From Ferrimonas sp. YFM (lineage in GTDB: Bacteria > Pseudomonadota > Gammaproteobacteria > Enterobacterales > Shewanellaceae): 64,000 bases of DNA. The stretch is taken from the NCBI RefSeq assembly GCF_030296015.1, contig NZ_AP027368.1:1116001-1180000 (forward strand), given 5' to 3'. Position numbers and translations under genes: made by a program. Numbering within the stretch: the first letter of the stretch is position 1; each line of letters opens with the position of its first letter. This document shows, piece after piece, positions 1 to 64,000 of the stretch. Below the pieces are notes generated by a model. That model was not told the origin of the DNA and made no database searches. It was given only the letters and a program-made list of their open reading frames with translations.

Positions 1-263
1 CTCTGATGCTGAGCCCACAGAGGGCCCGCTTGGGCGGTTTCCTGAGCCGTCAGCCCATAGTAGTTCTGATAGAGATCCTGCCAGTTCTGCGCCGCGTGAT
101 TGGCCTGGTGATAGCGGGCCTCACTGCGCAGGCAGTGGGGAAGGCGGTCACCGGTCAGCCTTGGGGCCACTTCATCCAGAATGGAGAGGGTGATGCTGAT
201 GTTCTTCGGGGCGGAATTCACCAGAGTGCCGTCGTAATCCCACAGGATGGCGCTGGAGTGCAT
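1..263 (-). CDS. HAD-family hydrolase, N-terminal part (cut by window edge)
   Basis: The reading frame opens at an ATG at 263 and runs off the left edge, so only about 87 residues are visible. Residues 9-13 (DYDGT) are the HAD superfamily motif I, with the nucleophilic Asp followed by the acid/base Asp. This points to a phosphatase-type hydrolase of the phosphoglycolate phosphatase kind. An AAGGAG ribosome binding site lies 8 bases before the ATG. It sits downstream of dxs on the same strand but behind a strong hairpin, so it is probably transcribed separately. The substrate cannot be told from this fragment. Confidence 0.8.
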   Translation of the reverse strand, partial: MHSSAILWDYDGTLVNSAPKNISITLSILDEVAPRLTGDRLPHCLRSEARYHQANHAAQNWQDLYQNYYGLTAQETAQAGPLWAQHQ

Positions 264-366
264 AGGGGTCTCCTTCTGAGCAGTGGCGCTCACTTTGCCA
301 CTGAACCCCCCTCGGAAAAAGTGCCCTGGCTCGAAATGAGTGTTCTGTGCTCCGGCCAAACGCCAT

Positions 367-397
367 AAAAAAACCGGAGTCAGGCTCCGGTTTTGTT
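367..397. terminator. Bidirectional intrinsic terminator after dxs
   Basis: CCGGAG/CTCCGG stem with a 5-base loop, flanked by an A-run on one side and TTTTGTTT on the other. It lies just past the dxs stop codon (minus strand) and before the HAD gene. Confidence 0.8.
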
Positions 398-409
398 TGG
401 GAAGGGGGC

Positions 410-2275
410 TCAGTCGCCGAAGTAGTCGGCCACCTGTTTGAGGATGCCCGGCCCATCCAGGCCCAACACAGTGTGCATCTCCTCCTGGGTGCCCTGCTCA
501 ATGAAGCGGTCAGGCAGGCCCAGTTGCAGTACCGGTTTGGCGATCTTGTGGCGGTTCATGCATTCGATCAGCGCCGAGCCGGCGCCGCCCATGATGGCGT
601 TCTCTTCCAGGGTCACCAGGCGTTCGTGGCTGTTGGCCATCTGCTGAACCATCTCCTCGTCGATGGGTTTGACGAAGCGCATGTTCACTACGGTGGCGTC
701 CAGCTGCTCGGCCGCCTCCAGGGCGTAGGGCAGCAGGGTGCCGAAGCTGAAGATGCACAGCCCCTTGCCCTGACGACGGATCTCCGCCTTGCCGATGGGC
801 AGGGTCTCCATCTCCTCCTGAATCTCCACCTTGAGGCCGGTGCCCCTGGGGTAGCGCACCGCCGCCGGGCTATCCATCATGTGGCCGGTGTAGAGCATCT
901 GGCGACACTCATTGGCGTCCGCCGGCGCCATCACGGTGAAGTTGGGAATGCAGCGCAGGTAGGAGAGGTCGAAGGCACCCTGGTGGGTCTGGCCGTCGGC
1001 GCCCACCAGGCCGCCACGGTCGATGGCAAACAGCACAGGCAGGTTCATGATGCCCACATCGTGGATCGCCTGGTCGTAGGCGCGCTGCAGGAAGGTGGAG
1101 TAGATGGCCACCACTGGGTGATAACCCTCACAGGCAAAGCCGGCACCCAGAGTCACCGCATGTTGCTCGGCGATGGCCGCATCGAAGTACTGGTCAGGGA
1201 ACTGCTGGGAGAACTCCACCATGCCGGAGCCTTCGCGCATGGCCGGGGTGATCCCCATCAGTTTGTTGTCCTTGGCGGCCATATCGCACAGCCAGTCACC
1301 GAACACCTTGGAGAAGGTGGGCTGGCCGGGCTTGGATTTGGGCAGTTTGGACTCCTCGACGTTGAACTTGGGTACGCCGTGGTAGCTGATGGGATCCTCT
1401 TCCGCAGGCTTATAGCCTTTACCCTTCTTGGTCATGATGTGCAGAATCTGCGGACCCTTGAGGTTGCGCATGTTGCGCAGGGTGTCCACCAGACCGCTGA
1501 CATCGTGGCCATCGATGGGGCCGATGTAGTTGAAGCCCAGCTCCTCAAACAGGGTGCCCGGCACCACCATCCCCTTCAGGTGCTCCTCGGCACGGCGTGC
1601 CAGCTCCTTGATGGGAGGCACACCGGAGAGGGCCTTCTTGCCCCCCTCACGAATGGTGGTGTACAGACGGCCGGACATCAGCCTGGCCATGTGGTTGTTC
1701 AGGGCACCGACGTTCTCGGAGATGGACATCTCGTTGTCGTTGATGATCACCAGCATGTCTTTGTGGATGTCGCCGGCGTGGTTCAGGGCTTCGAACGCCA
1801 TGCCACCGGTGAGGGCGCCGTCACCGATGACCGCCACCACCTTGCGATCCTGCCCTTCGCGGTCGGCGGCGATGGCCATACCCAGGGCGGCGGAGATGGA
1901 GGTGGTGGAGTGACCCACGCTCAGGGTGTCGTACTCGCTCTCTTCACGCCAGGGGAACGGATGCAGGCCGTCTTTCTGACGGATTGTGGGCATCTCTTTG
2001 GCGCGGCCGGTGAGGATCTTATGGGGGTAGGCCTGATGACCCACATCCCACACCAGGCGGTCGAAGGGGGTGTTGTACACGTAGTGCAATGCGACCGTCA
2101 GCTCCACAGCTCCCAAGCCGGAAGCCAGGTGGCCCGAAGAGTGGCTCACGCAGCGCAGCAGGTACTGACGGAGTTCATCCGCCACCGCTTGCAGGTCGGC
2201 CTTGGGCAGGGTGCGCAGGTCCTGAGGCATCAATGCCTTGGACAGGAGTGGATAATCGTTCAGATCCAGACTCAT
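410..2275 (-). CDS. dxs: 1-deoxy-D-xylulose-5-phosphate synthase
   Basis: Thiamine-diphosphate enzyme that condenses pyruvate and glyceraldehyde-3-phosphate, the first step of the MEP isoprenoid pathway and a branch to thiamine and pyridoxal. At 621 residues it matches the usual length (E. coli 620). Visible signatures are the ThDP/Mg motif GDGALTGG near residue 153, the Glu of AIAEQHAV near 370 and the transketolase-type [10 protein letters not shown] segment near 400. It follows ispA by 27 bases in the conserved order xseB-ispA-dxs, so all three should be one transcript. The cytosolic enzyme feeds the ispA product route next door. Confidence 0.97.
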
Positions 2276-2302
2276 TATGACAGTCGCTTCTTGTTATCGT
2301 GA

Positions 2303-3190
2303 TTATTGGCCTCGCTCGATGATGTATCGGGCAAAGTCAGTAAGTAGTTCAGTATTGTATGGCAACTGGGCCAAAGATGTCAGGGCATCTTTATGGAGAC
2401 TCTGCGCCACCTCACAAGCCCCTTCCAGACCCAGCAGGGCAGGGAAGGTGCTCTTATCCGCATCGGCGTCCGAACCCTGGGGTTTTCCAAGCTGTTCGGT
2501 GTCGGCGGTGATGTCCAGGATGTCGTCCTGAACCTGGAACGCCAGCCCGATGGCTTCGGCATATTCCACCAGGGCGGTGCGGTGAGCCGGGTCCAGGTTG
2601 GGCACCGCCAGGGTTGCCAACTCCACGCTGGCCCGAATCAGGGCACCTGTCTTGAGCCGGTGCAGTTGGGTCAGCGCTTCTAAGGGAATACGTTTGCCGG
2701 TGGAAGCCAGATCGATCGCCTGGCCGCCGCACATCCCCTGGTAGCCTGAGGCCCTGGCCAGGGCGCGGAACATGGCCACCCGGTTGCCCTCCAGGGCGTC
2801 GGGCAGGTCGGCCTCGGCCAGAATCTCGAACGCCAGGGTCTGCAGCGCATCTCCGGCCAGAATGGCGGTGGCTTCGTCGAAGGCGATGTGACAGGTGGGC
2901 TGGCCCCGGCGCAGGTCATCATCGTCCATGGCCGGAAGATCATCGTGGATCAGCGAGTAGGCGTGGATGCATTCCACCGCCGCCGCCAGGGGATCCAGGG
3001 TCTTCTCATCGGCGCCCAGCATGGTGCCCACGCTGTAGACCAGAAAAGGCCGGACCCGTTTGCCGCCCAGCAGGGTGCCGTAACGCATCGCTTCCAACAG
3101 GCCGGGCGCGCAGGGGGGCAGGGAATCAAATTGGTGGATTAGGTGTTGGTCGACCCGTTCACGGTAACGGGTCAGGGCAGCGCTAAGCAT
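2303..3190 (-). CDS. ispA: Farnesyl diphosphate synthase (geranyltranstransferase)
   Basis: Adds isopentenyl diphosphate to dimethylallyl and geranyl diphosphate to make farnesyl diphosphate, the precursor of undecaprenyl carriers and quinone side chains. The protein has 295 residues. The first aspartate-rich motif DDLPAMDDDD is at 83-92 and the second (DDILD) near 225, both needed for Mg-diphosphate binding. The GGKRVRP substrate motif is at 42-48. Its ATG follows the xseB stop by two bases, so the two are translationally close. The neighbour dxs works upstream in the same pathway. Confidence 0.96.
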   Translation of the reverse strand: MLSAALTRYRERVDQHLIHQFDSLPPCAPGLLEAMRYGTLLGGKRVRPFLVYSVGTMLGADEKTLDPLAAAVECIHAYSLIHDDLPAMDDDDLRRGQPTCHIAFDEATAILAGDALQTLAFEILAEADLPDALEGNRVAMFRALARASGYQGMCGGQAIDLASTGKRIPLEALTQLHRLKTGALIRASVELATLAVPNLDPAHRTALVEYAEAIGLAFQVQDDILDITADTEQLGKPQGSDADADKSTFPALLGLEGACEVAQSLHKDALTSLAQLPYNTELLTDFARYIIERGQ

Positions 3191-3192
3191 GC

Positions 3193-3432
3193 TTACTCCT
3201 GAGATTCGAAATCAACCAGTTGTGCGTCGCCTTCCTCATCCCTGGTAAGCATCTGTACGCTCTGTTCTGCCTGGGTCAGCTTGCTCTGGCTGGCCCGCAC
3301 GAGGTGAATGCCTCGCTCAAACTGTTTCAGCGCCTGCTCCAGCGGCAGGTTTCCCTGTTCCAGATTGCCAACAATCTGCTCCAGCTCCGACAGCGCCTGT
3401 TCAAAACTTAGGTTGTCCGGTTTTTTTGCCAT
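3193..3432 (-). CDS. xseB: Exodeoxyribonuclease VII small subunit
   Basis: Small subunit of exonuclease VII, which with XseA degrades single-stranded DNA from both ends. I place the start at the ATG at 3432 ([12 protein letters not shown]), preceded by AAGGAG at good spacing. This gives 79 residues, close to the E. coli 80. An ATG at 3459 would add nine residues but has no such site. The short two-helix protein shows the family pattern [22 protein letters not shown]. It heads the xseB-ispA-dxs operon and is divergent from pomAB. Confidence 0.93.
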
Positions 3433-3517
3433 CTTTCGGCTCCTTGAAGTGCTGGACAAAGGTACTGCTTTGTCGACCCCGGATCAATGGAGGTCCAGGC
3501 CGAAGCTGAAATTTCAT

Positions 3518-3544
3518 TAAACTTGCCTTCGATTGGACCGATAA
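3518..3544 (+). promoter_or_regulatory. Candidate sigma-28 (FliA) promoter of pomAB
   Basis: TAAA at 3518-3521, exactly 15 bases, then ACCGATAA at 3537-3544. The flagellar sigma-28 consensus is TAAA-N15-GCCGATAA, so only one base differs. It lies 66 bases before the pomA start codon, as expected for a late flagellar (stator) gene. Confidence 0.75.
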
Positions 3545-3609
3545 AGACAATAGACTACCTAGTTCCCCCTGTTGGGACGATCAGAAATTCAGACAGATCA
3601 GGAGAGTTT

Positions 3610-4374
3610 GTGGATCTCGCGACCCTAGTTGGCCTATTAGGCGCCTTTGCATTCGTGATCATGGCGATGATGGACGGGGGTGACCCCGGCGTTTTCGTCA
3701 ACATCCCTTCGATCCTCATCGTGGTGTGTGGCTCCCTGTTCGTCGTGATGATGAAGTACAACATCAAGCAGTTCCTCGGAGCCATCAAGATCGCTGCCAA
3801 GGCGTTCATGTTCAAAATCGATAAGCCGGAAGATCTTATCGAGCAGGCGGTGGTGATGGCCGACTCCGCCCGCAAGGGGGGCTTTCTGGCCCTGGAAGAG
3901 GCGGAGATCAACAACAGCTTCATGCAGAAAGCGGTCGACCTGCTGGTGGATGGTCACGATGCCTCTGTGGTGCGCCAGGCCCTGGCCAAGGACATCGGCC
4001 TGACCATGGAGCGCCATCAGAGTGGCTCGGGCATCTTCCGCGCCCTGGCGGATGTGGCCCCGGCCATGGGGATGATCGGCACCCTGATTGGTCTGGTGGC
4101 CATGCTCAACAACATGGATGACCCCAAATCCATCGGTCCCGCCATGGCGGTGGCCCTGCTGACCACCCTCTATGGCGCCATTATCGCCAACATGGTGGCG
4201 GCGCCCATCGCCGATAAGCTGGAGCTGCGCATGGGTGAGGAGATGCTCAACCGCCGCCTGATCATGGACGCGGTGCTCTCCATCCAGGACGGTCAGAACC
4301 CCAGGGTGATCGAGGGCTTCCTCAAGAACTACCTGGCGGAGAAGCAGCGCGCCGTCTCCACCACAGAGGATTAG
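3610..4374 (+). CDS. pomA: Flagellar motor stator protein PomA (MotA family, sodium type)
   Basis: Inner-membrane stator subunit that with PomB forms the ion channel driving flagellar rotation. I choose the GTG at 3610 (VDLATLVGLLGAFAF), preceded by AGGAGA. This gives 254 residues, the normal PomA length; a longer in-frame extension to 3487 would include the promoter. Four hydrophobic segments, the large cytoplasmic loop between segments 2 and 3, and the proline-containing segment with VAPAMGMIGTLIGLV are visible. The downstream pomB begins 5 bases after the stop. Sodium specificity is inferred from closeness to PomA rather than proton MotA. Confidence 0.93.
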   Translation: MDLATLVGLLGAFAFVIMAMMDGGDPGVFVNIPSILIVVCGSLFVVMMKYNIKQFLGAIKIAAKAFMFKIDKPEDLIEQAVVMADSARKGGFLALEEAEINNSFMQKAVDLLVDGHDASVVRQALAKDIGLTMERHQSGSGIFRALADVAPAMGMIGTLIGLVAMLNNMDDPKSIGPAMAVALLTTLYGAIIANMVAAPIADKLELRMGEEMLNRRLIMDAVLSIQDGQNPRVIEGFLKNYLAEKQRAVSTTED

Positions 4375-4378
4375 GTCC

Positions 4379-5320
4379 ATGACCCTGACCGCCAATCGCG
4401 ATGAGGACATGGCCCCGGCGAAGAAGGCCAGTGGAGGCTCTCCTGCCTGGATGGCCACCTTTGCCGACCTGATGTCTCTGCTGATGTGCTTCTTCGTGCT
4501 GCTGCTGGCTTTCTCCGAGATGGACGTGCTCAAGTTCAAGCAGATCGCCGGCTCCATGAAGTACGCCTTCGGTGTTCAGAACAAGCTGGAGGTGAAGGAC
4601 ATCCCCAAGGGGACCTCGGTCATTGCCCAGGAGTTTCGCCCTGGCCGGCCTGAACCCACCCCCATCGAGGTGATCAACCAGCAGACCATCCAGTTCACCA
4701 AGAACCACCTGGACGTGGATCCGGGTAAGGACCCGGTGGCCGGCAGTGAGCAAACCAACGACGGCAAGCTCAAGGGCGGCGCCAGTGAGCAGACCTCCCC
4801 GGCCTTGGACACCATGGCTCAGACCCAGGCGCAGGCCGAGAGCAGCGCCCTGGCCAAGAAGCTGGCGGAGCAGCTTCAGGAGCAGATCGAGGATGGGGCC
4901 ATCGAGATTGAGTCCCTGGGCCAGCAGATCATGATTCGCATCCGTGAGAAGGGGGCGTTTCCGGCCAACTCGGCGTTCTTGCAGCCCAAGTTCCGTCCGG
5001 TGATCGCCGCGGTGGCGGGCCTGCTCAAGGATGTGCCCGGCATCATCACCATCACAGGGCACACGGACAACGCGGTGATCAACAACGAACTCTACCGTTC
5101 CAACTGGGAGCTCTCCGCCCAGCGAGCGGTCTCTGTGGCCCATGAGATGATCAAAGTGGAGGGGTTTGAACCTCACCGCATGGAGGTCATCGGTAAGGCC
5201 AACACCCAGCCCCTGGCCAGCAACGACGAAGCGGCCGGTCGAGCCAAAAACCGACGGGTGGAGATTGCGATCACCCAAGGTAAGCCTAAACTTTCCGAAG
5301 AGATCCCGGCCGTTCAGTAA
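4379..5320 (+). CDS. pomB: Flagellar motor stator protein PomB (MotB family)
   Basis: Second stator subunit, 313 residues. It has a short cytoplasmic N-terminus, a single membrane helix (about 27-47) carrying the ion-binding Asp30 in TFADLM, a long periplasmic linker, and a C-terminal OmpA-like peptidoglycan-binding domain from about 205 on with the GHTDN and AGRAKNRRVEI motifs. It anchors the stator to the wall. It directly follows pomA and shares its sigma-28 promoter. The linker with AEQ/TDQ-rich segments is typical of PomB rather than E. coli MotB. Confidence 0.93.
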   Translation: MTLTANRDEDMAPAKKASGGSPAWMATFADLMSLLMCFFVLLLAFSEMDVLKFKQIAGSMKYAFGVQNKLEVKDIPKGTSVIAQEFRPGRPEPTPIEVINQQTIQFTKNHLDVDPGKDPVAGSEQTNDGKLKGGASEQTSPALDTMAQTQAQAESSALAKKLAEQLQEQIEDGAIEIESLGQQIMIRIREKGAFPANSAFLQPKFRPVIAAVAGLLKDVPGIITITGHTDNAVINNELYRSNWELSAQRAVSVAHEMIKVEGFEPHRMEVIGKANTQPLASNDEAAGRAKNRRVEIAITQGKPKLSEEIPAVQ

Positions 5321-5438
5321 CCTGAGCGGGGTCACGTCCCTTGTGACGTGGCCTTCGGTCCTCTCTGCCAGCGGTTCCCCAGATGCATAAGCTCAGGTAT
5401 AATGCCGCGCTTTGATTTTTTGCCCGTACAGGAAGCTC

Positions 5439-6893
5439 ATGAAATTTATCGTTAAGCTGCATCCCGAGATCATGATTAAGAGCAAATCGGTGCGTAAGCG
5501 CTTCGGTAAATTGCTCGAGTCCAACATTCGCAATGTGTTGCGTAAGACGGACGAGACTGTGCGGGTTCGCTTCAACTGGGATCACATCAGTGCCGCCAGC
5601 AGCAATGACGATCCGGCCAACACCGCCAAACTGGTGGAATCCCTGAGCAACATGCCGGGCATCCACCACTTCATGGAGGTGCGCCAGTACAACTTCGAGA
5701 CCCTGGACGACATCTATCAGCATGCGCTGCCGGTGTTCACCGAGCGCCTCAAGGGCAAGACCTTCTGCGTGCGTGCCAAGCGTCGCGGCAAACACGACTT
5801 CAACTCTCTCGAGGTGGAGCGTTATGTGGGCGGCGGCCTGAATCAGCACACCGAAGCCGTGGGGGTTCGCCTCAAGGATCCCGATGTGGTGATCGGCCTG
5901 GAGATTGAAGACGACAAGCTCTACCTGGTGCACAAGCGTCATGATGGCATGGGCGGTTTCCCCATCGCCACCCAGGAGGACGTGCTTTCCCTGATCTCCG
6001 GTGGGTTCGACTCCGGCGTGTCCAGCTTCCAGTGCATCAAGCGCGGTGCTCGTACCCACTACTGCTTCTTCAACCTCGGCGGCGCCGCTCACGAGCAGGG
6101 GGTCAAGCAGGTGGCTTACTACCTGTGGAACAAGTATGGCTCCTCCCACAAGGTGCGGTTCATCTCCATCCCCTTCGAACCCGTGGTGGAGGAGATCCTC
6201 GAGCGCATCGACAACGGCCAGATGGGCGTGATTCTCAAGCGGATGATGATGAAGGTGGCCAGTGGGGTGGCTCAGAAGTACAACATCCCCGCCCTGGTGA
6301 CCGGTGAGGCCATGGGTCAGGTGTCCAGCCAGACCCTGACCAACCTCAATGTCATCGACAAGGTGAGCGACACCGTGATCCTTCGCCCCCTGGTGACCTG
6401 GGACAAGCAGGAGATCATCGACGTGGCCAGGGAGATCGGCACCGAGGAGTTTGCCGCCAGCATGCCTGAATACTGCGGCGTGATCTCTCAGAAACCGACC
6501 GTGAAAGCGGTACTCTCCAAGATCGAGGAGGAGGAGGCCAAGTTCTCCGAGGATCTGGTGGAGCGTGTGATGGCGGAGGCCAAGATGATGGACATTCGTG
6601 ATATTGCCAAAGAGGAGCAGGCCAAGGTGACCGAAATGGAAACCGTGGACAGCCCCATCGACGGTGCCGTGGTTCTGGATATCCGCCCGCCCGAAGAGGA
6701 GGAGCAGAGCCCGCTGCAGCTGGACGGCGTCGAAGTGGTGACCCTGCCCTTCTTCAAGCTCGGCTCTCAGTTCAAGGAGCTGGACCAGCAGCGCACCTAC
6801 CTGCTTTACTGCGATCGCGGCGTGATGTCCAAGTTGCAGGCCCTCTATCTCAAGGAGCAGGGCTACAGCAACATCAAGGTGTACCGCCCCTAA
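5439..6893 (+). CDS. thiI: tRNA 4-thiouridine sulfurtransferase ThiI
   Basis: Makes 4-thiouridine at tRNA position 8 and passes sulfur to the thiamine thiazole pathway. With the ATG at 5439 (AGGA nearby) the protein has 484 residues, as in E. coli (482). It has an N-terminal ferredoxin-like/THUMP RNA-binding part, the PP-loop SGGFDSG at 187-193 that adenylates the uridine, a conserved Cys346 in YCGVISQKP, and a C-terminal rhodanese domain with catalytic Cys458 (LLYCDRG). Both cysteines for persulfide/disulfide chemistry are present. It is a single gene convergent with panE; dxs, which also serves thiamine synthesis, is nearby. Confidence 0.96.
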
Positions 6894-6906
6894 TCGCCCA
6901 AGACAG

Positions 6907-6932
6907 AAAAACCGCCGAAAGGCGGTTTTTTT
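6907..6932. terminator. Bidirectional terminator between thiI and panE
   Basis: ACCGCC GAAA GGCGGT hairpin flanked by A5 and T6 runs, between two convergent genes. Confidence 0.85.
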
Positions 6933-6950
6933 AGGGCTGGCGTTTGAGGT

Positions 6951-7835
6951 TCAGCTCGGCCGCAGAGCCCTGACCCTATCCAGGTTGTCTCTGTGGGTGG
7001 GCACCTCAATGCCCGCGTCGTCCGCCAGGGCAACCACGAAGCCACTGATCGCCTCAATTTCCGTGGGACGGCCTGCCTCTACGTCGGAGAGCATGGAGGA
7101 GCGATTCTGAGCCGTGGCCTCGGCTACCTTCAGCCCCAGGGCCAATATCTCCTGTGCTTCCATGGGCACGCCCTGGCTGGCGGCCACCCGGGCCAGCTCG
7201 TCGCTCAATCGCGTCAGGGTGGGCAGGTACCTGGCCTGGGTCAGTTCGCCATTGGGGCAGCGATGCAGCGCCGTCAGCGGATTGATCAGGGCATTGACCG
7301 CCAGCTTGTGCCACAGCCTCAGTTCGATGTTGTCATCCCGCTCAAAGCCGATGGCCGCCAGGGCCTCGGGCAATGGGCCTCTGTGTCGCAAAGAGCCGGC
7401 GAAACGTTGCCCCAGGCCGGTGTGCTTCACCGCCCCCTGTCCCTGACGCAGTGCGCCATCGGTCAGGGTGCCTGCCCACCAGTTGTGCTCGGGAAAGTCT
7501 CTGGCCAGCGTCTGTTGGGGCCCCAGCCCGTTGTGCAGCAGCACTATGGGAGTGTCACCCGTCACCTTTGACAGCAGGGGCGTTGCCGCCTCCTGGGCCT
7601 GGTAGGCCTTGGTGGTCACCAGCAGCGCCTGGCTGGGGGGCAGAGCGTCGGGCGTCAGGTGGCGCACCTTGTGGTGGAACCGCTCGCCTTCCAGGGTGGT
7701 CAGTTGGTGCGCCCTAACCTCATTGTGACTGCCGGGGCGGCCAATGATCACCGCTTCGATCCCCTGCTGTGCCAGCAGGCCCGCCATCAGTTGGCCGATG
7801 GCGCCGCCGCCGACTATGGCTACCGGTTCTGCCAT
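6951..7835 (-). CDS. panE: 2-dehydropantoate 2-reductase (ketopantoate reductase family)
   Basis: NADPH-dependent reduction of ketopantoate to pantoate in coenzyme A synthesis. The 294-residue protein begins with the Rossmann motif GGGAIGQLMAG at 9-19 and has the C-terminal ApbA domain with KLAVNALINPLTAL carrying the catalytic Lys/Asn region. The length is normal (E. coli 303). The start overlaps the end of the upstream VanZ-like gene by 16 bases, so the two are co-transcribed. A paralogous reductase of the ApbA family remains possible, but the Lys-Asn motif fits PanE. Confidence 0.88.
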   Translation of the reverse strand: MAEPVAIVGGGAIGQLMAGLLAQQGIEAVIIGRPGSHNEVRAHQLTTLEGERFHHKVRHLTPDALPPSQALLVTTKAYQAQEAATPLLSKVTGDTPIVLLHNGLGPQQTLARDFPEHNWWAGTLTDGALRQGQGAVKHTGLGQRFAGSLRHRGPLPEALAAIGFERDDNIELRLWHKLAVNALINPLTALHRCPNGELTQARYLPTLTRLSDELARVAASQGVPMEAQEILALGLKVAEATAQNRSSMLSDVEAGRPTEIEAISGFVVALADDAGIEVPTHRDNLDRVRALRPS

Positions 7836-8185
7836 CTCACCACCAGCATCAGAAACAGATGAAACATCAGGGCACCGGCCATGTCGGCCAGGAAATCCAT
7901 GGGATCCGCCTGGCGGTAGGGCAGCCTGGACTGCACCAGTTCCACCAGGCCGGCGTAGCCTGCCAGCACCAGCAGCTGCTGCCAGCGGGGCCAGTCGAAG
8001 GCCAGGTGCAGCATCATCGCCAGGGCGGCGAAACCAAACAGGTGCCCCAGCTTGTCGGTATGGGCAATGGGCTGAGGGTAACTGGGCTTACCGAACAGCA
8101 GGTAGGAGAAGGCCGCCAGCATCAGCAGCAGGCTGAATCTGAACCAGAGCCGCTGCTGCGGATTGGGGGAGGTCAAAATCATCAT
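7820..8185 (-). CDS. VanZ-like small membrane protein
   Basis: Starting at the ATG at 8185 the protein has 121 residues with about four hydrophobic segments (roughly 17-33, 45-60, 65-85, 95-115). The family pattern DKLGHLFGFAALA and the later YRQADPMDFLADMAGA fit the VanZ-like family, known from teicoplanin resistance clusters but of unclear role in proteobacteria. A longer frame to 8308 exists but begins inside the yajQ promoter region, so the inner start is preferred. It is translationally coupled to panE; no functional link is evident. Confidence 0.7.
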   Translation of the reverse strand: MMILTSPNPQQRLWFRFSLLLMLAAFSYLLFGKPSYPQPIAHTDKLGHLFGFAALAMMLHLAFDWPRWQQLLVLAGYAGLVELVQSRLPYRQADPMDFLADMAGALMFHLFLMLVVRWQNR

Positions 8186-8329
8186 GGCAGCAATAATAGC
8201 CGCCCGGGGGCCGCCAGGCCATGACCAATTGCCGCTTTTGGCCCTTTGCGCCTTGCGATGCCGGTGCCTGGGAGTAAACTCTTTGGCATCAACAGATTCA
8301 GCCGACACAGGCTTTGCAAGGAGATTTAG

Positions 8330-8815
8330 ATGCCTTCATTCGATATAGTGTCCGAGGTAAACGCGGTGGAGCTGCGTAACTCGGTGGACAACGCCAGCCG
8401 TGAGCTGACCAACCGCTTCGATTTTCGTGGCGTGGAAGCCAGCTTCTCCCTGGCGGAGATGGTGGTGACCATGAAGACCGAGTCCGATTTCCAGCTCAAG
8501 CAGATGGAAGACATCCTGCGCGGTGCCCTGGCGGCCCGTAAGGTGGACACCAGTGCCATGGAGGTGGATGAGAAAGCCGTGCACAGTGGCAAGACCTTCT
8601 CCCGTAACGTCAAGTTTAAGCAGGGCATCGAGCAGCCCGTGGCCAAGAAGCTGGTGAAGATGATCAAGGACAGCAAGCTCAAGGTGCAGTCTCAGATTCA
8701 GGGTGACAAATTGAGGGTCACCGGCAAGAAACGCGACGACCTGCAGGCGGTGATGGCTCTGGTGCGCGAGGCGGAGTTGGGCCAGCCGTTCCAGTTCGAG
8801 AACTTCCGCGACTGA
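8330..8815 (+). CDS. yajQ: YajQ family nucleotide-binding protein (UPF0234)
   Basis: Cytosolic 161-residue protein made of two ferredoxin-like domains. It starts with [11 protein letters not shown], and the conserved NRFDFRG is near residue 30. Members bind nucleotides or RNA, and one Xanthomonas homologue binds cyclic-di-GMP. A GGAGAT-type ribosome binding site lies 8 bases before the ATG. It is monocistronic, followed at once by a strong terminator. Confidence 0.93.
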
Positions 8816-8828
8816 TCACACTCAGCAC

Positions 8829-8860
8829 AAAAAACGGGGAGCCTTGGCTCCCCGTTTTTT
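8829..8860. terminator. Bidirectional terminator between yajQ and sapF
   Basis: AACGGGGAGCC TT GGCTCCCCGTT hairpin with A-run and T6 tail; serves convergent yajQ and the sap operon. Confidence 0.9.
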
Positions 8861-8864
8861 GTGC

Positions 8865-9653
8865 TTACACCGGTTGCTCGATGGTGAGCATCTGCTCCTC
8901 CAGCAGCCGCCGGGTGTATTTGTGCTGGGGGTTGGCAAACACCTCTGTGGTGCGCCCCTCCTCTACGACCACGCCCCGTTTGAGCACAATCACCCTGTCG
9001 CTCATGTGGCGCACCAGCCCCAGGTCGTGGGACATCAGGATGTAGCTCAGCCCCAGCTTCTGCTGCAGCTCCAGCAGCAGGTTGACGCACTGGGCCCTCA
9101 GGGAGGAGTCCAGTCCCGACAGCGCCTCATCGGAGATGATCACCTTGGGTTCCAGCATCAGGGCCCGGGCGATGGCCACCCGTTGCCTCTGGCCGTGGGA
9201 GATCATATGGGGATAGAAGTCCCCATGTTCCCGCAGCAGTCCCACCTTCCTCAGGATGCGGTTGACCGTTTGTTGACGCTCCTCCTTGTCCTGGCTGGTA
9301 TTGAACTTCAGCGGCTCCTCCAGCAGCTGCCCGATGCGCTGGCGCGGATTCAGGGAAGTGGTGGGGTCCTGGAAGATCATCCGAATCAGACTGCAGCGGC
9401 GCTTGTGATCCATCATCTCCAGATGCTCACCATCGAGCAGGATCTCGCCACTGCTGCGCTGCTCTGCGCCGGCGAGGATCTTGGCCAGGGTGGTTCGGCC
9501 CGAGCCCGCTTCCCCAACGAAGGCCAGGGTCTCCTTGGGGTAGAGCTCGAAGGAGATCGGCTCCAGGGCGGTGTCATACACCTTGCGAAAGCGCCGGTAG
9601 CCCGCCGGAAACTTCTTGGACAGGTCTTTGACCTGCAGCAGCGGCTCGGTCAT
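8865..9653 (-). CDS. sapF: Sap-type ABC transporter ATP-binding protein SapF
   Basis: Second ATPase of the SapABCDF importer, which takes up peptides (including antimicrobial peptides) or, as reported in E. coli, putrescine export and potassium uptake support. The ATG at 9653 overlaps the sapD stop by four bases (ATGA), giving 262 residues (E. coli 268). The Walker A position reads GEAGSGRTT: the usual catalytic Lys is Arg here. The signature segment is present but reads MISHGQRQR instead of canonical LSGGQ, and the Walker B (VIISDEAL) is present with Glu replaced in DEAL context as in other OppF-like proteins. Last gene of the operon. Confidence 0.88.
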   Translation of the reverse strand: MTEPLLQVKDLSKKFPAGYRRFRKVYDTALEPISFELYPKETLAFVGEAGSGRTTLAKILAGAEQRSSGEILLDGEHLEMMDHKRRCSLIRMIFQDPTTSLNPRQRIGQLLEEPLKFNTSQDKEERQQTVNRILRKVGLLREHGDFYPHMISHGQRQRVAIARALMLEPKVIISDEALSGLDSSLRAQCVNLLLELQQKLGLSYILMSHDLGLVRHMSDRVIVLKRGVVVEEGRTTEVFANPQHKYTRRLLEEQMLTIEQPV

Positions 9654-10645
9654 TTTCTCTCCTCCTCCGCCTGCAGCGGAAAGTGGCAGCGGTAGGCATG
9701 GCCGTTCTTGGTGGCGATCCGAGGCGGATTTACGCACTCGCGTCGGGCGTGGGGACAGCGGGGCCCCAGGCGGCAGCCGATGGGCAGGTGCTGCAGCGGC
9801 GGAATCATCCCCTCCAGGGTATTGAGCTGACGCTTGGGCAGCACCGACATGTTGGCGCTGGGGGCACTGGCGATCAGGGCCTGGGTGTAGGGGTGACGGG
9901 GCTCCTTGATCAGGGCCTTCACCGAGCCGGACTCCATCATCTGGCCACAGTAGAGCACACTCAGGTTGTGGCTCCAGCGCGCCACCGAGTTGAGATCATG
10001 GCTGATCAGCAAGATGGCCACGTTCTTGGTCTGGTTCAGCTTGGACAGCAGACGGTAGATCTGGGCGGCAGTGGCGGTTTCCAGTCCGGTGGTGGGTTCA
10101 TCGGCGATCAGCAGTTTGGGACGGTGGGACACCGCCATGGCGATCATCACCTTCTGTGCCAGGCCCTCGGACAGCTCCCAGGGGAAGGCGCGCATCACCC
10201 GGGAGTGGTCCTTCACCCCGACCCGGTGCAGCAGGTCGATGGCCATCTCCTTGCGCGCCTTGGGGCGCTTCCACCAGGGCAGATCATCGAAATCCGGCAT
10301 CGCCTCGATCAGCTGGCCGCCGATGCGGCTGCCAGGATCCAGGCAGGAGCCCGGTTCCTGGAAGATCATGGCAATCTCCCGCCCCATCAGCTTGCGTCTC
10401 TTGTTGATGGACATGGTCAGCAGATCTTCACCGCGCCAGCTCAGGCGGTCGGCGACAATGCGGGTGCGCTTGTCGGTGATGCCCATGATCGCCTGGGCCA
10501 GCAGGCTCTTGCCTGAGCCGGACTCGCCCACCAGGCCATGGATCTCGCCCTCCTGCAGGGTCAGGCTGAACTTCTCCACCGCCACCAGCCAGCCGTGGGG
10601 GGTGTTGAGCTCAATGGTGAGGTTGCGTATGTCGAGCAGATGCAT
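9650..10645 (-). CDS. sapD: Sap-type ABC transporter ATP-binding protein SapD
   Basis: OppD/DppD-like ATPase of 331 residues (E. coli SapD 330). Walker A GESGSGKSLLAQ is near residue 40, the Q-loop is in IFQEPGS, the signature region is WELSEGLAQK, and Walker B LLIADEPTTGLE is complete. The C-terminal oligopeptide-transporter extension carries the Cys pattern C-x6-C-x6-C (CRLGPRCPHARREC). Its ATG shares a base with the sapC stop (TGATG), so translation is coupled. Unlike SapF its ATPase site looks intact. Confidence 0.94.
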   Translation of the reverse strand: MHLLDIRNLTIELNTPHGWLVAVEKFSLTLQEGEIHGLVGESGSGKSLLAQAIMGITDKRTRIVADRLSWRGEDLLTMSINKRRKLMGREIAMIFQEPGSCLDPGSRIGGQLIEAMPDFDDLPWWKRPKARKEMAIDLLHRVGVKDHSRVMRAFPWELSEGLAQKVMIAMAVSHRPKLLIADEPTTGLETATAAQIYRLLSKLNQTKNVAILLISHDLNSVARWSHNLSVLYCGQMMESGSVKALIKEPRHPYTQALIASAPSANMSVLPKRQLNTLEGMIPPLQHLPIGCRLGPRCPHARRECVNPPRIATKNGHAYRCHFPLQAEEERK

Positions 10646-11535
10646 CAGCCGCGGCCCTCCAGCAGGGCTTGGCGCAGCCCTTCACCCACCACATTGGTGG
10701 CCAGTACGCTGAACAAAATCGCCATGCCCGGCATGGTGACCGTCCAGGGGGCGGTCAGCAGGTTGTCCAGTCCCTGTTCGACCATGGCGCCCCACTCCGG
10801 CGAGGGCGACTGCGCCCCCAGGCCAATGAAGCCCAGGGCGGCGATATCCAGGATGGCCACGGAGAACGCCAGGGTGGTCTGAACAATCACCGGGTTCCAT
10901 ACATTGGGCAGGATGGAGTCGTAAAACACCTGCCAGGTGCCGGCGCCGTCCAGGCGAGCCGCCACCACGTACTCCTTTTGCACCTCTTCATGGACGGCGT
11001 TGTGCACGGTGCGCACAAAGCGGGGCACCAGGGAGAGGCCCACTGCCCAGATGACGTTGTCCAGTCCGGGGCCCAGAACCGCGGCAAAGAGGATCGCCAG
11101 TACCAGCGAGGGCATGGAGAGCAGGGTGTCCAGCAGGTGGGACAGCACACTGGCCTTCAGTCCCTTGGTCATACCGGACAGGCTGCCAATCAGGAAGCCG
11201 CACACCAGGGAGAGCAGCACGATCACCAGGGCATAGCCGAAGGTGAGGTGGGCCCCCTGCAAGATGCGCGAAAACAGATCCCGCCCCAGGTCGTCCGTCC
11301 CCAGGAAGTGTTCCACCGAACCGGCGTCGGCCCAGGAGGGGGGCACCAGCAGGGCCGAGGGGTCCTGGTAGGAAGCGGAGTAGGGAGCGACGAAGGGCCC
11401 CAGCAGGCTCATGGAGAGGATCAGCATCAGCACCCACAGACCGATCAGCGACAGGGGGTTTCGGGTGAAACTCTCCCAGATGGTCTGCCACAGGGAGGGG
11501 ATCTTCTCCTCGTAGTAGATATTAACGTTGCCCAT
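10645..11535 (-). CDS. sapC: Sap-type ABC transporter permease SapC
   Basis: Inner-membrane permease of the OppC/DppC type. The ATG at 11535 (MGNVNIYYEEKIPS) gives 296 residues, the same as E. coli SapC; it overlaps the end of sapB by 14 bases. An earlier in-frame start at 11583 lies well inside sapB and is less likely. About six membrane helices, the N-terminal OppC helix and the permease EAA-type loop (residues 190-215, ...REYVVAARLDGAG-like) are visible. Works with SapB as the transmembrane pair. Confidence 0.93.
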   Translation of the reverse strand: MGNVNIYYEEKIPSLWQTIWESFTRNPLSLIGLWVLMLILSMSLLGPFVAPYSASYQDPSALLVPPSWADAGSVEHFLGTDDLGRDLFSRILQGAHLTFGYALVIVLLSLVCGFLIGSLSGMTKGLKASVLSHLLDTLLSMPSLVLAILFAAVLGPGLDNVIWAVGLSLVPRFVRTVHNAVHEEVQKEYVVAARLDGAGTWQVFYDSILPNVWNPVIVQTTLAFSVAILDIAALGFIGLGAQSPSPEWGAMVEQGLDNLLTAPWTVTMPGMAILFSVLATNVVGEGLRQALLEGRG

Positions 11536-12553
11536 AGATCTCTTTCCGGCTGATGGGGTTGAGCGTGGTGTGGGCCACGTCAAACATGATGCTCAGGAAT
11601 ACGATGAACAGGGAGATGGTCAATACCCCTCCCTGCAGAGCGGTGTAGTCTCCCTGGCGCAGGGCTGCCACCAGCCAGGCGCCCACACCCGGCCAGGAGA
11701 ACAGCAGCTCCACAATGATGATGGAGCTGGCGATAGGACCCAGCTGCAGCGCCAGCACCCTCAGTACCGAGGCCAGGGCGTTGGGCAGGGCATGATTCAT
11801 GATCAGCTTATATCTGGAGATGCCCCGGGCCTCCAGGGCGCGGATGTAGTTCTTCTCCAGCTCTTCGGCCAGGGCAAAGCGGGTGATGCGGATGATGATG
11901 GTCAGTGGCAACACCATGACCACGGACATCGGCAGCACCAGGTGGGCCCAGGCGTCGGCCATGGCGGCGCCTCGCCAGGGGCTGTCGGAGAGGAAGATGT
12001 CCACCAGCAGCAGGCCGCTGAAGTCGGGAATGTCGTACATCAGGTTGATGCGCCCCGAGGCGGGCAGCCAGTCAAACTGGATGCCGAAGGTGATGATCTG
12101 CAACAGCCCGAGCCAGAATACCGGCAGGGAGAAGCCCACCAGGGTCAGGGTCATCACCACCCGCTGCACCGTGGGGTTGCGGCTCAGAGTGGCCAGCATG
12201 CCGATGGGAATGCCGATCAGCAGGGCCAGCCCCACCGAGAGCATGCCCAGCTCCAGGGTGGCCGGCAGCACCTGCAGCAGCTGGTCGGCAATGGCCTCAC
12301 CTGAGTTCATGGAGACGCCGAAATCACCGCGCAGCCGGGTGCTGACGTAGGCCACGTAACCGACGATGGGACCGTGTTCCAGTTTGTAGGTGTGGTTGAT
12401 CTCCGCCATCTCGGCGATGCTTGGGTCGCGCACTCCGGACAGGTTGGCCACCTGGTCGCCGGGCAGGGCCAGGGTGACCGAGTAAACCACCGCAAACAGC
12501 ATCAGGGTGGTGAGCACAAACAGGTTGATACGTCGAAGCAGGTAGCTCAGCAT
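11522..12553 (-). CDS. sapB: Sap-type ABC transporter permease SapB
   Basis: DppB-type permease of 343 residues (E. coli 321), with an N-terminal membrane helix (MLSYLLRRINLFVLTTL), a periplasmic segment, and five further helices. The conserved cytoplasmic loop with ALEARGISRYKLIMNHALPNA sits near 245-265 and contacts the ATPases. Its ATG shares a base with the sapA stop (TGATG). Translation coupling means the sapA frameshift may also reduce SapB synthesis. Confidence 0.93.
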   Translation of the reverse strand: MLSYLLRRINLFVLTTLMLFAVVYSVTLALPGDQVANLSGVRDPSIAEMAEINHTYKLEHGPIVGYVAYVSTRLRGDFGVSMNSGEAIADQLLQVLPATLELGMLSVGLALLIGIPIGMLATLSRNPTVQRVVMTLTLVGFSLPVFWLGLLQIITFGIQFDWLPASGRINLMYDIPDFSGLLLVDIFLSDSPWRGAAMADAWAHLVLPMSVVMVLPLTIIIRITRFALAEELEKNYIRALEARGISRYKLIMNHALPNALASVLRVLALQLGPIASSIIIVELLFSWPGVGAWLVAALRQGDYTALQGGVLTISLFIVFLSIMFDVAHTTLNPISRKEIYGQR

Positions 12554-14156
12554 CAGTCAGCCCTCTTAACCTGGCCAAAGCGGATGCCGCCTACCGTTGT
12601 CAGTATCGGGCCCTCCAGATGGCGCATTCGGCCCAGAGTCCGGGTGGCGTGAGCCAGGGGCAGCAGAGGCACCTGCTGCACCAGATGCTGCTCCAGTTGA
12701 TGGTACTGGATGCGGCGCATGGTTCTGTCCTCATTGCTTCGGGCCTGCTGCAACAGGGCATCAAATTCGCGACTGCACCAGCGGGCGTGGTTGGTGCCCG
12801 AGACCAGGCCACTGCAGCTCAGTATGGGGGTAAAGAAGTTATCCGGATCCGTGTTGTCGGCGTTCCAGCCCAGCAGCACCGAGTCGTGTTCCGCCTGACG
12901 CAGCATGGTGGTGAACAGGCTCCAGTCGTAGCTCTTGATGATCACCGTGACGCCGATGGCCGCCAGATCCTGCTGAATCAGTTCGGCGGTCTTGATGGCG
13001 TTGGGGTTGTAGCTTCGGCCTATGGGGGGCGCCCAGATCTCCAGGCTCATGCCCGCCAGTCCAGCCTGGGTCAGCAGCGTTCGGGCCAGTTCAGGGTTGT
13101 AGGGCAGCTCTGTGGTGCTCTCCTGGTAGGCCCAGGAGATGGGGGCAGCAGGCCGGCGCCCCGGGCGGCGGTGTTGTGGTATACCGCCTTGAGGATCTTC
13201 TGCCGGTCTACCGCCATGGCCAGGGCCCGGCGTACCGTCAGCTGATCAAAGGGGGGCTTCTGGGTGTTGAACGCCCAGTAGGCCACGTTGAATCCGGGCT
13301 GGGCTTCCAGCTGCAGGTCATCGTACTCCTGAAGCAGGGAGAGTTGGCCCACCTGGGGCAGGGCGGCCACATCGCAGTCACCGCCAATCAGCTTGATCAT
13401 TCGGCCGGTGGCATTGGGCGTGATATCGAAAATCAGCTGCTCCATGGCCGCAGGTCCACGGTAGTAGCCGCTGTGGCGCTTGTAGCGCACATATTGGTTT
13501 TTCTTGAACTCCACCAACTGGAAGGGGCCGGTGCCAATGGGCTGATGGTCAATCAGTTCCATCTCCCCGTCCCGGTAGAGGTGCTGACCATACTCCGCCG
13601 ACAGGATGACGGCGAAATCGGTGGCGATGTTGGTGAGGAAGGTGGAATCGGGCTGGCGCAGTTCGAACTCCACCTGGTGGTCACCCAGCCGGTGCACCGC
13701 CAGCAGGTTTTCGGCCAGCTCTATGCTCTGGAAGAAGGGGTACTGACCGCCACCCACGCTGTGATAGGGGTGGTCACTGTCGATCATCCTGTTGAAGCTG
13801 AACAGCACATCATCCGCATCGAAGGGGCGGCTGGGGCTGAAGCGTTCATTGCTTTGAAACCAGACGTCATTGCGGAGAGTGAAGCGGTAACGGCGGCCAT
13901 CTTCGGAGATCTGCCAGCTTTCGGCGAGTTCGGGAATCAGCTCACCGCTGACATCATCGAACCCCAGCAGCCGGTTGTAGATCTGCTTGGAGCTGGCGTC
14001 CAGGGTACTGCTGGAGGTCACCAACTGGGGATTAAACAGCTCCGGGTTGGCCTCGGAGCAGTACACCAGTCCCTGGGTGGGGGCGGAATCGGTGCGGCTG
14101 CAACCCTGGATGAGGGAGAGCAGCAGCAGCGCCGCTAGAACACGAAAGTGAGTCAT
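12553..14156 (-). pseudogene. sapA: Sap substrate-binding lipoprotein SapA, interrupted by a one-base frameshift
   Basis: Periplasmic peptide-binding protein of the SBP family 5. The N-terminal part (14156 to about 13146) has a lipoprotein signal (LLLLSLIQGC) and the family core. After GLLPP the frame is lost and ends at 13071. The remainder (ISWAYQ... to 12553) continues in another frame. The break coincides with a run of five G at 13141-13145 (plus strand): adding one base restores one protein of 534 residues (E. coli SapA 547). It is either a real inactivating deletion in a homopolymer or a sequencing error. The rest of the operon is intact, which favours error or a recent event. Confidence 0.85.
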
Positions 14157-14225
14157 TGGGTTAACTGACGTTTCTGGGATCCGGCTAGTGTATCAAAGCT
14201 GCCGCCAGGGATCATCAGCCTGATT

Positions 14226-15293
14226 TCATAACAGATCGTACTTCTTCAAAATGCCGCGCAGCTGATGGTAACTCAGCCCCAGCATCTCGGCGGTGCGTTT
14301 CTGGTTGAACTGACTCTCCTCCAGGGCCTGTTTGAGCAGATCCACTTCGAATGATTGCACCGTTTCCTTGAAGTCCAGGGGAAGTACCGGCTTGCCATTG
14401 GTGGCGCCGCCTGCCGGAGCCGAGGGAGTGGCGGGCTCTGGGGCCACGGGGGCGGAGGAGACCGGAGGCGGACTCTGTCTGTCCTGAGTCTTGACCCTCT
14501 GTTCCGGGCGCCAGGGAGACTCGAAGGGATCCAGGATGATCTGGTGCACCGGCAGGGCATCGTTGTTGTGGCGATAGACGCTGCGCTCCACCACGTTCTT
14601 CAGTTCCCGAACGTTGCCGGGCCAGTGGAACTCCAACAGGGTCTGCTGGGCCTTGCTGGTGAAGCCGGGAAACATCGACATTTGCAGCTGGCGAGCCATG
14701 TTGATGGCAAAGTACTCCGCCAACAGCAGGATGTCCTCGGTGCGCTCGCGCAAAGGGGGCAGGGTAATCACGTCAAAGGCCAGCCTGTCCAGCAGGTCGG
14801 CACGAAACTCGCCCTGTTCGGCCAGGTCCGGCAAATCCTCGTTGGTGGCGCAGATCAGGCGTACGTCGGTGCGAACGCTGCGGTTGCCGCCCACCCGTTC
14901 AAACTCACCGTATTCGATGACCCGAAGCAGTTTCTCCTGAATCAGCCCGGAGGTGTTGGCCAGTTCGTCCAGGAACAGGCTGCCCTTATGGGCTCGTTCG
15001 AACCGGCCCTCATGACGCTTCCCCGCGCCGGTAAAGGCACCGGATTCATGGCCAAATAGCTCACTTTCAAGTAGATTCTCATTTAGTGCGGCGCAGTTCA
15101 GGGTGATATAGGGCTGTTCCCAGCGGCTGGACAGAAAGTGCAGTCGTTCGGCGATCAACTCCTTACCCGTCCCCCGCTCGCCGATGATGAGCACCGGCTT
15201 ATCCAGAGGCGCGACCTGAGACACGTGGTCCAATATGCTGAGAAAGGCGTTGGATTCGCCTATCAGGTTGTCTTGCTTACGAGAGTTGGCCAT
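14226..15293 (-). CDS. pspF: Phage shock protein operon activator PspF
   Basis: Sigma-54 enhancer-binding protein without a receiver domain, as usual for PspF, which is held in check by PspA. At 355 residues it has Walker A GERGTGKE at 38-45, the sigma-54 contact loop GAFTGA at 85-90, Walker B with LFLDELAN near 108 and an arginine-finger region. A Pro/Ala-rich linker (about 262-300) precedes a Fis-type helix-turn-helix at the C-terminus. It is divergent from pspA over 186 bases that contain the sites it should act on, and flanks sapABCDF as in E. coli. Confidence 0.95.
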   Translation of the reverse strand: MANSRKQDNLIGESNAFLSILDHVSQVAPLDKPVLIIGERGTGKELIAERLHFLSSRWEQPYITLNCAALNENLLESELFGHESGAFTGAGKRHEGRFERAHKGSLFLDELANTSGLIQEKLLRVIEYGEFERVGGNRSVRTDVRLICATNEDLPDLAEQGEFRADLLDRLAFDVITLPPLRERTEDILLLAEYFAINMARQLQMSMFPGFTSKAQQTLLEFHWPGNVRELKNVVERSVYRHNNDALPVHQIILDPFESPWRPEQRVKTQDRQSPPPVSSAPVAPEPATPSAPAGGATNGKPVLPLDFKETVQSFEVDLLKQALEESQFNQKRTAEMLGLSYHQLRGILKKYDLL

Positions 15294-15305
15294 CGGTCCC
15301 TGATG

Positions 15306-15340
15306 TAGTGTGATTGGCTAATTGTTAGTGGATTTCATAA
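15306..15340 (+). promoter_or_regulatory. Candidate PspF upstream activating sites
   Basis: Two copies of a TAGTG-led motif in tandem: TAGTGTGATTGGCTAA at 15306-15321 and TAGTGGATTTCATAA at 15326-15340. The first closely resembles the E. coli PspF site as I remember it. They lie about 100-130 bases before the expected pspA transcription start, the usual enhancer distance. Confidence 0.55.
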
Positions 15341-15415
15341 TAGGGACTGGAAGGCGCAAAATAAAGGGATTTAAAAATTCCCTTTAATAACAAAGGTATA
15401 AAGGTCTGTGAAAAG

Positions 15416-15432
15416 TTGGCACGCTTCCTGTA
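15416..15432 (+). promoter_or_regulatory. Sigma-54 promoter of pspABC
   Basis: TTGGCACGCTTCCTGTA has the -24 element (TTGGCACG) and a -12 element CTGT at correct spacing. It is 48 bases before the pspA ATG. The E. coli pspA promoter likewise has GT rather than GC at -12. Confidence 0.8.
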
Positions 15433-15479
15433 ACACTAAGGGCAAGAGGGCCATTACAGACTTTTAGAGGAAAGAGATT

Positions 15480-16148
15480 ATGGGTATTTTTTCAAGGTTT
15501 GCCGACATCGTAAACTCCAACATCAGCGCCCTGCTGGACAAGGCGGAAGATCCGGAGAAGATGGTTCGCCTGATCATTCAGGAGATGGAAGACACTCTGG
15601 TTGAAGTACGCTCCACCTCCGCCAAGGTACTGGCCGAGAAGAAGGAAGCGATTCGCCGCATCGAGCGTGCCGAGGCCCAGGTAGAGGATTGGGCCTCCAA
15701 GGCGGAGCTGGCCCTGAGCAAGGATCGTGAAGACCTGGCCAAGGCGGCTCTGATGGAGAAGCAGAAAGGCGCCGAGTTGGTGGACACCCTCAAGCGTGAG
15801 CTGGTCTACATCGAAGAGCAGATTGAGCGCCTGAAGCAGGAGATCAACCAGCTGCAGGACAAGCTGAATGATGCCCGCGCCCGTCAGAAGACCATCATCA
15901 TGCGTAAGCAGACTGCCAGCTCCCGCCTGGACGTGAAACGCCAGCTGGATACCGGCAAGATTGACGAAGCCATGATGAAGTTCGACCAGTATGAGCGTCG
16001 CGTGGAAACTCTCGAAGCGGAAGTGGAAGCCCACGAAATGATGCAGCCCAAGTCCCTGGAGGATGAGTTTGCTGCCCTGGCCGCCGAAGAGAAGATCAAT
16101 GATGAACTTGAGCAGATGAAGAAGAAGCTCAAGAAGAAGAAAGACTGA
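15480..16148 (+). CDS. pspA: Phage shock protein A
   Basis: Peripheral inner-membrane protein of the ESCRT-III-like PspA/Vipp1 family. It binds and inhibits PspF and, under envelope stress, oligomerises on the membrane to limit proton leakage. The 222-residue protein (E. coli 222) starts with the amphipathic helix MGIFSRFADIVNSN, followed by long heptad coiled coils to about residue 186 and a Lys-rich tail. AGAGGAAAGAG precedes the ATG. First gene of pspABC, driven by the sigma-54 promoter just upstream. Confidence 0.96.
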   Translation: MGIFSRFADIVNSNISALLDKAEDPEKMVRLIIQEMEDTLVEVRSTSAKVLAEKKEAIRRIERAEAQVEDWASKAELALSKDREDLAKAALMEKQKGAELVDTLKRELVYIEEQIERLKQEINQLQDKLNDARARQKTIIMRKQTASSRLDVKRQLDTGKIDEAMMKFDQYERRVETLEAEVEAHEMMQPKSLEDEFAALAAEEKINDELEQMKKKLKKKKD

Positions 16149-16164
16149 TTAGGGAGGAGTCGGA

Positions 16165-16407
16165 ATGGAAGAGATCATGGGATTCCTCATCGCGCCGCTC
16201 ATCATATTTCTACTGATTGTGGCGCCCATCTGGCTCATCCTGCACTACCGGAGCAAGAAACAACTGGCTCAGGGGTTGAGCGAGGAGGAGTATCAGCAGT
16301 TGAACCAGCTGCTGACCCGGGCGGACAAGATGAGTGAGCGTATTCAGACTCTGGAGGCGCTGCTGGACCAGGAATCACCGGAATGGAGGACCAAGCATGA
16401 AGGATAA
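16165..16407 (+). CDS. pspB: Phage shock protein B
   Basis: Small inner-membrane protein of 80 residues with one helix (about 7-27, IAPLIIFLLIVAPIWLILHY) and a cytoplasmic leucine-zipper-like part. Together with PspC it senses stress and frees PspF from PspA. GGGAGGAG precedes the ATG. Its end overlaps the pspC start by 11 bases. Confidence 0.93.
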   Translation: MEEIMGFLIAPLIIFLLIVAPIWLILHYRSKKQLAQGLSEEEYQQLNQLLTRADKMSERIQTLEALLDQESPEWRTKHEG

Positions 16408-16780
16408 ACCACGTCAGTTGGTTCGACTGCCGGAGCAGGGCAAGGTGGCCGGGGTCTGTGCCGGCCTCGCCGAGCACTTTAACCTGGAGGTGTGGCTGGT
16501 TCGTATCGTGACCCTGTCCGCCATCCTGTTGACCGGTATCTTCAGCCTGCCCCTGCTGCTCTACATCATCGCCTGGGTATTGCTGGATAAGGGAAGCACC
16601 CGTCAGGAGCCCCACCAGCCAGAGCTGAAAACCAAGGTGTGGCAGGCCGGTGATTCGCCCCAGAAGGCGATGACCGAGGTCAGCACCCGCTTCCGAAACC
16701 TGGAGCTGCGTCTTCGCAGACTGGAGAAGCACGTGACCTCAGATGCATTCCATCTGAAGCGCGAAATCAATAACCTATAA
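16397..16780 (+). CDS. pspC: Phage shock protein C
   Basis: Membrane partner of PspB, 127 residues with the ATG at 16397. GGAGGA at 16386-16391 supports this start over an earlier in-frame one at 16334 inside pspB. The PspC domain (residues 10-70) has the typical KVAGVCAGLAEHF motif, a hydrophobic hairpin at about 35-65, and a C-terminal coiled region. Unlike enterics no pspD or pspE follows; ycjXF come next. Confidence 0.93.
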   Translation: MKDKPRQLVRLPEQGKVAGVCAGLAEHFNLEVWLVRIVTLSAILLTGIFSLPLLLYIIAWVLLDKGSTRQEPHQPELKTKVWQAGDSPQKAMTEVSTRFRNLELRLRRLEKHVTSDAFHLKREINNL

Positions 16781-16802
16781 CCTCTCGTCCTCGGTATAAC
16801 TC

Positions 16803-16835
16803 GGCCCGGTGTCACCACCGGGCCCAAGCTTTTTC
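16803..16835 (+). terminator. Hairpin after pspC
   Basis: Perfect 9-bp stem GGCCCGGTG/CACCGGGCC with TCAC loop, then CAAGCTTTTT. The T-run is a few bases away from the stem, so termination may be partial and ycjX may be read from the psp promoter. Confidence 0.6.
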
Positions 16836-16858
16836 TCCTACCACCAAGCAGTGATCCT

Positions 16859-18256
16859 ATGAGCGCCATCAAACACAGGGTAAAACGTCTCACAAGCCAA
16901 CTGGAGGAGGTCGCCCAGCGCGGCATGGATCGGCACATCCGCCTTGGGGTGACCGGCATCTCCGGGGCAGGTAAAACCGCTTTCATCACTGCCCTGGTCA
17001 ATCAGTTGCTGCAGGCGGAGAGCCACCAGCTGCCCGCCTGGCAGGTGATGGCCCAGGGTCGCTACCTGGGTGGGCGCATTGCCCCGCAGCCGGATCTGAC
17101 CCTGCAGCCCTTTGATTACACCGGTGCCATTGCCTGTCTTCAGCAGGCGCAGCCGGTCTGGCCGCCTTCGACCCGCAACATCAGCGAGATCCGTCTGGCG
17201 CTGCGCTACATGCCGGACAAGGGGCTGGCGGGGCAGATAGGCCGACCGGTCACCCTCTACCTGGACATCATCGACTATCCCGGCGAGTGGCTGCTGGATC
17301 TGCCGCTGATGCAGCAGGAGTATGAGCAGTGGTGTGAACAGATCTGGCCCCAGTTGCAGCTGCCCGCATGGGGGGAGCTGACCGAGTCCTGGTGTGCCCG
17401 GGCGGCCGCCCTGAGCACCGACGCCACCGAGGCGGACATCGCCGAACTGGCCCAGGAGTATGCCAGCCTGCTGCTGACGCTGAAGCTGCAGCGGGGAGCC
17501 AGCCTGTTGCAACCTGGCCGTGCCCTGTTGCCAGGGGAGCTGGCCGGCGCGCCTGTACTGGCCTGGTTCCCACTGCCACCAGAGAAACTGGCCAACCTGG
17601 GCGAGGAGTCCAGCCTGCGTCAGACTCTGATGTCCCGTTATCAGGCCTACCGGGACCAGGTGGTCACCCCCTTCTTCCGGGACTACTTTGCCAGGCTGGA
17701 CCGTCAGGTGGTGCTGGTGGACTGCCTGTCCGCACTCAACCAGGGGCGGGATCAGGTGGAGCAACTGGCCCAGACCCTGCAGGCCCTGAGTCACAGTTTC
17801 CGCTACGGCCCGGGCTCCATGGTGACCCGGCTGTTCCGACCCAAGATTGACCGGGTGCTGTTCGCCGCCACCAAGGCGGATCATCTTACGGTAGACCAGC
17901 ACCACAACCTGCTACAGCTGATGCACAGCCTGATGAAGTCCTCCCGGCGTCAGCCCAGGTACTTCGGCACCCAGATGGAGACCCTGGTGCTCAGTGCCAT
18001 TAACGCCACTCGTCAGGGGCAGATGGAGCGCGACGGCCGCACGGTGTCTGTGGTCTCTGGCACCGATCTGAGCGGCGCCAAGAGCGTGCGTTTTCCCGGA
18101 GAGGTACCTGCCTCGTTGCCGGGCAATGGCTTCTGGCAGGAGCAGGGCTTTAGCTTTCAGCCCTTCAGTCCCCCCGGGTGGGACGGGCAGGATGCGCTGC
18201 CCCACATGAGGCTGGATTATGCCCTGCAGTTTCTTATTGGAGACAAGATGCGATGA
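16859..18256 (+). CDS. ycjX: YcjX family P-loop protein
   Basis: 465 residues, the same length as E. coli YcjX. The P-loop GISGAGKT at 33-40 marks a DUF463 GTPase-like fold related to stress-induced proteins; ycjX and ycjF belong to the psp regulon in E. coli. Its stop overlaps the ycjF start (ATGA), which together with the position behind pspABC suggests co-regulation by PspF. The exact biochemical role is not settled. Confidence 0.92.
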   Translation: MSAIKHRVKRLTSQLEEVAQRGMDRHIRLGVTGISGAGKTAFITALVNQLLQAESHQLPAWQVMAQGRYLGGRIAPQPDLTLQPFDYTGAIACLQQAQPVWPPSTRNISEIRLALRYMPDKGLAGQIGRPVTLYLDIIDYPGEWLLDLPLMQQEYEQWCEQIWPQLQLPAWGELTESWCARAAALSTDATEADIAELAQEYASLLLTLKLQRGASLLQPGRALLPGELAGAPVLAWFPLPPEKLANLGEESSLRQTLMSRYQAYRDQVVTPFFRDYFARLDRQVVLVDCLSALNQGRDQVEQLAQTLQALSHSFRYGPGSMVTRLFRPKIDRVLFAATKADHLTVDQHHNLLQLMHSLMKSSRRQPRYFGTQMETLVLSAINATRQGQMERDGRTVSVVSGTDLSGAKSVRFPGEVPASLPGNGFWQEQGFSFQPFSPPGWDGQDALPHMRLDYALQFLIGDKMR

Positions 18257-19242
18257 AACCCATTAAGGCCGCCGAGGAGTTCAGCCCCGAGCTGGAGACC
18301 CAGATACAGCCCATGGAGGAGACCGAGACGGCCGCAGAGCCCGTAGAGATCCTTCCTCCCAAAAGGCGCATGGGCTGGTGGGGCAAGGCGCTGCTGGCCA
18401 GTGGCGCCGCGCTGATACTGGTCGAGAGTGGTTTTACCCTGGTTCGGGCCTGGGCGCAGAGCCCCTGGCTGTTCGGGCTCTATGCCCTGTTTTTCGCCCT
18501 GGCCCTGGGCGGTTTGTTGACCCTGAGCGTAAGGGAGCTGTCCCGGCTGCGCCGTCTCAAGAGCCGCCAGAGTTTGCGGGAGGAGCTGGATCCCCTGGTC
18601 AGCAGCGAACAGATGGGGGCGGCCCTGCCTCTGCTGGAGGGGCTGAAACGGGAGCTGCCCGGTGCGGCAGAGCGCTGGTCGGAGTTTGAGCGTTGTCAGC
18701 AGCCCCACCACAGTGATGCGGAGCTGCTGGATCTGGCCAACACCACCCTGGTGGCGCCCCTAGATGAGCAGGCCGAGGCGATCATCTACCGCTACTCTGC
18801 CCAGGCTTCGGTGATGCTGGCGGCCAGTCCCCTGGCGGTGATGGACATGGCGCTGATGCTGTGGCGCAACCAGAAGATGCTCGATGAGCTTTCGAAACTC
18901 TATGGGGTCGAGCCCGGCTATCTGGGGCGCGTGTCGCTGGTGCGACAGATGCTGGTGAACCTGATCTACGCCGGCGGCAGCGAGCTGGTGCTGGATCTGG
19001 GAGGTCAGCTGCTTACCGCCGAACTGACCGGCAAACTGTCTGCCCGGGTGGCCCAGGGACTGGGGGCGGGGATGCTCACCGCTCGCCTGGGATATCAGGC
19101 CCAGGCCCTGTGCCGGCCCCTGCCGCTGATCTCCCCCAGACCCAAGCTGCTCAAGGTCCAGGGCAAGCTGTTGGGTGAGCTCACCCGCTGGTCCGCCGGC
19201 GCCCTGAGACGGGCCAGGGAAACCGTGGATCGTAACAAATAA
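18253..19242 (+). CDS. ycjF: YcjF family inner-membrane protein (TIGR01620)
   Basis: With the ATG at 18253 (overlapping the ycjX stop) the protein has 329 residues. It has a Glu-rich cytoplasmic N-terminus, two membrane helices at about 43-65 and 73-95, then a DUF697-type C-terminal domain. Family members accompany ycjX and respond to envelope stress. The last codons overlap a TyrR-box-like sequence that may serve the next operon. Confidence 0.9.
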   Translation: MKPIKAAEEFSPELETQIQPMEETETAAEPVEILPPKRRMGWWGKALLASGAALILVESGFTLVRAWAQSPWLFGLYALFFALALGGLLTLSVRELSRLRRLKSRQSLREELDPLVSSEQMGAALPLLEGLKRELPGAAERWSEFERCQQPHHSDAELLDLANTTLVAPLDEQAEAIIYRYSAQASVMLAASPLAVMDMALMLWRNQKMLDELSKLYGVEPGYLGRVSLVRQMLVNLIYAGGSELVLDLGGQLLTAELTGKLSARVAQGLGAGMLTARLGYQAQALCRPLPLISPRPKLLKVQGKLLGELTRWSAGALRRARETVDRNK

Positions 19243-19248
19243 TTTACA
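19231..19248 (+). promoter_or_regulatory. Candidate TyrR box before the methionine gamma-lyase/phhA operon
   Basis: CGTAAC-N6-TTTACA matches 10 of 12 positions of the TyrR palindrome TGTAAA-N6-TTTACA. It overlaps the ycjF stop codon and is 141 bases before the first gene of an operon containing phhA, a known TyrR/PhhR target in pseudomonads. Confidence 0.45.
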
Positions 19249-19388
19249 TTAAACCGGGAGAGGATTTGCCCATCAGGCTGTTGCCTTGAGGCCGCTGGAT
19301 TATGGTAGGGCTATAAAAGTGCGCCCCAGATCACGAATCTGATACACATAAATCCAACTAAGGGGTGCGTATTGGGGAGTTAAGCAAC

Positions 19389-20597
19389 ATGGCTTCAAAG
19401 ATGCATCCGGAGACGGCGGTGATCCACGCCGGCCATCTCCGCGAACCTCAGGGCAGTCTGGTGTCGCCCTTATATCAGTCGGCCACCTTCGTGTTCGACG
19501 ACGTACAAACCGGCTCTGCCCGCTTCGCCGGGGAACAGAGCGGGCCCATCTACACCCGCCTGGGGAATCCTACGGTGGCGGAGTTTGAGCGCCGTATGGC
19601 CCACCTGGAGGAGTCCGAGGGGGCTATCGCCTTTGCCAGCGGCATGGCCGCGGTCTCCGCCGTGTTTCTGGGGTTGCTCAGCAGCGGCGATCACCTGATC
19701 TGCAACACCTGCCTCTACGGCTGCACCCACTCCCTGGTGAGTGAGCAACTGCCCAGGTTTGGCATCGAGGTCACCCAGGTGGACTTCGCCGACCTGCAGG
19801 CGGTGGAGGCGGCCATCCGCCCCAATACCCGCATGCTGTTCCTGGAATCTCCGGTCAACCCCCACCTGGCGGTGTACGACCTTCAGGCGGTGGCCAGCCT
19901 GGCCAGTCGCAAGGGACTCACCTCGGTGGTGGATAACACCTTCATGACCCCGCTGCTGCAGCGGCCCAAGAGCCTGGGCATCGACATCGTGCTGCACAGC
20001 GCCACCAAATACCTCAATGGCCATGGTGACGTCATTGCCGGGGTGGTGTGCGCCGACGGCGAACCGCTGGAGCTGATGCGTCACCGCAGCCTCAAGGACA
20101 TTGGCGGGGTGCTCTCCCCCCATGATGCCTGGCTGATTCTGCGAGGGATGAAAACCCTGGCCCTGCGCATGGAGCGTCATTGCCTCAATGCCCAGACTCT
20201 GGCGGAGTTTCTTGAGGGCCATCCGGCGGTGACCCGGGTCTACTACCCCGGGCTCAAGACCCATTCGGGTTACCACCTGCTGGGCAGTCAGATGGGCGGC
20301 GCCGGAGGCGTCCTGGCCCTGGAACTGAATGCGGACTTCGATGCGGCGGTGGCGTTTGTGAACCGGCTGAAGCTGTTCAACATCGCCGTCAGTCTTGGGG
20401 ATGCGGAATCCCTGGTGCAGCATCCCGCCTCCATGACCCACGCCACCTATGAGGCGGGAGACAGGGAGAAAGCCGGGATCAGCGACACCCTGATCCGCCT
20501 CTCCGCCGGGTTGGAAAACGCCGAGGACTTGCTGGCCGATCTGCGTCAGGCCCTGGCGCCCCTGAGCCAGAGCAACACTCTGGAGGAGGCCCTATGA
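19389..20597 (+). CDS. Methionine gamma-lyase (Cys/Met metabolism PLP enzyme)
   Basis: PLP enzyme of the Cys/Met metabolism family, 402 residues from the ATG at 19389 with GGGGAG 8 bases upstream; a GTG at 19365 would add eight residues. The PLP Lys is K207 (SATKYLNGHGD). The YGCT motif with Cys112 is the mark of methionine gamma-lyase, where cystathionine synthases and lyases have Gly. The reaction gives 2-oxobutyrate, methanethiol and ammonia. Its stop overlaps the phhA ATG, so it is translationally coupled to phenylalanine hydroxylase, an unusual pairing. O-succinylhomoserine sulfhydrylase is the alternative. Confidence 0.8.
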   Translation: MASKMHPETAVIHAGHLREPQGSLVSPLYQSATFVFDDVQTGSARFAGEQSGPIYTRLGNPTVAEFERRMAHLEESEGAIAFASGMAAVSAVFLGLLSSGDHLICNTCLYGCTHSLVSEQLPRFGIEVTQVDFADLQAVEAAIRPNTRMLFLESPVNPHLAVYDLQAVASLASRKGLTSVVDNTFMTPLLQRPKSLGIDIVLHSATKYLNGHGDVIAGVVCADGEPLELMRHRSLKDIGGVLSPHDAWLILRGMKTLALRMERHCLNAQTLAEFLEGHPAVTRVYYPGLKTHSGYHLLGSQMGGAGGVLALELNADFDAAVAFVNRLKLFNIAVSLGDAESLVQHPASMTHATYEAGDREKAGISDTLIRLSAGLENAEDLLADLRQALAPLSQSNTLEEAL

Positions 20598-21385
20598 AAG
20601 GCACCAGTTACGTAGCCCGTCAGCCGGATGAGCAGGGCATCATTCATTACAGTGACGAAGAGAACCGGATCTGGAGCGAGCTGCTGGCCCGCCAGATGAG
20701 CTGGCTGCCGGGGCGTGCCTGTGACCAGTATCTGGAGGGGCTGCGCAAGCTGAACCTTCCAGAGGATCGCATCCCCCAGCTGGCGGAAGTCGACGCCGTA
20801 CTGGAGCAGGCCACCGGCTGGCGTACCGCCCAGGTGCCGGCACTGATCTCCTTCCAGCATTTCTTCGAGCTGCTGGCGGACAAGCAGTTTCCCGTGGCCA
20901 CCTTCATCCGTAGCCGGGAGGAGTTTGATTACCTGCAGGAGCCGGACATCTTCCATGAGATCTTCGGCCACTGCCCGCTGCTGACCAACCCCGCCTTTGC
21001 CCACTTCACCCATACCTATGGCAAGTTGGGGCTGGCCGCGTCCCCCAAGGAGAGGGTCTTTTTGGCCAGGCTCTACTGGTTTACCGTGGAGTTTGGCCTG
21101 GTGCAGACCGAGCAGGGGCTGCGCATCTACGGCGGCGGCATCCTCTCCTCCCCGGGGGAGACCCGTTATGCCCTCTCGGACGAGCCTGAGCGGGTGAGCA
21201 TGTCGGTGCTGGATGCCCTGCGCACCCCCTACCGCATCGACATCATGCAGCCCATCTACTATGTACTGAATCACCTGGACGATCTGTTCGACATCGCCGA
21301 ACTGGATCTCATGTCCCTGGTCAAGCAGGCCCAGGAGTTGGGGCTGCATGAGCCGAAGTTTCCGCCAAAACAAAAAGTAAGCTAA
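20594..21385 (+). CDS. phhA: Phenylalanine-4-hydroxylase
   Basis: Pterin-dependent, iron monooxygenase that turns phenylalanine into tyrosine. The 263-residue monodomain form has the iron ligands H121, H126 (HEIFGHCPLL) and E166 (TVEFGLV). The start overlaps the upstream lyase stop (ATGA), and phhB follows 28 bases later. It feeds tyrosine into hpd-hmgA-fahA-maiA downstream. Lacks the N-terminal regulatory ACT domain of animal enzymes, as usual in bacteria. Confidence 0.97.
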   Translation: MKGTSYVARQPDEQGIIHYSDEENRIWSELLARQMSWLPGRACDQYLEGLRKLNLPEDRIPQLAEVDAVLEQATGWRTAQVPALISFQHFFELLADKQFPVATFIRSREEFDYLQEPDIFHEIFGHCPLLTNPAFAHFTHTYGKLGLAASPKERVFLARLYWFTVEFGLVQTEQGLRIYGGGILSSPGETRYALSDEPERVSMSVLDALRTPYRIDIMQPIYYVLNHLDDLFDIAELDLMSLVKQAQELGLHEPKFPPKQKVS

Positions 21386-21413
21386 GGGCTACAGGCCCTA
21401 AAGGGAAAAGCTA

Positions 21414-21752
21414 ATGTCTGAATTGTCACAAATGAAATGCGAAGCCTGCCAGGCCGGTGCGCCCACCGTATCCGATGAAGAGCTGGCGCAGCTGATGCGG
21501 GAGATCCCCGACTGGTCCACGCCGGTGTATGACGGGGTCATGCAGCTGGAGCGGGTCTATAAGTTCAAAAACTTCAAGTTGGCCTGGGCCTTCTCCAACA
21601 AGGTGGCTGAGCTGGCAGAGGCGGAGTTCCATCACCCCGGTATTCTGCTGGAGTGGGGCAAGGTGACCGTTACCTGGTGGACCCACGCCATCAATGGCCT
21701 GCACAAAAACGATTTCATCATGGCGGCCAAGACCGACCAGTTGCTGGATTGA
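21414..21752 (+). CDS. phhB: Pterin-4a-carbinolamine dehydratase
   Basis: 112-residue DCoH-type enzyme that regenerates the tetrahydropterin cofactor used by PhhA. The characteristic [20 protein letters not shown] core (residues 73-92) contains the active-site His pair and final His. AGGGAAAAG precedes the ATG. It ends the phhAB operon before a strong terminator. Confidence 0.96.
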
Positions 21753-21771
21753 TTCCGGTTTCTCGGTGACA

Positions 21772-21795
21772 GGGCACCCCAGGGTGCCCTTTTTA
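21772..21795 (+). terminator. Terminator after phhB
   Basis: GGGCACCC CA GGGTGCCC hairpin followed by T6. Confidence 0.85.
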
Positions 21796-21871
21796 TTGCT
21801 TCGGCCCATTGGACAGCAGTCAAAAGCGATGCCAACAGCTCCGATCTCTGGCTAAAAAACACCCAATAAAT

Positions 21872-21889
21872 TGTAAACAATTACTGACA
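21872..21889 (+). promoter_or_regulatory. Candidate TyrR box upstream of tyrR
   Basis: TGTAAA-N6-CTGACA: first half perfect, second half 4 of 6 with the invariant C kept. It sits 66 bases before the tyrR ATG, where autoregulation would act. Confidence 0.4.
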
Positions 21890-21954
21890 GCGTAGTGTGC
21901 TCTGACGAATAGGGGTATCATGAGTCTTTATCGAACAGCAATTTAGGACCTTTT

Positions 21955-23502
21955 ATGCGCCTGGAAGTGAGTTGTGACGACCGCATCGGGTTGGCCAGGG
22001 CGATTCTGGAAGTGCTGGAACAGCACCAGATCAACGTCAACGCCATCGATGCAGAGAGTCAGGGCTACATCTACCTGCAGCTGCCGGATTTGAGCTTCGA
22101 TGAGCTGGCCGTGCTGCTGCCTATCCTGCGTAAAATTGACGCGGTAAAGGATGTCCGCACCGTTCCCTTTATGCCCTCCGAGCGTGAGCACTACGCCCTG
22201 GAAACCCTCCTCAGCACCCTGCCCGATGCGGTGCTCTCCATCGACACCAAGTTGAAGATCACCATGGCCAACGATTCAGCGGTGGCCATTCTCGGCAGCG
22301 CCCGCGATGAGGTGGAGGGGCAGCTACTCAGCAACTGGGTTCAGGGGTTCGGCTTCCAGCGCTGGCTGCAATCTGAGGAGGTGCTTCCCCAGGCCAGCCG
22401 GGTACAGGTCCAGGGCAGCGATTACCTGGCGGAGATGTTCCCCATCCACCTGCCAGAGGTCGGATCCGAGGGCACCTCCCTAGCCGGTGCCGTGGTGTTG
22501 CTGAAATCCCCCTCCCGGGTGGGTAAGCAGTTCAATGCCCTGCAGCAGCAGGTGACCGGCTTCGATACCGTGCTGGCCCAGAGCGATAAGATGAAGGCGC
22601 TGCTGGAGCAGGCCAGGCGCATGGCCCAGCTGGAAGCGCCGCTGCTGATCAGTGGTGAAACCGGTACCGGCAAGGAGCTGATGGCCCGCGCCTGCCACGA
22701 TGCCAGCCTGAGGGCAGAAAAGTCCTTCGTGGTGATCAACTGCGCCTCCCTGCCCGACGCGGTGGCGGAGAGCGAGCTGTTTGGCCTGGCGTCTGCGCCC
22801 GGTCAACCCATCAAAAAAGGGGTGATCGAGCAGGCCAACGGCGGCACCATCTTCCTGGATGAGGTGGCGGACATGTCTGCCCAGCTCCAGGTGAAGCTGC
22901 TGCGATTCATCCAGGATGGCCGTTTCCGCCGGGTCGGGGACGACGAGGAGATCGCCGTGGATGTGCGCATCATCTGTGCCAGCCAGAAGGATCTCTCCGA
23001 CCTCTGCCAGCAGGGCAAATTCCGCGAAGACCTCTACTACCGCATTAACGTACTCAACCTGATGCTGCCGCCTCTGCGGGAGCGTCAGGCGGACATCGTT
23101 CCCCTGGCGGAGCTGTTCCTGGAGCACTACAGCCAGCAGCTGGGCAGCCCCTCCCGTCAGCTCTCCGGTGAGTGCCGTGAGTTTATTCGTCACTACGCCT
23201 GGCCGGGTAACGTGCGTCAGCTGAAGAACGCCCTGTTTCGGGCGGTCTCCATGGCCGAAGGGATGGGGGAGATCGGCTCAGACGACCTGCGTCTGCCCGC
23301 CTGGACCGAGGGCTTTGGTTACTTCGACCAGGAGTTCGAGGGCACCCTGGAGCAGGCGGTCAAGCAGTTCGAGTCCAGTCTGCTCAGGCGCCTCTATCCC
23401 GCCTATCCCAGCACCCGTCAGCTGGCCAAGAAGCTGGGGGTTTCCCACACGGCCATCGCCAACAAGCTGCGGGAATACGGCATAGGAAAAAAGCGTAAGT
23501 AG
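21955..23502 (+). CDS. tyrR: Aromatic amino acid regulator TyrR
   Basis: 515 residues (E. coli 513): ACT domain at about 1-75, PAS domain at about 78-190, AAA+ domain with Walker A GETGTGKE near 233, and a C-terminal Fis-type HTH (about 480-510, RQLAKKLGVSHTAIANKL). The AAA+ part lacks the GAFTGA loop (the region reads FGLASAPGQPIKKG), as expected because TyrR acts with sigma-70. It sits between phhAB and hpd-hmgA, so it is the natural regulator of this catabolic cluster, probably as an activator with Phe/Tyr bound. Confidence 0.95.
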   Translation: MRLEVSCDDRIGLARAILEVLEQHQINVNAIDAESQGYIYLQLPDLSFDELAVLLPILRKIDAVKDVRTVPFMPSEREHYALETLLSTLPDAVLSIDTKLKITMANDSAVAILGSARDEVEGQLLSNWVQGFGFQRWLQSEEVLPQASRVQVQGSDYLAEMFPIHLPEVGSEGTSLAGAVVLLKSPSRVGKQFNALQQQVTGFDTVLAQSDKMKALLEQARRMAQLEAPLLISGETGTGKELMARACHDASLRAEKSFVVINCASLPDAVAESELFGLASAPGQPIKKGVIEQANGGTIFLDEVADMSAQLQVKLLRFIQDGRFRRVGDDEEIAVDVRIICASQKDLSDLCQQGKFREDLYYRINVLNLMLPPLRERQADIVPLAELFLEHYSQQLGSPSRQLSGECREFIRHYAWPGNVRQLKNALFRAVSMAEGMGEIGSDDLRLPAWTEGFGYFDQEFEGTLEQAVKQFESSLLRRLYPAYPSTRQLAKKLGVSHTAIANKLREYGIGKKRK

Positions 23503-23518
23503 TTGATTTGATAGCTCT

Positions 23519-23547
23519 ATGTCACCCCTGTAAACCAGGGGTGACAT
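23519..23547 (+). terminator. Hairpin after tyrR
   Basis: ATGTCACCCCTG/CAGGGGTGACAT perfect 12-bp inverted repeat with TAAAC loop. The tail is C/T-rich rather than a clean U-run, so it may be a terminator or a processing/operator site. Confidence 0.55.
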
Positions 23548-23569
23548 CTTCTCCTCCCCCTCTCTTTCC

Positions 23570-23585
23570 TGTGATCTCTGTCACG
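23570..23585 (+). promoter_or_regulatory. CRP-like site before hpd
   Basis: TGTGA-TCTCTG-TCACG: both half sites of the CRP consensus TGTGA-N6-TCACA with one mismatch, 126 bases before the hpd start. A weaker TyrR-like motif TGTTAG-N6-GTTACC follows at 23599-23616. Confidence 0.5.
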
Positions 23586-23710
23586 TATCGCCATCCTTTG
23601 TTAGCGTTTGGTTACCAGTGTGTCGACAAAAGGTTTGTCGCCGCCACCGTACCGCCTCACCCATAAACAGAAGGGCGGACGGTCCACAGCGATCAACAAG
23701 GGAGAAGAAA

Positions 23711-24778
23711 ATGACCTCTATGGATTACAACCCTCTGGGGACCGATGGCTTCGAGTTTGTGGAGTACACCGCCCCCAATGCCGAGGGCATTGGCAAGCTC
23801 AAGCAGCTGTTTGCCCTGCTGGGATTCACTGAGATCGCCAAGCACCGCAGCAAGGAAGCCTGGCTCTACCGCCAGGGCGACATCAACTTCATCATCAACG
23901 CTCAGCCCCACAGTCAGGCCGCCGAGTTTGCCGTTGCCCACGGCCCCTCCGTTTGTGGCATGGCCTGGCGGGTGCAGGATGCCGGCAAGGCCCTGGAACA
24001 CGCCCTGGCCAACGGCGCCGAGCGTTTCGAGGGCAATATTGGTCCCATGGAGCTGAATATCCCCGCAGTCCACGGCATCGGCGATTCCACTCTCTACTTC
24101 GTCGACCGCTATGGTGACCAGAGCATCTACGACGTGGACTTCCAGTTCTACGCCGATTGGCAACAGAGCCTGGCCGCCAACGAGAAGGGCCTCATCGAGA
24201 TCGATCACCTGACCCATAACGTGTTCCAGGGCAACATGAACAAGTGGGCCGGTTTCTACGAGCGTATCGGCAACTTCCGCGAGATCCGCTATTTCGACAT
24301 CGAAGGCAAGCTGACTGGCCTGGTGAGCCGGGCCATGACCGGTCCCTGTGGCAAGATCCGCATCCCCATCAACGAGTCCTCCGACGACAAGTCGCAGATT
24401 GAGGAGTACCTGCGTGAGTACAAGGGGGAGGGGATTCAGCACATCGCCCTGACCACAGAGGACATCTACCAGACCGTGGCCGATCTGCGTGCCGGCGGCA
24501 TGGACTTCATGCCCACACCGGACACCTACTACGAGAAGATCAACGACCGGGTGGAAGGTCATGGCGAAGATGTGGATCGTCTGCGCGACCTGCGCATCCT
24601 CATCGACGGCGCGCCCATGAAAGATGGCATCCTGCTGCAGATCTTTACCCAGACCGTGATTGGCCCTGTGTTCTTCGAGATCATCCAGCGCAAGGGCAAC
24701 GAGGGCTTCGGTGAGGGCAACTTCAAGGCCCTGTTCGAGTCCATCGAGGAGGATCAGATCCGCCGCGGCGTCATCTGA
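23711..24778 (+). CDS. hpd: 4-hydroxyphenylpyruvate dioxygenase
   Basis: Fe(II) dioxygenase that converts 4-hydroxyphenylpyruvate to homogentisate. The ATG at 23711 follows AAGGGAGAAG and gives 355 residues; a longer frame upstream has no support. Two vicinal-oxygen-chelate domains are seen. The 2-His-1-Glu ligands lie in IDHLTHNV, IQHIALTT and GPVFFEIIQR. It is followed by hmgA, 64 bases after its stop. Confidence 0.96.
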   Translation: MTSMDYNPLGTDGFEFVEYTAPNAEGIGKLKQLFALLGFTEIAKHRSKEAWLYRQGDINFIINAQPHSQAAEFAVAHGPSVCGMAWRVQDAGKALEHALANGAERFEGNIGPMELNIPAVHGIGDSTLYFVDRYGDQSIYDVDFQFYADWQQSLAANEKGLIEIDHLTHNVFQGNMNKWAGFYERIGNFREIRYFDIEGKLTGLVSRAMTGPCGKIRIPINESSDDKSQIEEYLREYKGEGIQHIALTTEDIYQTVADLRAGGMDFMPTPDTYYEKINDRVEGHGEDVDRLRDLRILIDGAPMKDGILLQIFTQTVIGPVFFEIIQRKGNEGFGEGNFKALFESIEEDQIRRGVI

Positions 24779-24842
24779 TGATGCGGCCGGGGCGCGTCGA
24801 CCGACCCGCCCCAGGATCGGATTTTTTGCCAAGGAGGTCTCA

Positions 24843-25973
24843 ATGAGAAAATGGATCAGCTTCCCCCATAAAGAGGGAACCGTCTCCCGTCAGGCCCATG
24901 CGGATCTGCCCGAGGAGGCGATTTACGAGCGTGAAGCGGGCCGGGCCGGCTTCTTCGGACCCGCGGCCCACTTCCATCATCGTCACCCGCCTACCGGCTG
25001 GAGCGAGTGGCAGGGGCCCCTGCGCCCCAGGGCCCTGGATATGAACCGTCAACAGGAGCGCGCGGCCATCCCCTGGCAGGTGCCCGCTTTCCTGCACAAC
25101 AGTCATTGCCAGATGCGCCTGTGGCACCTGGACGCCCACATGACTGAGCTGATGCGCAACGCCGACGGCGATGAGCTGATGTTCGTCCACGCCGGTCGTG
25201 CCGAGCTCTATTGTGATTATGGCCATTTGACCCTGGAGACCGGCGACTACCTGATGATGCCCCGCTCCACCATGTGGCGACTGGAGGTGATCGAGCCTCT
25301 GCAGATCCTGATGATTGAGGCCACAGGCGACAGCTTTCAGTTGCCCGATAAGGGCCTGGTGGGGCCCCATGCCATCTTCGATCCGGCCATGCTGGACCTG
25401 CCCCAGATCAACGACCGCTTCCTGGCGCAGCAGAATGAGAGCCCCTGGCGGGTCAACATCAAGCGCCTGGGAGAGTTCTCTACGGTCAGCTATCCCTTCA
25501 ATCCTTTGGATGCCATCGGCTGGCACGGCGACCTGGCCCCGGTGCGCATCAACTGGCGGGACATCCGCCCCCTGATGAGCCACAGGTACCACCTGCCGCC
25601 CTCGGCCCACACCACCTTTGTGGCCAGTCGTTTCGTGGTATGCACCTTTGTGCCTCGGCCCATCGAGAGTGATCCGGGCGCCCTCAAGGTGCCCTTCTAT
25701 CACAACAACGATGACTTCGATGAGGTGCTCTTCTATCACGCCGGAGATTTCTTCAGCCGGGACAACATCGAAGCGGGGATGGTGACCTTCCACCCCTGCG
25801 GTTTCACCCATGGACCGCACCCCAAGGCGTTTGCCGCCGGTCAGGCCTATGCCAAGAAGTTCACCGACGAGGTGGCGGTGATGGTGGACACCCGGGATCC
25901 CCTGGAGCTGTCTGACCAGGCCCTGACCCTGGAAAATCCCGATTACGCCAACAGCTGGCAGGTGACAGATTGA
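24843..25973 (+). CDS. hmgA: Homogentisate 1,2-dioxygenase
   Basis: Cupin-fold iron dioxygenase that opens homogentisate to maleylacetoacetate. The ATG at 24843 with AAGGAGGT at ideal spacing gives 376 residues, the short bacterial form. Late conserved segments with FYHNNDDFDEVLFYHAGDF and HPCGFTHGPHP provide the His/Glu ligands. Upstream hpd makes its substrate and downstream fahA/maiA use its product. Loss of this gene gives brown pyomelanin pigment in related bacteria. Confidence 0.93.
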   Translation: MRKWISFPHKEGTVSRQAHADLPEEAIYEREAGRAGFFGPAAHFHHRHPPTGWSEWQGPLRPRALDMNRQQERAAIPWQVPAFLHNSHCQMRLWHLDAHMTELMRNADGDELMFVHAGRAELYCDYGHLTLETGDYLMMPRSTMWRLEVIEPLQILMIEATGDSFQLPDKGLVGPHAIFDPAMLDLPQINDRFLAQQNESPWRVNIKRLGEFSTVSYPFNPLDAIGWHGDLAPVRINWRDIRPLMSHRYHLPPSAHTTFVASRFVVCTFVPRPIESDPGALKVPFYHNNDDFDEVLFYHAGDFFSRDNIEAGMVTFHPCGFTHGPHPKAFAAGQAYAKKFTDEVAVMVDTRDPLELSDQALTLENPDYANSWQVTD

Positions 25974-26032
25974 GCTCAATTTCACTGCAGCAATAACCAC
26001 TGACCTGATGAAATTGGCATAAGGAACAACAG

Positions 26033-27013
26033 ATGAAATTAGCCACTTTGAACAACGGCAGTCGCGATGGCGAGCTGATGCTGGTCAGCCGCGACCTGAC
26101 CCGGGCCGTCTCCGCCGTGGAGATTGCTCCGACCCTGCAAGCGGCCCTGGACAACTGGAGCGTGGCCAGGCCTCTGCTGCAGGCCCGTTACCAGATGCTC
26201 AATGACGGCGCCCTGGCCGACGCCATCCCCTTCGATCAGCAGGCGTGCCACTCGCCATTGCCAAGAGCCTTCCACTGGGCCGACGGCAGTGCCTATGTGA
26301 ACCATGTGGAGCTGGTGCGCAAGGCCCGCGGCGCCGAGATGCCCGAATCCTTCTGGACCGACCCTCTTATCTATCAAGGGGGCTCCGACACCTTCCTGGC
26401 TCCCTATGAGCCGATCCGCATGCCCACCACAGAGTGGGGGGTGGATTTCGAGTCTGAGATTGCGGTGATCACCGACGATGTTCCCATGGGCATCAGCCCA
26501 GAAGGGGCGATGGACCACATCAAGCTGCTGATGCTGGTGAACGACGTCTCTCTGCGAAACCTGATCCCCGGCGAGTTGGCCAAGGGGTTTGGTTTCTATC
26601 AGTCCAAACCCTCCAGTGCTTTTTCGCCGGTGGCGGTGACCCCGGACGAGCTGGGTGAGCACTGGGCGGAGGGTAAGGTCAATCTGCCGCTTATCACCCA
26701 CCTCAATGGCGAGTGCTTCGGCCGCCCCGATGCCGGGGTGGACATGACCTTTAACTTCCCCACCCTGGTGGCCCACGCCGCCAAGAGCCGTCCCCTGGGC
26801 AGCGGCACCATCATCGGCTCTGGAACCGTGTCCAACTATGACCGCAGTGCCGGCTCCTCCTGCCTGGCGGAGAAGCGGATGCTGGAGATCATTGACCAAG
26901 GCAAGCCGGTGACACCATTTATGCAATTTGGTGATATCGTCAGAATTGAAATGCTTGATTCTCAGCACAATTCCATTTTTGGTGCTATAGAACAAAGACT
27001 GGAAGAGTCTTAG
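26033..27013 (+). CDS. fahA: Fumarylacetoacetate hydrolase
   Basis: Last step of homogentisate breakdown, splitting fumarylacetoacetate to fumarate and acetoacetate. The 326-residue protein is the short bacterial FAH type with metal ligands in DFESEIAVITDD and VNDVSLRNL and the C-terminal GSGTVSNYD segment. AAGGAACAAC precedes the ATG. It lies 59 bases after hmgA and 10-16 bases before maiA, in one operon. Confidence 0.93.
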   Translation: MKLATLNNGSRDGELMLVSRDLTRAVSAVEIAPTLQAALDNWSVARPLLQARYQMLNDGALADAIPFDQQACHSPLPRAFHWADGSAYVNHVELVRKARGAEMPESFWTDPLIYQGGSDTFLAPYEPIRMPTTEWGVDFESEIAVITDDVPMGISPEGAMDHIKLLMLVNDVSLRNLIPGELAKGFGFYQSKPSSAFSPVAVTPDELGEHWAEGKVNLPLITHLNGECFGRPDAGVDMTFNFPTLVAHAAKSRPLGSGTIIGSGTVSNYDRSAGSSCLAEKRMLEIIDQGKPVTPFMQFGDIVRIEMLDSQHNSIFGAIEQRLEES

Positions 27014-27023
27014 GGAGTCCCCG

Positions 27024-27674
27024 TTGCCGATGCTCAAATTGTACGGATACTGGCGATCCAGTGCGGCCTATCGGGTTCGGATCGCCTGTGCCCTGAAAGG
27101 GCTGGAGTACGAGAACATCTCGGTCAACTTGGTTAAGAATGGGGGAGAGCAGCTTCAGCCCTGTTATGGGGTGCTCAACCCCAACCATCTGGTGCCCACG
27201 CTCCAGGATGGGGATCTGATACTCAATCAGTCCCTGGCGATCATCGAGTATCTGGATGAAGCCTACCCCGAGCCGTCACTGCTGCCCGATGAGCCGACCC
27301 GGCGTGCCCGTGCCCGCGCACTGGCCCAGAATCTGGCCATCGACTGTCACCCCCTGAATAACCTGCGGGTGCTTAAGTACCTGACGGCAGAGTTGGGGGT
27401 GACGGATCAGCAGAAGATGGAGTGGTATCACCACTGGCTAAAAACCGCCTTTGCCGGGTTCGAGCTGCAACTTGAGCAGAGCGCCGGACTCTATTGCGTC
27501 GGGGATCAGGTGACCATGGCGGATCTCTGTCTGGTTCCCCAGGTCTACAATGCCGAGCGCTTCCAACTGCCCATGGGGGAGTATCCGCTCATCAACGGCA
27601 TTGTCCGCCGTTGTCGGGAGTTGACCCCCTTCGTTCAGGCGGCGCCGGAGAACCAGCCGGATGCGGTAACCTAA
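27024..27674 (+). CDS. maiA: Maleylacetoacetate isomerase (zeta-class glutathione S-transferase)
   Basis: Glutathione-dependent cis-trans isomerisation of maleylacetoacetate to fumarylacetoacetate. The zeta-class motif SSAAYRVRIA lies at 12-21 (the Cys seen in many zeta enzymes is Ala here, as in other bacteria). Start is TTG at 27024 or ATG at 27030: AGGGAG at 27012-27017 is 6 bases from TTG and 12 from ATG, so I use TTG; the difference is two residues (216 or 214). Last gene before a strong terminator. Confidence 0.93.
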   Translation: MPMLKLYGYWRSSAAYRVRIACALKGLEYENISVNLVKNGGEQLQPCYGVLNPNHLVPTLQDGDLILNQSLAIIEYLDEAYPEPSLLPDEPTRRARARALAQNLAIDCHPLNNLRVLKYLTAELGVTDQQKMEWYHHWLKTAFAGFELQLEQSAGLYCVGDQVTMADLCLVPQVYNAERFQLPMGEYPLINGIVRRCRELTPFVQAAPENQPDAVT

Positions 27675-27681
27675 AAACGAC

Positions 27682-27709
27682 AAAAGGCCGGAAGAAACCG
27701 GCCTTTTTT
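27682..27709. terminator. Bidirectional terminator after maiA
   Basis: GGCCGG AAGAAA CCGGCC hairpin between A4 and T6 runs; also serves the convergent LysR gene. Confidence 0.85.
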
Positions 27710-27729
27710 GTCTGACGATGTTCGTTGGA

Positions 27730-28617
27730 TTAGATGGACTTGGCGCTGTCGCGCTGCTCCAGCAGGAAGTCCAGGAAGGTGCGGTCCGCCTGAGTCAGGG
27801 CGCGGCCCCGCTTCCAGGCCACGTGCAGGTCCATAAACAGCGGCTCGGCAAAGGAGACCGCCTTGATCTGCGGGTCGTTGTCCACCACCATCTTCAGCAC
27901 CGTGGTGATGGCGAAACCCTGACGTACAATGGAGCGGATCAGCTCAATCAGGTTGGTTTCGAACGCCAGCTGCGGCTCCTTGTTGTGGGCCTTGGCCATC
28001 TGGTCCATCCGCTCCCTGTGGTAGTAGCCTCGCTTGAACATCACCAGCTCGTGTTCGAGGAACTCGTCAAACTTGACCGACTCCTGCTCCGCCAGAGGGT
28101 GGTCCAGTGAACAGGCAACGATCATCTCCTCCTTAGTCAGGGGGATGGTTTCCAGGGTGGGTTGGGTGTCTCCGTCGATCACAATGCCGATGTCGATTTC
28201 GTCGCGCTCGATCATCGACTGGATCTCGCGGGTACCCGCCTCTATCAGGGACAGTTTGAGCTCGGGGTACCTGTGGTGGAAGGCCATCAGCAGGGCAGGG
28301 AAGTAGTAGGAGCCGATCATGCCTGGCAGGGCGATCTTCACCTCACCACGGCCCAGCTGTTGCAGTCGGGTCATGGCGGACTCGGCCAGCTCAACCCGGG
28401 AGAGAATCTCCTTGGCGTGTGGCAGCAGCTCCTGGCCTTCGGCGGTCAACTGAACCCGCTTGTCCTGACGGTGCAGCAGCACCAGGCCCAGCTCAGTTTC
28501 CAGTTTCTTGATGGCGGTACTCACCGCTGGCTGAGCCACACCCAGGATACGGGCGGCCCGGGTGAAACTGCTCTGCTCGGCGACAGTGACAAAGTTGCGT
28601 AGTTGACGGAGGTCCAT
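27730..28617 (-). CDS. LysR-type transcriptional regulator
   Basis: 295 residues with the N-terminal winged HTH (residues 1-60, AAQ/LGVAQPAVSTAIKKLE) and a C-terminal periplasmic-binding-like effector domain from about 90. It is convergent with maiA and divergent from the M32 carboxypeptidase gene, starting only 108 bases from it. It could control either neighbour or itself; the divergent carboxypeptidase is the usual pattern for LysR targets. The effector is unknown. Confidence 0.9.
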   Translation of the reverse strand: MDLRQLRNFVTVAEQSSFTRAARILGVAQPAVSTAIKKLETELGLVLLHRQDKRVQLTAEGQELLPHAKEILSRVELAESAMTRLQQLGRGEVKIALPGMIGSYYFPALLMAFHHRYPELKLSLIEAGTREIQSMIERDEIDIGIVIDGDTQPTLETIPLTKEEMIVACSLDHPLAEQESVKFDEFLEHELVMFKRGYYHRERMDQMAKAHNKEPQLAFETNLIELIRSIVRQGFAITTVLKMVVDNDPQIKAVSFAEPLFMDLHVAWKRGRALTQADRTFLDFLLEQRDSAKSI

Positions 28618-28725
28618 AACGGATTCTTTCTTTTTTTAAGAATTAATATAATTGATTTATTACTATGCCAAACAAATGCGCTATTACCTAACGAATTTTT
28701 AAGCGCAATTAGCAAGGATGGATCC

Positions 28726-30192
28726 ATGACACAAAGCTCAGGTGACTTGGCGCAACTATTTACCGGAATCTGTCGGCTGGAGCATGCTCTGGCCCTGATG
28801 GAATGGGATCAGGCAACCCTTTGCAGCGATGCAGGACAAGCCGCGAGAGGGGAGGCGATGGCGGAGCTCCACTCGGAAATTCACCGCCGCCTTAACCAGC
28901 CCTGGGTGGCCGAAGCCCTGGCGCGAGCGCCCGCTGACACCGCCGGACAGCATAGGATGCGCACTCTGATGGCCAGGCGTCATCGGGAGGCGACCCTGCT
29001 GGATGAGGCCTTTATTCGTCGCAAGGTCACCCTGTCGGTGGCGTGCGAAACCGCCTGGCGACAGGCCAGAGAGGAGAGCCGGTTCTCACTCTTTGCCGAG
29101 GCCTTTACCCCTCTGCTGGCACTGCTGAAGGAGGAGGGAGCCAGGCGGGCTGAGCCTGGTGAGCCGCCCTACCAGGCGTTGCTGAAAAAGTTTGAGCCCG
29201 ACCTGAGCCTGGACGGGCTCAATGCCCTGTTTGCCCCCATCGAGGCGCAGTTGCCGGAGCTGATTCAGCAGGCCAGCGAAATGAGTGCGCAGCGAACTGT
29301 CGAGCCTCTGCCCGGCATCAGCGTAGAGGAGCAGAAACGGGTGGCTGAGCGCCTGGCACATCAGTTGGGCTTTGACAGCGGGGCCGGGCGCATCGATGTC
29401 AGCACCCACCCCTTTACCGCCGGGGTACCGGGTGACGTTCGCATCACCTCCAGGTACGACAGCAACAACCTGCTCTCCGGCTTCTACTCCATGATTCATG
29501 AAGTGGGCCATGCCCGGTTTGAACAGGGCATCGACACCAGCTGGCGCCAAACCCCCATGGCCAGAGTTCAGTCGGCCGGGTTGCACGAGGCCCAGGCCCT
29601 GGCGTTTGAGATGCAACTGGCCCGAGAGCCTGAGTTCCTCGCCTGGCTGTCGCAACTGCTGCAACAGGAGTGGGGCAGTCACTCGGCACTGAGCGCCGCC
29701 AACCTTCAGGCTCATGTCCATCGGGTGGTTCCCAGTCTGATTCGGGTGGAGGCGGATGAAGTGACCTATCCGGCCCACATCCTGTTGAGGCTGCGCCTGG
29801 AGCAGGCGCTGTTGTCCGGGGATCTGCCTTTGAATGATCTGCCCGATGCCTGGAACCGGGGAATGGATCAACTGTTGGGAGTGACCCCTGGCAACGACGG
29901 CGAGGGGTGCCTGCAGGACATTCACTGGTGCTTTGCCGAGTTTGGCTATTTTCCCAGTTATGCCCTGGGCGCCATGCTGGCGGCCCAGCAGTTTGAGGGG
30001 TTAAGACAACAACCAGGCTGGCAGCAGCCGGTGCCGGAGCGCCACCTCTGGGTGTGTGAACAGCTGTCTCAATCGATCTGGCAGCATGGCGGCGCTCAGG
30101 ACCTCAATCAAGCTGCGGTTTCCACCAGTGGTCGCCCGCTGAGCGCCGAGCCTTTGCTGGCGCACTTCAGGCGCCGCTACCTGGAGAGTTAG
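28726..30192 (+). CDS. Metallocarboxypeptidase, M32 (carboxypeptidase Taq) family
   Basis: Zinc carboxypeptidase with broad specificity that removes C-terminal residues from peptides. From the ATG at 28726 (CAAGGA upstream) it has 488 residues, the normal M32 size. The zinc motif HEVGH is at 258-262, followed by the M32 HE-x-Q motif (GLHEAQALAFE) with the third ligand. Mostly helical and cytosolic, with no signal peptide. Its last 26 bases overlap the end of the convergent MFS gene. Confidence 0.92.
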   Translation: MTQSSGDLAQLFTGICRLEHALALMEWDQATLCSDAGQAARGEAMAELHSEIHRRLNQPWVAEALARAPADTAGQHRMRTLMARRHREATLLDEAFIRRKVTLSVACETAWRQAREESRFSLFAEAFTPLLALLKEEGARRAEPGEPPYQALLKKFEPDLSLDGLNALFAPIEAQLPELIQQASEMSAQRTVEPLPGISVEEQKRVAERLAHQLGFDSGAGRIDVSTHPFTAGVPGDVRITSRYDSNNLLSGFYSMIHEVGHARFEQGIDTSWRQTPMARVQSAGLHEAQALAFEMQLAREPEFLAWLSQLLQQEWGSHSALSAANLQAHVHRVVPSLIRVEADEVTYPAHILLRLRLEQALLSGDLPLNDLPDAWNRGMDQLLGVTPGNDGEGCLQDIHWCFAEFGYFPSYALGAMLAAQQFEGLRQQPGWQQPVPERHLWVCEQLSQSIWQHGGAQDLNQAAVSTSGRPLSAEPLLAHFRRRYLES

Positions 30193-31408
30193 CCTCGGCG
30201 GAGGGTTTGGGCTCAGTCAGGCCAGTGCGGCTCAGGCGATGAAACTGCAGGGCCGCCATGACGCCCAACAGAGCGCTGAGCATCAGCACCAGCCGGGTGT
30301 CGAACAGGGCCAGCAGGGCGCCCAGGATGGCGATAATCACATTGCCCAGGCAGAACACCGTGGTCAGCAGCCCCATCAGCTGCCCCTGACCGTCGTTGCC
30401 CTGCGCCTGCTCCGACAGGAAACTGGGCACCATGGCGTTGAACAGGGCAATGCCGGCCCCTGCGACCACGAAGCTGGCGATGTAGTGGCCGGAGCCATAG
30501 GGGAAGCTGGCGATGGCCAGGGCAAACATCGTCATTCCCACCAGGGCGGAAGGGACCAGCCCCAACATCCGTTTGACCTTCATGGTCGCCAGGGTCGCCG
30601 TGGCGATCATCGCACTGGTGAGCAGGACCGTCGCCCAGGCGATCTGCTGACTGTCGAAGGCGAGGTACTCCACCAGCCACACAGGATAGAACTCGTAGAA
30701 GCCATTCAGCCCCAGCATCAGCAGCAGGTAGCAGGTGAAGAAGCTGCGGTACTTGGGTTGGGTCAGCAGGCTGAGGCTGCTGCCCTGTCCCTTCTGGGCT
30801 CCCTTGGGACTGTCCGCCGGCAGGGCAACCAGTATCAGGCCCAACGCCGCCGCACAGGCCAGGGCCGCGACCCAGAATGCCAGACTGGCACCCAGGGGAA
30901 GCAACATCCCGCCCACCAGAGGGCCCACCAGATATCCGGCGTAGCCCATGGCGCTCAGGTAGGAGAAGGCCCGGGTACGGTCAATTCTGGGGTGCAGATC
31001 CGCCGCAATCGCCCGGGCCACCGACAGGTTGCCCTCGAACAGCCCGGTCAGCAGCCGGCTCAGGGCGAACAGGGAGAAACTGCCCAGGCTGATGGACCAG
31101 GCGGTGAGACCGTAGCTCAGTGCCGCCCCCAGCATGGTCCAGGCCAGCACCCGCTTGCGTCCCGCCCTGTCGGACCAGGCACCGATGTAGTTCCCCCCAA
31201 TGAGAATGCCCACAGGATAGATGGCCAGGGCGACCCCCAGAAGCATCTTGGGCGGCAGCCCGAGAAACTGCCCCACCGGATGACCCAGGTCCAGAAACAG
31301 CGGCGCCAGGATCGGGTAGGGCAGGGCGATACCACTGACGCTGATCAGGGTGATCAGTAGGGTGATGCCGAAGGTGTAGTAGGGGCGAGCGTCCATCTCT
31401 GCATCCAT
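30167..31408 (-). CDS. MFS transporter
   Basis: 413 residues with about 12 membrane helices; the DHA1-type loop motif between helices 2 and 3 reads GAWSDRAGRKRVL. Such proteins are proton-driven drug or metabolite exporters, but the substrate is not evident. The start may be Met1 at 31408 or Met5 at 31396; both lie close after an AT-rich stretch. It is divergent from the YfcC-type permease, and tail-to-tail with the M32 peptidase. Confidence 0.88.
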   Translation of the reverse strand: MDAEMDARPYYTFGITLLITLISVSGIALPYPILAPLFLDLGHPVGQFLGLPPKMLLGVALAIYPVGILIGGNYIGAWSDRAGRKRVLAWTMLGAALSYGLTAWSISLGSFSLFALSRLLTGLFEGNLSVARAIAADLHPRIDRTRAFSYLSAMGYAGYLVGPLVGGMLLPLGASLAFWVAALACAAALGLILVALPADSPKGAQKGQGSSLSLLTQPKYRSFFTCYLLLMLGLNGFYEFYPVWLVEYLAFDSQQIAWATVLLTSAMIATATLATMKVKRMLGLVPSALVGMTMFALAIASFPYGSGHYIASFVVAGAGIALFNAMVPSFLSEQAQGNDGQGQLMGLLTTVFCLGNVIIAILGALLALFDTRLVLMLSALLGVMAALQFHRLSRTGLTEPKPSAEANSPGSGA

Positions 31409-31563
31409 TTTGTAAAGTTAATGGTTTATATAATGAGGGTGATTCACCCATCTGTAAAGCCATTGCCGCAAATTTCTACTTCGGCCCTGACATAGCGCGA
31501 GCCAAAGGATAAGGTAGTGGCCGCCTGAATTCGGGCAGAGAAATCAGATTTGTAGGAGAAGTC

Positions 31564-33021
31564 ATGTCCCGCCCCCTCGCTGCCAGAGTGCCCAATGCAC
31601 TGGTCTTGCTCAGTTTCCTCGCGATCCTTGCCTGGTTGGCTACCCTGGTGGTGCCTGCCGGGATGTTTGACGTTCATCAGGTGGGTGATCGCACACTGCT
31701 GGTGGAGGGCAGCTTCCGCTACGCCGAGGAGCCCCTGGCCATGCCCTGGTTCTCTGAAGAGGGCGGCTCCGGTCTCACCAACGTCCTATTTGAAGGCCTG
31801 GTATCCGGCTCAAAGTGGGGCAGTGCCATTGGCATCATCGCCTTCCTGCTGGTGATCGGCGGAGCCTTTGGCATCATCATGGCCACCGGCGCCATGGACA
31901 GGGCCATCGTCTCCATGATTCATCGGTCGGCCCGGTATCAGGATCTAATGCCTCCGATGTTGTTTCTGCTCTTCTCCCTGGGCGGTGCCATCTTCGGCAT
32001 GGGGGAGGAGGCGGTGGCCTTCTGCGTCATCCTGGTGCCCATGATGGTGCGCCTGGGCTACGACAGCCTTTCCGCGGTTTGTTGCTCCTATGTGGCGACT
32101 CAGGTGGGGTTTGGCACCAGCTGGATGAATCCATTCAGCGTGGCCATTGCCCAGGGCATTGCCGGGGTGCCGGTGCTGTCTGGCGCGCCACTGCGCATGG
32201 GGATCTGGGTGCTGTTCACCCTGGCCGGCATGCTCTACCTCTACCGCTATGGCCGTCGTATCCGCCGTCAGCCCGAGCTGTCCCCCAGCCATGCATCCGA
32301 TCAGTATTGGCGCGATCTCAGTGATCAGGGCAATCAGGCGGAGTCCATGGACAACCTGGACAAGGGCATCATCCTGACTTTGGTGCTGGGCCTGGTCTGG
32401 GTGACCTGGGGGGTCATCACCAAGGGATACTACATTCCACAGATTGCCGCTCAGTTTATGGTTATTGGCCTGGTCATCGGCATCATCGGGCGCATAGGTG
32501 GTCGCTTTAGCTCATTGAACCAGTTGGGCGATCACTTTACCCATGGCGCCGCCATCCTGATGCCGGCGATTCTGGTGGTGGCCCTGGCCAAAGGGATCAT
32601 CCTGCTTCTTGGGGGTGATAATCCGGCTGAGCCCTCCATCCTCAACTCGTTGCTGTACAGCGCTGGCAACGCCTTCGAGGGGCTGGGCGCCCAGACTGCC
32701 GCGGTAGTGATGTTCTGGTTCCAGTCTCTGTTTAACGTACTGGTCTCCTCTGGCAGTGGTCAGGCAGCCCTGACCATGCCACTGATGGCCCCTCTGGCCG
32801 ATATGCTTCAGGTGACCCGACAGGTTGCGGTGTTGGCGTTCCAGCTCGGAGATGGACTGACCAACATCATCATTCCAACGTCCGCCAGTCTGGTGGGGTG
32901 TCTGGGGGTGGCCAGGCTGGAGTGGCCGCTGTGGGTCGGCTTTATCTGGCGCTTCACCCTGCTGATGATGGGCATGGCCACCCTGGTGATGGTGGCGGCC
33001 ACAGCCGTGGGTTATCAGTAA
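31564..33021 (+). CDS. YfcC-family permease (DcuC/ArcD-like)
   Basis: Membrane protein of 485 residues with about 11-12 helices. Family motifs include GAIFGMGEEAVAFCVI near 140 and the WMNPFSVAIAQGIAG segment near 190. The C-terminal half has SSGSGQAALTMPLMAPLADM and the LGDGLTNIIIPTS signature typical of the DcuC/YfcC superfamily. Members carry C4-dicarboxylates, arginine/ornithine or peptides; I infer a basic amino acid or related substrate only weakly. A GTAGGAGAAG site precedes the ATG. Monocistronic. Confidence 0.85.
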   Translation: MSRPLAARVPNALVLLSFLAILAWLATLVVPAGMFDVHQVGDRTLLVEGSFRYAEEPLAMPWFSEEGGSGLTNVLFEGLVSGSKWGSAIGIIAFLLVIGGAFGIIMATGAMDRAIVSMIHRSARYQDLMPPMLFLLFSLGGAIFGMGEEAVAFCVILVPMMVRLGYDSLSAVCCSYVATQVGFGTSWMNPFSVAIAQGIAGVPVLSGAPLRMGIWVLFTLAGMLYLYRYGRRIRRQPELSPSHASDQYWRDLSDQGNQAESMDNLDKGIILTLVLGLVWVTWGVITKGYYIPQIAAQFMVIGLVIGIIGRIGGRFSSLNQLGDHFTHGAAILMPAILVVALAKGIILLLGGDNPAEPSILNSLLYSAGNAFEGLGAQTAAVVMFWFQSLFNVLVSSGSGQAALTMPLMAPLADMLQVTRQVAVLAFQLGDGLTNIIIPTSASLVGCLGVARLEWPLWVGFIWRFTLLMMGMATLVMVAATAVGYQ

Positions 33022-33094
33022 CCCGTATAAAGATGGGGGGAGGCGGCTGAGCTGCCCTCCCCAATGAGTCTTTTCCTCTCGAGGCTTGGACCCT

Positions 33095-33328
33095 CTATTG
33101 CTCTTCTCCAAGAAGGTGGGCCATTTCGTCCGTGGGAATCAGATCCAGGTGTCCCCCTTCGTCGAAGCACCAGCCCTTGATGTATCCCATCGCCTTCATC
33201 CGTTCGAAGTTATCAATGATCACACCGGCTTCCTGGTCTGCGGACGCCGGATCCAGCCCCTGAACATGACGCAGGTACTCCGCAATGCTGCTCCTGGAGG
33301 CTGATTGAGAAATATCGGCCATCGTCAC
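33095..33328 (-). CDS. Small conserved-looking protein of unknown function
   Basis: 77 residues (75 if started at Met3), GGAGAGTGACG upstream on the minus strand. No membrane helix or signal peptide; helical with net negative charge, ending in EMAHLLGEEQ. I do not recognise it. It stands alone between the YfcC permease (convergent) and the tRNA array. Codon use resembles the neighbours, so it is probably a real gene. Confidence 0.6.
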   Translation of the reverse strand: MTMADISQSASRSSIAEYLRHVQGLDPASADQEAGVIIDNFERMKAMGYIKGWCFDEGGHLDLIPTDEMAHLLGEEQ

Positions 33329-33423
33329 TCTCCTATGCTCTTGGTATAAACCTAGTACGAAGAGTGCAGATCGCCAGATGATTTTTTATGGGGGCAGATG
33401 TGGAATGAATTTAGAGAAGAGAA

Positions 33424-33452
33424 ACAAAAAAGCCACCCGTAGGTGGCTTTCT
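33424..33452 (-). terminator. Terminator of the tRNA-Ala/Glu array
   Basis: On the minus strand AGCCACC TACG GGTGGCT is followed by T5G. It is just beyond the last tRNA-Ala. Confidence 0.85.
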
Positions 33453-33455
33453 GCT

Positions 33456-33531
<76 letters not shown>

Positions 33532-33556
33532 ACTATTGCTTTTTCAAGCGAATAAG

Positions 33557-33632
33557 TGGCGTCCCCTAGGGGATTCGAACCCCTGTTACCGCCGTGAAAG
33601 GGCGGTGTCCTAGGCCTCTAGACGAAGGGGAC
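33557..33632 (-). tRNA. tRNA-Glu(TTC), copy 1
   Basis: 76 bases with encoded CCA; acceptor GTCCCCT/AGGGGAC, anticodon loop CTTTCAC gives TTC. Near-identical to E. coli gltT-type tRNA. Confidence 0.97.
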
Positions 33633-33674
33633 CCTGGACTTTCACCGTTTAGACTCTGGTGACAAGAGTGAAAG

Positions 33675-33750
<76 letters not shown>

Positions 33751-33775
33751 ACTATTGCTTTTTCAAGCGAATAAG

Positions 33776-33851
33776 TGGCGTCCCCTAGGGGATTCGAACC
33801 CCTGTTACCGCCGTGAAAGGGCGGTGTCCTAGGCCTCTAGACGAAGGGGAC
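33776..33851 (-). tRNA. tRNA-Glu(TTC), copy 2
   Basis: 76-base cloverleaf with CCA, identical to copy 1. Confidence 0.97.
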
Positions 33852-33893
33852 CCTGGACTTTCACCGTTTAGACTCTGGTGACAAGAGCGAAAG

Positions 33894-33969
<76 letters not shown>

Positions 33970-33994
33970 ACTATTGCTTTTTCAAGCGAACACG

Positions 33995-34073
33995 CGGCAT
34001 CTCTAGGAGATTGGTGTCCTGTTGTCGCCGTGCATAGAGTGCGCGGTGTCTACACCGCCCGGCTCTTGCCGAC
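33995..34073 (-). pseudogene. Decayed tRNA-Glu copy A
   Basis: 79 bases in the slot between a tRNA-Ala and the next tRNA-Glu that align along their length to tRNA-Glu. The anticodon-arm/variable region GACACCGC...CACGGCG.CAACAGG and the acceptor-proximal CTAGAGATGCC are still recognisable. The TTC loop is lost, the T-loop no longer reads TTCGAAT, the acceptor strands no longer pair, and there is no TTC anticodon. Not a functional tRNA. Confidence 0.7.
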
Positions 34074-34086
34074 TTCAACAAATAAG

Positions 34087-34162
34087 TGGCGTCCCCTAGG
34101 GGATTCGAACCCCTGTTACCGCCGTGAAAGGGCGGTGTCCTAGGCCTCTAGACGAAGGGGAC
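34087..34162 (-). tRNA. tRNA-Glu(TTC), copy 3
   Basis: 76-base cloverleaf with CCA, identical to the other Glu copies. Confidence 0.97.
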
Positions 34163-34204
34163 CCTGGACTTTCACCGTTTAGACTCTGGTGACAAGAGCG
34201 AAAG

Positions 34205-34280
<76 letters not shown>

Positions 34281-34305
34281 ACTATTGCTTTTTCAAGCGA
34301 ACACG

Positions 34306-34384
34306 CGGCATCTCTAGGAGATTGGTGTTCTGTTGTCGCCGTGCATAGAGTGCGCGGTGCCTACACCGCCCGGCTCTTGCCGAC
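34306..34384 (-). pseudogene. Decayed tRNA-Glu copy B
   Basis: Second copy of the degenerate tRNA-Glu, differing from copy A by only two bases that I can see. It was therefore amplified with its 311-bp unit after it had decayed. Confidence 0.7.
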
Positions 34385-34397
34385 TTCAACAAATAAG

Positions 34398-34473
34398 TGG
34401 CGTCCCCTAGGGGATTCGAACCCCTGTTACCGCCGTGAAAGGGCGGTGTCCTAGGCCTCTAGACGAAGGGGAC
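34398..34473 (-). tRNA. tRNA-Glu(TTC), copy 4
   Basis: 76-base cloverleaf with CCA, identical to the other Glu copies. Confidence 0.97.
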
Positions 34474-34515
34474 CCTGGACTTTCACCGTTTAGACTCTGG
34501 TGACAAGAGCGAAAG

Positions 34516-34591
<76 letters not shown>

Positions 34592-34616
34592 ACTATTGCT
34601 TTTTCAAGCGAATAAG

Positions 34617-34692
34617 TGGCGTCCCCTAGGGGATTCGAACCCCTGTTACCGCCGTGAAAGGGCGGTGTCCTAGGCCTCTAGACGAAGGGGAC
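34617..34692 (-). tRNA. tRNA-Glu(TTC), copy 5
   Basis: 76-base cloverleaf with CCA, identical to the other Glu copies. Confidence 0.97.
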
Positions 34693-34736
34693 CCTGGACT
34701 TTCACCGTTTAAACTCTGGTGACAAGAGCGAATAAG

Positions 34737-34812
34737 TGGCGTCCCCTAGGGGATTCGAACCCCTGTTACCGCCGTGAAAGGGCGGTGTCCTAGGCCTCTA
34801 GACGAAGGGGAC
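34737..34812 (-). tRNA. tRNA-Glu(TTC), copy 6
   Basis: 76-base cloverleaf with CCA; first of three Glu-only repeats of 119-120 bases. Confidence 0.97.
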
Positions 34813-34856
34813 CCCGGACTTTCACCGTTTAGACTCTGGTGATAAGAGTGAATAAG

Positions 34857-34932
34857 TGGCGTCCCCTAGGGGATTCGAACCCCTGTTACCGCCGTGAAAG
34901 GGCGGTGTCCTAGGCCTCTAGACGAAGGGGAC
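34857..34932 (-). tRNA. tRNA-Glu(TTC), copy 7
   Basis: 76-base cloverleaf with CCA, identical to the other Glu copies. Confidence 0.97.
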
Positions 34933-34975
34933 CCCGGACTTTCACCGTTTAGACTCTGGTGACAAGAGTGAATAA

Positions 34976-35051
34976 TGGCGTCCCCTAGGGGATTCGAACC
35001 CCTGTTACCGCCGTGAAAGGGCGGTGTCCTAGGCCTCTAGACGAAGGGGAC
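34976..35051 (-). tRNA. tRNA-Glu(TTC), copy 8
   Basis: 76-base cloverleaf with CCA; first Glu gene after the internal terminator-like hairpin. Confidence 0.97.
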
Positions 35052-35081
35052 CCTGGACTGCTTCACACCTTATTCAGGTGG

Positions 35082-35112
35082 AAACAAAAGGCCGCATATC
35101 TGCGACCCTTTT
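35082..35112 (-). terminator. Terminator-like hairpin inside the tRNA-Ala/Glu array
   Basis: Minus strand GGTCGCA GATA TGCGGCC followed by TTTTGTTT, between tRNA-Ala copy 6 (first in the transcript) and tRNA-Glu copy 8. It would separate the first tRNA from the rest or reduce read-through. Confidence 0.7.
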
Positions 35113-35118
35113 TAAACT

Positions 35119-35194
<76 letters not shown>

Positions 35195-35240
35195 AAGCTT
35201 GGTTGCACATCCTGGGAAGCATTCCCTGAGTGCGAGGCGC

Positions 35241-35269
35241 ATTGTATGGACGCCCCCAAAATGTGTCAA
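35241..35269 (-). promoter_or_regulatory. Sigma-70 promoter of the tRNA-Ala/Glu array
   Basis: Minus strand TTGACA (35264-35269), 17-base spacer, TACAAT (35241-35246), then a GC-rich discriminator (GCGCCTC) typical of stringently controlled stable RNA. It overlaps the end of gltX by almost nothing (gltX stop at 35278). Confidence 0.85.
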
Positions 35270-35277
35270 CCGGTTTT

Positions 35278-36681
35278 TCAGGAATTAGCTCTGTTTGCTA
35301 CAAATTCAACCGCCTTGGTGATTCTGGCCACAGACCTTGTACGACCTATCAACAACAGGGTCTGATCCAGGCCTGGAGACTGGCCAGCGCCGGTCACGGC
35401 AACACGCAGAGGCATACCTACTTTACCCATGCCCAGCTCCAGTTCAGACGCGGTGTCCTGAATGGCCTGATGGATGGCTTCGGCATTCCACTCTTCCAAT
35501 GCTTCCAGCTTGGCTTTTACCAGTTCTAGGGGCTGCTGAGCTACCGGGCGCAGGTGCTTCTTGGCGGCGGTGGCGTCAAACTCTTCGAAGTCCTCATAGA
35601 AGTAGCGGCTGGAAGCAGCCAGCTCTTTCAGGGTTTGGCAGCGCTCGGCCATCACTGTGATCAGCTGTTCCAGCGCCGGACCGTTCTCCAGATTGATCTG
35701 CTGATCCTGCATGTGCCACTGAAGGTGCTCGGCAACATAAGCTGGGTCCATGCTCTTCATATAGTGCTGGTTGAGCCACAACAGCTTCTCAGTATTGAAA
35801 GCAGAAGCGGACTTGTTGATGGCGTCCAGGCTGAACAGATCGATCATCTCCTGGCGGGTAAAGATCTCCTGGTCACCGTGGGACCAACCCAGACGAACCA
35901 GGTAGTTGAGCAAGGCTTCAGGCAGGTAACCGTCATCTCGGTACTGCATTACGCTCACGGCACCATGGCGCTTAGACAGCTTGGCACCGTCGTCACCCAG
36001 GATCATGGAAACGTGGGCAAACTCGGGAACCGGTGCACCCAGCGCCTTATAGATGTTGATCTGGCGCGGGGTGTTGTTGATGTGGTCTTCGCCCCGCACC
36101 ACGTGGGAGATGCCCATATCCCAATCATCTACTACTACACAGAAGTTGTAGGTAGGAGAGCCATCGGTACGGCGAATAATCAGATCGTCCAGCTCGTCGT
36201 TGGCAATTTCGATGCGGCCACGAACGTGGTCTTCAAATACCACGGTACCTTCGACTGGGTTGCGGAAGCGGATAACAAAAGGCGCGTCCTGTTCGGCGCC
36301 GTCGCGACAGGTGCCGTCGTAACGCGGTTTCTCACCATTGGCCATCTGAGTTTCACGCAGCTCATCCAGGCGTTCGCGGGTGCAATAGCACTTGTAGGCT
36401 TTGCCCTCTTCGATCAGTTGATCGATGAGCTGGTTGTAACGGTCAAAACGCTTGGTCTGGTAGTAAGGACCCTCTTCCCAGTTCAAGCCCAGCCACTGCA
36501 TGCCCTCCATGATGGCATCGATGGCCTCCTGGGTGGAGCGCTCCAGATCAGTATCCTCAATGCGCAGTACAAACTCGCCACCCATGTTACGGGCATAGAG
36601 CCAAGAGTAGAGGGCAGTACGGGCACCACCAACGTGCAGGTATCCCGTGGGGCTGGGTGCAAAACGCGTTTTAACAGTCAT
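35278..36681 (-). CDS. gltX: Glutamyl-tRNA synthetase
   Basis: Class I aminoacyl-tRNA synthetase that charges tRNA-Glu, 467 residues (E. coli 471). N-terminal [17 protein letters not shown] holds the HIGH-type motif and AKLSKRHG the KMSKS-type motif. The Cys cluster for zinc (CYC...C) is at about 98-125. The gene lies between its own eight tRNA-Glu genes and seven tRNA-Val genes. A 7-bp hairpin is in its mRNA leader. The synthetase-tRNA proximity is also known around E. coli gltX (alaXW, valUXY-lysV). Confidence 0.97.
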
Positions 36682-36710
36682 AACCTTCTCTAGAATTTTT
36701 CATTCGGTGG

Positions 36711-36730
36711 TCCCACCTATAGAGGTGGGA
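36711..36730 (-). promoter_or_regulatory. Leader hairpin of gltX mRNA
   Basis: TCCCACC TATAGA GGTGGGA, 7-bp perfect stem, 30-49 bases before the gltX start codon. No T-run follows, so it is not a terminator. Confidence 0.45.
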
Positions 36731-36957
36731 AGAAAATCGCACTATTCTAGCAGAACTCCATCAGGGAAACCCAAAACTGTTTTGCTTATATATGGAGGCA
36801 GTGAGTTTCTCTGGATGATGGCGCTGGCAACCTTGAAAAGGATGGGGTTCTGTCCAGACATTTGCGTGCAAATCCAGCGGCTTCGATCTTAAGCTGAACC
36901 TATTTCGCCCAGGGCGTTCGATAAGTCGCCACATGGCCGGTTTCGGGGAGAAACCTG

Positions 36958-36985
36958 TTGACACCTAAGGAGTGCCACCTATAAT
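36958..36985 (+). promoter_or_regulatory. Sigma-70 promoter of the tRNA-Val array
   Basis: TTGACA (36958-36963), 16-base spacer, perfect TATAAT (36980-36985), GC-rich discriminator (ACGCCTCCG), 17 bases before the first tRNA-Val. The rest of the 320-bp gltX-tRNA gap (36682-37001) shows only the gltX leader and promoter region. Confidence 0.88.
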
Positions 36986-37001
36986 ACGCCTCCGTTGCTG
37001 A

Positions 37002-37077
37002 GGGCGATTAGCTCAGTTGGGAGAGCACCTGCCTTACAAGCAGGGGGTCACTGGTTCAAGCCCGGTATCGCCCACCA
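37002..37077 (+). tRNA. tRNA-Val(TAC), copy 1
   Basis: 76 bases with CCA; acceptor GGGCGAT/ATCGCCC, anticodon loop TTACAAG in which TAC is the anticodon. Confidence 0.97.
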
Positions 37078-37114
37078 TTTCTTCAGCACAGTGTGAAAAC
37101 ACCACATATTATGT

Positions 37115-37190
37115 GGGCGATTAGCTCAGTTGGGAGAGCACCTGCCTTACAAGCAGGGGGTCACTGGTTCAAGCCCGGTATCGCCCACCA
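37115..37190 (+). tRNA. tRNA-Val(TAC), copy 2
   Basis: Identical 76-base cloverleaf with CCA. Confidence 0.97.
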
Positions 37191-37239
37191 CTTATTTTTG
37201 ATGAGTGGTTTTTGCCATTTGTCAGCCACAGTTTGCTGT

Positions 37240-37315
37240 GGGCGATTAGCTCAGTTGGGAGAGCACCTGCCTTACAAGCAGGGGGTCACTGGTTCAAGCC
37301 CGGTATCGCCCACCA
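37240..37315 (+). tRNA. tRNA-Val(TAC), copy 3
   Basis: Identical 76-base cloverleaf with CCA. Confidence 0.97.
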
Positions 37316-37363
37316 CTTACTTTGATGAGTGGTTTTTACCATTTGTCAGCCACAGTTTGCTGT

Positions 37364-37439
37364 GGGCGATTAGCTCAGTTGGGAGAGCACCTGCCTTACA
37401 AGCAGGGGGTCACTGGTTCAAGCCCGGTATCGCCCACCA
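37364..37439 (+). tRNA. tRNA-Val(TAC), copy 4
   Basis: Identical 76-base cloverleaf with CCA. Confidence 0.97.
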
Positions 37440-37487
37440 CTTACTTTGATGAGTGGTTTTTACCATTTGTCAGCCACAGTTTGCTGT

Positions 37488-37563
37488 GGGCGATTAGCTC
37501 AGTTGGGAGAGCACCTGCCTTACAAGCAGGGGGTCACTGGTTCAAGCCCGGTATCGCCCACCA
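37488..37563 (+). tRNA. tRNA-Val(TAC), copy 5
   Basis: Identical 76-base cloverleaf with CCA. Confidence 0.97.
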
Positions 37564-37611
37564 CTTACTTTGATGAGTGGTTTTTGCCATTTGTCAGCCA
37601 CAGTTTGCTGT

Positions 37612-37687
37612 GGGCGATTAGCTCAGTTGGGAGAGCACCTGCCTTACAAGCAGGGGGTCACTGGTTCAAGCCCGGTATCGCCCACCA
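37612..37687 (+). tRNA. tRNA-Val(TAC), copy 6
   Basis: Identical 76-base cloverleaf with CCA. Confidence 0.97.
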
Positions 37688-37736
37688 CTTACTTTGATGA
37701 GTGGTTTTTTGCCATTTGTCAGCCACAGTTTGCTGT

Positions 37737-37812
37737 GGGCGATTAGCTCAGTTGGGAGAGCACCTGCCTTACAAGCAGGGGGTCACTGGTTCAAGCCCGG
37801 TATCGCCCACCA
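37737..37812 (+). tRNA. tRNA-Val(TAC), copy 7
   Basis: Identical 76-base cloverleaf with CCA; followed by the terminator. Confidence 0.97.
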
Positions 37813-37821
37813 CCTTAAAAG

Positions 37822-37850
37822 AAAAGCGAGTCTTCGGACTCGCTTTTTTT
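37822..37850 (+). terminator. Terminator of the tRNA-Val array
   Basis: GCGAGTC TTCG GACTCGC hairpin with A4 before and T7 after. Confidence 0.9.
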
Positions 37851-37917
37851 ATGTTTGTCTGGTGTCATTCGGTCAGCAAGCCATCTTTCGATGGCTGTTC
37901 ATCTCAGCTAGCGCTCT

Positions 37918-38526
37918 CTATTCCTTACCCTTGGCGTGTCTCTCAAAGTAGGGCTGCAGAAAGTCTGCAATGCTGTCCTGAGCTTTTCTGTTCGGATGGA
38001 TACCATCTCGCTGCATCAGGTGAGGGTAGGGGGCAATTTCGGTCATGAAGAAGGGGATCAGGGGAACCTGAAATTCATGGCTCAGATCCTGAAATACCTG
38101 CTCAAACTGATTGGCGTAGCGTTGTCCGTAATTGGGCGGGACCATCACCTGAGACAGCATCACCGCACTGCCGGCGGCCATCGACTGGTCGAGGATCTTC
38201 CCCAGGTTCTTCTTTAACAACGGCGGCGGGAAGCCTCTCAGGCCGTCGTTGCCACCAAGTTCCACAAAAACCCAGTCTGGCTGATGTTGCTCAAGCAGAT
38301 TGGGGAGCCTCTTCAACGCTCCTCCGGTGGTTTCGCCGCTGACCGAAGCGTTAATAAGCTGAATTCCCTCCAGGTCCGTATTGAGTTTATGGACCCATCC
38401 TTCTCGCTCGGTCATGCCGTAACTGGCGCTCAGGCTGTCACCTAAGATAAGAATGGTTACACTGTTTGCGAAAACAATGGACGGAAAAAGCAGTATAACT
38501 GTCATTAAAAAGGAACGAATTATCAT
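37918..38526 (-). CDS. tesA: Acyl-CoA thioesterase I / lysophospholipase L1 (GDSL family)
   Basis: Periplasmic SGNH/GDSL esterase that hydrolyses acyl-CoA, lysophospholipids and some esters. From the ATG at 38526 it has 202 residues with a signal peptide (about 1-20, ending VFANS). The block I motif GDSLSASYG follows it, then block III GGNDGLRG with the oxyanion Asn, and block V DGIHPN with catalytic Asp and His. The start codon is 4 bases from the divergent ybbA start, the same arrangement as in E. coli. Confidence 0.94.
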   Translation of the reverse strand: MIIRSFLMTVILLFPSIVFANSVTILILGDSLSASYGMTEREGWVHKLNTDLEGIQLINASVSGETTGGALKRLPNLLEQHQPDWVFVELGGNDGLRGFPPPLLKKNLGKILDQSMAAGSAVMLSQVMVPPNYGQRYANQFEQVFQDLSHEFQVPLIPFFMTEIAPYPHLMQRDGIHPNRKAQDSIADFLQPYFERHAKGKE

Positions 38527-38530
38527 AACT

Positions 38531-39217
38531 ATGCCGGATTCAAACACTACGCTAGCCATTCGAGTCCAGGGTCTGGAACAGAAGGTTCCAACACTGGATG
38601 GTGAACTACAGATCCTTCAGGGCGTCGACCTGGAAGTCAAGTCGGGCGAGTCTATCGCCGTCACCGGCCCCTCCGGGGCGGGCAAATCCACTCTGCTTGC
38701 CCTGCTGGCCGGCCTGGACATAGCCTCATCGGGGGAGGTGTGGTTGGCAGGCGAACCACTGCATCAGCTGGATGAGGAGCAGAGGGCCAACCTGCGCGGT
38801 CGCAAGGTGGGGTTCATATTCCAGTCCTTCATGCTGGTGGAAAGCCTGACCGCCCTGGAGAACGTCATGCTGCCCGTAGAACTGGCGGGCAATACCGATG
38901 CCCGAACCCAGGCGGAGAACATGCTGCAACGAGTGGGGCTGTCCCACCGTCTGGATCATTTCCCCAATCAACTCTCCGGAGGCGAGCAGCAGCGGGTCGC
39001 CATCGCCCGGGCTTTTGTCAGCCAACCCGATATCCTGTTTGCCGATGAGCCAACCGGAAACCTGGACCAGGCCAACAGCGCCAAGGTAGAGGATCTGCTG
39101 TTTGAGCTGAATCAGGAGCATCACACCACCCTGGTGCTGGTGACCCATGATCTCAAGCTGGCACAGCGCTGCGCGACCCGGGTTCAGATGGTGAGTGGCA
39201 GACTGGAGGCCTTATGA
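38531..39217 (+). CDS. ybbA: ABC transporter ATP-binding protein YbbA
   Basis: LolD/MacB-type ATPase of 228 residues from the ATG at 38531; a longer upstream frame would run through tesA. Walker A GPSGAGKS near 45, Q-loop IFQSF, signature LSGGEQQR near 146 and Walker [13 protein letters not shown] are all intact. It pairs with the FtsX-like permease YbbP, whose start overlaps its stop (ATGA). Lipoprotein, lysophospholipid or toxin removal is suspected for the family; the substrate is unknown. Confidence 0.93.
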
Positions 39218-41688
39218 GCATCTTCCCCCTCGCATGGAGGCTGTTCAGGCGAGAGCTTGCCCACGGCCAGCTCAGGTTAATTGGAGCTGCTCTGATTCTG
39301 GCGGTGGCGGCGGTGACCGCCCTGGCTCTGGTGTCCGACCGTCTGCAATCCTCCATTGTCCGTCAGGCCAGCACCTTCCTGGCCGCCGACCGTGTTCTCT
39401 CCTCTCCCCAACGGGTGGACCCGGCCTGGCTTGAGGCCGCCAAAGAGGCGGGGCTCGAGGTCTCCACCACCCTGGAGTTTCAGTCCATGCTCTTCTCCGA
39501 GGAGCGGTTTCAACTGGTAACGGTCAAAGCGGTGTCACCCCAGTACCCGCTTCGGGGCAGCATCGATCTGGTGGGGCAGTCTGCGACACCTCTGCCAGAG
39601 CCAGGGGCCCTGTGGTTGGACAGCCGACTGGCCGGCTGGATAGAGCAGAGCAACCTGGCGGAAATTGGGGAAGCCAGTTTCAGCCTGGATCAGGCCATTC
39701 GTCGCCTTCCCGACGGCGGCTTCAATCTGTTTGCGTCGGCGCCCGTGGTGTTGATGAACCTGTCAGACGTAGACGCCACCGGCGTCATTCAGCCCGGCAG
39801 CCGCCTCAGTTGGCGCTATCAGTTTGTGGGCAATGCCGACGCGATAAAGAGCTACGCCGACTGGCTCAACGGCCGCCTGACCACCTCACAGCGCTGGGTG
39901 GATGTACGCAGCCAGGATTCTCCGGTGTCCCGGGCGATTCAGAGGGCAGAGCAGTTCCTGTTGCTGACCGCACTGCTTGGCATCGCCCTGGCCTGTGCGG
40001 CCATCTCCGTGGCGACTCAGCGCTACTGCCTGAGGCATTATGATGCGGTGGCCATGCTCAAGACCCTGGGGGCCTCCCACAATCAGGTGCGTGGCATCTT
40101 TGTCACCCACCTCTCCCTGGTGACCCTGCTGGGCATCGCCATCGGTTTGGTCATCGGGTTGCTCGGGGCCGAGGGGCTGCTGACCTGGTTACCAGAGGAG
40201 TTCAGCCAGGGAGAGGCCTCGGTGGCCCGTCCTCTGGCACTGGGGGCATCGACCGGCCTGGTGGCTGGCTTCGGCTTCACCCTCTATCCCCTGTTGCGTC
40301 TGCTGGCCATTCCACCCTTGAGGGTGTTGAGAAAAGACCTGGGGCCGGTGCGATGGCAGGGCTGGCTCAACGCCGTGCTCTCTGTGGCCGCCCTGGCTCT
40401 GCTGGCCTACATCTACAGCGGCAATGCCATGATGACCGGTGTCTTGCTCGTTGGCGGGGCTGCCCTGGCGCTGTTGCTGTTGCTGGTGGCCTGGCTGCTG
40501 CTGAACTGGGGCCGTCAGTTGGGGATGCGCACCGGCACGCCTCTGCAGCTGGCCGTTGCCGGCTTGCGGCGCCGTGCCCGGGATAATGCCGTGCAGCTGG
40601 TGGGCTTCTCCGTCTCCCTGGTGTTGCTGCTCACCATCCTGGCGTTGCGTCAGGACATCCTGGCCGACTGGCAGAAGCAGCTGCCTCAGGGGACCCCGGA
40701 TCACTTCCTGGTCAACATCAGCCTGGATGAACTGCCGGAGATGGGCAATTTCCTGTCAGGTCGTCAGGTGGAGGCCACAGACTTCTATCCGGTGATTCGC
40801 GGTCGCCTCTCTGCCATCAATGGCGCCCAGGTGAATCAGCCGGTGACCAAGGAGGAGGGTGAGCCCGAATCAAGGCAGGGACCCTCGGGCATAGGCCGGG
40901 AACTTAACCTGACCTTCCGAGACACCCTGCCTCCGAACAACCCCGTGGTCGCGGGCAGCTGGTTCACCGGTGACGCTCAGGGTGAGGTGTCGGTGGAGTC
41001 CAGGGTGGCGGAGCGTCTGGGCATTGGCCTTGGCGATCGCCTGACGTTCACCATAGATACCCAACCTGTGGAGGTGGAGGTCACCAGTCTGCGCAAGGTG
41101 AATTGGGAAACCATGCAGCCCAACTTCTTTATGATCTTCCCTCCGGCGGATCTGGTGCGTTTCCCGGCTACTTACATCGCCAGCTTCAAACATCCCGAGG
41201 GCGACGCAGGCCTGGTGGGCGACTTGATTCAGCAGTTTCCCACGGTCTCGGTGATCGACGTGGGCTCCATCATCACCCAGCTCAGAGAGGTGATAGATCA
41301 GGTCTCCCTGGCGTTAACCCTGGTGTTGATGGTGGTGGTGCTGGCCAGTGCCATGGTGCTCATTGCCCAGACCGAGGCGGGCATGGCCAGCCGTCGTCAG
41401 GAGCTGGCCATTATGCGTACCCTGGGGGCGGCAGGCAGTCTGCTGCGACGGGCCGTCGCCTGGGAGTTCCTGCTGCTGGGGGCGGTGGCTGGCCTGTTGG
41501 CCGTGGTGGTCACCGAGCTGACCCTGGCCCTGCTCAAGAGCCAGGTCTTCAACCTGGTGGTCAATGGCCATACCCTGTGGTGGTTCCTGATCCCGGTCTT
41601 GGGTGCGGTACTCATCGGCTCCATCGGCATGCTGGCCTGTCGTCGTCTGCTGGCCAACCAGTGCGGTGCATTGCTCAGGGGCAATTAG
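39214..41688 (+). CDS. ybbP: FtsX-like ABC transporter permease YbbP
   Basis: 824-residue inner-membrane protein with two FtsX repeat units. It has an N-terminal helix (about 20-42), a large periplasmic domain, helices near 250-365, four central helices at about 385-500, a second periplasmic domain (about 505-690) and three C-terminal helices. Coupled to ybbA by ATGA overlap. The size and topology match E. coli YbbP (804). Neighbour tesA suggests a role with lipids or envelope esters, but that is inference. Confidence 0.92.
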   Translation: MSIFPLAWRLFRRELAHGQLRLIGAALILAVAAVTALALVSDRLQSSIVRQASTFLAADRVLSSPQRVDPAWLEAAKEAGLEVSTTLEFQSMLFSEERFQLVTVKAVSPQYPLRGSIDLVGQSATPLPEPGALWLDSRLAGWIEQSNLAEIGEASFSLDQAIRRLPDGGFNLFASAPVVLMNLSDVDATGVIQPGSRLSWRYQFVGNADAIKSYADWLNGRLTTSQRWVDVRSQDSPVSRAIQRAEQFLLLTALLGIALACAAISVATQRYCLRHYDAVAMLKTLGASHNQVRGIFVTHLSLVTLLGIAIGLVIGLLGAEGLLTWLPEEFSQGEASVARPLALGASTGLVAGFGFTLYPLLRLLAIPPLRVLRKDLGPVRWQGWLNAVLSVAALALLAYIYSGNAMMTGVLLVGGAALALLLLLVAWLLLNWGRQLGMRTGTPLQLAVAGLRRRARDNAVQLVGFSVSLVLLLTILALRQDILADWQKQLPQGTPDHFLVNISLDELPEMGNFLSGRQVEATDFYPVIRGRLSAINGAQVNQPVTKEEGEPESRQGPSGIGRELNLTFRDTLPPNNPVVAGSWFTGDAQGEVSVESRVAERLGIGLGDRLTFTIDTQPVEVEVTSLRKVNWETMQPNFFMIFPPADLVRFPATYIASFKHPEGDAGLVGDLIQQFPTVSVIDVGSIITQLREVIDQVSLALTLVLMVVVLASAMVLIAQTEAGMASRRQELAIMRTLGAAGSLLRRAVAWEFLLLGAVAGLLAVVVTELTLALLKSQVFNLVVNGHTLWWFLIPVLGAVLIGSIGMLACRRLLANQCGALLRGN

Positions 41689-41701
41689 AGACATAACAAG
41701 C

Positions 41702-41730
41702 AAAAGGCCGCGGAGTACGCGGCCTTTTTT
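41702..41730 (+). terminator. Terminator after ybbP
   Basis: GGCCGCG GAGTA CGCGGCC hairpin with A4 and T6 flanks. Confidence 0.88.
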
Positions 41731-41848
41731 CTTTTTGGGCATTCTTTGCTCAGTCTAGATACCCATTCAATTTGGGCACAATGTCGACACATCGAGGCCT
41801 GAGTGGCTGGATGCCGGCGCAAAAATATTCAGCAAAGGTCAACACGCC

Positions 41849-42754
41849 TTAACGTCCGAGCAGGGCCTGCAGCGCCGCAGGCAGCTCCGGATAGCGGAAG
41901 TCGAAACCGTGTCTCAGCAGGCGGTTGGGCAGGACGCTCTGGCCCTTGAGGAGCAGGGAGGACATCTCTCCCAGGGCCAGTTTCAGGGCCGTTGCCGGTA
42001 CCGTCATGAAGGCGGGGCGACGCAGGGCCTGCCCAAGGGCTTTGCTGAACTCCTTGTTGCTGACCGGTGTTGGGGTGGTGCCGTTGTACACCCCCTGACA
42101 ACTGTCGGTCATCATCAGGTAGCCAATCACTGCCACCAAATCATCGATGTGGATCCAGGACATGGCCTGGCTGCCACTGCCCACTGGGCCGCCGACCCCG
42201 GCGCGAAACGCCGGCAGCATCTTCTTCAGGGCACCACCCTCTCCCAGCACCAAACCGATGCGCAGCACACAGACCCGGGTGCGAGGCGCGGCCTGCATCG
42301 CCAGATACTCCCAGGTGTGGCACACCCGTTGGGCAAAATCGTTCTCGTCATACACCAGGGGGGTATCTTCATCCATGTGACTGTCGGAGTCGGTGCCATA
42401 GATGCCGATGGCCGAAGCGCTGATGAACACCTTGGGCGGCGACTCCAGCCCCAGTATCCAGTCACTCAGGGTTTGGGTCAGTCGCCAGCGGCTGTCACAG
42501 ATCAGGTGTTTCTGTTTGCCGCTCCACCTCTTGTCGGCAATGGGCTCGCCGGCCAGATTGATGACCGCGTCCACCCCCTGAAGCCAGGGCAGGGCTTCAA
42601 TGCCCACGCACTCCGCCTCGATGCCCTGTTGCTGCAGCCGTCGCCCCGATCGTTCAGGATGACGGCTGATCACCACCAGCTCGTGGGCCCCGCTCAACTG
42701 TTTCAGCAGCCTGCCGCCAACAAACCCGGTGCCGCCAGTGACAAGAATCTTCAT
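41849..42754 (-). CDS. TIGR01777 family NAD-dependent epimerase/dehydratase (YfcH-like)
   Basis: Extended short-chain dehydrogenase fold, 301 residues from the ATG at 42754 (GGAGGGGGAGG upstream). An ATG at 42772 would add six residues. Rossmann motif GGTGFVGGRLL is at 7-17. The INLAGEPIADKRW segment near 85 and the C-terminal DUF1731 domain are typical of E. coli YfcH. The reaction is not known; neighbouring folM is another SDR but on the opposite strand. Confidence 0.87.
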   Translation of the reverse strand: MKILVTGGTGFVGGRLLKQLSGAHELVVISRHPERSGRRLQQQGIEAECVGIEALPWLQGVDAVINLAGEPIADKRWSGKQKHLICDSRWRLTQTLSDWILGLESPPKVFISASAIGIYGTDSDSHMDEDTPLVYDENDFAQRVCHTWEYLAMQAAPRTRVCVLRIGLVLGEGGALKKMLPAFRAGVGGPVGSGSQAMSWIHIDDLVAVIGYLMMTDSCQGVYNGTTPTPVSNKEFSKALGQALRRPAFMTVPATALKLALGEMSSLLLKGQSVLPNRLLRHGFDFRYPELPAALQALLGR

Positions 42755-42858
42755 GCCTGCCTCCCCCTCCATGCCCTCTGACCGGAGGCATCGCTCCGGA
42801 ATCTGTGTTACACATACAAAGTTAGCATACGATCAATTTCCACAAGGAGTTCAAACTC

Positions 42859-43557
42859 ATGCAACCTGTTGCTGTGGTTACCGGCTGCGGTCGCCGCCTG
42901 GGCGCATTCCTCACCGAGCGGTTGTTGGATCAGGGGTTCCGGGTCTATGGGCAGTATCGAACCTCAACGCCAGCCGCCCACCCGCACCTCATTGCCTCCC
43001 GGGTGGACTTTACCGATGCTCAGCAGGTGCAGCAGTGGGCCCAGACCATAGTGTCGGACGCCGGCAGGGTGGATCTTCTGATCAACAATGCCTCTCTGTA
43101 TCAGCCTGATGCGCAGAGGGTGAGCGAGGGAATTGAGCAGCTTGACCAGTTTCACCGCGTCCACCTTCAGGCTCCTTACCTGCTGGTCCAGGCGCTCAAG
43201 GGTGCCCTGGCACAGGCAAGCGGCTCTGTGGTGAATCTGACGGACATCTATGTGCATCACCCCAATGCGGACTACAGCCTCTACTGTGCTACCAAGGCCG
43301 GCCTCGACAGTCTCACCCAGTCCTGGGCCAAACAGCTGGCGCCCCAAGTGCGGGTCAACAGCATAGAGCCGGGTCCGATTCTGTTTCTGGATGAACATGG
43401 CGAGGCATATCGGCAGCAGATACTCAGTCGCACCCTGCTGCAGATTGAAGGTGGGCTGGAGCCCATCTGGCAGGCGCTATGGATGCTGGTCAACAACCCG
43501 TATATGACCGGAGCGCGCATCCCGGTAGATGGTGGTCGCGGCGTCGCCCAGCTTTAA
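42859..43557 (+). CDS. folM: Dihydromonapterin reductase FolM
   Basis: Short-chain dehydrogenase that reduces dihydromonapterin to tetrahydromonapterin, the likely cofactor of PhhA in organisms with phhAB. At 232 residues it has the dinucleotide motif TGCGRRLG at 9-16 (TGxxRRxG as in pteridine reductases), the NNAS motif and YSLYCATKAG with the catalytic Tyr and Lys. CACAAGGAG precedes the ATG. Its 3' end overlaps the convergent folK by 81 bases. The presence of phhA at 20.6 kb gives it a clear purpose in this genome. Confidence 0.9.
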   Translation: MQPVAVVTGCGRRLGAFLTERLLDQGFRVYGQYRTSTPAAHPHLIASRVDFTDAQQVQQWAQTIVSDAGRVDLLINNASLYQPDAQRVSEGIEQLDQFHRVHLQAPYLLVQALKGALAQASGSVVNLTDIYVHHPNADYSLYCATKAGLDSLTQSWAKQLAPQVRVNSIEPGPILFLDEHGEAYRQQILSRTLLQIEGGLEPIWQALWMLVNNPYMTGARIPVDGGRGVAQL

Positions 43558-44001
43558 TGACCCCAGGTGAATGGGGACGGTGTCTCCCTCCAGTGGCGCA
43601 TTGTTGAGCAGTTGATTGAGTAAGGGGATCAGGTAATCAGGCTGGGTGGCCAGCTCAGGTGCCCTATCCACCGAGAGGATATCCAGATCCAGGGGGCGGT
43701 CCTTGATGCTGCACTGAGGGTCGCTCCTGTCTCTTCCCCGCCGCTCCTCCTGGCGATTGAATCTGGACTTGACCTGCTGGGGTGACAGTGAACTGTCGAA
43801 CCAGAACGCGAAGTTGACGAAGGGCAGCAGGGACTCCATCTCCTGGGGCTCTGTGGTGATGATACCGCTGAGGGTGACCCGTTGGAACTGCTCACACAGC
43901 CAGGAGAGGGCGTCGGTGGCGTTCTCCTGTGGCTGGAGGTTGGCGCCAAAGCTGCAGTAGTAGCGGTGCGATGCGGGGCGCGGGCTTTTGGTACTCGTCA
44001 T
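43477..44001 (-). CDS. folK: HPPK-like protein (6-hydroxymethyl-7,8-dihydropterin pyrophosphokinase family)
   Basis: 174 residues. The HPPK signature appears as KDRPLDLDIL (residues 110-119) and FGANLQPQENA near the N-terminus replaces the usual GSN. The protein is divergent from E. coli FolK, and key regions such as RWGPR are altered to KDR. It may be a second, specialised copy linked to pterin (monapterin) metabolism beside folM rather than the housekeeping enzyme. It overlaps folM tail to tail by 81 bases, so its last 26 residues are antisense to folM. Confidence 0.75.
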   Translation of the reverse strand: MTSTKSPRPASHRYYCSFGANLQPQENATDALSWLCEQFQRVTLSGIITTEPQEMESLLPFVNFAFWFDSSLSPQQVKSRFNRQEERRGRDRSDPQCSIKDRPLDLDILSVDRAPELATQPDYLIPLLNQLLNNAPLEGDTVPIHLGSLKLGDAATTIYRDARSGHIRVVDQHP

Positions 44002-44098
44002 CCTCTCTCCTTGGTGACTCCATCGCCTTCCAATCGGGCGTTATCTAATTAAGATAACAGGATATACTGTGTTCTTCTCATCCAGACAACGGATTACT

Positions 44099-45181
44099 AT
44101 GAGCTCTTTTCAACGTAGCCTGATGGTGTGTGCCGCCCTGGTGGTGGTCCTGGCCGGAATCAAAAGCGCCAGTACCATCTTGGTGCCCTTTTTGCTGGCT
44201 ATCTTTATCGCCATCATCTGCAGCCCCTTAGTACGGCTGATGACCCGCATGGGATTACCCAAGGGGCTGGCCATCATCATGGTGATGGTGATGGTGTTGG
44301 CCGTAGGCACCTGGCTTGGCGCCCTGATTGGCAGCTCCATCAACGACTTCACCGCACAGTTGCCCCAGTATCGCAGCCAGTTGACCGATCAGTTCCATGC
44401 GGTGGCGGATCTGGCGGCGCGCTTCAATGTGCCCATCTCCATTGAGGTGCTCAAGGAGCAGTTCGACCCGGGTAAGCTGATGAGTCTGGCAACCGACATG
44501 CTCTCCGGCATTGGCGCGGTCATGGCCAACCTGCTGCTGATCGTGCTCACCGTGGTGTTTATGCTGTTCGAGGCCTCCAGCCTGCCGAGGAAGCTGCACT
44601 ACGCACTGGATGACCCTCATATGAGGATGCAGCAGATTGACCGCTTCCTGGACTCGGTCAACCGCTATCTGGCCATCAAGACCCTGGTCAGCCTGGGGAC
44701 CGGTGTGATCTGTGGGGTCGGCCTCTACCTGCTCGGGGTGGACTACTTCATTCTGTGGGGAGTGGTGGCCTTCCTGTTCAACTACATCCCCAACATCGGC
44801 TCCATCATTGCCGCCGTGCCCCCCGTGGCACTGGCGTTGATTCAGTTGGGGGCCGGCGGCGCCGCCGGCGTGGCCGGTCTGTATGTGGCGGTGAACATGT
44901 TTATGGGCAACGTCATCGAGCCCAGGATGATGGGCAGGGGGCTGGGCCTGTCCACCCTGGTGGTGTTCCTGTCGTTGATCTTCTGGGGATGGCTGCTGGG
45001 CTCCGTCGGCATGCTGTTGTCTGTGCCGCTGACCATGATCGTCAAGATTGGCCTGGAGGCGACCCGGGGTGGCCGCTGGCTGGCTGCGCTGCTGGAGGGG
45101 GAACCTCAGACCCGCAGTCTGGCGATCACCGTAACCATGACCGGTAAACCCGTTCGCCGTCCTCTGGAGGGCGCCCAGTGA
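44099..45181 (+). CDS. AI-2E family membrane transporter
   Basis: Membrane protein of 360 residues from the ATG at 44099, with about seven to eight helices. The family motif FNYIPNIGSIIAAVPP lies near 230-245. A GTG at 44069 would extend it by ten residues. Members include E. coli TqsA (AI-2 export), PerM and YdiK, and some are Na/H antiporters, so the substrate is not known. The stop overlaps the GTG of the next gene. Confidence 0.88.
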   Translation: MSSFQRSLMVCAALVVVLAGIKSASTILVPFLLAIFIAIICSPLVRLMTRMGLPKGLAIIMVMVMVLAVGTWLGALIGSSINDFTAQLPQYRSQLTDQFHAVADLAARFNVPISIEVLKEQFDPGKLMSLATDMLSGIGAVMANLLLIVLTVVFMLFEASSLPRKLHYALDDPHMRMQQIDRFLDSVNRYLAIKTLVSLGTGVICGVGLYLLGVDYFILWGVVAFLFNYIPNIGSIIAAVPPVALALIQLGAGGAAGVAGLYVAVNMFMGNVIEPRMMGRGLGLSTLVVFLSLIFWGWLLGSVGMLLSVPLTMIVKIGLEATRGGRWLAALLEGEPQTRSLAITVTMTGKPVRRPLEGAQ

Positions 45182-46086
45182 TCGATCTCGCGCCACATCT
45201 GCCGGACTCTCTGCAAGTCAATCAGGCCCAGCGACTGTTCCATGGCCGGGGTCACTGCTACCCGGGGCTGGAAAGCCTGACCCTGGACCTCTACCCGCCA
45301 GTATTGCTGCTGACCAGCTTCACCACGCCGGAGCAATCCCAGCTGACGCTGTGGCTGCAACAGGTGACCGATTGGTGGAAGCAGGTCAGCGGGGATCAGC
45401 CTCTGCATCTGGTGTGGCAGGACAGGGGCTGTTCGCCTGCTCAAACCACTCAGATTGCCGGTGAGATCCCTGAGCCTCACTGGATCCTGGAAGGGGAGCA
45501 GCAATATCTGGTCAACCTGATGCGAGGCCAGAATCATGGCCTGTTCCTGGATATGGCCGCCGGTCGTCGGTGGGTGCGTGATCACGCCAAGGGCAAACGC
45601 GTCCTCAACCTGTTCGCGTATACCTGTGGCTTTTCCGTGGCGGCCTGTGCCGGAGAAGCCCAGTCTGTGGTCAACCTGGACATGAGCGGTGGCGCGCTGA
45701 AGACAGGCAAACGCAACCACGCCAAGAATGAGCTGGGACAAGGGGTGCGTTATCTGGCCCACGATCTGTTCAAGACCTTTGGCAAGCTCAAGAAACTGGG
45801 GCCTTATGACCTGGTGGTGGTGGACCCTCCCAGCTTCCAGCACGGCAGCTTTATCGCTACCAAGGACTATTGCCGGGTGCTGCGGCGGTTGCCCGAACTG
45901 CTGGCACCTGGGGGCGAGGCCCTGCTGTGCCTCAACGCCCCGGAACTCAGCCGCGACTTCCTCAAGGGGCAGGTGGCGGAGTTTGCCCCGGCCCTGACTC
46001 TGATTGAGCAGCTGGCCAACCCGGCCTCTTTTCCCGAGTCCGACCCGGACAAGGGGCTCAAGGTGTTCAGATACCGATTGGATTGA
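45178..46086 (+). CDS. SAM-dependent methyltransferase (RlmI-like, no PUA domain)
   Basis: 302 residues starting with GTG at 45178, overlapping the upstream stop. The Rossmann core has VLNLFAYTCGFSVAA (motif I, about 142-156), ending in the catalytic VVVDPPSFQ (about 219-227), which resembles the NPP[FY]-type motif of 23S rRNA m5C methyltransferases such as RlmI/RlmL. The N-terminal part is not the PUA/EEHEE domain of RlmI. The target is probably rRNA but unproven. Confidence 0.82.
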   Translation: MIDLAPHLPDSLQVNQAQRLFHGRGHCYPGLESLTLDLYPPVLLLTSFTTPEQSQLTLWLQQVTDWWKQVSGDQPLHLVWQDRGCSPAQTTQIAGEIPEPHWILEGEQQYLVNLMRGQNHGLFLDMAAGRRWVRDHAKGKRVLNLFAYTCGFSVAACAGEAQSVVNLDMSGGALKTGKRNHAKNELGQGVRYLAHDLFKTFGKLKKLGPYDLVVVDPPSFQHGSFIATKDYCRVLRRLPELLAPGGEALLCLNAPELSRDFLKGQVAEFAPALTLIEQLANPASFPESDPDKGLKVFRYRLD

Positions 46087-46271
46087 TGAAAAAAAACTTC
46101 GGAATGCCTGGGTTTTTCTGTGAAATTGCGCCCAAACAGCCCTTGTGGAGAAATATTCTTACGAATGCCGTTTTTTGGTGAAATGTTCGTGGAATAGGCG
46201 CCTGAGTGGTAGACTTACCCTACTCACATGAGAGATGTGGTGAGTTCACTATTCAGGAGTAAGGCGGGTTT

Positions 46272-46370
46272 ATGGAAATGCAAGATTACGAAGAAGCCTA
46301 TTATCAGGTTCAAGACGAAGTCGCTGGCGATCTGCCCGTTGATCTGGATGAAGACGCCTACTTGGATTAA
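46272..46370 (+). CDS. Small acidic protein of 32 residues
   Basis: ATG at 46272 with AGGAG 12 bases and AAGG 6-7 bases before it, stop at 46370, then a perfect terminator. The product is strongly acidic (14 Asp/Glu, no Lys or Arg) and rich in Tyr, ending DLDEDAYLD. It stands in its own short transcription unit between a methyltransferase and a lipoprotein gene. I do not recognise it; it could be a regulatory micro-protein or the coding part of a small RNA. Confidence 0.55.
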   Translation: MEMQDYEEAYYQVQDEVAGDLPVDLDEDAYLD

Positions 46371-46385
46371 TCGTCCTGCGTCATG

Positions 46386-46417
46386 AAAAAAACCAACGCT
46401 GCGGCGTTGGTTTTTTT
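46386..46417. terminator. Terminator after the 32-codon gene
   Basis: CCAACGC TGCG GCGTTGG hairpin between A7 and T7 runs. Works for the mini-gene (plus) and the lipoprotein gene (minus). Confidence 0.92.
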
Positions 46418-46442
46418 GTGCCTGTATGCCACCTGTCGTGGC

Positions 46443-46871
46443 TCAGCCGTTGGTCAGCCAGCGGTCATCCTTAATCTCGGTCACTTTCCACTGGTTGTCG
46501 ATAACCTGCAGGCGTATCTCGCGCAGGTCCTGCCTAAGATAGCCGTTGACCAGCCCTTTGAGTTTGATGGTGACCAGAATGTCTGAGTTGCGTCGCCGGA
46601 AGAAGTCCGCATTGGTAGAGGAGAGCTCTACCTCGGCCTCTTCCATATAGAGGCCAAACAGGTTGCGCTGTACCTGACTGGCCAGCTTGTAGTGATGAAA
46701 CAGCCCTTTGAGTTCACCATCGACCATGGGCAGTGTCTTATTCAGGTCCCGTGCGACATAGATTGCCTCAAAGAACTCCACGGCCACTTTTTCAGGGGGC
46801 TGGTCCGGCCCTGTGGTCGGGTTACAGCCACCCAGCAGCATCAGAATAAGCAGCAGGGTAAAACGGATCAT
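46443..46871 (-). CDS. Putative lipoprotein of unknown function
   Basis: 142 residues from the ATG at 46871. A lipoprotein signal sequence with lipobox MLLGGC (Cys15) is followed by a mixed alpha/beta domain with a final QVIDNQWKVTEI segment reminiscent of DUF4878/NTF2-like fold lipoproteins. No close identification. Expected in the periplasm, attached to the inner or outer membrane; position +2 after Cys is Asn, which does not force inner-membrane retention. Monocistronic. Confidence 0.7.
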   Translation of the reverse strand: MIRFTLLLILMLLGGCNPTTGPDQPPEKVAVEFFEAIYVARDLNKTLPMVDGELKGLFHHYKLASQVQRNLFGLYMEEAEVELSSTNADFFRRRNSDILVTIKLKGLVNGYLRQDLREIRLQVIDNQWKVTEIKDDRWLTNG

Positions 46872-47340
46872 CTGTGGGGGAGTCCTGATTGCGGGGGAGG
46901 GGACACTATAGCAGTGGCCGAGAAGCGACACTAGCCGCAGTTTGAGGGTCGGTCCAGATTGGTGTTCTTGCGACCAGGTTAACAATTCACATGCTAGGCA
47001 ACCTCCTGAAATGGCACGAAAACCTGATCAAGATCACCCTTTGCTCTTTTCCCACCAAATCTCCCCTTAACTGGCAAGGGAATTGTTGTAAAAATGTAAG
47101 TGGTTTTTGTGCTCTTGCGTCTGTGGGGTATCCACTGGCCGGGGCATGAATAATACCGATTTCATTGAGTGGCTGTTCTCTCTGCTGCGCCGGAGACCGG
47201 GTTCCGATCAAGGTGTGAGGCGTCGCTGCCAGTGATGCTGACAGTCAGTCTTGCCGCACAGACTGGAACAACATGGGCCGGCCACAGCGAGCCGTTGCTG
47301 AGTGGAATTGGTGCAAGGCATAGGAAATGCAGGAGCTTGC
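46872..47340 (+). other. Long leader region before the DUF1538 operon
   Basis: 469 bases between divergent genes. The left third is AT-rich with TTGTAAAAAT-type promoter material; the right 190 bases are GC-rich and can fold. A 29-codon frame (47146-47235, MNNTDFIEWLF..., very basic C-terminus) is present without a good ribosome site. I see no riboswitch class that I can name. Confidence 0.4.
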
Positions 47341-48075
47341 GTGTATCGAGCGTTGTTGGCTTTATTAGGAAGTTGCCGGGATCTGCTGCCCATCGTTCTG
47401 GTGGTGGCTCTCTTTCAATTGGCGGTGTTGCAACAGCCGCTGCCCAGTGTCATCGACATCGTCCTGGGAATGGGGCTGGTGGTCATTGGGTTGACACTTT
47501 TCGTATTTGGCCTGGAGATGGGCCTGTTCCCCATAGGTGAAACCCTGGCTCAGGCCTTTGCCCGTAAGGGCGCCCTGGTGCCTCTGCTGCTGTTTGCCTT
47601 CCTGCTGGGGTTTGGCACCACAGTGGCGGAGCCGGCGCTGATTGCCGTGGCCGATGAGGCCGCCGAAGTGGCGGCCGCCGGTGGCCTGCTGGCTCAGACG
47701 GTAGAGGCTCAGGAGAGCTATGCCACTCAGCTGCGGCTGACCGTGGCCCTCTCCGTCGGCTGCGCCATTCTGCTTGGGGTGATACGCATCCTCAAGGGCT
47801 GGCCGCTGCATAAGCTGATCATCGGCGGGTATGTCATCGTCATGGCCCTGACCATGATCGCCCCCAAGGAGATCATTGGCATCGCCTACGACTCCGGCGG
47901 CGTGACTACCTCCACCATCACCGTGCCTCTGGTGACCGCCCTGGGGGTGGGACTGGCCAGTTCCATCAAGGGAAGAAACCCCATGTTGGATGGCTTTGGT
48001 CTCATCGCCTTCGCTTCGCTGTTGCCGGTGCAGTTTGTTCTGATGTTCGGGGTGGTGCGCACATGGATTGGCTGA
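47341..48075 (+). CDS. DUF1538 membrane protein, first of the pair
   Basis: 244 residues from GTG at 47341, AGGAG 5 bases upstream; an ATG at 47302 would add 13 residues. Six to seven hydrophobic segments. Two family motifs stand out: [11 protein letters not shown] near 90-100 and [15 protein letters not shown] near 185-199. The second gene has both too, so the two proteins are paralogous and likely form a heterodimer; in other bacteria the domains are fused. Predicted inner-membrane transporter or channel; the substrate is not known. Linked with a PII-like and a CBS protein. Confidence 0.85.
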
Positions 48076-48821
48076 TTGAGATTTTTAACACCCTCATCGA
48101 CACCCTGGGTGATGTGGTGCCCATCGTCGCCGTACTCTTCGGTTTTCAGTACCTGGTGCTCAAGCGTCCGGTGCCCCACCTGAAACAGGTGCTGGCGGGC
48201 TTTGTGGCGGTGATCCTGGGCCTGGCCCTGTTCCTGGTGGGATTGGAACGGGCGCTGTTCCCCCTGGGAGAACTGATGGCCACTCAACTGACCAATCCGG
48301 AGTTCCTCGGCATTGAGGGACAGGGGAGTTGGCAGGATTATTACTGGGTCTATCTGTTTGCCTTTGCCATAGGCTTTGCCACCACCATCGCCGAACCCTC
48401 TCTGCTGGCGGTGGCCATCAAGGCAGAGGAGGTCTCAGGGGGCGCGATCCGGCCCATGGGCCTGCGGCTGGCGGTTGCCCTGGGGGTGGCCATTGGCATC
48501 GCCCTGGGGGCTTACCGCATCGTGGTGGGCGACCCCATCCATTGGTATATCCTGGCGGGCTATCTGGTGGTGGTGGTTCAGACCACCTATGCTCCCAAGA
48601 ACGTGATACCCCTGGCGTACGACTCAGGGGGGGTGACCACCTCCACCGTGACCGTACCCCTGGTGGCGGCCCTGGGCCTGGGGCTGGCCAGCACCATTCC
48701 GGGCAGAAGCCCAATGATTGATGGCTTTGGCCTTATCGCCTTTGCCAGCCTGTTTCCCATGATCAGTGTGATGGGCTATGCCCAGTTAACCGCCCTGATT
48801 CAACGAGTTTCGAAGAGGTAG
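48063..48821 (+). CDS. DUF1538 membrane protein, second of the pair
   Basis: 252 residues, start overlapping the end of the first gene by 13 bases (out of frame). It carries the same motifs ([11 protein letters not shown] near 105 and [15 protein letters not shown] near 185) and the same [15 protein letters not shown] end-segment. The loop between helices 2 and 3 differs. Both proteins show conserved Glu-Pro and SGG-TTST segments within membrane, as in ion-coupled carriers. The gene is followed 3 bases later by the PII-like gene. Confidence 0.87.
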
Positions 48822-48824
48822 AGC

Positions 48825-49175
48825 ATGCGCTTTAAACTGATCATCGCCTTCGTCGAGGAGGATAAGAGCGATCAACTGGTTGAGGCGGCCCGTGATGCCG
48901 GTGCCACCGGGGTTACCCTGATCAACCACGCCCGCGGGGAAGGACTCAAACCCAAGAAGACCTTCTTCGGCCTCCATCTGGAGGTGCAGAGGGATGTCCT
49001 GCTGTTTGTGGTGGAGGAGCACCTGGCGCGCAACATTCTGGAGAGTTTGGCCGAGGTGGGTGAGTTTGACAGTTCGCCGGGCACCGGCATTGCGCTGCAG
49101 CTGGATATAGAGGATGTCGTGGGCGTCGCCCACCAGATTGAGAGCCTGTCAGAACGGGTTGGAGACGAGATATGA
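48825..49175 (+). CDS. PII-like signalling protein
   Basis: 116 residues with the ferredoxin-like fold pattern of nitrogen-regulatory PII proteins: first strand MRFKLIIAFVEEDK, helix DQLVEAARDAGATGVTL, and a T-loop region with GEGLKPKKTFFG. The classical uridylylation Tyr (YRGAEY) is absent. Such PII-like proteins (SbtB, CutA-, PstA-type) bind adenine nucleotides and gate a partner membrane protein. GTAGAGC precedes the ATG. The stop overlaps the CBS gene (ATGA). A DUF1538 partner is implied by the operon. Confidence 0.85.
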   Translation: MRFKLIIAFVEEDKSDQLVEAARDAGATGVTLINHARGEGLKPKKTFFGLHLEVQRDVLLFVVEEHLARNILESLAEVGEFDSSPGTGIALQLDIEDVVGVAHQIESLSERVGDEI

Positions 49176-49570
49176 ATCAGGAACTGATCAAGGTAAAGGA
49201 TGTGATGGCCCAGAAGTGGGTGATGCTCGATGGATTGAAGACGGTGTCCGAAGGGCTGGAGGTGCTGCGTAAGCACCACGCCGAGGCGCTGATCATCAGC
49301 AAGCGTCATGAGAACGACGAGTATGGGCTGGTGCTGCTTTCTGATATCGGCAAGAAGGTGATGGCCCGGGACAAGGCACCGGATAGGGTCAACCTCTATG
49401 AGATCATGTCCAAGCCGGTTCTGCCTGTTCATCCGGAGATGGACATCCGTTACTGCGCTCGCCTGTTTGAACAATTTGGCATTAATCAGGCTCCGGTGAT
49501 TGAAAACCATGAGGTAATTGGATTAATCTCCTATACAGAGATGGTGCTTCAGCAGAGTCTCCACAATTAG
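49172..49570 (+). CDS. CBS-domain pair protein
   Basis: 132 residues consisting of two CBS motifs: 8-62 (VKDVMAQKWVMLDGLKTVSEGL...) and 75-130 (IMSKPVLPVHPEMDIRYCARLF...). This Bateman module senses AMP/ATP or other adenosyl ligands. It overlaps the PII-like stop by four bases. A second energy or nucleotide sensor in the same operon suggests that the DUF1538 pair is controlled by cellular energy state. Cytosolic; no enzymatic domain. Confidence 0.88.
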   Translation: MNQELIKVKDVMAQKWVMLDGLKTVSEGLEVLRKHHAEALIISKRHENDEYGLVLLSDIGKKVMARDKAPDRVNLYEIMSKPVLPVHPEMDIRYCARLFEQFGINQAPVIENHEVIGLISYTEMVLQQSLHN

Positions 49571-49582
49571 ACTTTTTAAAGG

Positions 49583-49605
49583 TTATCCACAAAACCTGTG
49601 GACAA
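49583..49605 (+). promoter_or_regulatory. Inverted pair of DnaA-box-like sites
   Basis: TTATCCACA (perfect DnaA box), 5 bases, TGTGGACAA (inverted TTGTCCACA, one mismatch). It forms a TCCACA/TGTGGA hairpin. It lies 13 bases after the CBS gene stop, in AT-rich DNA. Confidence 0.4.
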
Positions 49606-49681
49606 GCCTGTTATTAGATCAATATCAGATGCGTAACTTGTTGATCTAAATGTTCTTTTGTCCAAAAAAGTCACTTAGGTT

Positions 49682-49714
49682 AAAAAAAGCCCGCCCAATC
49701 CAGGCGGGCTTTTT
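49682..49714 (+). terminator. Terminator 1 of the triplicated hairpin (end of the DUF1538 operon)
   Basis: AGCCCGCC CAATCCA GGCGGGCT with A7 and T5 flanks. Confidence 0.88.
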
Positions 49715-50000
49715 GCTGTCAGTTATCCCCATCCCACCTGTGGCTTACCCTGTAGGTCGCGCTTCTGCATGAGTGCGCGACGCCGTTTGAGTCATACGCA
49801 GGGCATAAAAGCCCGCCCTATTCAGACGGGCTTTTCGCTGTCTGTCATTCCCATCCCAGCGTAGACGGCGGTTTTGCGGAAGTGCTTACCTTTGTTGCTG
49901 TCAGCCATTCTCATCTCACTTCAGGCCTATCCTGTAGGTGGCGCTTGTGCAGGAGTGCGTCAAACGCCGGGCAAAAGAAAGCCCGCCAATTGGCGGGCTT
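49715..50000. repeat. REP-like segment with repeated terminator hairpins
   Basis: Non-coding gap between CBS gene and cymA. Hairpins of the same GCCCGCC family recur at 49807-49835 (GCCCGCC/GACGGGC) and 49979-50000 (AAGCCCGCCAATTGGCGGGCTT, a perfect palindrome). Between them the motif CCTGTAGGT.GCGCTT appears at 49749 and 49931, each preceded by CCCATCCCA/CTCATCTCA-type sequence, and the first contains GTCGCGC...GCGCGAC. The structure resembles Pseudomonas-type REP (GTAGG-led) elements. Confidence 0.55.
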
Positions 50001-50100
50001 AAAGCGTCATTCATCCGGTTATGGCCCGGATTTTTATTGTGTGTATCTCGCCGCGACCGTGTCCACCTGACCCCCAGAATCGGACCCGGTCCTCACAGGC

Positions 50101-50694
50101 TTAACCCTTGGGGTAGGGGTGCGCTACGCCTTTGTGGCAATCGATACAGGTCTTACGCTTGTCTTCAGCCTTCTTGAAGTTACGCTCGTGCATCTTCTTG
50201 GCGATCTTCTTCATGGACTCAGGCTGGTTCTCATAGATGTTGGAGTGGCAGCTGGTACAGGTGCGGGAATCGATGGAACGCAGGTAATCGCGAGCCAGGT
50301 CAGCCTGCTCTTTGCGGTTCGCTTCCAGCCACTCTTGAGTGTTAAAGCCATCAATGGTCATGTAACCGATGATGTCCTTGGACACGATGATCTTCTTCAC
50401 CAGGTACTCGAAGCCACCTGGAGGCAGGTGACACTGGGCACAGGTCACAGTGATGCCGGCGCTGTTGTTGCCGTGGCTGGACGCCAGAACCTCATCCCGC
50501 AGGGAGTGGTTGGAGTGGCAGGTCATACAGAAGTCGTCGGTGCTGGTGGCGTGCAGCACAACCTGGGTGCCGTAGACACCTACGCCGCCCACGACCAGGG
50601 CCAGGAAAGCACCTACTGGGATGCCCAGCAGCCATTTGGCTTTGGGCCGTTGCCATAACCGGCTCCAGGCGGAGCCTTGTTTGTTGTCAGACAT
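50101..50694 (-). CDS. cymA: Tetraheme quinol dehydrogenase, NapC/NirT family (CymA-like)
   Basis: Inner-membrane anchored periplasmic cytochrome c that takes electrons from menaquinol and hands them to terminal reductases (iron, nitrate, fumarate and others in Shewanella). The 197-residue protein has one membrane helix (22-42) and four heme motifs CMTCH (56-60), CAQCH (85-89), CTSCH (146-150) and CIDCH (183-187). It is a single gene, upstream of which a CRP-like site and a palindrome are present. NapC is an alternative name, but isolation from nap genes and the metal-reducer context favour CymA. Confidence 0.9.
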   Translation of the reverse strand: MSDNKQGSAWSRLWQRPKAKWLLGIPVGAFLALVVGGVGVYGTQVVLHATSTDDFCMTCHSNHSLRDEVLASSHGNNSAGITVTCAQCHLPPGGFEYLVKKIIVSKDIIGYMTIDGFNTQEWLEANRKEQADLARDYLRSIDSRTCTSCHSNIYENQPESMKKIAKKMHERNFKKAEDKRKTCIDCHKGVAHPYPKG

Positions 50695-50828
50695 CTCTCA
50701 TCCTCATTTTCTTTTTTTGGGGGTCGAATTCTATTCAAAACCTTAGCCGAACTTTACGAGCTTTTGCAGGTAAAAGCTGGCACCGGGGACTTTATCAATA
50801 TATTTCTTCATTCGCTGGATTATTTTGA

Positions 50829-50844
50829 ATTTGCTCCAGCAAAT
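50829..50844. promoter_or_regulatory. Perfect palindrome upstream of cymA
   Basis: ATTTGCT CC AGCAAAT, 7-2-7 inverted repeat, 135 bases before the cymA start, in an AT-rich stretch; candidate operator. The rest of the 50695-50988 gap has no credible gene. Confidence 0.4.
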
Positions 50845-50907
50845 CGCAAAAACTTTGATCTGGTCGGAAAAAATGAACCCTTCCCCTGCGAACTCCGGGG
50901 CAGATAC

Positions 50908-50923
50908 TGTGAAAAAGCTCACT
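50908..50923. promoter_or_regulatory. CRP-like site upstream of cymA
   Basis: TGTGA-AAAAGC-TCACT matches the CRP consensus halves with one mismatch. It is 214-229 bases before the cymA ATG. CRP control of cymA is known from Shewanella. Confidence 0.5.
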
Positions 50924-50988
50924 GGATCCTATTTGACAAAAAGGCGTTGTGAAGTGGGGAGAATATGGGCTTCATTGGAGAGCAAACA

Positions 50989-51016
50989 TAAAAAAAGCTG
51001 CCCCTGGGGGCAGCTT
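50989..51016 (-). terminator. Terminator after pta
   Basis: Minus strand GCTGCCCC C A GGGGCAGC followed by T7. Confidence 0.88.
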
Positions 51017-51039
51017 CTTATCGAAACCTGAGTTTCGGC

Positions 51040-53175
51040 TTATGCGTCGGCCTGGATGGCGGTCAGGGCGATGGTGTAGACAATGTCTTCCACCAGGGCG
51101 CCACGGGACAGGTCGTTCACAGGCTTGCGCATGCCCTGCAGCATAGGACCGATGGAGATCAGGTCTGCAGAACGCTGAACCGCCTTGTAGGTGGTGTTAC
51201 CAGTGTTCAGGTCTGGGAAGACGAACACGGTGGCTTTACCGGCTACTGGGCTGTCAGGGGCCTTGGAAGCAGCCACGTTCGGCATGATGGCCGCGTCGTA
51301 CTGCAGAGGGCCGTCGATCATCAGGTCAGGACGCTTCTCCTGAGCGATGCGAGTGGCTTCGCGAACCTTCTCTACGTCAGCACCCTGGCCGGAGCTGCCG
51401 GTGGAGTAGGAGATCATCGCAACGCGAGGCTCGATGCCGAAGGCCTTGGCGGAGTCGGCGGACTGGATGGCAATCTCAGCCAGCTGCTCGGCGTTCGGAT
51501 CCGGGTTGATGGCACAGTCACCGTACACCAGAACCTGGTCAGGCAGCAGCATGAAGAACACTGAGGACACCAGGGAGGCGCCAGGTGCGGTCTTGATCAG
51601 CTGCAGAGGTGGGCGGATGGTGTTGGCGGTGGTGTGAACCGCGCCAGATACCAGGCCGTCTACCTGATCTTCGGCCAGCATCATGGTACCCAGTACCACG
51701 TTGTCGGACAGCTGCTCGCGGGCAACCACTTCGGTCAGGCCCTTGCTCTTACGCAGCTCGCACATAGGAGCAACGTAACGCTCGCGGGCGGTCTCGGGAT
51801 CCACGATCTCGATGCCGTCGCCCAGGGTCACGCCCTGCTGGGCAGCCACACGGCGAACCTCTTCAGGGTTACCCACCAGCACACACTTGGCGATGCCACG
51901 CTCGGCACAGATGGCGGCAGCCTTAACGGTACGGGGCTCGTCACCTTCAGGCAGCACGATGCGCTTGTTGGCGCGACGGGCAAACTCGGTCAGCTGGTAG
52001 CGGAAGGCGGCTGGAGACAGCAGGTTTTCGCGCTTGGAATCGCTGGCCATGTTCTCGATGAACTTGCGATCGATGTGGCCGGCAACGTAGTCCTGCAGCA
52101 GTTCGATACGGGCAGAGTCATCAACAGGCACTTCGTGGTTGAAGTTCTGGATGTTCAGGGCGGTCTGCCAGGTGTTGGTGTCGACCATCATTACCGGCAG
52201 GCCGGTGTCGAACGCCTGAGCGCACAGATCCTGAACCTGCTGCTCCAGCTCATAACCGCCGGTCAGCATCAGGGCACCAATCTTGGTGCCGTTCATGGCA
52301 GCCAGACAGGCAGAAACCACGATGTCGGAACGGTCGCCGGAGGTCACCAGCAGGGTGTCCGCTTGCAGGTGGTTCACCATGTTGGGGATGGCACGGGTAC
52401 AGAAGCTCACGCGACGCAGACGACGGGAGTGCATCTCACCGGCGTTGATCAGGCGGGCACCCAGGTGCTTGGCCAGATCGGAGGCACGTGGGGAAACCAG
52501 GTCCAGGTTGTACGGTACCGCACCCAGAATTGGGATCGGGGAGTTGGCGGACAGCTGGAAGATGTCGGCGTGGTCACCGCGAACAACCTGATCGTGCTCG
52601 AACACTTCAGACAGGTCAGGGCGGGCACGGCCACGCTCATCCACAGGTGCGCCAATCTTGTTGATGATGGCACCCAGGATACGCTTGTTCTTCTTACCAC
52701 CGAACTCATCGAGGATGATCTCCAGGCGCTTCTGCACCTGGGCCGCGCTGTCGGCACCTGGGTTGATCACGAACACGATGTCGGAATCCAGGGTCTTGGC
52801 GGTCTTGCTGTTCAGGGTGTTGGCGAAGGGGTGGCTGCGGGTAGGCACCAGACCTTCAACGATCAGCACCTCGGTACCTTCATCGCCAGACTTCACCCGG
52901 GCAACAATCTCTTCCAGAAGCACGTCGGTCTCGCCGGCGCTGATGCGCTGCTGGGCGTGATCCATGGAGTAGGGCTCTGGTGGATTGATGGTGGGGGAGG
53001 TGGAGAGAATGGTGGAGGAGCGTTCTGGGCCGGTGTCGCCGGGGCGTTGCTGTGCAACAGGCTTGTAGAAGTTGACCTTGACACCCTGGCGTTCCAGGGC
53101 GCGGACCATACCCAGGCTGATGGAGGTCAGGCCGACGCCTGTGCCTACCGGAATCAACATGATAGAGCGAGACAT
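51040..53175 (-). CDS. pta: Phosphate acetyltransferase
   Basis: Reversible acetyl-CoA + phosphate to acetyl phosphate, the second half of the Pta-AckA pathway. The long form has 711 residues (E. coli 714): an N-terminal BioD-like P-loop domain ([13 protein letters not shown] near 9-21), a central DRTGG domain, and the C-terminal catalytic PTA/PTB domain from about 390 with the conserved [11 protein letters not shown] 10-bp hairpin stands between ackA and pta, 20 bases from the pta start. Confidence 0.96.
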
Positions 53176-53186
53176 AAAATACCTCT

Positions 53187-53218
53187 TAAAAAGGACTGAG
53201 CCACTTGCGTGGCTCAGT
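53187..53218 (-). terminator. Terminator-like hairpin between ackA and pta
   Basis: ACTGAGCCAC TTGC GTGGCTCAGT, a perfect 10-bp stem. On the minus strand it is followed by CCTTTTTAAG. It lies 13 bases past the ackA stop and ahead of the pta ribosome site, so it can lower pta expression relative to ackA. Confidence 0.75.
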
Positions 53219-53231
53219 GTACTTCATTGGA

Positions 53232-54425
53232 TCAGGAGATCAGAGCCAGAGAATCGCTGGCGATAACAAACTCTTCGTTGGTTGGGATAACCATAGCAAC
53301 GGGAGAGCCGTCTTTGGTGATGATGCCGTCGTTGCCGAAGCGGGCAGCAGCGTTCTTCTCGGCGTCCACTTCGTAACCGAAGATGGCCAGGTTGTTCAGA
53401 ACGGTTTCACGGATCAGCATGGAGTTTTCACCGATGCCGCCGGTGAAGACGATGGCGTCAACGCGCTTCAGAGGCACGGTGTAGGAAGCCACGTACTTGG
53501 CCAGGCGGTAGCAGAACACTTCCAGGGCCAGGGTGCAGCCAGCGTCGCCCTCAGCGTGACCCTCTTCGATGCCGCGGCAGTCGTTGGTCTTCTCGGACAG
53601 ACCCATCAGGCCGGACTCTTTGTTCAGCATGTTGTTTACCTGATCCAGGGTGTAACCCAGGTTGTTGACCAGGTGGAAGATGATGGCTGGATCCAGGTCA
53701 CCGGAGCGGGTACCCATTACCAGACCTTCCAGAGGAGTCAGGCCCATGGAGGTGTCAACACTCTGACCGTTGCGAACTGCGGTTACGGAACCGCCGTTGC
53801 CCAGGTGGCAGGTGATAACGTTGGTGTCGGCAACCTCTTTGCCCAGTACCTTGGCGGCTTCGCCGGATACGAACAGGTGGCTGGTGCCGTGCATGCCGTA
53901 GCGACGGATGCCGTGCTCACGGTACAGCTTCTGAGGGATGGCGTAGCTGTAGGCCACCTTAGGCATGGTCTGGTGGAAAGCGGTGTCGAATACGGCAACC
54001 TGAGGCAGGGCAGCGAAGGCAGCCTGGGCAGCGCGGATACCGATCAGGTGAGCGGGGTTGTGCAGAGGAGCCAGAGAGGCGCACTCTTCGATGCCGGCCA
54101 GAACGTCATCGGTGATCAGCATGGACTTGGTGTACTTCTCGCCACCGTGAACGATGCGGTGACCAATGGCAACCAGCTGCTCAGCCATTTCAGGCTTGCT
54201 GGCCAGGATGGTACCAACGATGTAGTCCAGAGCCTCAGAGTGGGCGGCACCGGCACCCAGGGGCGCTTCGCCCTTGTTGCCATCCAGCTTCCACTTGATG
54301 CGGGCATCTTCGAGGTTGAAGCACTCTGCCAGACCGGACAGGTGCTCGTCACCGTTAGTTGCATCGATTACGGCGAATTTCAGGGAGGAGCTACCGCAGT
54401 TAAGAACGAGAACAAGTTTGCTCAT
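53232..54425 (-). CDS. ackA: Acetate kinase
   Basis: Transfers the phosphoryl group from acetyl phosphate to ADP, yielding ATP and acetate; also acts in reverse. At 397 residues (E. coli 400) it shows the ASKHA N-terminal phosphate motif [10 protein letters not shown] (7-16), [10 protein letters not shown] near 85, GTRSGDLDP and the C-terminal adenosine motif FTGGIGENS. First gene of ackA-pta. Divergent from yfbV as in E. coli. Confidence 0.97.
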
Positions 54426-54534
54426 TATTCATACACCTAAGTGATTTACTTGCGTACAACCGACTGCGCCCTGGGGCGGTTAAGTCGATAACGACCGAAG
54501 ATGGTAAGAAGTTACAGTATAGACCCGCTGTATC

Positions 54535-54550
54535 TGCGACCTGTGTCGCA
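54535..54550. promoter_or_regulatory. Perfect inverted repeat in the ackA-yfbV promoter region
   Basis: TGCGAC CTGT GTCGCA, 6-4-6, 110 bases before the ackA start. Candidate operator for an unknown regulator, or part of an RNA hairpin. Confidence 0.4.
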
Positions 54551-54699
54551 TTTTCGGGTCCCCTAACGGGCCGAAATTCAACCATCTTCCTAGAAAGGTA
54601 TGACCATTTTACCCATACTTTTCTGAAGAAGCGGAATCAGGACGTGATACACTTAACGAATCTGTGATCCGTCTCCCGTTGTATAAAGGAGAGTGAAGC

Positions 54700-55146
54700 A
54701 TGACCTTTTTTGAAACACTGAGATGTGGCAATCACTACATGAAACAGTGGCCCAGAGCGGTTCAGCTGGCCCCCCTGTTTCCCGAGTACAGGGTGATAAA
54801 AGCCACTGAACTGGCCATCCGGGTCATGCCTCCGGTGGCGGTGTTTTGCCTGTGGTTTCAGCTTCAGTGGCTGGGGCCAGAGAGCCTGCCTCAGATCATC
54901 GCCAGTACCCTGTTCCTGCTGAGTCTGCCCCTTCAGGGCCTGTACTGGTTGGGGTGGCGTTCCCAGCAATTGCTGCCACGGCCTCTGGTGGCCTGGTGTG
55001 ATGATTTGCGTTCACGCATGCTGGAGGCGGGGGAGCAGATCGCCCCGCTGGGAGCCCGAGCTCGCTACCTGAATATGGCCCAACTGCTCCGACGAGTTTT
55101 TAACAAACTGGACAACGGAGAGTGGCACAGGTTGGATCGCCGCTGA
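54700..55146 (+). CDS. yfbV: UPF0208 membrane protein YfbV
   Basis: 148 residues with two membrane helices (about 43-63 and 68-85) and a cytoplasmic C-terminal tail; family members may be involved in Ter macrodomain organisation in E. coli. AAAGGAGAG precedes the ATG. The position next to ackA is conserved with E. coli and Shewanella. Single gene, ended by a strong hairpin. Confidence 0.92.
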   Translation: MTFFETLRCGNHYMKQWPRAVQLAPLFPEYRVIKATELAIRVMPPVAVFCLWFQLQWLGPESLPQIIASTLFLLSLPLQGLYWLGWRSQQLLPRPLVAWCDDLRSRMLEAGEQIAPLGARARYLNMAQLLRRVFNKLDNGEWHRLDRR

Positions 55147-55168
55147 GGGCGAATCGGATCTGGCTCAC

Positions 55169-55198
55169 AAAAAAGCGGAGGCACCGGCCTCCGCTTTT
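55169..55198. terminator. Bidirectional terminator after yfbV
   Basis: AGCGGAGGC ACCG GCCTCCGCT hairpin with A6 and T4 flanks. Confidence 0.88.
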
Positions 55199-55236
55199 CA
55201 GTTTTATTCACTAATAAGGCGCTGTGCGCCAATTTA

Positions 55237-55677
55237 TCAGTAATAGATCACGTTTTTGATTCTTTGCCTCGGTGCCTGCTGATACAGCTGCCACACCTTT
55301 TTATAGTCCAGCTTCAGCTCCGCAACATAGTTGTCACCCACAGGATAGATGCGAACCACCTCGGCGCCCCGCACCAGGCCGTCCACCTGGGTCTGAAACT
55401 GGTCGCTCTGCAGCAGCTGCTGATCCATCCGGCCTGTGCCCGACACTCTCACGCCATAGATCTGCTCCGCCAGTTCCCGGTAGGCGTCCAGCTTGGCCGC
55501 CCGCATCGCCTGCTGCACTTTCAGGTCTCGGTTGTCCCCCAGCTGGGCTGAGATGGGGGCGATCCCCTTGGCGGTGAGTATGGGAAACTCCTGGGGGGGA
55601 ACAGGCTCGTACTCTACATAGGCGTTGTTCTGACACCCGGCCAGGAAAATCAGCGCGGCCGCTGCGAGTCGTTTCAT
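55237..55677 (-). CDS. flgP: Flagellar outer-membrane lipoprotein FlgP (LPP20 family)
   Basis: 146-residue lipoprotein with lipobox IFLAGC (Cys15) and the LPP20/DUF400-like core. In Vibrio FlgP builds the basal disk around the sheathed/polar flagellar basal body. The start overlaps flgO stop by four bases. Together with FlgO and FlgT it forms the H/T-ring accessory set for sodium-driven high-speed motors, in agreement with PomAB earlier in the window. Confidence 0.9.
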   Translation of the reverse strand: MKRLAAAALIFLAGCQNNAYVEYEPVPPQEFPILTAKGIAPISAQLGDNRDLKVQQAMRAAKLDAYRELAEQIYGVRVSGTGRMDQQLLQSDQFQTQVDGLVRGAEVVRIYPVGDNYVAELKLDYKKVWQLYQQAPRQRIKNVIYY

Positions 55678-56294
55678 GGGTTTACCTCCCTCACCGGTGT
55701 TCTTCCTGGCTGCTCCTGTCGATAGAGCAGGCCTCCCTGTTCCGTGATGCTGTTGCTCTGCTCCAGATAACCGGATGACTCCTGCCAGGGCAGAAACGCC
55801 TGGGAGGTGGACGCCACCCTGTTATTGGCGATGTCCACCAGGCGGCTGTTGATGATCACCCCACTGCTGTCCCGGCTCAGGGTGGCGATCAGCACCTGGC
55901 TCACCGGCAGGCTGGCTTGCAGCCGCTCGTAGTCCCGGCTGAGGATCAGGTTGCCCTGCTTGGAGACGCGAATCTGCTGGCTGCTGTTCAGCTCCACCAG
56001 ATTGAATCCCCGCTGGTGCAGGGCGCCGACCAGGCCGTCGCCCAGTTGCAGGGCAAGCCGGCCACTGCTCTCCAGTTCGTCCAGCCACACCGGGGTGGTG
56101 ACTGCGATCAGTTTGGTTTTGTCCGGCAGGTCGTGATTGCGTTCAAGATCTTCGGCGATGCGCTGGGCCAGGTGGATTACGGCACTGCTGTGCGGCAAAC
56201 CTTTGCCGCTCACGCTGTATTGTGGCGGCGGTTCTGCCGGAGGGGTGGCACAGCCCCCCAAAAGCAGGCACAGGACGCCTATGGCCTTTTTCAT
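55674..56294 (-). CDS. flgO: Flagellar outer-membrane lipoprotein FlgO
   Basis: 206 residues from the ATG at 56294 (GGAGATAGCG upstream), with lipobox LLLGGC (Cys15) and the FlgO domain spanning about 45-180. An ATG at 56318 would add eight residues. In Vibrio FlgO and FlgP are needed for motility and outer-membrane anchoring of the flagellum. A sigma-28 promoter lies 42 bases before the start codon. Confidence 0.9.
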   Translation of the reverse strand: MKKAIGVLCLLLGGCATPPAEPPPQYSVSGKGLPHSSAVIHLAQRIAEDLERNHDLPDKTKLIAVTTPVWLDELESSGRLALQLGDGLVGALHQRGFNLVELNSSQQIRVSKQGNLILSRDYERLQASLPVSQVLIATLSRDSSGVIINSRLVDIANNRVASTSQAFLPWQESSGYLEQSNSITEQGGLLYRQEQPGRTPVREVNP

Positions 56295-56335
56295 CGCTAT
56301 CTCCAGTGGCTTGGGCATTCACGGTTCTCTGTATC

Positions 56336-56362
56336 ATATCGGCCAAAAAGCCCGGCGCTTTA
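56336..56362 (-). promoter_or_regulatory. Sigma-28 promoter of flgOP
   Basis: Minus strand TAAA (56359-56362), exactly 15 bases, GCCGATAT (56336-56343): 11 of 12 consensus bases. Confidence 0.8.
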
Positions 56363-56424
56363 GTGGCAAATGTAGGCACATTCATTGCATTATTTACGCC
56401 AACTGCATTGAGGACGGTAACGCG

Positions 56425-57543
56425 ATGTCTAAACCCCTACACCTGGCTCTGCTCAGTGCCTGCCTGATGGCGGCACAGGTTTCGGCCCAGTGGCTGACCC
56501 TGAGTGGCAGCGCCCCCATAGGTAACGATGACCTGACCAAGGCGCGGGAGGAGGCGATCCGCAACGCGCTGGCCAAGTCAGGCCAGGGCGAGATCATGGT
56601 CAATGGTGTGTTGGGGCCGGCCACGGAACTGACCCAGATCGGCGAATACCAATTGCTGTCTGAGTCCATCAGCGACGGCATCCTGGAGGTGACCCTGAGG
56701 GCGGACGTGCGCGCCGTGGGCAATCAGTGTGCCGGTGCCGGCTTTCGTTTCGCCCTGACTCTGCCCCGGGCCGATGTGGTGCACCGTCAGCACCTGGTGC
56801 CGGGCAGCCTCTACGAGTTTGATGCGGCGCTGACCCGGCTGCTGGCCAACACCATCAATGGGGAAGCCACCTCTCTGTTCGCCCATGAGCGCAGCGACAT
56901 CAGTGTCAGCTTTGGTCAGTTGAATCAGGACTACGGTGATCAGTGGGCCAGGGAGATGAGCCGGGACGACAACAGCCAGTATGTGGTGGCCATCTCCATC
57001 GATGATCTGACTCTGGATCCCCATGAAACCACCCTGGGATGGTTCGAAGATGACCGTAACCGCTATTTTGGTGCCAACCTCAACATCTATGATGGCCTCA
57101 CCGGTCAGATGATCTGGCACAAGCGCTACCGGACTCAGGGGGACTGGCCCTTCAAGCGCAGCGATGCGGTGGAGTTGGGCTCCAGCCATTTCTGGAACAG
57201 CGACTATGGCAGACAGATCCGTCAGCAGGTGGTGGCCATGGCTCAGGACATCGACGGCACCCTGCATTGCCGTCCCCTGCATGGACGGGTGCTGTCTGTG
57301 GATCAGGAGCGGGTCACCATCAATCTGGGCAGCCGTCACGGTGTCCGGGTCGGGGACAGGGTCTCATTGCAGAACCGGCAGCAGGGCGAGCAGGGGTGGT
57401 GGAACCGCGACCCGGACTCCGAAGACATCCTGGTGATTCAGCAGGTGCAACTTGAGCAGGCGGTGGGCACCCTGATGCCAGGTTCCAGCTATACCCGCTG
57501 GCAGCCCATGGACATGGTGCGGGCTCAGGCCCATAGGCGCTGA
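56425..57543 (+). CDS. flgT: Flagellar H-ring protein FlgT
   Basis: 372 residues with a cleavable signal peptide (1-21, ending QVSA). FlgT builds the H ring around the LP ring in Vibrio and helps assemble the MotX/MotY T ring. The N-terminal domain (ARE EAIRNAL.. pattern), the middle TolB-like domain (about 125-285) and the C-terminal SH3-like domain (about 290-372) are recognisable. The start at 56425 is preceded by AGGACGG; a longer frame overlaps the flgO promoter. Divergent from flgOP. Confidence 0.9.
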   Translation: MSKPLHLALLSACLMAAQVSAQWLTLSGSAPIGNDDLTKAREEAIRNALAKSGQGEIMVNGVLGPATELTQIGEYQLLSESISDGILEVTLRADVRAVGNQCAGAGFRFALTLPRADVVHRQHLVPGSLYEFDAALTRLLANTINGEATSLFAHERSDISVSFGQLNQDYGDQWAREMSRDDNSQYVVAISIDDLTLDPHETTLGWFEDDRNRYFGANLNIYDGLTGQMIWHKRYRTQGDWPFKRSDAVELGSSHFWNSDYGRQIRQQVVAMAQDIDGTLHCRPLHGRVLSVDQERVTINLGSRHGVRVGDRVSLQNRQQGEQGWWNRDPDSEDILVIQQVQLEQAVGTLMPGSSYTRWQPMDMVRAQAHRR

Positions 57544-57556
57544 GCGGGATGAACAA

Positions 57557-57587
57557 TAAAAAAGCCGGCGGTTAGGCCGGCTTTTTT
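57557..57587. terminator. Bidirectional terminator after flgT
   Basis: GCCGGC GGTTAG GCCGGC hairpin with A5 and T6 flanks, between convergent flgT and flgN. Confidence 0.88.
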
Positions 57588-57602
57588 GTGGGCGTTCGTG
57601 GG

Positions 57603-58034
57603 TTACGCCTTGATCACCTTGCCCAGGCGTCCACCTGTGGTGGTGGTGCCCTCCTGATTGTAGGTCAGGGCATTGGGGTTCCGGGTGGCGTTGAGCAGCT
57701 GCTGCAGACGCCCCAGGCTGGCCAGAAACTGGTCGGCCAGCTGATTATTGTGCTGGTTTTTCACCTGACACTCCGCCAGGATCTCACGGCAGCGGGTTAC
57801 CCCGGCCATCGCCTGTGGGTCCGACTTGATGTCAGCCACCTGCGGGTGTGATTCCAGCTCCTTGTCGCCGCCGGCAATCTTATCCAGCTGCGCCAGTTTC
57901 TGTTTGAGCAGAGATTCGATCTTGTCCGCATCCCGCTCAAGCAACGCCTCGGTTTCCTGCTCCAACAGTTGAAGCAGGTTAGACAGGCGCTCCTGCTGAG
58001 CGCCAATCAAGGCGTGAATGCCGGACTCACTCAC
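57603..58034 (-). CDS. flgN: Flagellar hook-filament junction chaperone FlgN
   Basis: 143-residue helical chaperone of FlgK and FlgL, cytosolic. Heptad pattern over residues 8-60 and a basic C-terminus (GGRLGKVIKA). The start overlaps flgM stop by eight bases. Weakly conserved family, but the flgA-flgM-flgN order makes the call safe. Confidence 0.9.
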   Translation of the reverse strand: MSESGIHALIGAQQERLSNLLQLLEQETEALLERDADKIESLLKQKLAQLDKIAGGDKELESHPQVADIKSDPQAMAGVTRCREILAECQVKNQHNNQLADQFLASLGRLQQLLNATRNPNALTYNQEGTTTTGGRLGKVIKA

Positions 58035-58335
58035 CGGTCAGTTCACTCTCGAAGCGGGAGAGGTTGGCAGCCAGCTTGTCCGGGTCAACGTGGTAACGAC
58101 CTTCGGAGATCGCCTGCTTCAGGGCTTCCACCTTGGAGCTGTTGACCTCAGGGGTTTCCTGCATCACCTTCTCCGCCCGTTGCAGTTGCTGGGCTTCCTG
58201 GGTCAGCTTCACCTCATCCCCCTTGGCGGCAGCCTGAGCACTGCTCCCTTCGGGCTTGCTTTGTTGGGTCACCGCCCGCCGGGCCGGTTGCAGGCCTGCG
58301 GTACCGCTGCTCAGTTTGTTGATGTCGATAGCCAT
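58027..58335 (-). CDS. flgM: Anti-sigma-28 factor FlgM
   Basis: 102 residues, starting with the typical MAIDINKLSSG, disordered Ala/Gln-rich middle, and the sigma-28-binding helices from about 60 (VEALKQAISEGRYHVDPDKLAANL). It holds FliA until the hook is complete and is then exported. A sigma-28 promoter lies 45 bases before the start, so FliA raises its own inhibitor, the usual feedback. Confidence 0.95.
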   Translation of the reverse strand: MAIDINKLSSGTAGLQPARRAVTQQSKPEGSSAQAAAKGDEVKLTQEAQQLQRAEKVMQETPEVNSSKVEALKQAISEGRYHVDPDKLAANLSRFESELTGE

Positions 58336-58379
58336 AATGTGGCTCCGTCGCTGTGTATTTGGGCTCTTCTGACACTGGT

Positions 58380-58406
58380 ATCGGCCGCGCGGCCAGAAGC
58401 TTTAGG
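58380..58406 (-). promoter_or_regulatory. Sigma-28 promoter of flgMN
   Basis: Minus strand TAAA (58403-58406), exactly 15 bases, GCCGATAC (58380-58387): 11 of 12 consensus bases, between the flgA stop and the flgM start. Confidence 0.85.
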
Positions 58407-58413
58407 GTAATTT

Positions 58414-59091
58414 TTACATTTTCACCCGCACATGGCCAATGCCAGTGACGTAGGCGTCCACCATTCTGCGCGACCGGCTGTTCTGCACCCGGATGGCGTC
58501 ACCCATGGAACCGCTGCTCATGGCGGTGCCTGAGGTGCGAATGGAGAGGTGGTCATTATTGGCTTCGATGGTCACCGGATCCCCTTTGCACACCAGACAG
58601 ACGTTGCGCTTGGTGATCACCTGACCCGCCCCCGCTCGCCTTTTTAGTCTGGCACCATTCAGCTCATCAGGTGAGCTGAAATGGTTCCCCCTCAGACTGT
58701 TATTATTGACGTACCTCAGCTCCACCATGGACTCGTCCAGCAGGGTGTCTGGCCCCAGGGCCATTCTGGCCACCAGCACCGGGTACTCAATGGCGACCTG
58801 CACCGGCACATACACCAGCCAGGGCTGAGGTGAGTCGCAACTGACCTTGACGGTCAGATAGCGAGTGTTTCCCTTGACAGCCGGGGCCTGAGCCTGCAGG
58901 GGCGTGTCACAGTTTTCGAAGTGGCGACGTTTGTCCAATTCACTGGCGGTCACCTTAATTCGCGCCCCTTCCGGCACCTCTACCATGTCGAGGACATACT
59001 GGGAAGCGGCCTCTTCAATCATGTCTAAAGAAGTTTCGCCCAGTGCCGACACACTAAAGAGCAGGGAGAGTAAGAATGCATACAGCTTCAT
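58414..59091 (-). CDS. flgA: Flagellar basal body P-ring chaperone FlgA
   Basis: 225 residues from the ATG at 59091, with signal peptide 1-18 (MKLYAFLLSLLFSVSALG). An in-frame ATG at 59130 lacks a signal-like start. The SAF domain (about 104-165) and the C-terminal beta domain fit FlgA, a periplasmic helper for FlgI polymerisation. Two cysteine pairs (ENCD/VSCD and CLVCKGD) are present. It is divergent from cheV and precedes flgMN. Confidence 0.93.
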   Translation of the reverse strand: MKLYAFLLSLLFSVSALGETSLDMIEEAASQYVLDMVEVPEGARIKVTASELDKRRHFENCDTPLQAQAPAVKGNTRYLTVKVSCDSPQPWLVYVPVQVAIEYPVLVARMALGPDTLLDESMVELRYVNNNSLRGNHFSSPDELNGARLKRRAGAGQVITKRNVCLVCKGDPVTIEANNDHLSIRTSGTAMSSGSMGDAIRVQNSRSRRMVDAYVTGIGHVRVKM

Positions 59092-59250
59092 GGAAATTAA
59101 CCACCGACCAGATAACCTATACTTGAACACGCTTGGGGAAATTGATACAACGCAGCAGCATCATATCAAAAGTTCCGGTGCCAACAATTTGTCGGTTGGG
59201 TGTGCAGCAATATCTGTGCCTTTGTTTCAGCTTTAATAAGGACTCCACCA

Positions 59251-60174
59251 ATGGCTAGCATCTTAGACTCGGTGAACCAGCGCACCCAGCTGGTCGGGCA
59301 GAACCGCCTCGAGCTTCTCCTATTCCGGCTTAATGGCCGGCAGACCTTTGGGATTAACGTATTCAAGGTGCGGGAGGTTCTGCAGTGTCCGAAGCTGACC
59401 AGCCTGCCTCGCCTGAACAATCTGGTCCGGGGTGTGGCCCACATCCGCGGTCAGACCATCTCCGTCATCGACATGTCTGCCGCCGTGGGTGGCCGTCCGA
59501 CTCAGGATGTGGAGAACAGCTTCATCATCATCAGTGAGTACAACCGCTCCGTCCAGGGCTTCCTGGTGGCGGGTGTCGAGCGCATTGTGAATCTCAACTG
59601 GGATTCCGTCATGCCACCGCCGCAGGGCAGTGGTCGCAGCAACTACCTGACCGCGGTGACCGAGATCAACGGTGAACTGGTGGAGATCCTCGATGTCGAG
59701 AAGATTCTCGATGAGATCACCCCGGCCAAAACCGACATCAGCGATGACGTGGCCGCCAACCTCAGCCCCATCTCTGAGCGCAAGCGTCGCATCATGGTGG
59801 TGGATGACTCCTCCGTTGCCCGCAAGCAGGTGGTGCGCGCCCTGGAACCTCTGGGACTGGAGATCGAGCTGGCCAAAGACGGCCTGGAGGCTCTGCGCAA
59901 GCTGGAAGATCTGGTGAAGGACAAAGAGGATATCTCCGAGGTGTTTGGTGGTATCATCTCCGACATTGAGATGCCGGAGATGGACGGTTACACCCTGACC
60001 GCCTCCATTCGTGACAATCCCAAACTCACCTCTCTGAAGGTGATCCTGCACACCTCCCTCAGTGGAGTGTTCAACCAAGCCATGGTGAAGAAAGTGGGTG
60101 CAGACGACTTCATCGCCAAGTTTAATCCTGATGAATTGGCAGGAGCGATCGATCGCTACCTGAAAGAGGCCTGA
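59251..60174 (+). CDS. cheV: Chemotaxis coupling protein CheV
   Basis: 307 residues from the ATG at 59251: N-terminal CheW-like domain (about 15-155) plus a receiver domain (about 175-307) with acidic pocket MVVDD and phospho-acceptor Asp in GIISDIEMPEMDG. Couples receptors to CheA and adapts the signal by phosphorylation. Immediately followed by cheR (4 bases), typical of Vibrio/Shewanella. Confidence 0.95.
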   Translation: MASILDSVNQRTQLVGQNRLELLLFRLNGRQTFGINVFKVREVLQCPKLTSLPRLNNLVRGVAHIRGQTISVIDMSAAVGGRPTQDVENSFIIISEYNRSVQGFLVAGVERIVNLNWDSVMPPPQGSGRSNYLTAVTEINGELVEILDVEKILDEITPAKTDISDDVAANLSPISERKRRIMVVDDSSVARKQVVRALEPLGLEIELAKDGLEALRKLEDLVKDKEDISEVFGGIISDIEMPEMDGYTLTASIRDNPKLTSLKVILHTSLSGVFNQAMVKKVGADDFIAKFNPDELAGAIDRYLKEA

Positions 60175-60178
60175 TTCG

Positions 60179-61006
60179 GTGCCAACCAAAACCTTAGCTC
60201 CTACGGAATACCAGACCTTTGCCGCCTTCCTGCAGAAGCAGTGCGGCATCGTGCTGGGGGACAACAAGCAATATCTGGTACGTAGCCGCCTAAGTCCGTT
60301 GATGAAATCCTTCGGTCTGGACAGCCTGTCCGACCTGGTGAAGCAATCGATGCGTCCTGAGCAGAGCAAACTCAGAACCGCCGTCGTCGAGGCGATGACC
60401 ACCAACGAAACCTTCTGGTTCCGTGATACCTACCCCTATCAGTTGCTGGCGGACGAACTTCTGCCTGAACTGGCCAAACTGGGGCGGTCCATCCGCATCT
60501 GGTCCAGTGCCTGCTCCTCAGGCCAGGAGCCTTACTCCATGGCCATGGTGGTCCATGAGACCCGGCAGAAGCGCCCCGGGATGCTGATGAACGGGGTGGA
60601 CATCATGGCCACCGACCTGTCCACCCAGATCCTGGACCAGGCCAAGGCCGGTGAGTATGACGAGCTGGCCCTGACCCGGGGTCTGTCGCCGGAGCGTCGT
60701 CGCCTGTTCTTCCAGCCTTCGCCCAAGGGGATGAAGGTGCGGGATGACGTGCGTCGCATGGTCAATTTCCGTCAGCTCAACCTGTTGGACAGCTATGCCC
60801 TGCTGGGCAAGTTCGACGTGATCTTTTGCCGTAACGTACTCATCTACTTCTCGGCGGAGGACAAGGGCAAGATCCTGCGGCAATTTGCTGCCGCCCTCAA
60901 CCCGGGTGGCTACCTGGTGCTGGGGGCCTCCGAGTCTCTTGCCGGTCTCACCGACCAGTTCGAAATGCTCAGATTCCCTGCTGGAATCATACATAGAAAG
61001 CGATAG
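60179..61006 (+). CDS. cheR: Chemotaxis protein methyltransferase CheR
   Basis: 275 residues starting with GTG at 60179. It has the N-terminal helical domain, and the SAM-binding domain with WSSACSSGQEPYSMAM near 110 and DVIFCRNVLIYF near 215 (Asn-Val-Leu-Ile-Tyr-Phe motif). Adds methyl groups to glutamates of chemoreceptors. It is followed by a hairpin that overlaps the flgB promoter. Confidence 0.96.
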   Translation: MPTKTLAPTEYQTFAAFLQKQCGIVLGDNKQYLVRSRLSPLMKSFGLDSLSDLVKQSMRPEQSKLRTAVVEAMTTNETFWFRDTYPYQLLADELLPELAKLGRSIRIWSSACSSGQEPYSMAMVVHETRQKRPGMLMNGVDIMATDLSTQILDQAKAGEYDELALTRGLSPERRRLFFQPSPKGMKVRDDVRRMVNFRQLNLLDSYALLGKFDVIFCRNVLIYFSAEDKGKILRQFAAALNPGGYLVLGASESLAGLTDQFEMLRFPAGIIHRKR

Positions 61007-61023
61007 CCTCTCTTTTTATCGAC

Positions 61024-61049
61024 AAAGGCGTGCCAATGGCACGCCTTTT
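61024..61049 (+). terminator. Hairpin after cheR
   Basis: AAAGGCGTGCC AAT GGCACGCCTTT with U-rich tail; its right arm is also the -24 region of the flgB sigma-54 promoter. Confidence 0.75.
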
Positions 61050-61052
61050 GCT
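61037..61052 (+). promoter_or_regulatory. Sigma-54 promoter of flgBCDE
   Basis: TGGCACGCCTTTTGCT: complete match to TGGCACG-N4-TTGCW. 34 bases before the flgB start codon, so transcription would begin near 61063. FlrC-type activation is expected. Confidence 0.88.
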
Positions 61053-61085
61053 TTTCTAGGGCAAGACTGCGTTTAGGAGGCAAAG

Positions 61086-61484
61086 ATGGCCATCTCGTTC
61101 GATAAAGCACTGGGCATTCATCAACACACCCTGGGGATCCGTTCCCAGCGTGCCGAAGTGCTGGCCAACAACATTGCCAACGCTGACACCCCTGGCTACA
61201 AGGCCCAGGACGTGGACTTCGAACAGGCCCTGAGCCAGGCGAAAACGGCCCAGGGCGGCATCTCCATGTCCAAGACCCACGAAGAGCACTTCAAAATCGG
61301 CAGAGAGCCCATTGGCGGCCTGGCCTACCGGGTGCCGCTGCAGCCGGATACCGGCGACGGCAACACCGTGGATGTCAACATCGAACGCAATAACTTCATG
61401 CAGAACAACCTGGAGCAGCAGATGACCCTCGAGTTTCTCGGGAGCAAGTTCCAGGGAATGCGCAAAGCGCTGCGGGGTGAATAA
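61086..61484 (+). CDS. flgB: Flagellar basal-body rod protein FlgB
   Basis: 132-residue proximal rod subunit. The N-terminal rod motif [18 protein letters not shown] is near 25-42 and the C-terminal amphipathic helix ends [12 protein letters not shown]. Exported by the flagellar type III apparatus. TAGGAGGC precedes the ATG. First gene of the flgBCDE... operon. Confidence 0.96.
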
Positions 61485-61486
61485 CC

Positions 61487-61939
61487 ATGAGCCTGTTTAA
61501 TATTCTCGATATCGCCGGCAGCGGCATGATGGCGCAGAACGTGCGCCTGAACACCACTGCCAGTAACGTGGCCAACGCCAACAGCGTCTCCAGCAGCTCT
61601 GGCGACACCTACCGTGCCCGTGAGCCGGTGTTTGCCGCCCGCCTCCAGGAGTTCGTCACCCATCAGCATGGGCCTCATGGTGCCGGCATCAAGAAGGAGC
61701 TGGAAGCCCTGGGTGGCGTCAGCGTGGCCGGCATTGTGGAGAGCAACAAGCCGCTGATCCAGGAGTACGCCCCGGATCACCCCATGGCGAACGAGGAGGG
61801 CTACATCTTCAAGCCCAACGTCAACGTGGTGGAGGAGATGGCCAACATGATCTCCGCATCCCGCAGTTATCAGGCCAACGTCGAGGTGGCTGACGCCGCC
61901 AAGAACCTGGCCAAGCAAACTCTCAGACTTGGTAAATAA
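61487..61939 (+). CDS. flgC: Flagellar basal-body rod protein FlgC
   Basis: 150-residue proximal rod subunit with TASNVANANSVSSSSGD near 24-40, YRAREPVF and C-terminal NVVEEMANMISASRSYQANVEV. Two bases after flgB. Confidence 0.96.
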   Translation: MSLFNILDIAGSGMMAQNVRLNTTASNVANANSVSSSSGDTYRAREPVFAARLQEFVTHQHGPHGAGIKKELEALGGVSVAGIVESNKPLIQEYAPDHPMANEEGYIFKPNVNVVEEMANMISASRSYQANVEVADAAKNLAKQTLRLGK

Positions 61940-61950
61940 AGGGGGACTGG

Positions 61951-62640
61951 ATGAGTAATACCATCGACAACAGTTACTTAAACTCCCTCAAGTGGCAGCA
62001 AGAAGCGACTCCCACAGCCAAGGACAACAACCAGGCTCTGACTCAGGAAGACTTTTTCTCCCTGCTGTCTCAGCAGTTGTCCATGCAGGATCCCTTCAAG
62101 CCGGTGGACAACGATCAGATGATCTCTCAGATGTCCTCCTTTGCCACCGTTGATGGGATCAACTCCTTGAACGATGAGATCAAGAACATGAACACCGTGA
62201 TGAACTCCAGCCAGGCCCTCGAGGCCAGCAGTCTGGTAGGTCAGAAGGTGCTGATCCCATCAGACAAGGCGGTTTCGGACGGCGCCAGCCCGATCACCGG
62301 TGTGATCTCCACCCCGGCCGGGGCGCAGAACATGACCATGAAGGTGAAGGATGGGGCTGGGCAGATTGTCCGCACCTTCGAGGTGCCTGTGGGCAATGGC
62401 GGCAACGTCGACTTCAGCTGGGACGGCAAAAATGCCGACGGCGACGCTTTGCCGGAGGGCACCTACAGCTTTACCGCTGAGGCCCTGGTTGGCGGCAAGA
62501 CCGATACTCTACCGGTGTTCACCTATGGCCACGTCAGCAGCGTGACCCTGGGCGGTGCCAACTACGATACAGTCCTGAATCTGCGCGGTGTCGGCGGCGT
62601 TAAGCTGTCTGACGTATTGGCGGTCGCAGAAGGCTCTTAA
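61951..62640 (+). CDS. flgD: Flagellar hook-capping protein FlgD
   Basis: 229 residues. The N-terminal FlgD region with LLSQQLSMQDPFKPVDN is near 35-52, followed by the FLG4/FnIII-like domain. Scaffold for hook polymerisation; removed when the hook is complete. GGGGGA precedes the ATG, and flgE follows after 12 bases. Confidence 0.96.
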   Translation: MSNTIDNSYLNSLKWQQEATPTAKDNNQALTQEDFFSLLSQQLSMQDPFKPVDNDQMISQMSSFATVDGINSLNDEIKNMNTVMNSSQALEASSLVGQKVLIPSDKAVSDGASPITGVISTPAGAQNMTMKVKDGAGQIVRTFEVPVGNGGNVDFSWDGKNADGDALPEGTYSFTAEALVGGKTDTLPVFTYGHVSSVTLGGANYDTVLNLRGVGGVKLSDVLAVAEGS

Positions 62641-62652
62641 CGAGGAACGAGC

Positions 62653-64000
62653 ATGTCATTCAATATCTCACTCAGCGGTCTGAATGCCGCGCAGAAGGAC
62701 CTGGATACCACGTCGAACAACATTGCCAACGTGAACACCATTGGCTTTAAAGAGTCTCGCGCCGAGTTTGCCGACGTTTATTCCAACTCCCTGTTCACCA
62801 ACAGCAAGACCAATGTGGGCAGCGGTGTGGCGACCTCTCAGGTGGCCCAGCAGTTCCACCAGGGCTCCTTGCAGTTCACCAACAACGCCCTGGACCTGGC
62901 CATCAATGGTAACGGCATGTTCGTCACCATCTCTGAGTTCGGCTCCCAGGACTACAACTACACCCGCGCCGGTGCGTTCAAGCTGAACGACGACAACTTC
63001 ATGGTGGACTCCCAGGGCAACTACCTGATGGCTCTGCCGGTGAATGACGACGGCTCGGTTTCCTCCGTCAGCCTCTCCACCACCCAGCCGGTGCAGATTC
63101 CCCAGACGGCGGGTCAGCCTCAGATGACCGGTGTTGTGGACGTCTCGGTGAACGTCAATGCCGGCGACATCACCCATGATCCGGCCAACTTCGATCCCAC
63201 GGATCCCACCACCTACAACAACGCCACCTCGGTGACCGTGTACGACTCACTGGGTGAGCCGCACATCATGACCCAGTACTTCGTTAAGCCTCCGGGCGGC
63301 GCTTTGAACAACAACAACCAGTGGCTGACCTTCTTCACCATGGACGACAAGCCGGTGAACATCGGTGACGCCGCCGGCGCCACCACCAACGGTACCTGGG
63401 ACCAGGACACCAACGGTGACGGCGTGGCCGATACCGCAGGTATTGCCGCTCAGAATGCCGCCGGTCATACCGCCGCCGTGGTGAGCTTCGACGACACAGG
63501 TAACTTCCTGAACACCAACCCCACCATGATCCAGACCGTGGCTCTGGGTACCACGGGTGCCGGTGTGATTGGCCCGGGCGCCGATGGCACTCAGCGGGTT
63601 GAGATCCGCATGGACAACCCCACTCAGTACGCCTCCAAGTTTGAGGTGACCAAGCTGAAGCAGGACGGTTCCACCGTGGGTCGACTGACCAACGTGGAAG
63701 TGGCGGCCGATGGCCTGATCAGCGCCACCTACTCCAATGGTACCGAAGTGCCCCTGGGCAAGGTGGCTCTGGCGCGTTTTGCCAATGAGCAGGGCCTGAC
63801 TCAGCAGGGCAACACCTCCTGGAAACAGAGCCAGGCGTCCGGTGAGGCGCTGTTGGGTGAGCCCAACACCGGCACCTTCGGCGCCATCAACTCGGCGGCC
63901 TTGGAGCAGTCCAACACCGACCTGACCACTGAGCTGGTGGACCTGATCAGCGCTCAGCGTAACTTCCAGGCCAACTCCCGTGCCCTGGATATCGCCAACC
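62653..64000 (+). CDS. flgE: Flagellar hook protein FlgE (cut by window edge)
   Basis: 449 codons visible from the ATG at 62653 (CGAGGAACGAG upstream), running off the right end. MSFNISLSGLNAAQKDLD, then TSNNIANVNTIGFKESRAEF are the N-terminal rod/hook motif. The C-terminal flagellar helix (LVDLISAQRNFQANSRALD) is just reached, so only a few codons are missing. Polymer of the hook. Confidence 0.95.
   Translation, partial: MSFNISLSGLNAAQKDLDTTSNNIANVNTIGFKESRAEFADVYSNSLFTNSKTNVGSGVATSQVAQQFHQGSLQFTNNALDLAINGNGMFVTISEFGSQDYNYTRAGAFKLNDDNFMVDSQGNYLMALPVNDDGSVSSVSLSTTQPVQIPQTAGQPQMTGVVDVSVNVNAGDITHDPANFDPTDPTTYNNATSVTVYDSLGEPHIMTQYFVKPPGGALNNNNQWLTFFTMDDKPVNIGDAAGATTNGTWDQDTNGDGVADTAGIAAQNAAGHTAAVVSFDDTGNFLNTNPTMIQTVALGTTGAGVIGPGADGTQRVEIRMDNPTQYASKFEVTKLKQDGSTVGRLTNVEVAADGLISATYSNGTEVPLGKVALARFANEQGLTQQGNTSWKQSQASGEALLGEPNTGTFGAINSAALEQSNTDLTTELVDLISAQRNFQANSRALDIAN

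Follow-up and report, generated by a model that had tools for sequence, protein, structure and literature searches.

Textbooks describe PII proteins as sensors of nitrogen and carbon, and together with PII-like proteins they mostly regulate nitrogen and carbon transport, as in the AmtB-GlnK and SbtA-SbtB pairs. ClC and MgtE are examples of membrane proteins gated by CBS domains, and transporters are known to be blocked by PII-type proteins.

UmpA and UmpB of Halomonas zhaodongensis assemble into a heterodimer that works as a Na+(Li+,K+)/H+ antiporter (PMC5484666). Vesicle assays gave K0.5 values for Na+, Li+ and K+, and the cation/proton exchange was pH-dependent with an optimum at 9.0 (PMC5484666). 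As the Halomonas clone was active in E. coli without PII or CBS genes, neither protein is required for antiport, and the main text of that paper makes no mention of PII, P-II or CBS (PMC5484666). Cation/H+ antiport has been reported in a similar way for proteins of the RDD, UPF0118, MFS and CDF families, so assays of this type may pick up side activities.

The umpAB locus of Ferrimonas sp. YFM

We analyzed a stretch of 64,000 nucleotides of the genome of the marine-type bacterium Ferrimonas sp. YFM (the window), in which ORF calling placed umpA, umpB, a PII-like gene and a CBS gene in this order at 47341-49570 on the plus strand. umpA (47341..48075, 244 aa) begins with GTG downstream of a Shine-Dalgarno-like AGGAG and overlaps umpB (48063..48821, ATG start, 252 aa) by 13 bases. 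A gap of 3 bases separates umpB from the gene for the PII-like protein (48825..49175, ATG start, 116 aa), which in turn shares 4 bases (ATGA) with the gene for the CBS-pair (Bateman) protein (49172..49570, ATG start, 132 aa). A first-pass annotation of this DNA had read the overlaps and gaps of at most 3 bases as a four-gene operon, and its coordinates were correct to the base; the spacing suggests that the four genes are translationally coupled. At 49685..49715 (+) the sequence shows a GC-rich inverted repeat and then a run of T, which together resemble a terminator at the operon end. The repeat listing gave the same inverted repeat on the minus strand only (49709-49693 and 49705-49689), and a promoter scan found none.

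Both membrane subunits matched PF07556 (DUF1538) in Pfam, UmpA with an E value of 1.1e-65 (scored on a longer ORF from 47302) and UmpB with 3.2e-68, and at 221.3 and 229.6 bits they passed the gathering score of 22.6 bits. Their best NCBIfam matches, strong and near-full-length, were UmpA (NF041627) and UmpB (NF041628). The window pair thus resembles the Halomonas system in having two overlapping paralogous DUF1538 genes, A then B, each matching its own model. However, both subunits missed the equivalog cut-offs (374.8 vs 490 bits for UmpA and 367.6 vs 500 bits for UmpB), so the models do not certify the same function, and the window pair is a putative antiporter whereas antiport was measured for the Halomonas proteins. 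The UmpA cut-off was passed by none of the 274 genomes of our class sample, and a natural UmpA-UmpB fusion (locus L153) passed the NCBIfam cut-off only with both halves summed.

The first-pass annotation knew of no assigned function for DUF1538 and held that a characterised carrier in this family would count against its reading. The family does include such a carrier, the UmpA/UmpB antiporter (NF041627/NF041628; PMC5484666). That annotation had pictured an energy-gated channel, with UmpAB conducting ions passively under the control of the soluble proteins. CBS gating of ClC and MgtE and the block of transporters by PII-type proteins provide a precedent for such a design. The activity published for the family is, however, pH-dependent exchange of cations for protons with its optimum at 9.0 (PMC5484666), and we regard a passive channel as highly improbable.

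The two motifs described for the paralogs, [16 protein letters not shown] and [14 protein letters not shown], were found as quoted, and the six to seven helices counted at first are compatible with the seven TMS predicted by Meng et al. (PMC5484666). Natural UmpA-UmpB fusions exist, and two of them (L152 and L153) carry PII and CBS genes of the window type. The L153 fusion gave a confident single-chain structure model (pTM 0.91), in which each subunit is split into more, partly short, helices. Foldseek found no PDB match for this model at E up to 0.001, the UmpAB profile matched no PDB sequence at E up to 1, and PF00999 (Na_H_Exchanger) matched neither UmpA nor UmpB at E up to 0.1 in Pfam. At these thresholds UmpAB showed no relation to the CPA antiporters in sequence or fold. 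A comparison of first-half and second-half profiles of a DUF1538 subunit gave an E value of 0.11, and we do not claim an internal inverted repeat.

Three residues stand out in each subunit: the Glu of the motif TTxAEP and the Asp of [10 protein letters not shown] are invariant, and an Arg is almost so. In the UmpAB alignment E103, R155 and D190 were invariant in 57 of 57 rows and E389 and D465 in 20 of 20, and in the model the invariant Glu and Asp of each subunit fall where, or close to where, predicted helices are interrupted. The conserved Glu, Asp and Arg are the best candidates for the ion and proton sites of UmpAB.

Conservation of the four genes and their neighbours

A profile search for operon conservation, which the first-pass annotation had proposed as a check, recovered the four families from 77 of 80 related loci, always in this order and on a single strand, with the exact 4-base PII-CBS overlap in 70 of the 77. 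This arrangement is therefore far beyond chance. Both DUF1538 subunits, separate or fused, were present at nearly all loci. The order also held in all 20 loci picked by hand, at roughly every third of the 69 class places listed and away from contig ends. When the 266 ORFs that flank the module in the 80 loci were clustered, no cluster covered more than 16 loci, so we take the module to consist of four genes.

A protein of this PII-like subfamily was encoded in all 90 DUF1538 genomes of the class sample (274 genomes; hypergeometric log10 p about -70), in 112 of 116 in the phylum sample (299 genomes) and in 7 of 7 in Bacteroidota (148 genomes), the phylum of locus L095. Since the PII profile was built from DUF1538-linked rows, the direction from PII to DUF1538 is partly circular; the direction from DUF1538 to PII is not. 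UmpA and PII lay at most 3 kb apart in 79 of the 83 class genomes with places listed, and linkage was also seen in 4 of the 6 matching records examined, three from Bacillota and one from an Alphaproteobacterial plasmid. The CBS protein was part of the module at most Gammaproteobacterial loci, and none was seen at several others; two PII-like domains took the place of PII plus CBS in 5 of the 7 loci from Bacteroidota and in all 3 clostridial loci examined. These data support the earlier idea of an ion transporter made of two subunits, with PII-like and CBS genes that are more than casual neighbours. Common absence or unlinking of these genes, which would have spoken against it, was not found for PII. 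Relatives were encoded by none of 21 viral contig pattern matches, and no phage link was found.

The literature titles and abstract starts that were covered did not link PII to UmpAB. Within that literature the PII-like partnership is new; the antiport by UmpAB itself is already known (PMC5484666).

Exceptions to the linkage were also found. The PII-CBS pair stood intact but apart from umpAB in two genomes (G084 and G116), umpAB had no PII gene beside it in G093 (L210), and in L061 umpAB was followed by a different gene. Nine phylum genomes had a PII-like protein without a DUF1538 match, four of them (G147, G256, G259 and G285) with weak PII matches alone (best E 8.6e-12), and four others (G172, G218, G236 and G245) had DUF1538 without a PII match. 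One genome (G478) had a PII-CBS pair and no remaining DUF1538 match, and second PII-like copies (paralogs) were found in unrelated clusters.

Several neighbours were carriers or channels of monovalent cations. A CPA2 antiporter (PF00999 with TrkA_N/C) followed the CBS gene after 100 bases in L116 and after 59 bases in L230, and a CPA2 antiporter followed a lone PII-like gene after 58 bases in L265; L230 and L265 have no DUF1538 gene beside PII-CBS or PII. Upstream of umpA, a CPA1-like antiporter ended 13 bases before the gene in L162 and a channel with TrkA domains 42 bases before it in L269. The Kef-type CPA2 antiporters at the three loci downstream of PII-like or PII-CBS genes would share with the module monovalent cation/H+ exchange and a nucleotide-binding control module. 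They differ in that their TrkA (RCK) domain is fused, whereas a separate PII-like protein is the proposed regulator of UmpAB, and in that UmpA and UmpB lack a PF00999 match and a PDB fold match (E up to 0.001).

One could read the PII-like and CBS proteins as a signalling pair with other targets that shares the operon with the antiporter only for simultaneous synthesis. The near-constant PII-CBS overlap, the pairs standing apart in G084 and G116, the pair left without DUF1538 in G478 and the paralogs in unrelated clusters all fit such a pair. Yet few genomes had DUF1538 without a PII-like protein (none of 90 in the class sample and 4 of 116 in the phylum sample), and in L230 and L265, with no DUF1538 beside PII-CBS or PII, a different cation/H+ antiporter came next. 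We therefore consider this reading quite unlikely.

The PII-like and CBS-pair proteins

The PII-like protein matched P-II (PF00543) in Pfam with an E value of 9e-10 and 39.3 bits (cut-off 25), and its AF2 monomer model (pLDDT 79.4) matched PII/GlnK structures in Foldseek with a best E of 6.4e-8 and a TM score of about 0.6-0.7. Profile and predicted fold thus place it in the PII superfamily. Its best single-sequence PDB match was TTHA0516, a weak one (E 0.32) that none of the papers covered mentions. The T-loop region carries the motif TFFGL. We compared the family with canonical PII at R38, Q39, K58, K90, R101 and R103, the ATP/2-oxoglutarate residues, and at Y51, the uridylylated Tyr of the T-loop. 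None of the 53 aligned members kept R38, Y51, K90, R101 or R103, two kept Q39, and K58 aligned to gaps in all 53. T29 and G35 were kept in 53 of 53 members, G37 in 49 and G89 in 52. By these residues the protein does not appear to be a canonical PII (GlnB/GlnK). The first-pass annotation had called it nucleotide-sensing; the charged canonical residues are lost, but nucleotide binding seems possible because T29 and the loop glycines are mostly kept. Like its relatives the protein is probably a trimer. Three canonical PII genes are present in the Ferrimonas genome as well.

As in GlnK-AmtB and SbtB-SbtA, a small PII-fold protein is encoded beside a transporter on which it probably acts. The window partner differs in belonging to a cation/H+ antiporter family, the charged canonical effector residues and the uridylylation Tyr are missing from the PII-like protein, and the set often includes a CBS-pair protein or a second PII-like domain.

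These differences bear on whether UmpAB mainly carries a nitrogen or carbon compound or bicarbonate, with cation/H+ exchange as a side activity and the PII-like protein in its usual nitrogen/carbon role. The habitual targets of PII and PII-like proteins favor this, as do the equivalog cut-offs missed by the window proteins, the fact that the UmpAB measurements were found in one paper, and the similar antiport reports for other families. On the other hand, K0.5 values were given for Na+, Li+ and K+ in UmpAB vesicles (PMC5484666), and the residues R38, K90, R101, R103 (0 of 53) and Q39 (2 of 53) are lost. Moreover, several of the genes next door encode carriers or channels for monovalent cations, and other flanking genes are common to at most 16 of the 80 loci. 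On balance we think another main substrate unlikely, albeit a more serious contender than separate targets of the soluble pair.

In the CBS-pair protein PF00571 matched the second repeat only (E 1.1e-12, Pfam). The closest solved structure was the cyanobacterial CBS-CP12 protein 5nmu (E 3.3e-23), whose CBS pair aligned with residues 6-127, and this alignment reveals two CBS repeats. CBS-CP12 is reported to bind AMP (PMC9406205), and the window protein probably binds an adenine nucleotide, for which AMP is the likeliest candidate. It differs from CBS-CP12 in lacking the CP12 tail and in being linked to a transporter operon instead of the Calvin cycle.

A candidate switch for cation/proton exchange

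Taken together, we favor, with some confidence, the view that these four genes specify an antiporter of the UmpAB type for monovalent cations (Na+/K+) and H+, under dedicated control by a PII-like protein and an AMP-type CBS protein. Because the partnership recurs so consistently, the PII-like protein is probably the switch of the exchanger. Physical contact, the direction of control, the ligands and the transport activity of the Ferrimonas-type pair are parts of this proposal that we infer. UmpA and UmpB would form a heterodimeric carrier, which the PII-like protein would open or block at the cytoplasmic face in response to a small-molecule signal, probably one other than the canonical ATP/2-oxoglutarate pair. 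The CBS-pair protein may bind AMP, its likeliest adenine nucleotide, and thereby feed an energy signal into the same switch; a second PII-like domain would take its place in other lineages.

We put forward, more tentatively, that these proteins form an unrecognised branch of the PII family for monovalent cation and pH homeostasis, lacking the charged nitrogen/carbon residues and gating antiporters, usually UmpAB, with a fold absent from the PDB, and occasionally Kef-type CPA2 proteins. The natural UmpA-UmpB fusions offer single-chain targets for structural work on a fold that had no PDB match here. If our reading is correct, the under-studied UmpAB antiporters would gain a regulator open to testing in vesicle assays, and PII signalling would extend to ion and pH homeostasis in roughly one in three of the sampled Gammaproteobacteria (90 of 274) and in representatives of two further phyla.

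The operon and its carrier family

The four-gene layout that the first-pass annotation had proposed at window 47341-49570 (+) proved exact, and all four proteins have Pfam matches. The first DUF1538 gene (244 aa, GTG start) overlaps the second (252 aa) by 13 bases, and after a 3-base gap there follows the gene of the PII-like protein (116 aa), which overlaps that of the CBS-pair protein (132 aa) in an ATGA. In the window sequence, the CBS gene is followed by an inverted repeat rich in GC and a run of T. Behind the operon, window 49685-49959 holds imperfect repeats of two lengths, 52 nt with copies 87% alike and 68 nt with copies 79% alike; the 52-nt repeats contain terminator-like inverted repeats. 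Genes named by eye as a NapC/NrfH-like multihaem cytochrome and a phosphate acetyltransferase-like protein lie downstream at 50101-53175 (-).

The same annotation had regarded DUF1538 as lacking an assigned function, a view that has to be corrected: NCBIfam describes UmpA and UmpB as Na+,Li+,K+/H+ antiporter subunits, and the carrier of the window operon belongs to this known family. The window proteins score clearly but below threshold (UmpA 374.8 versus 490 bits, UmpB 367.6 versus 500 bits). UmpB is 91% identical to that of Ferrimonas sediminum (Gammaproteobacteria), the nearest named relative among the best 80 of 589 loci. Meng et al. (2017; PMC5484666) co-expressed umpA and umpB in the antiporter-deficient E. 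coli strain KNabc and reported that the two subunits co-immunoprecipitate as a heterodimer and that exchange is pH-dependent over the range 6.5 to 9.5. Besides umpA and umpB, the 4.2-kb clone of that study held an MFS gene and a truncated citrate transporter. PII, P-II and CBS occur 0 times in its main text, so the carrier family was known and its putative regulators were missed by that paper.

UmpA and UmpB form one natural fusion in several lineages. The AlphaFold2 model of the fusion at locus L153 (54 rows) was confident, with a mean pLDDT of 91.5 and a pTM of 0.91. A Foldseek search of this model against 350,542 PDB chains found no match at E <=0.001 (best E 0.027), TM was <=0.20 among the matches listed (50 of 310), and a UmpAB sequence profile had no PDB match at E <=1; the absence of a match does not prove that the fold is new. 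Numbered along the fusion, E103, R155 and D190 of the A half are invariant in the alignment (57/57 rows), and the B half retains E389 and D465 in 20/20 and R430 in 19/20 fused rows. The model places E103 between predicted helices 85-101 and 104-119, and D190 close to the end of predicted helix 182-193, ahead of helix 200-214.

The PII-like partner at the locus and across genomes

A first locus set consisted of the best 80 of 589 confirmed related loci in genome contigs and is therefore biased towards the window's clade; umpA, umpB, PII and CBS genes stand in this order in 77 of the 80. L085, at a contig start, is without umpA, L098, at a contig end, is without CBS, and in L061 a different gene follows umpAB within the next 666 bases. 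The 77 include L044, where umpA is broken up over two ORFs and both the PII and the CBS ORF are short. A second set of 20 was picked by hand, in rough steps of three and avoiding contig ends, from 69 listed places in Gammaproteobacteria, and all four genes were present in 20/20. At L180:772-2026 (+), in this set, the operon is split between umpB and the PII-like gene by a transposase-like gene in opposite orientation. We annotated 64 loci, namely these 20, 20 chosen mainly as fused or divergent, 20 drawn from Bacteroidota and from further families of the phylum, and 4 plasmid records; some of the 64 loci, a small number, were already in the first set. The PII-like gene was present at 61 of the 64; the genomes of the remaining three (L205, L210, L211) carry it elsewhere, still CBS-paired in two (G084, G116). 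An apparently decayed second umpAB-PII-CBS set, with fragments in several frames, was seen at L268 (genome G533).

In the whole-genome samples, the UmpA model matched 91 of 274 class genomes, and dropping G476 (UmpA E 1.7e-4), which has no PF07556 match, left 90 DUF1538 genomes. The PII-like profile matched 91 class genomes at E <=1e-8 plus G521 at 3e-8, 92 altogether, among them 90/90 of the DUF1538 genomes (hypergeometric log10 p ~ -70). The rows behind this profile were themselves DUF1538-linked, so the co-occurrence can be read without circularity solely from DUF1538 to PII. Of the two PII-only genomes, G390 has a contig end ~120 bases upstream of PII, and in G478 the ORF upstream of PII ends with a UmpB-like stretch. 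Both places are listed for 83 class genomes; UmpA and PII lay <=3 kb apart in 79 of these and on different contigs in the other four. In G328 and G483 both stretches border contig ends or lie close to them, the PII contig of G333 opens with a piece of umpB, and in G327 no umpB was found in the 1.5 kb upstream of PII. The phylum sample (299 genomes, some shared with the class sample) contained DUF1538 (E <=0.001) in 116, the PII-like protein (E <=1e-7) in 121 and both in 112, leaving four genomes with DUF1538 alone (G172, G218, G236, G245) and nine with the PII-like protein alone. Among 148 genomes of Bacteroidota, the phylum of L095 (Lunatibacter), DUF1538 occurred in 7, all 7 with the PII-like protein, and 2 further genomes had a weak PII match alone (3.6e-8, 7.1e-8).

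The composition of the locus varies. Window-type PII and CBS accompany the fusions L152 and L153 and the Bacteroidota locus L198 (Lunatibacter). Two PII-like domains, fused or in tandem genes, occur in 5/7 Bacteroidota loci (L199, L201-L204), and two fused ones in three Bacillota records (L170-L172). The Bacteroidota protein L200:3001-4143 (380 aa) scored for three, the third weakly (E 8e-4). One PII and no CBS was found at L150, L151, L169, L209 and L212-L214, among others; L216 ends too soon to judge CBS presence. These variants identify the PII-like domain as the constant partner of UmpAB; the place of a second sensor seems to be filled by either of two alternatives, one being CBS. At L200, L247 and L248, fused DUF1538 has a PII-like neighbour of 380-396 aa.

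Possible ligands and further targets of the PII-like subfamily

The PII-like monomer model (pLDDT 79.4) matched PII and GlnK chains with a best E of 6.4e-8 and a TM of ~0.6-0.7. We aligned 53 PII-like members, using the three canonical PII proteins of the window's genome as residue reference. T29 and G35 (53/53), G37 (49/53), G87 (42/53) and G89 (52/53) are retained, R38, R47, Y51, K90, R101 and R103 in 0/53 and Q39 in 2/53; 48/53 share the motif [TS]F[FLM][GS][LM]. We take R38, Q39, K90, R101 and R103 to be ATP/2-oxoglutarate residues of canonical PII and Y51 to be a T-loop residue. Judged from these losses, the ligand is probably other than classical ATP with 2-oxoglutarate, and binding of some nucleotide is possible. 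Among solved structures CBS-CP12 resembles the CBS protein most, and a review reports that CBS-CP12 binds AMP (PMC9406205).

To probe for neighbouring carriers, we ran a profile made from two CPA2 proteins against all ORFs of loci L037-L116 and L147-L269; this narrow probe, which other carriers can escape, gave nine matches at E <=1e-5. CPA2 antiporters (PF00999 + TrkA_N/C) follow on the same strand at three loci. The gap to the antiporter start is 100 bases from CBS at L116:5852-8761, 59 bases from PII-CBS at L230 (genome G390) and, at L265:3533-5915 (genome G535), 58 bases from an additional PII-like gene that stands alone. In L162 a CPA1-like antiporter (PF00999 + TrkA_C + CorC_HlyC) stops 13 bases short of umpA, and in L269 the gap between umpA and a preceding channel with TrkA domains is 42 bases. 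Further-off or weaker matches were in L062 and L159 (PF00999), L241 (channel with TrkA) and L150 (TrkA-like). Such neighbours, few as they are, may point to cations, and the three CPA2 loci suggest that Kef-type antiporters might be another target of the subfamily. PII-like paralogs also occur in unrelated clusters, so the subfamily has contexts other than antiporters. In L250, L251, L253 and L256, from two families, a second paralog clusters with an SH3/coiled-coil membrane protein and an ETF-ubiquinone-oxidoreductase-like flavoprotein. In L257, L259 and L262 a paralog precedes tRNA-dihydrouridine-synthase (Dus)-like and NtrB-like kinase genes, an order that recalls nifR3-ntrBC (all named by eye).

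Proposed regulation of UmpAB

We moderately favor the idea that the operon encodes a UmpAB-type cation/H+ antiporter in which the PII-like protein would control exchange and an adenine nucleotide would give a side input to the PII-controlled carrier. No report of the near-obligate PII-like partner was found among titles and abstract starts of the UmpAB/DUF1538 and PII-antiporter literature. Provided that the regulation we infer holds, this partner would make the UmpAB operon a new form of PII-regulated transport.
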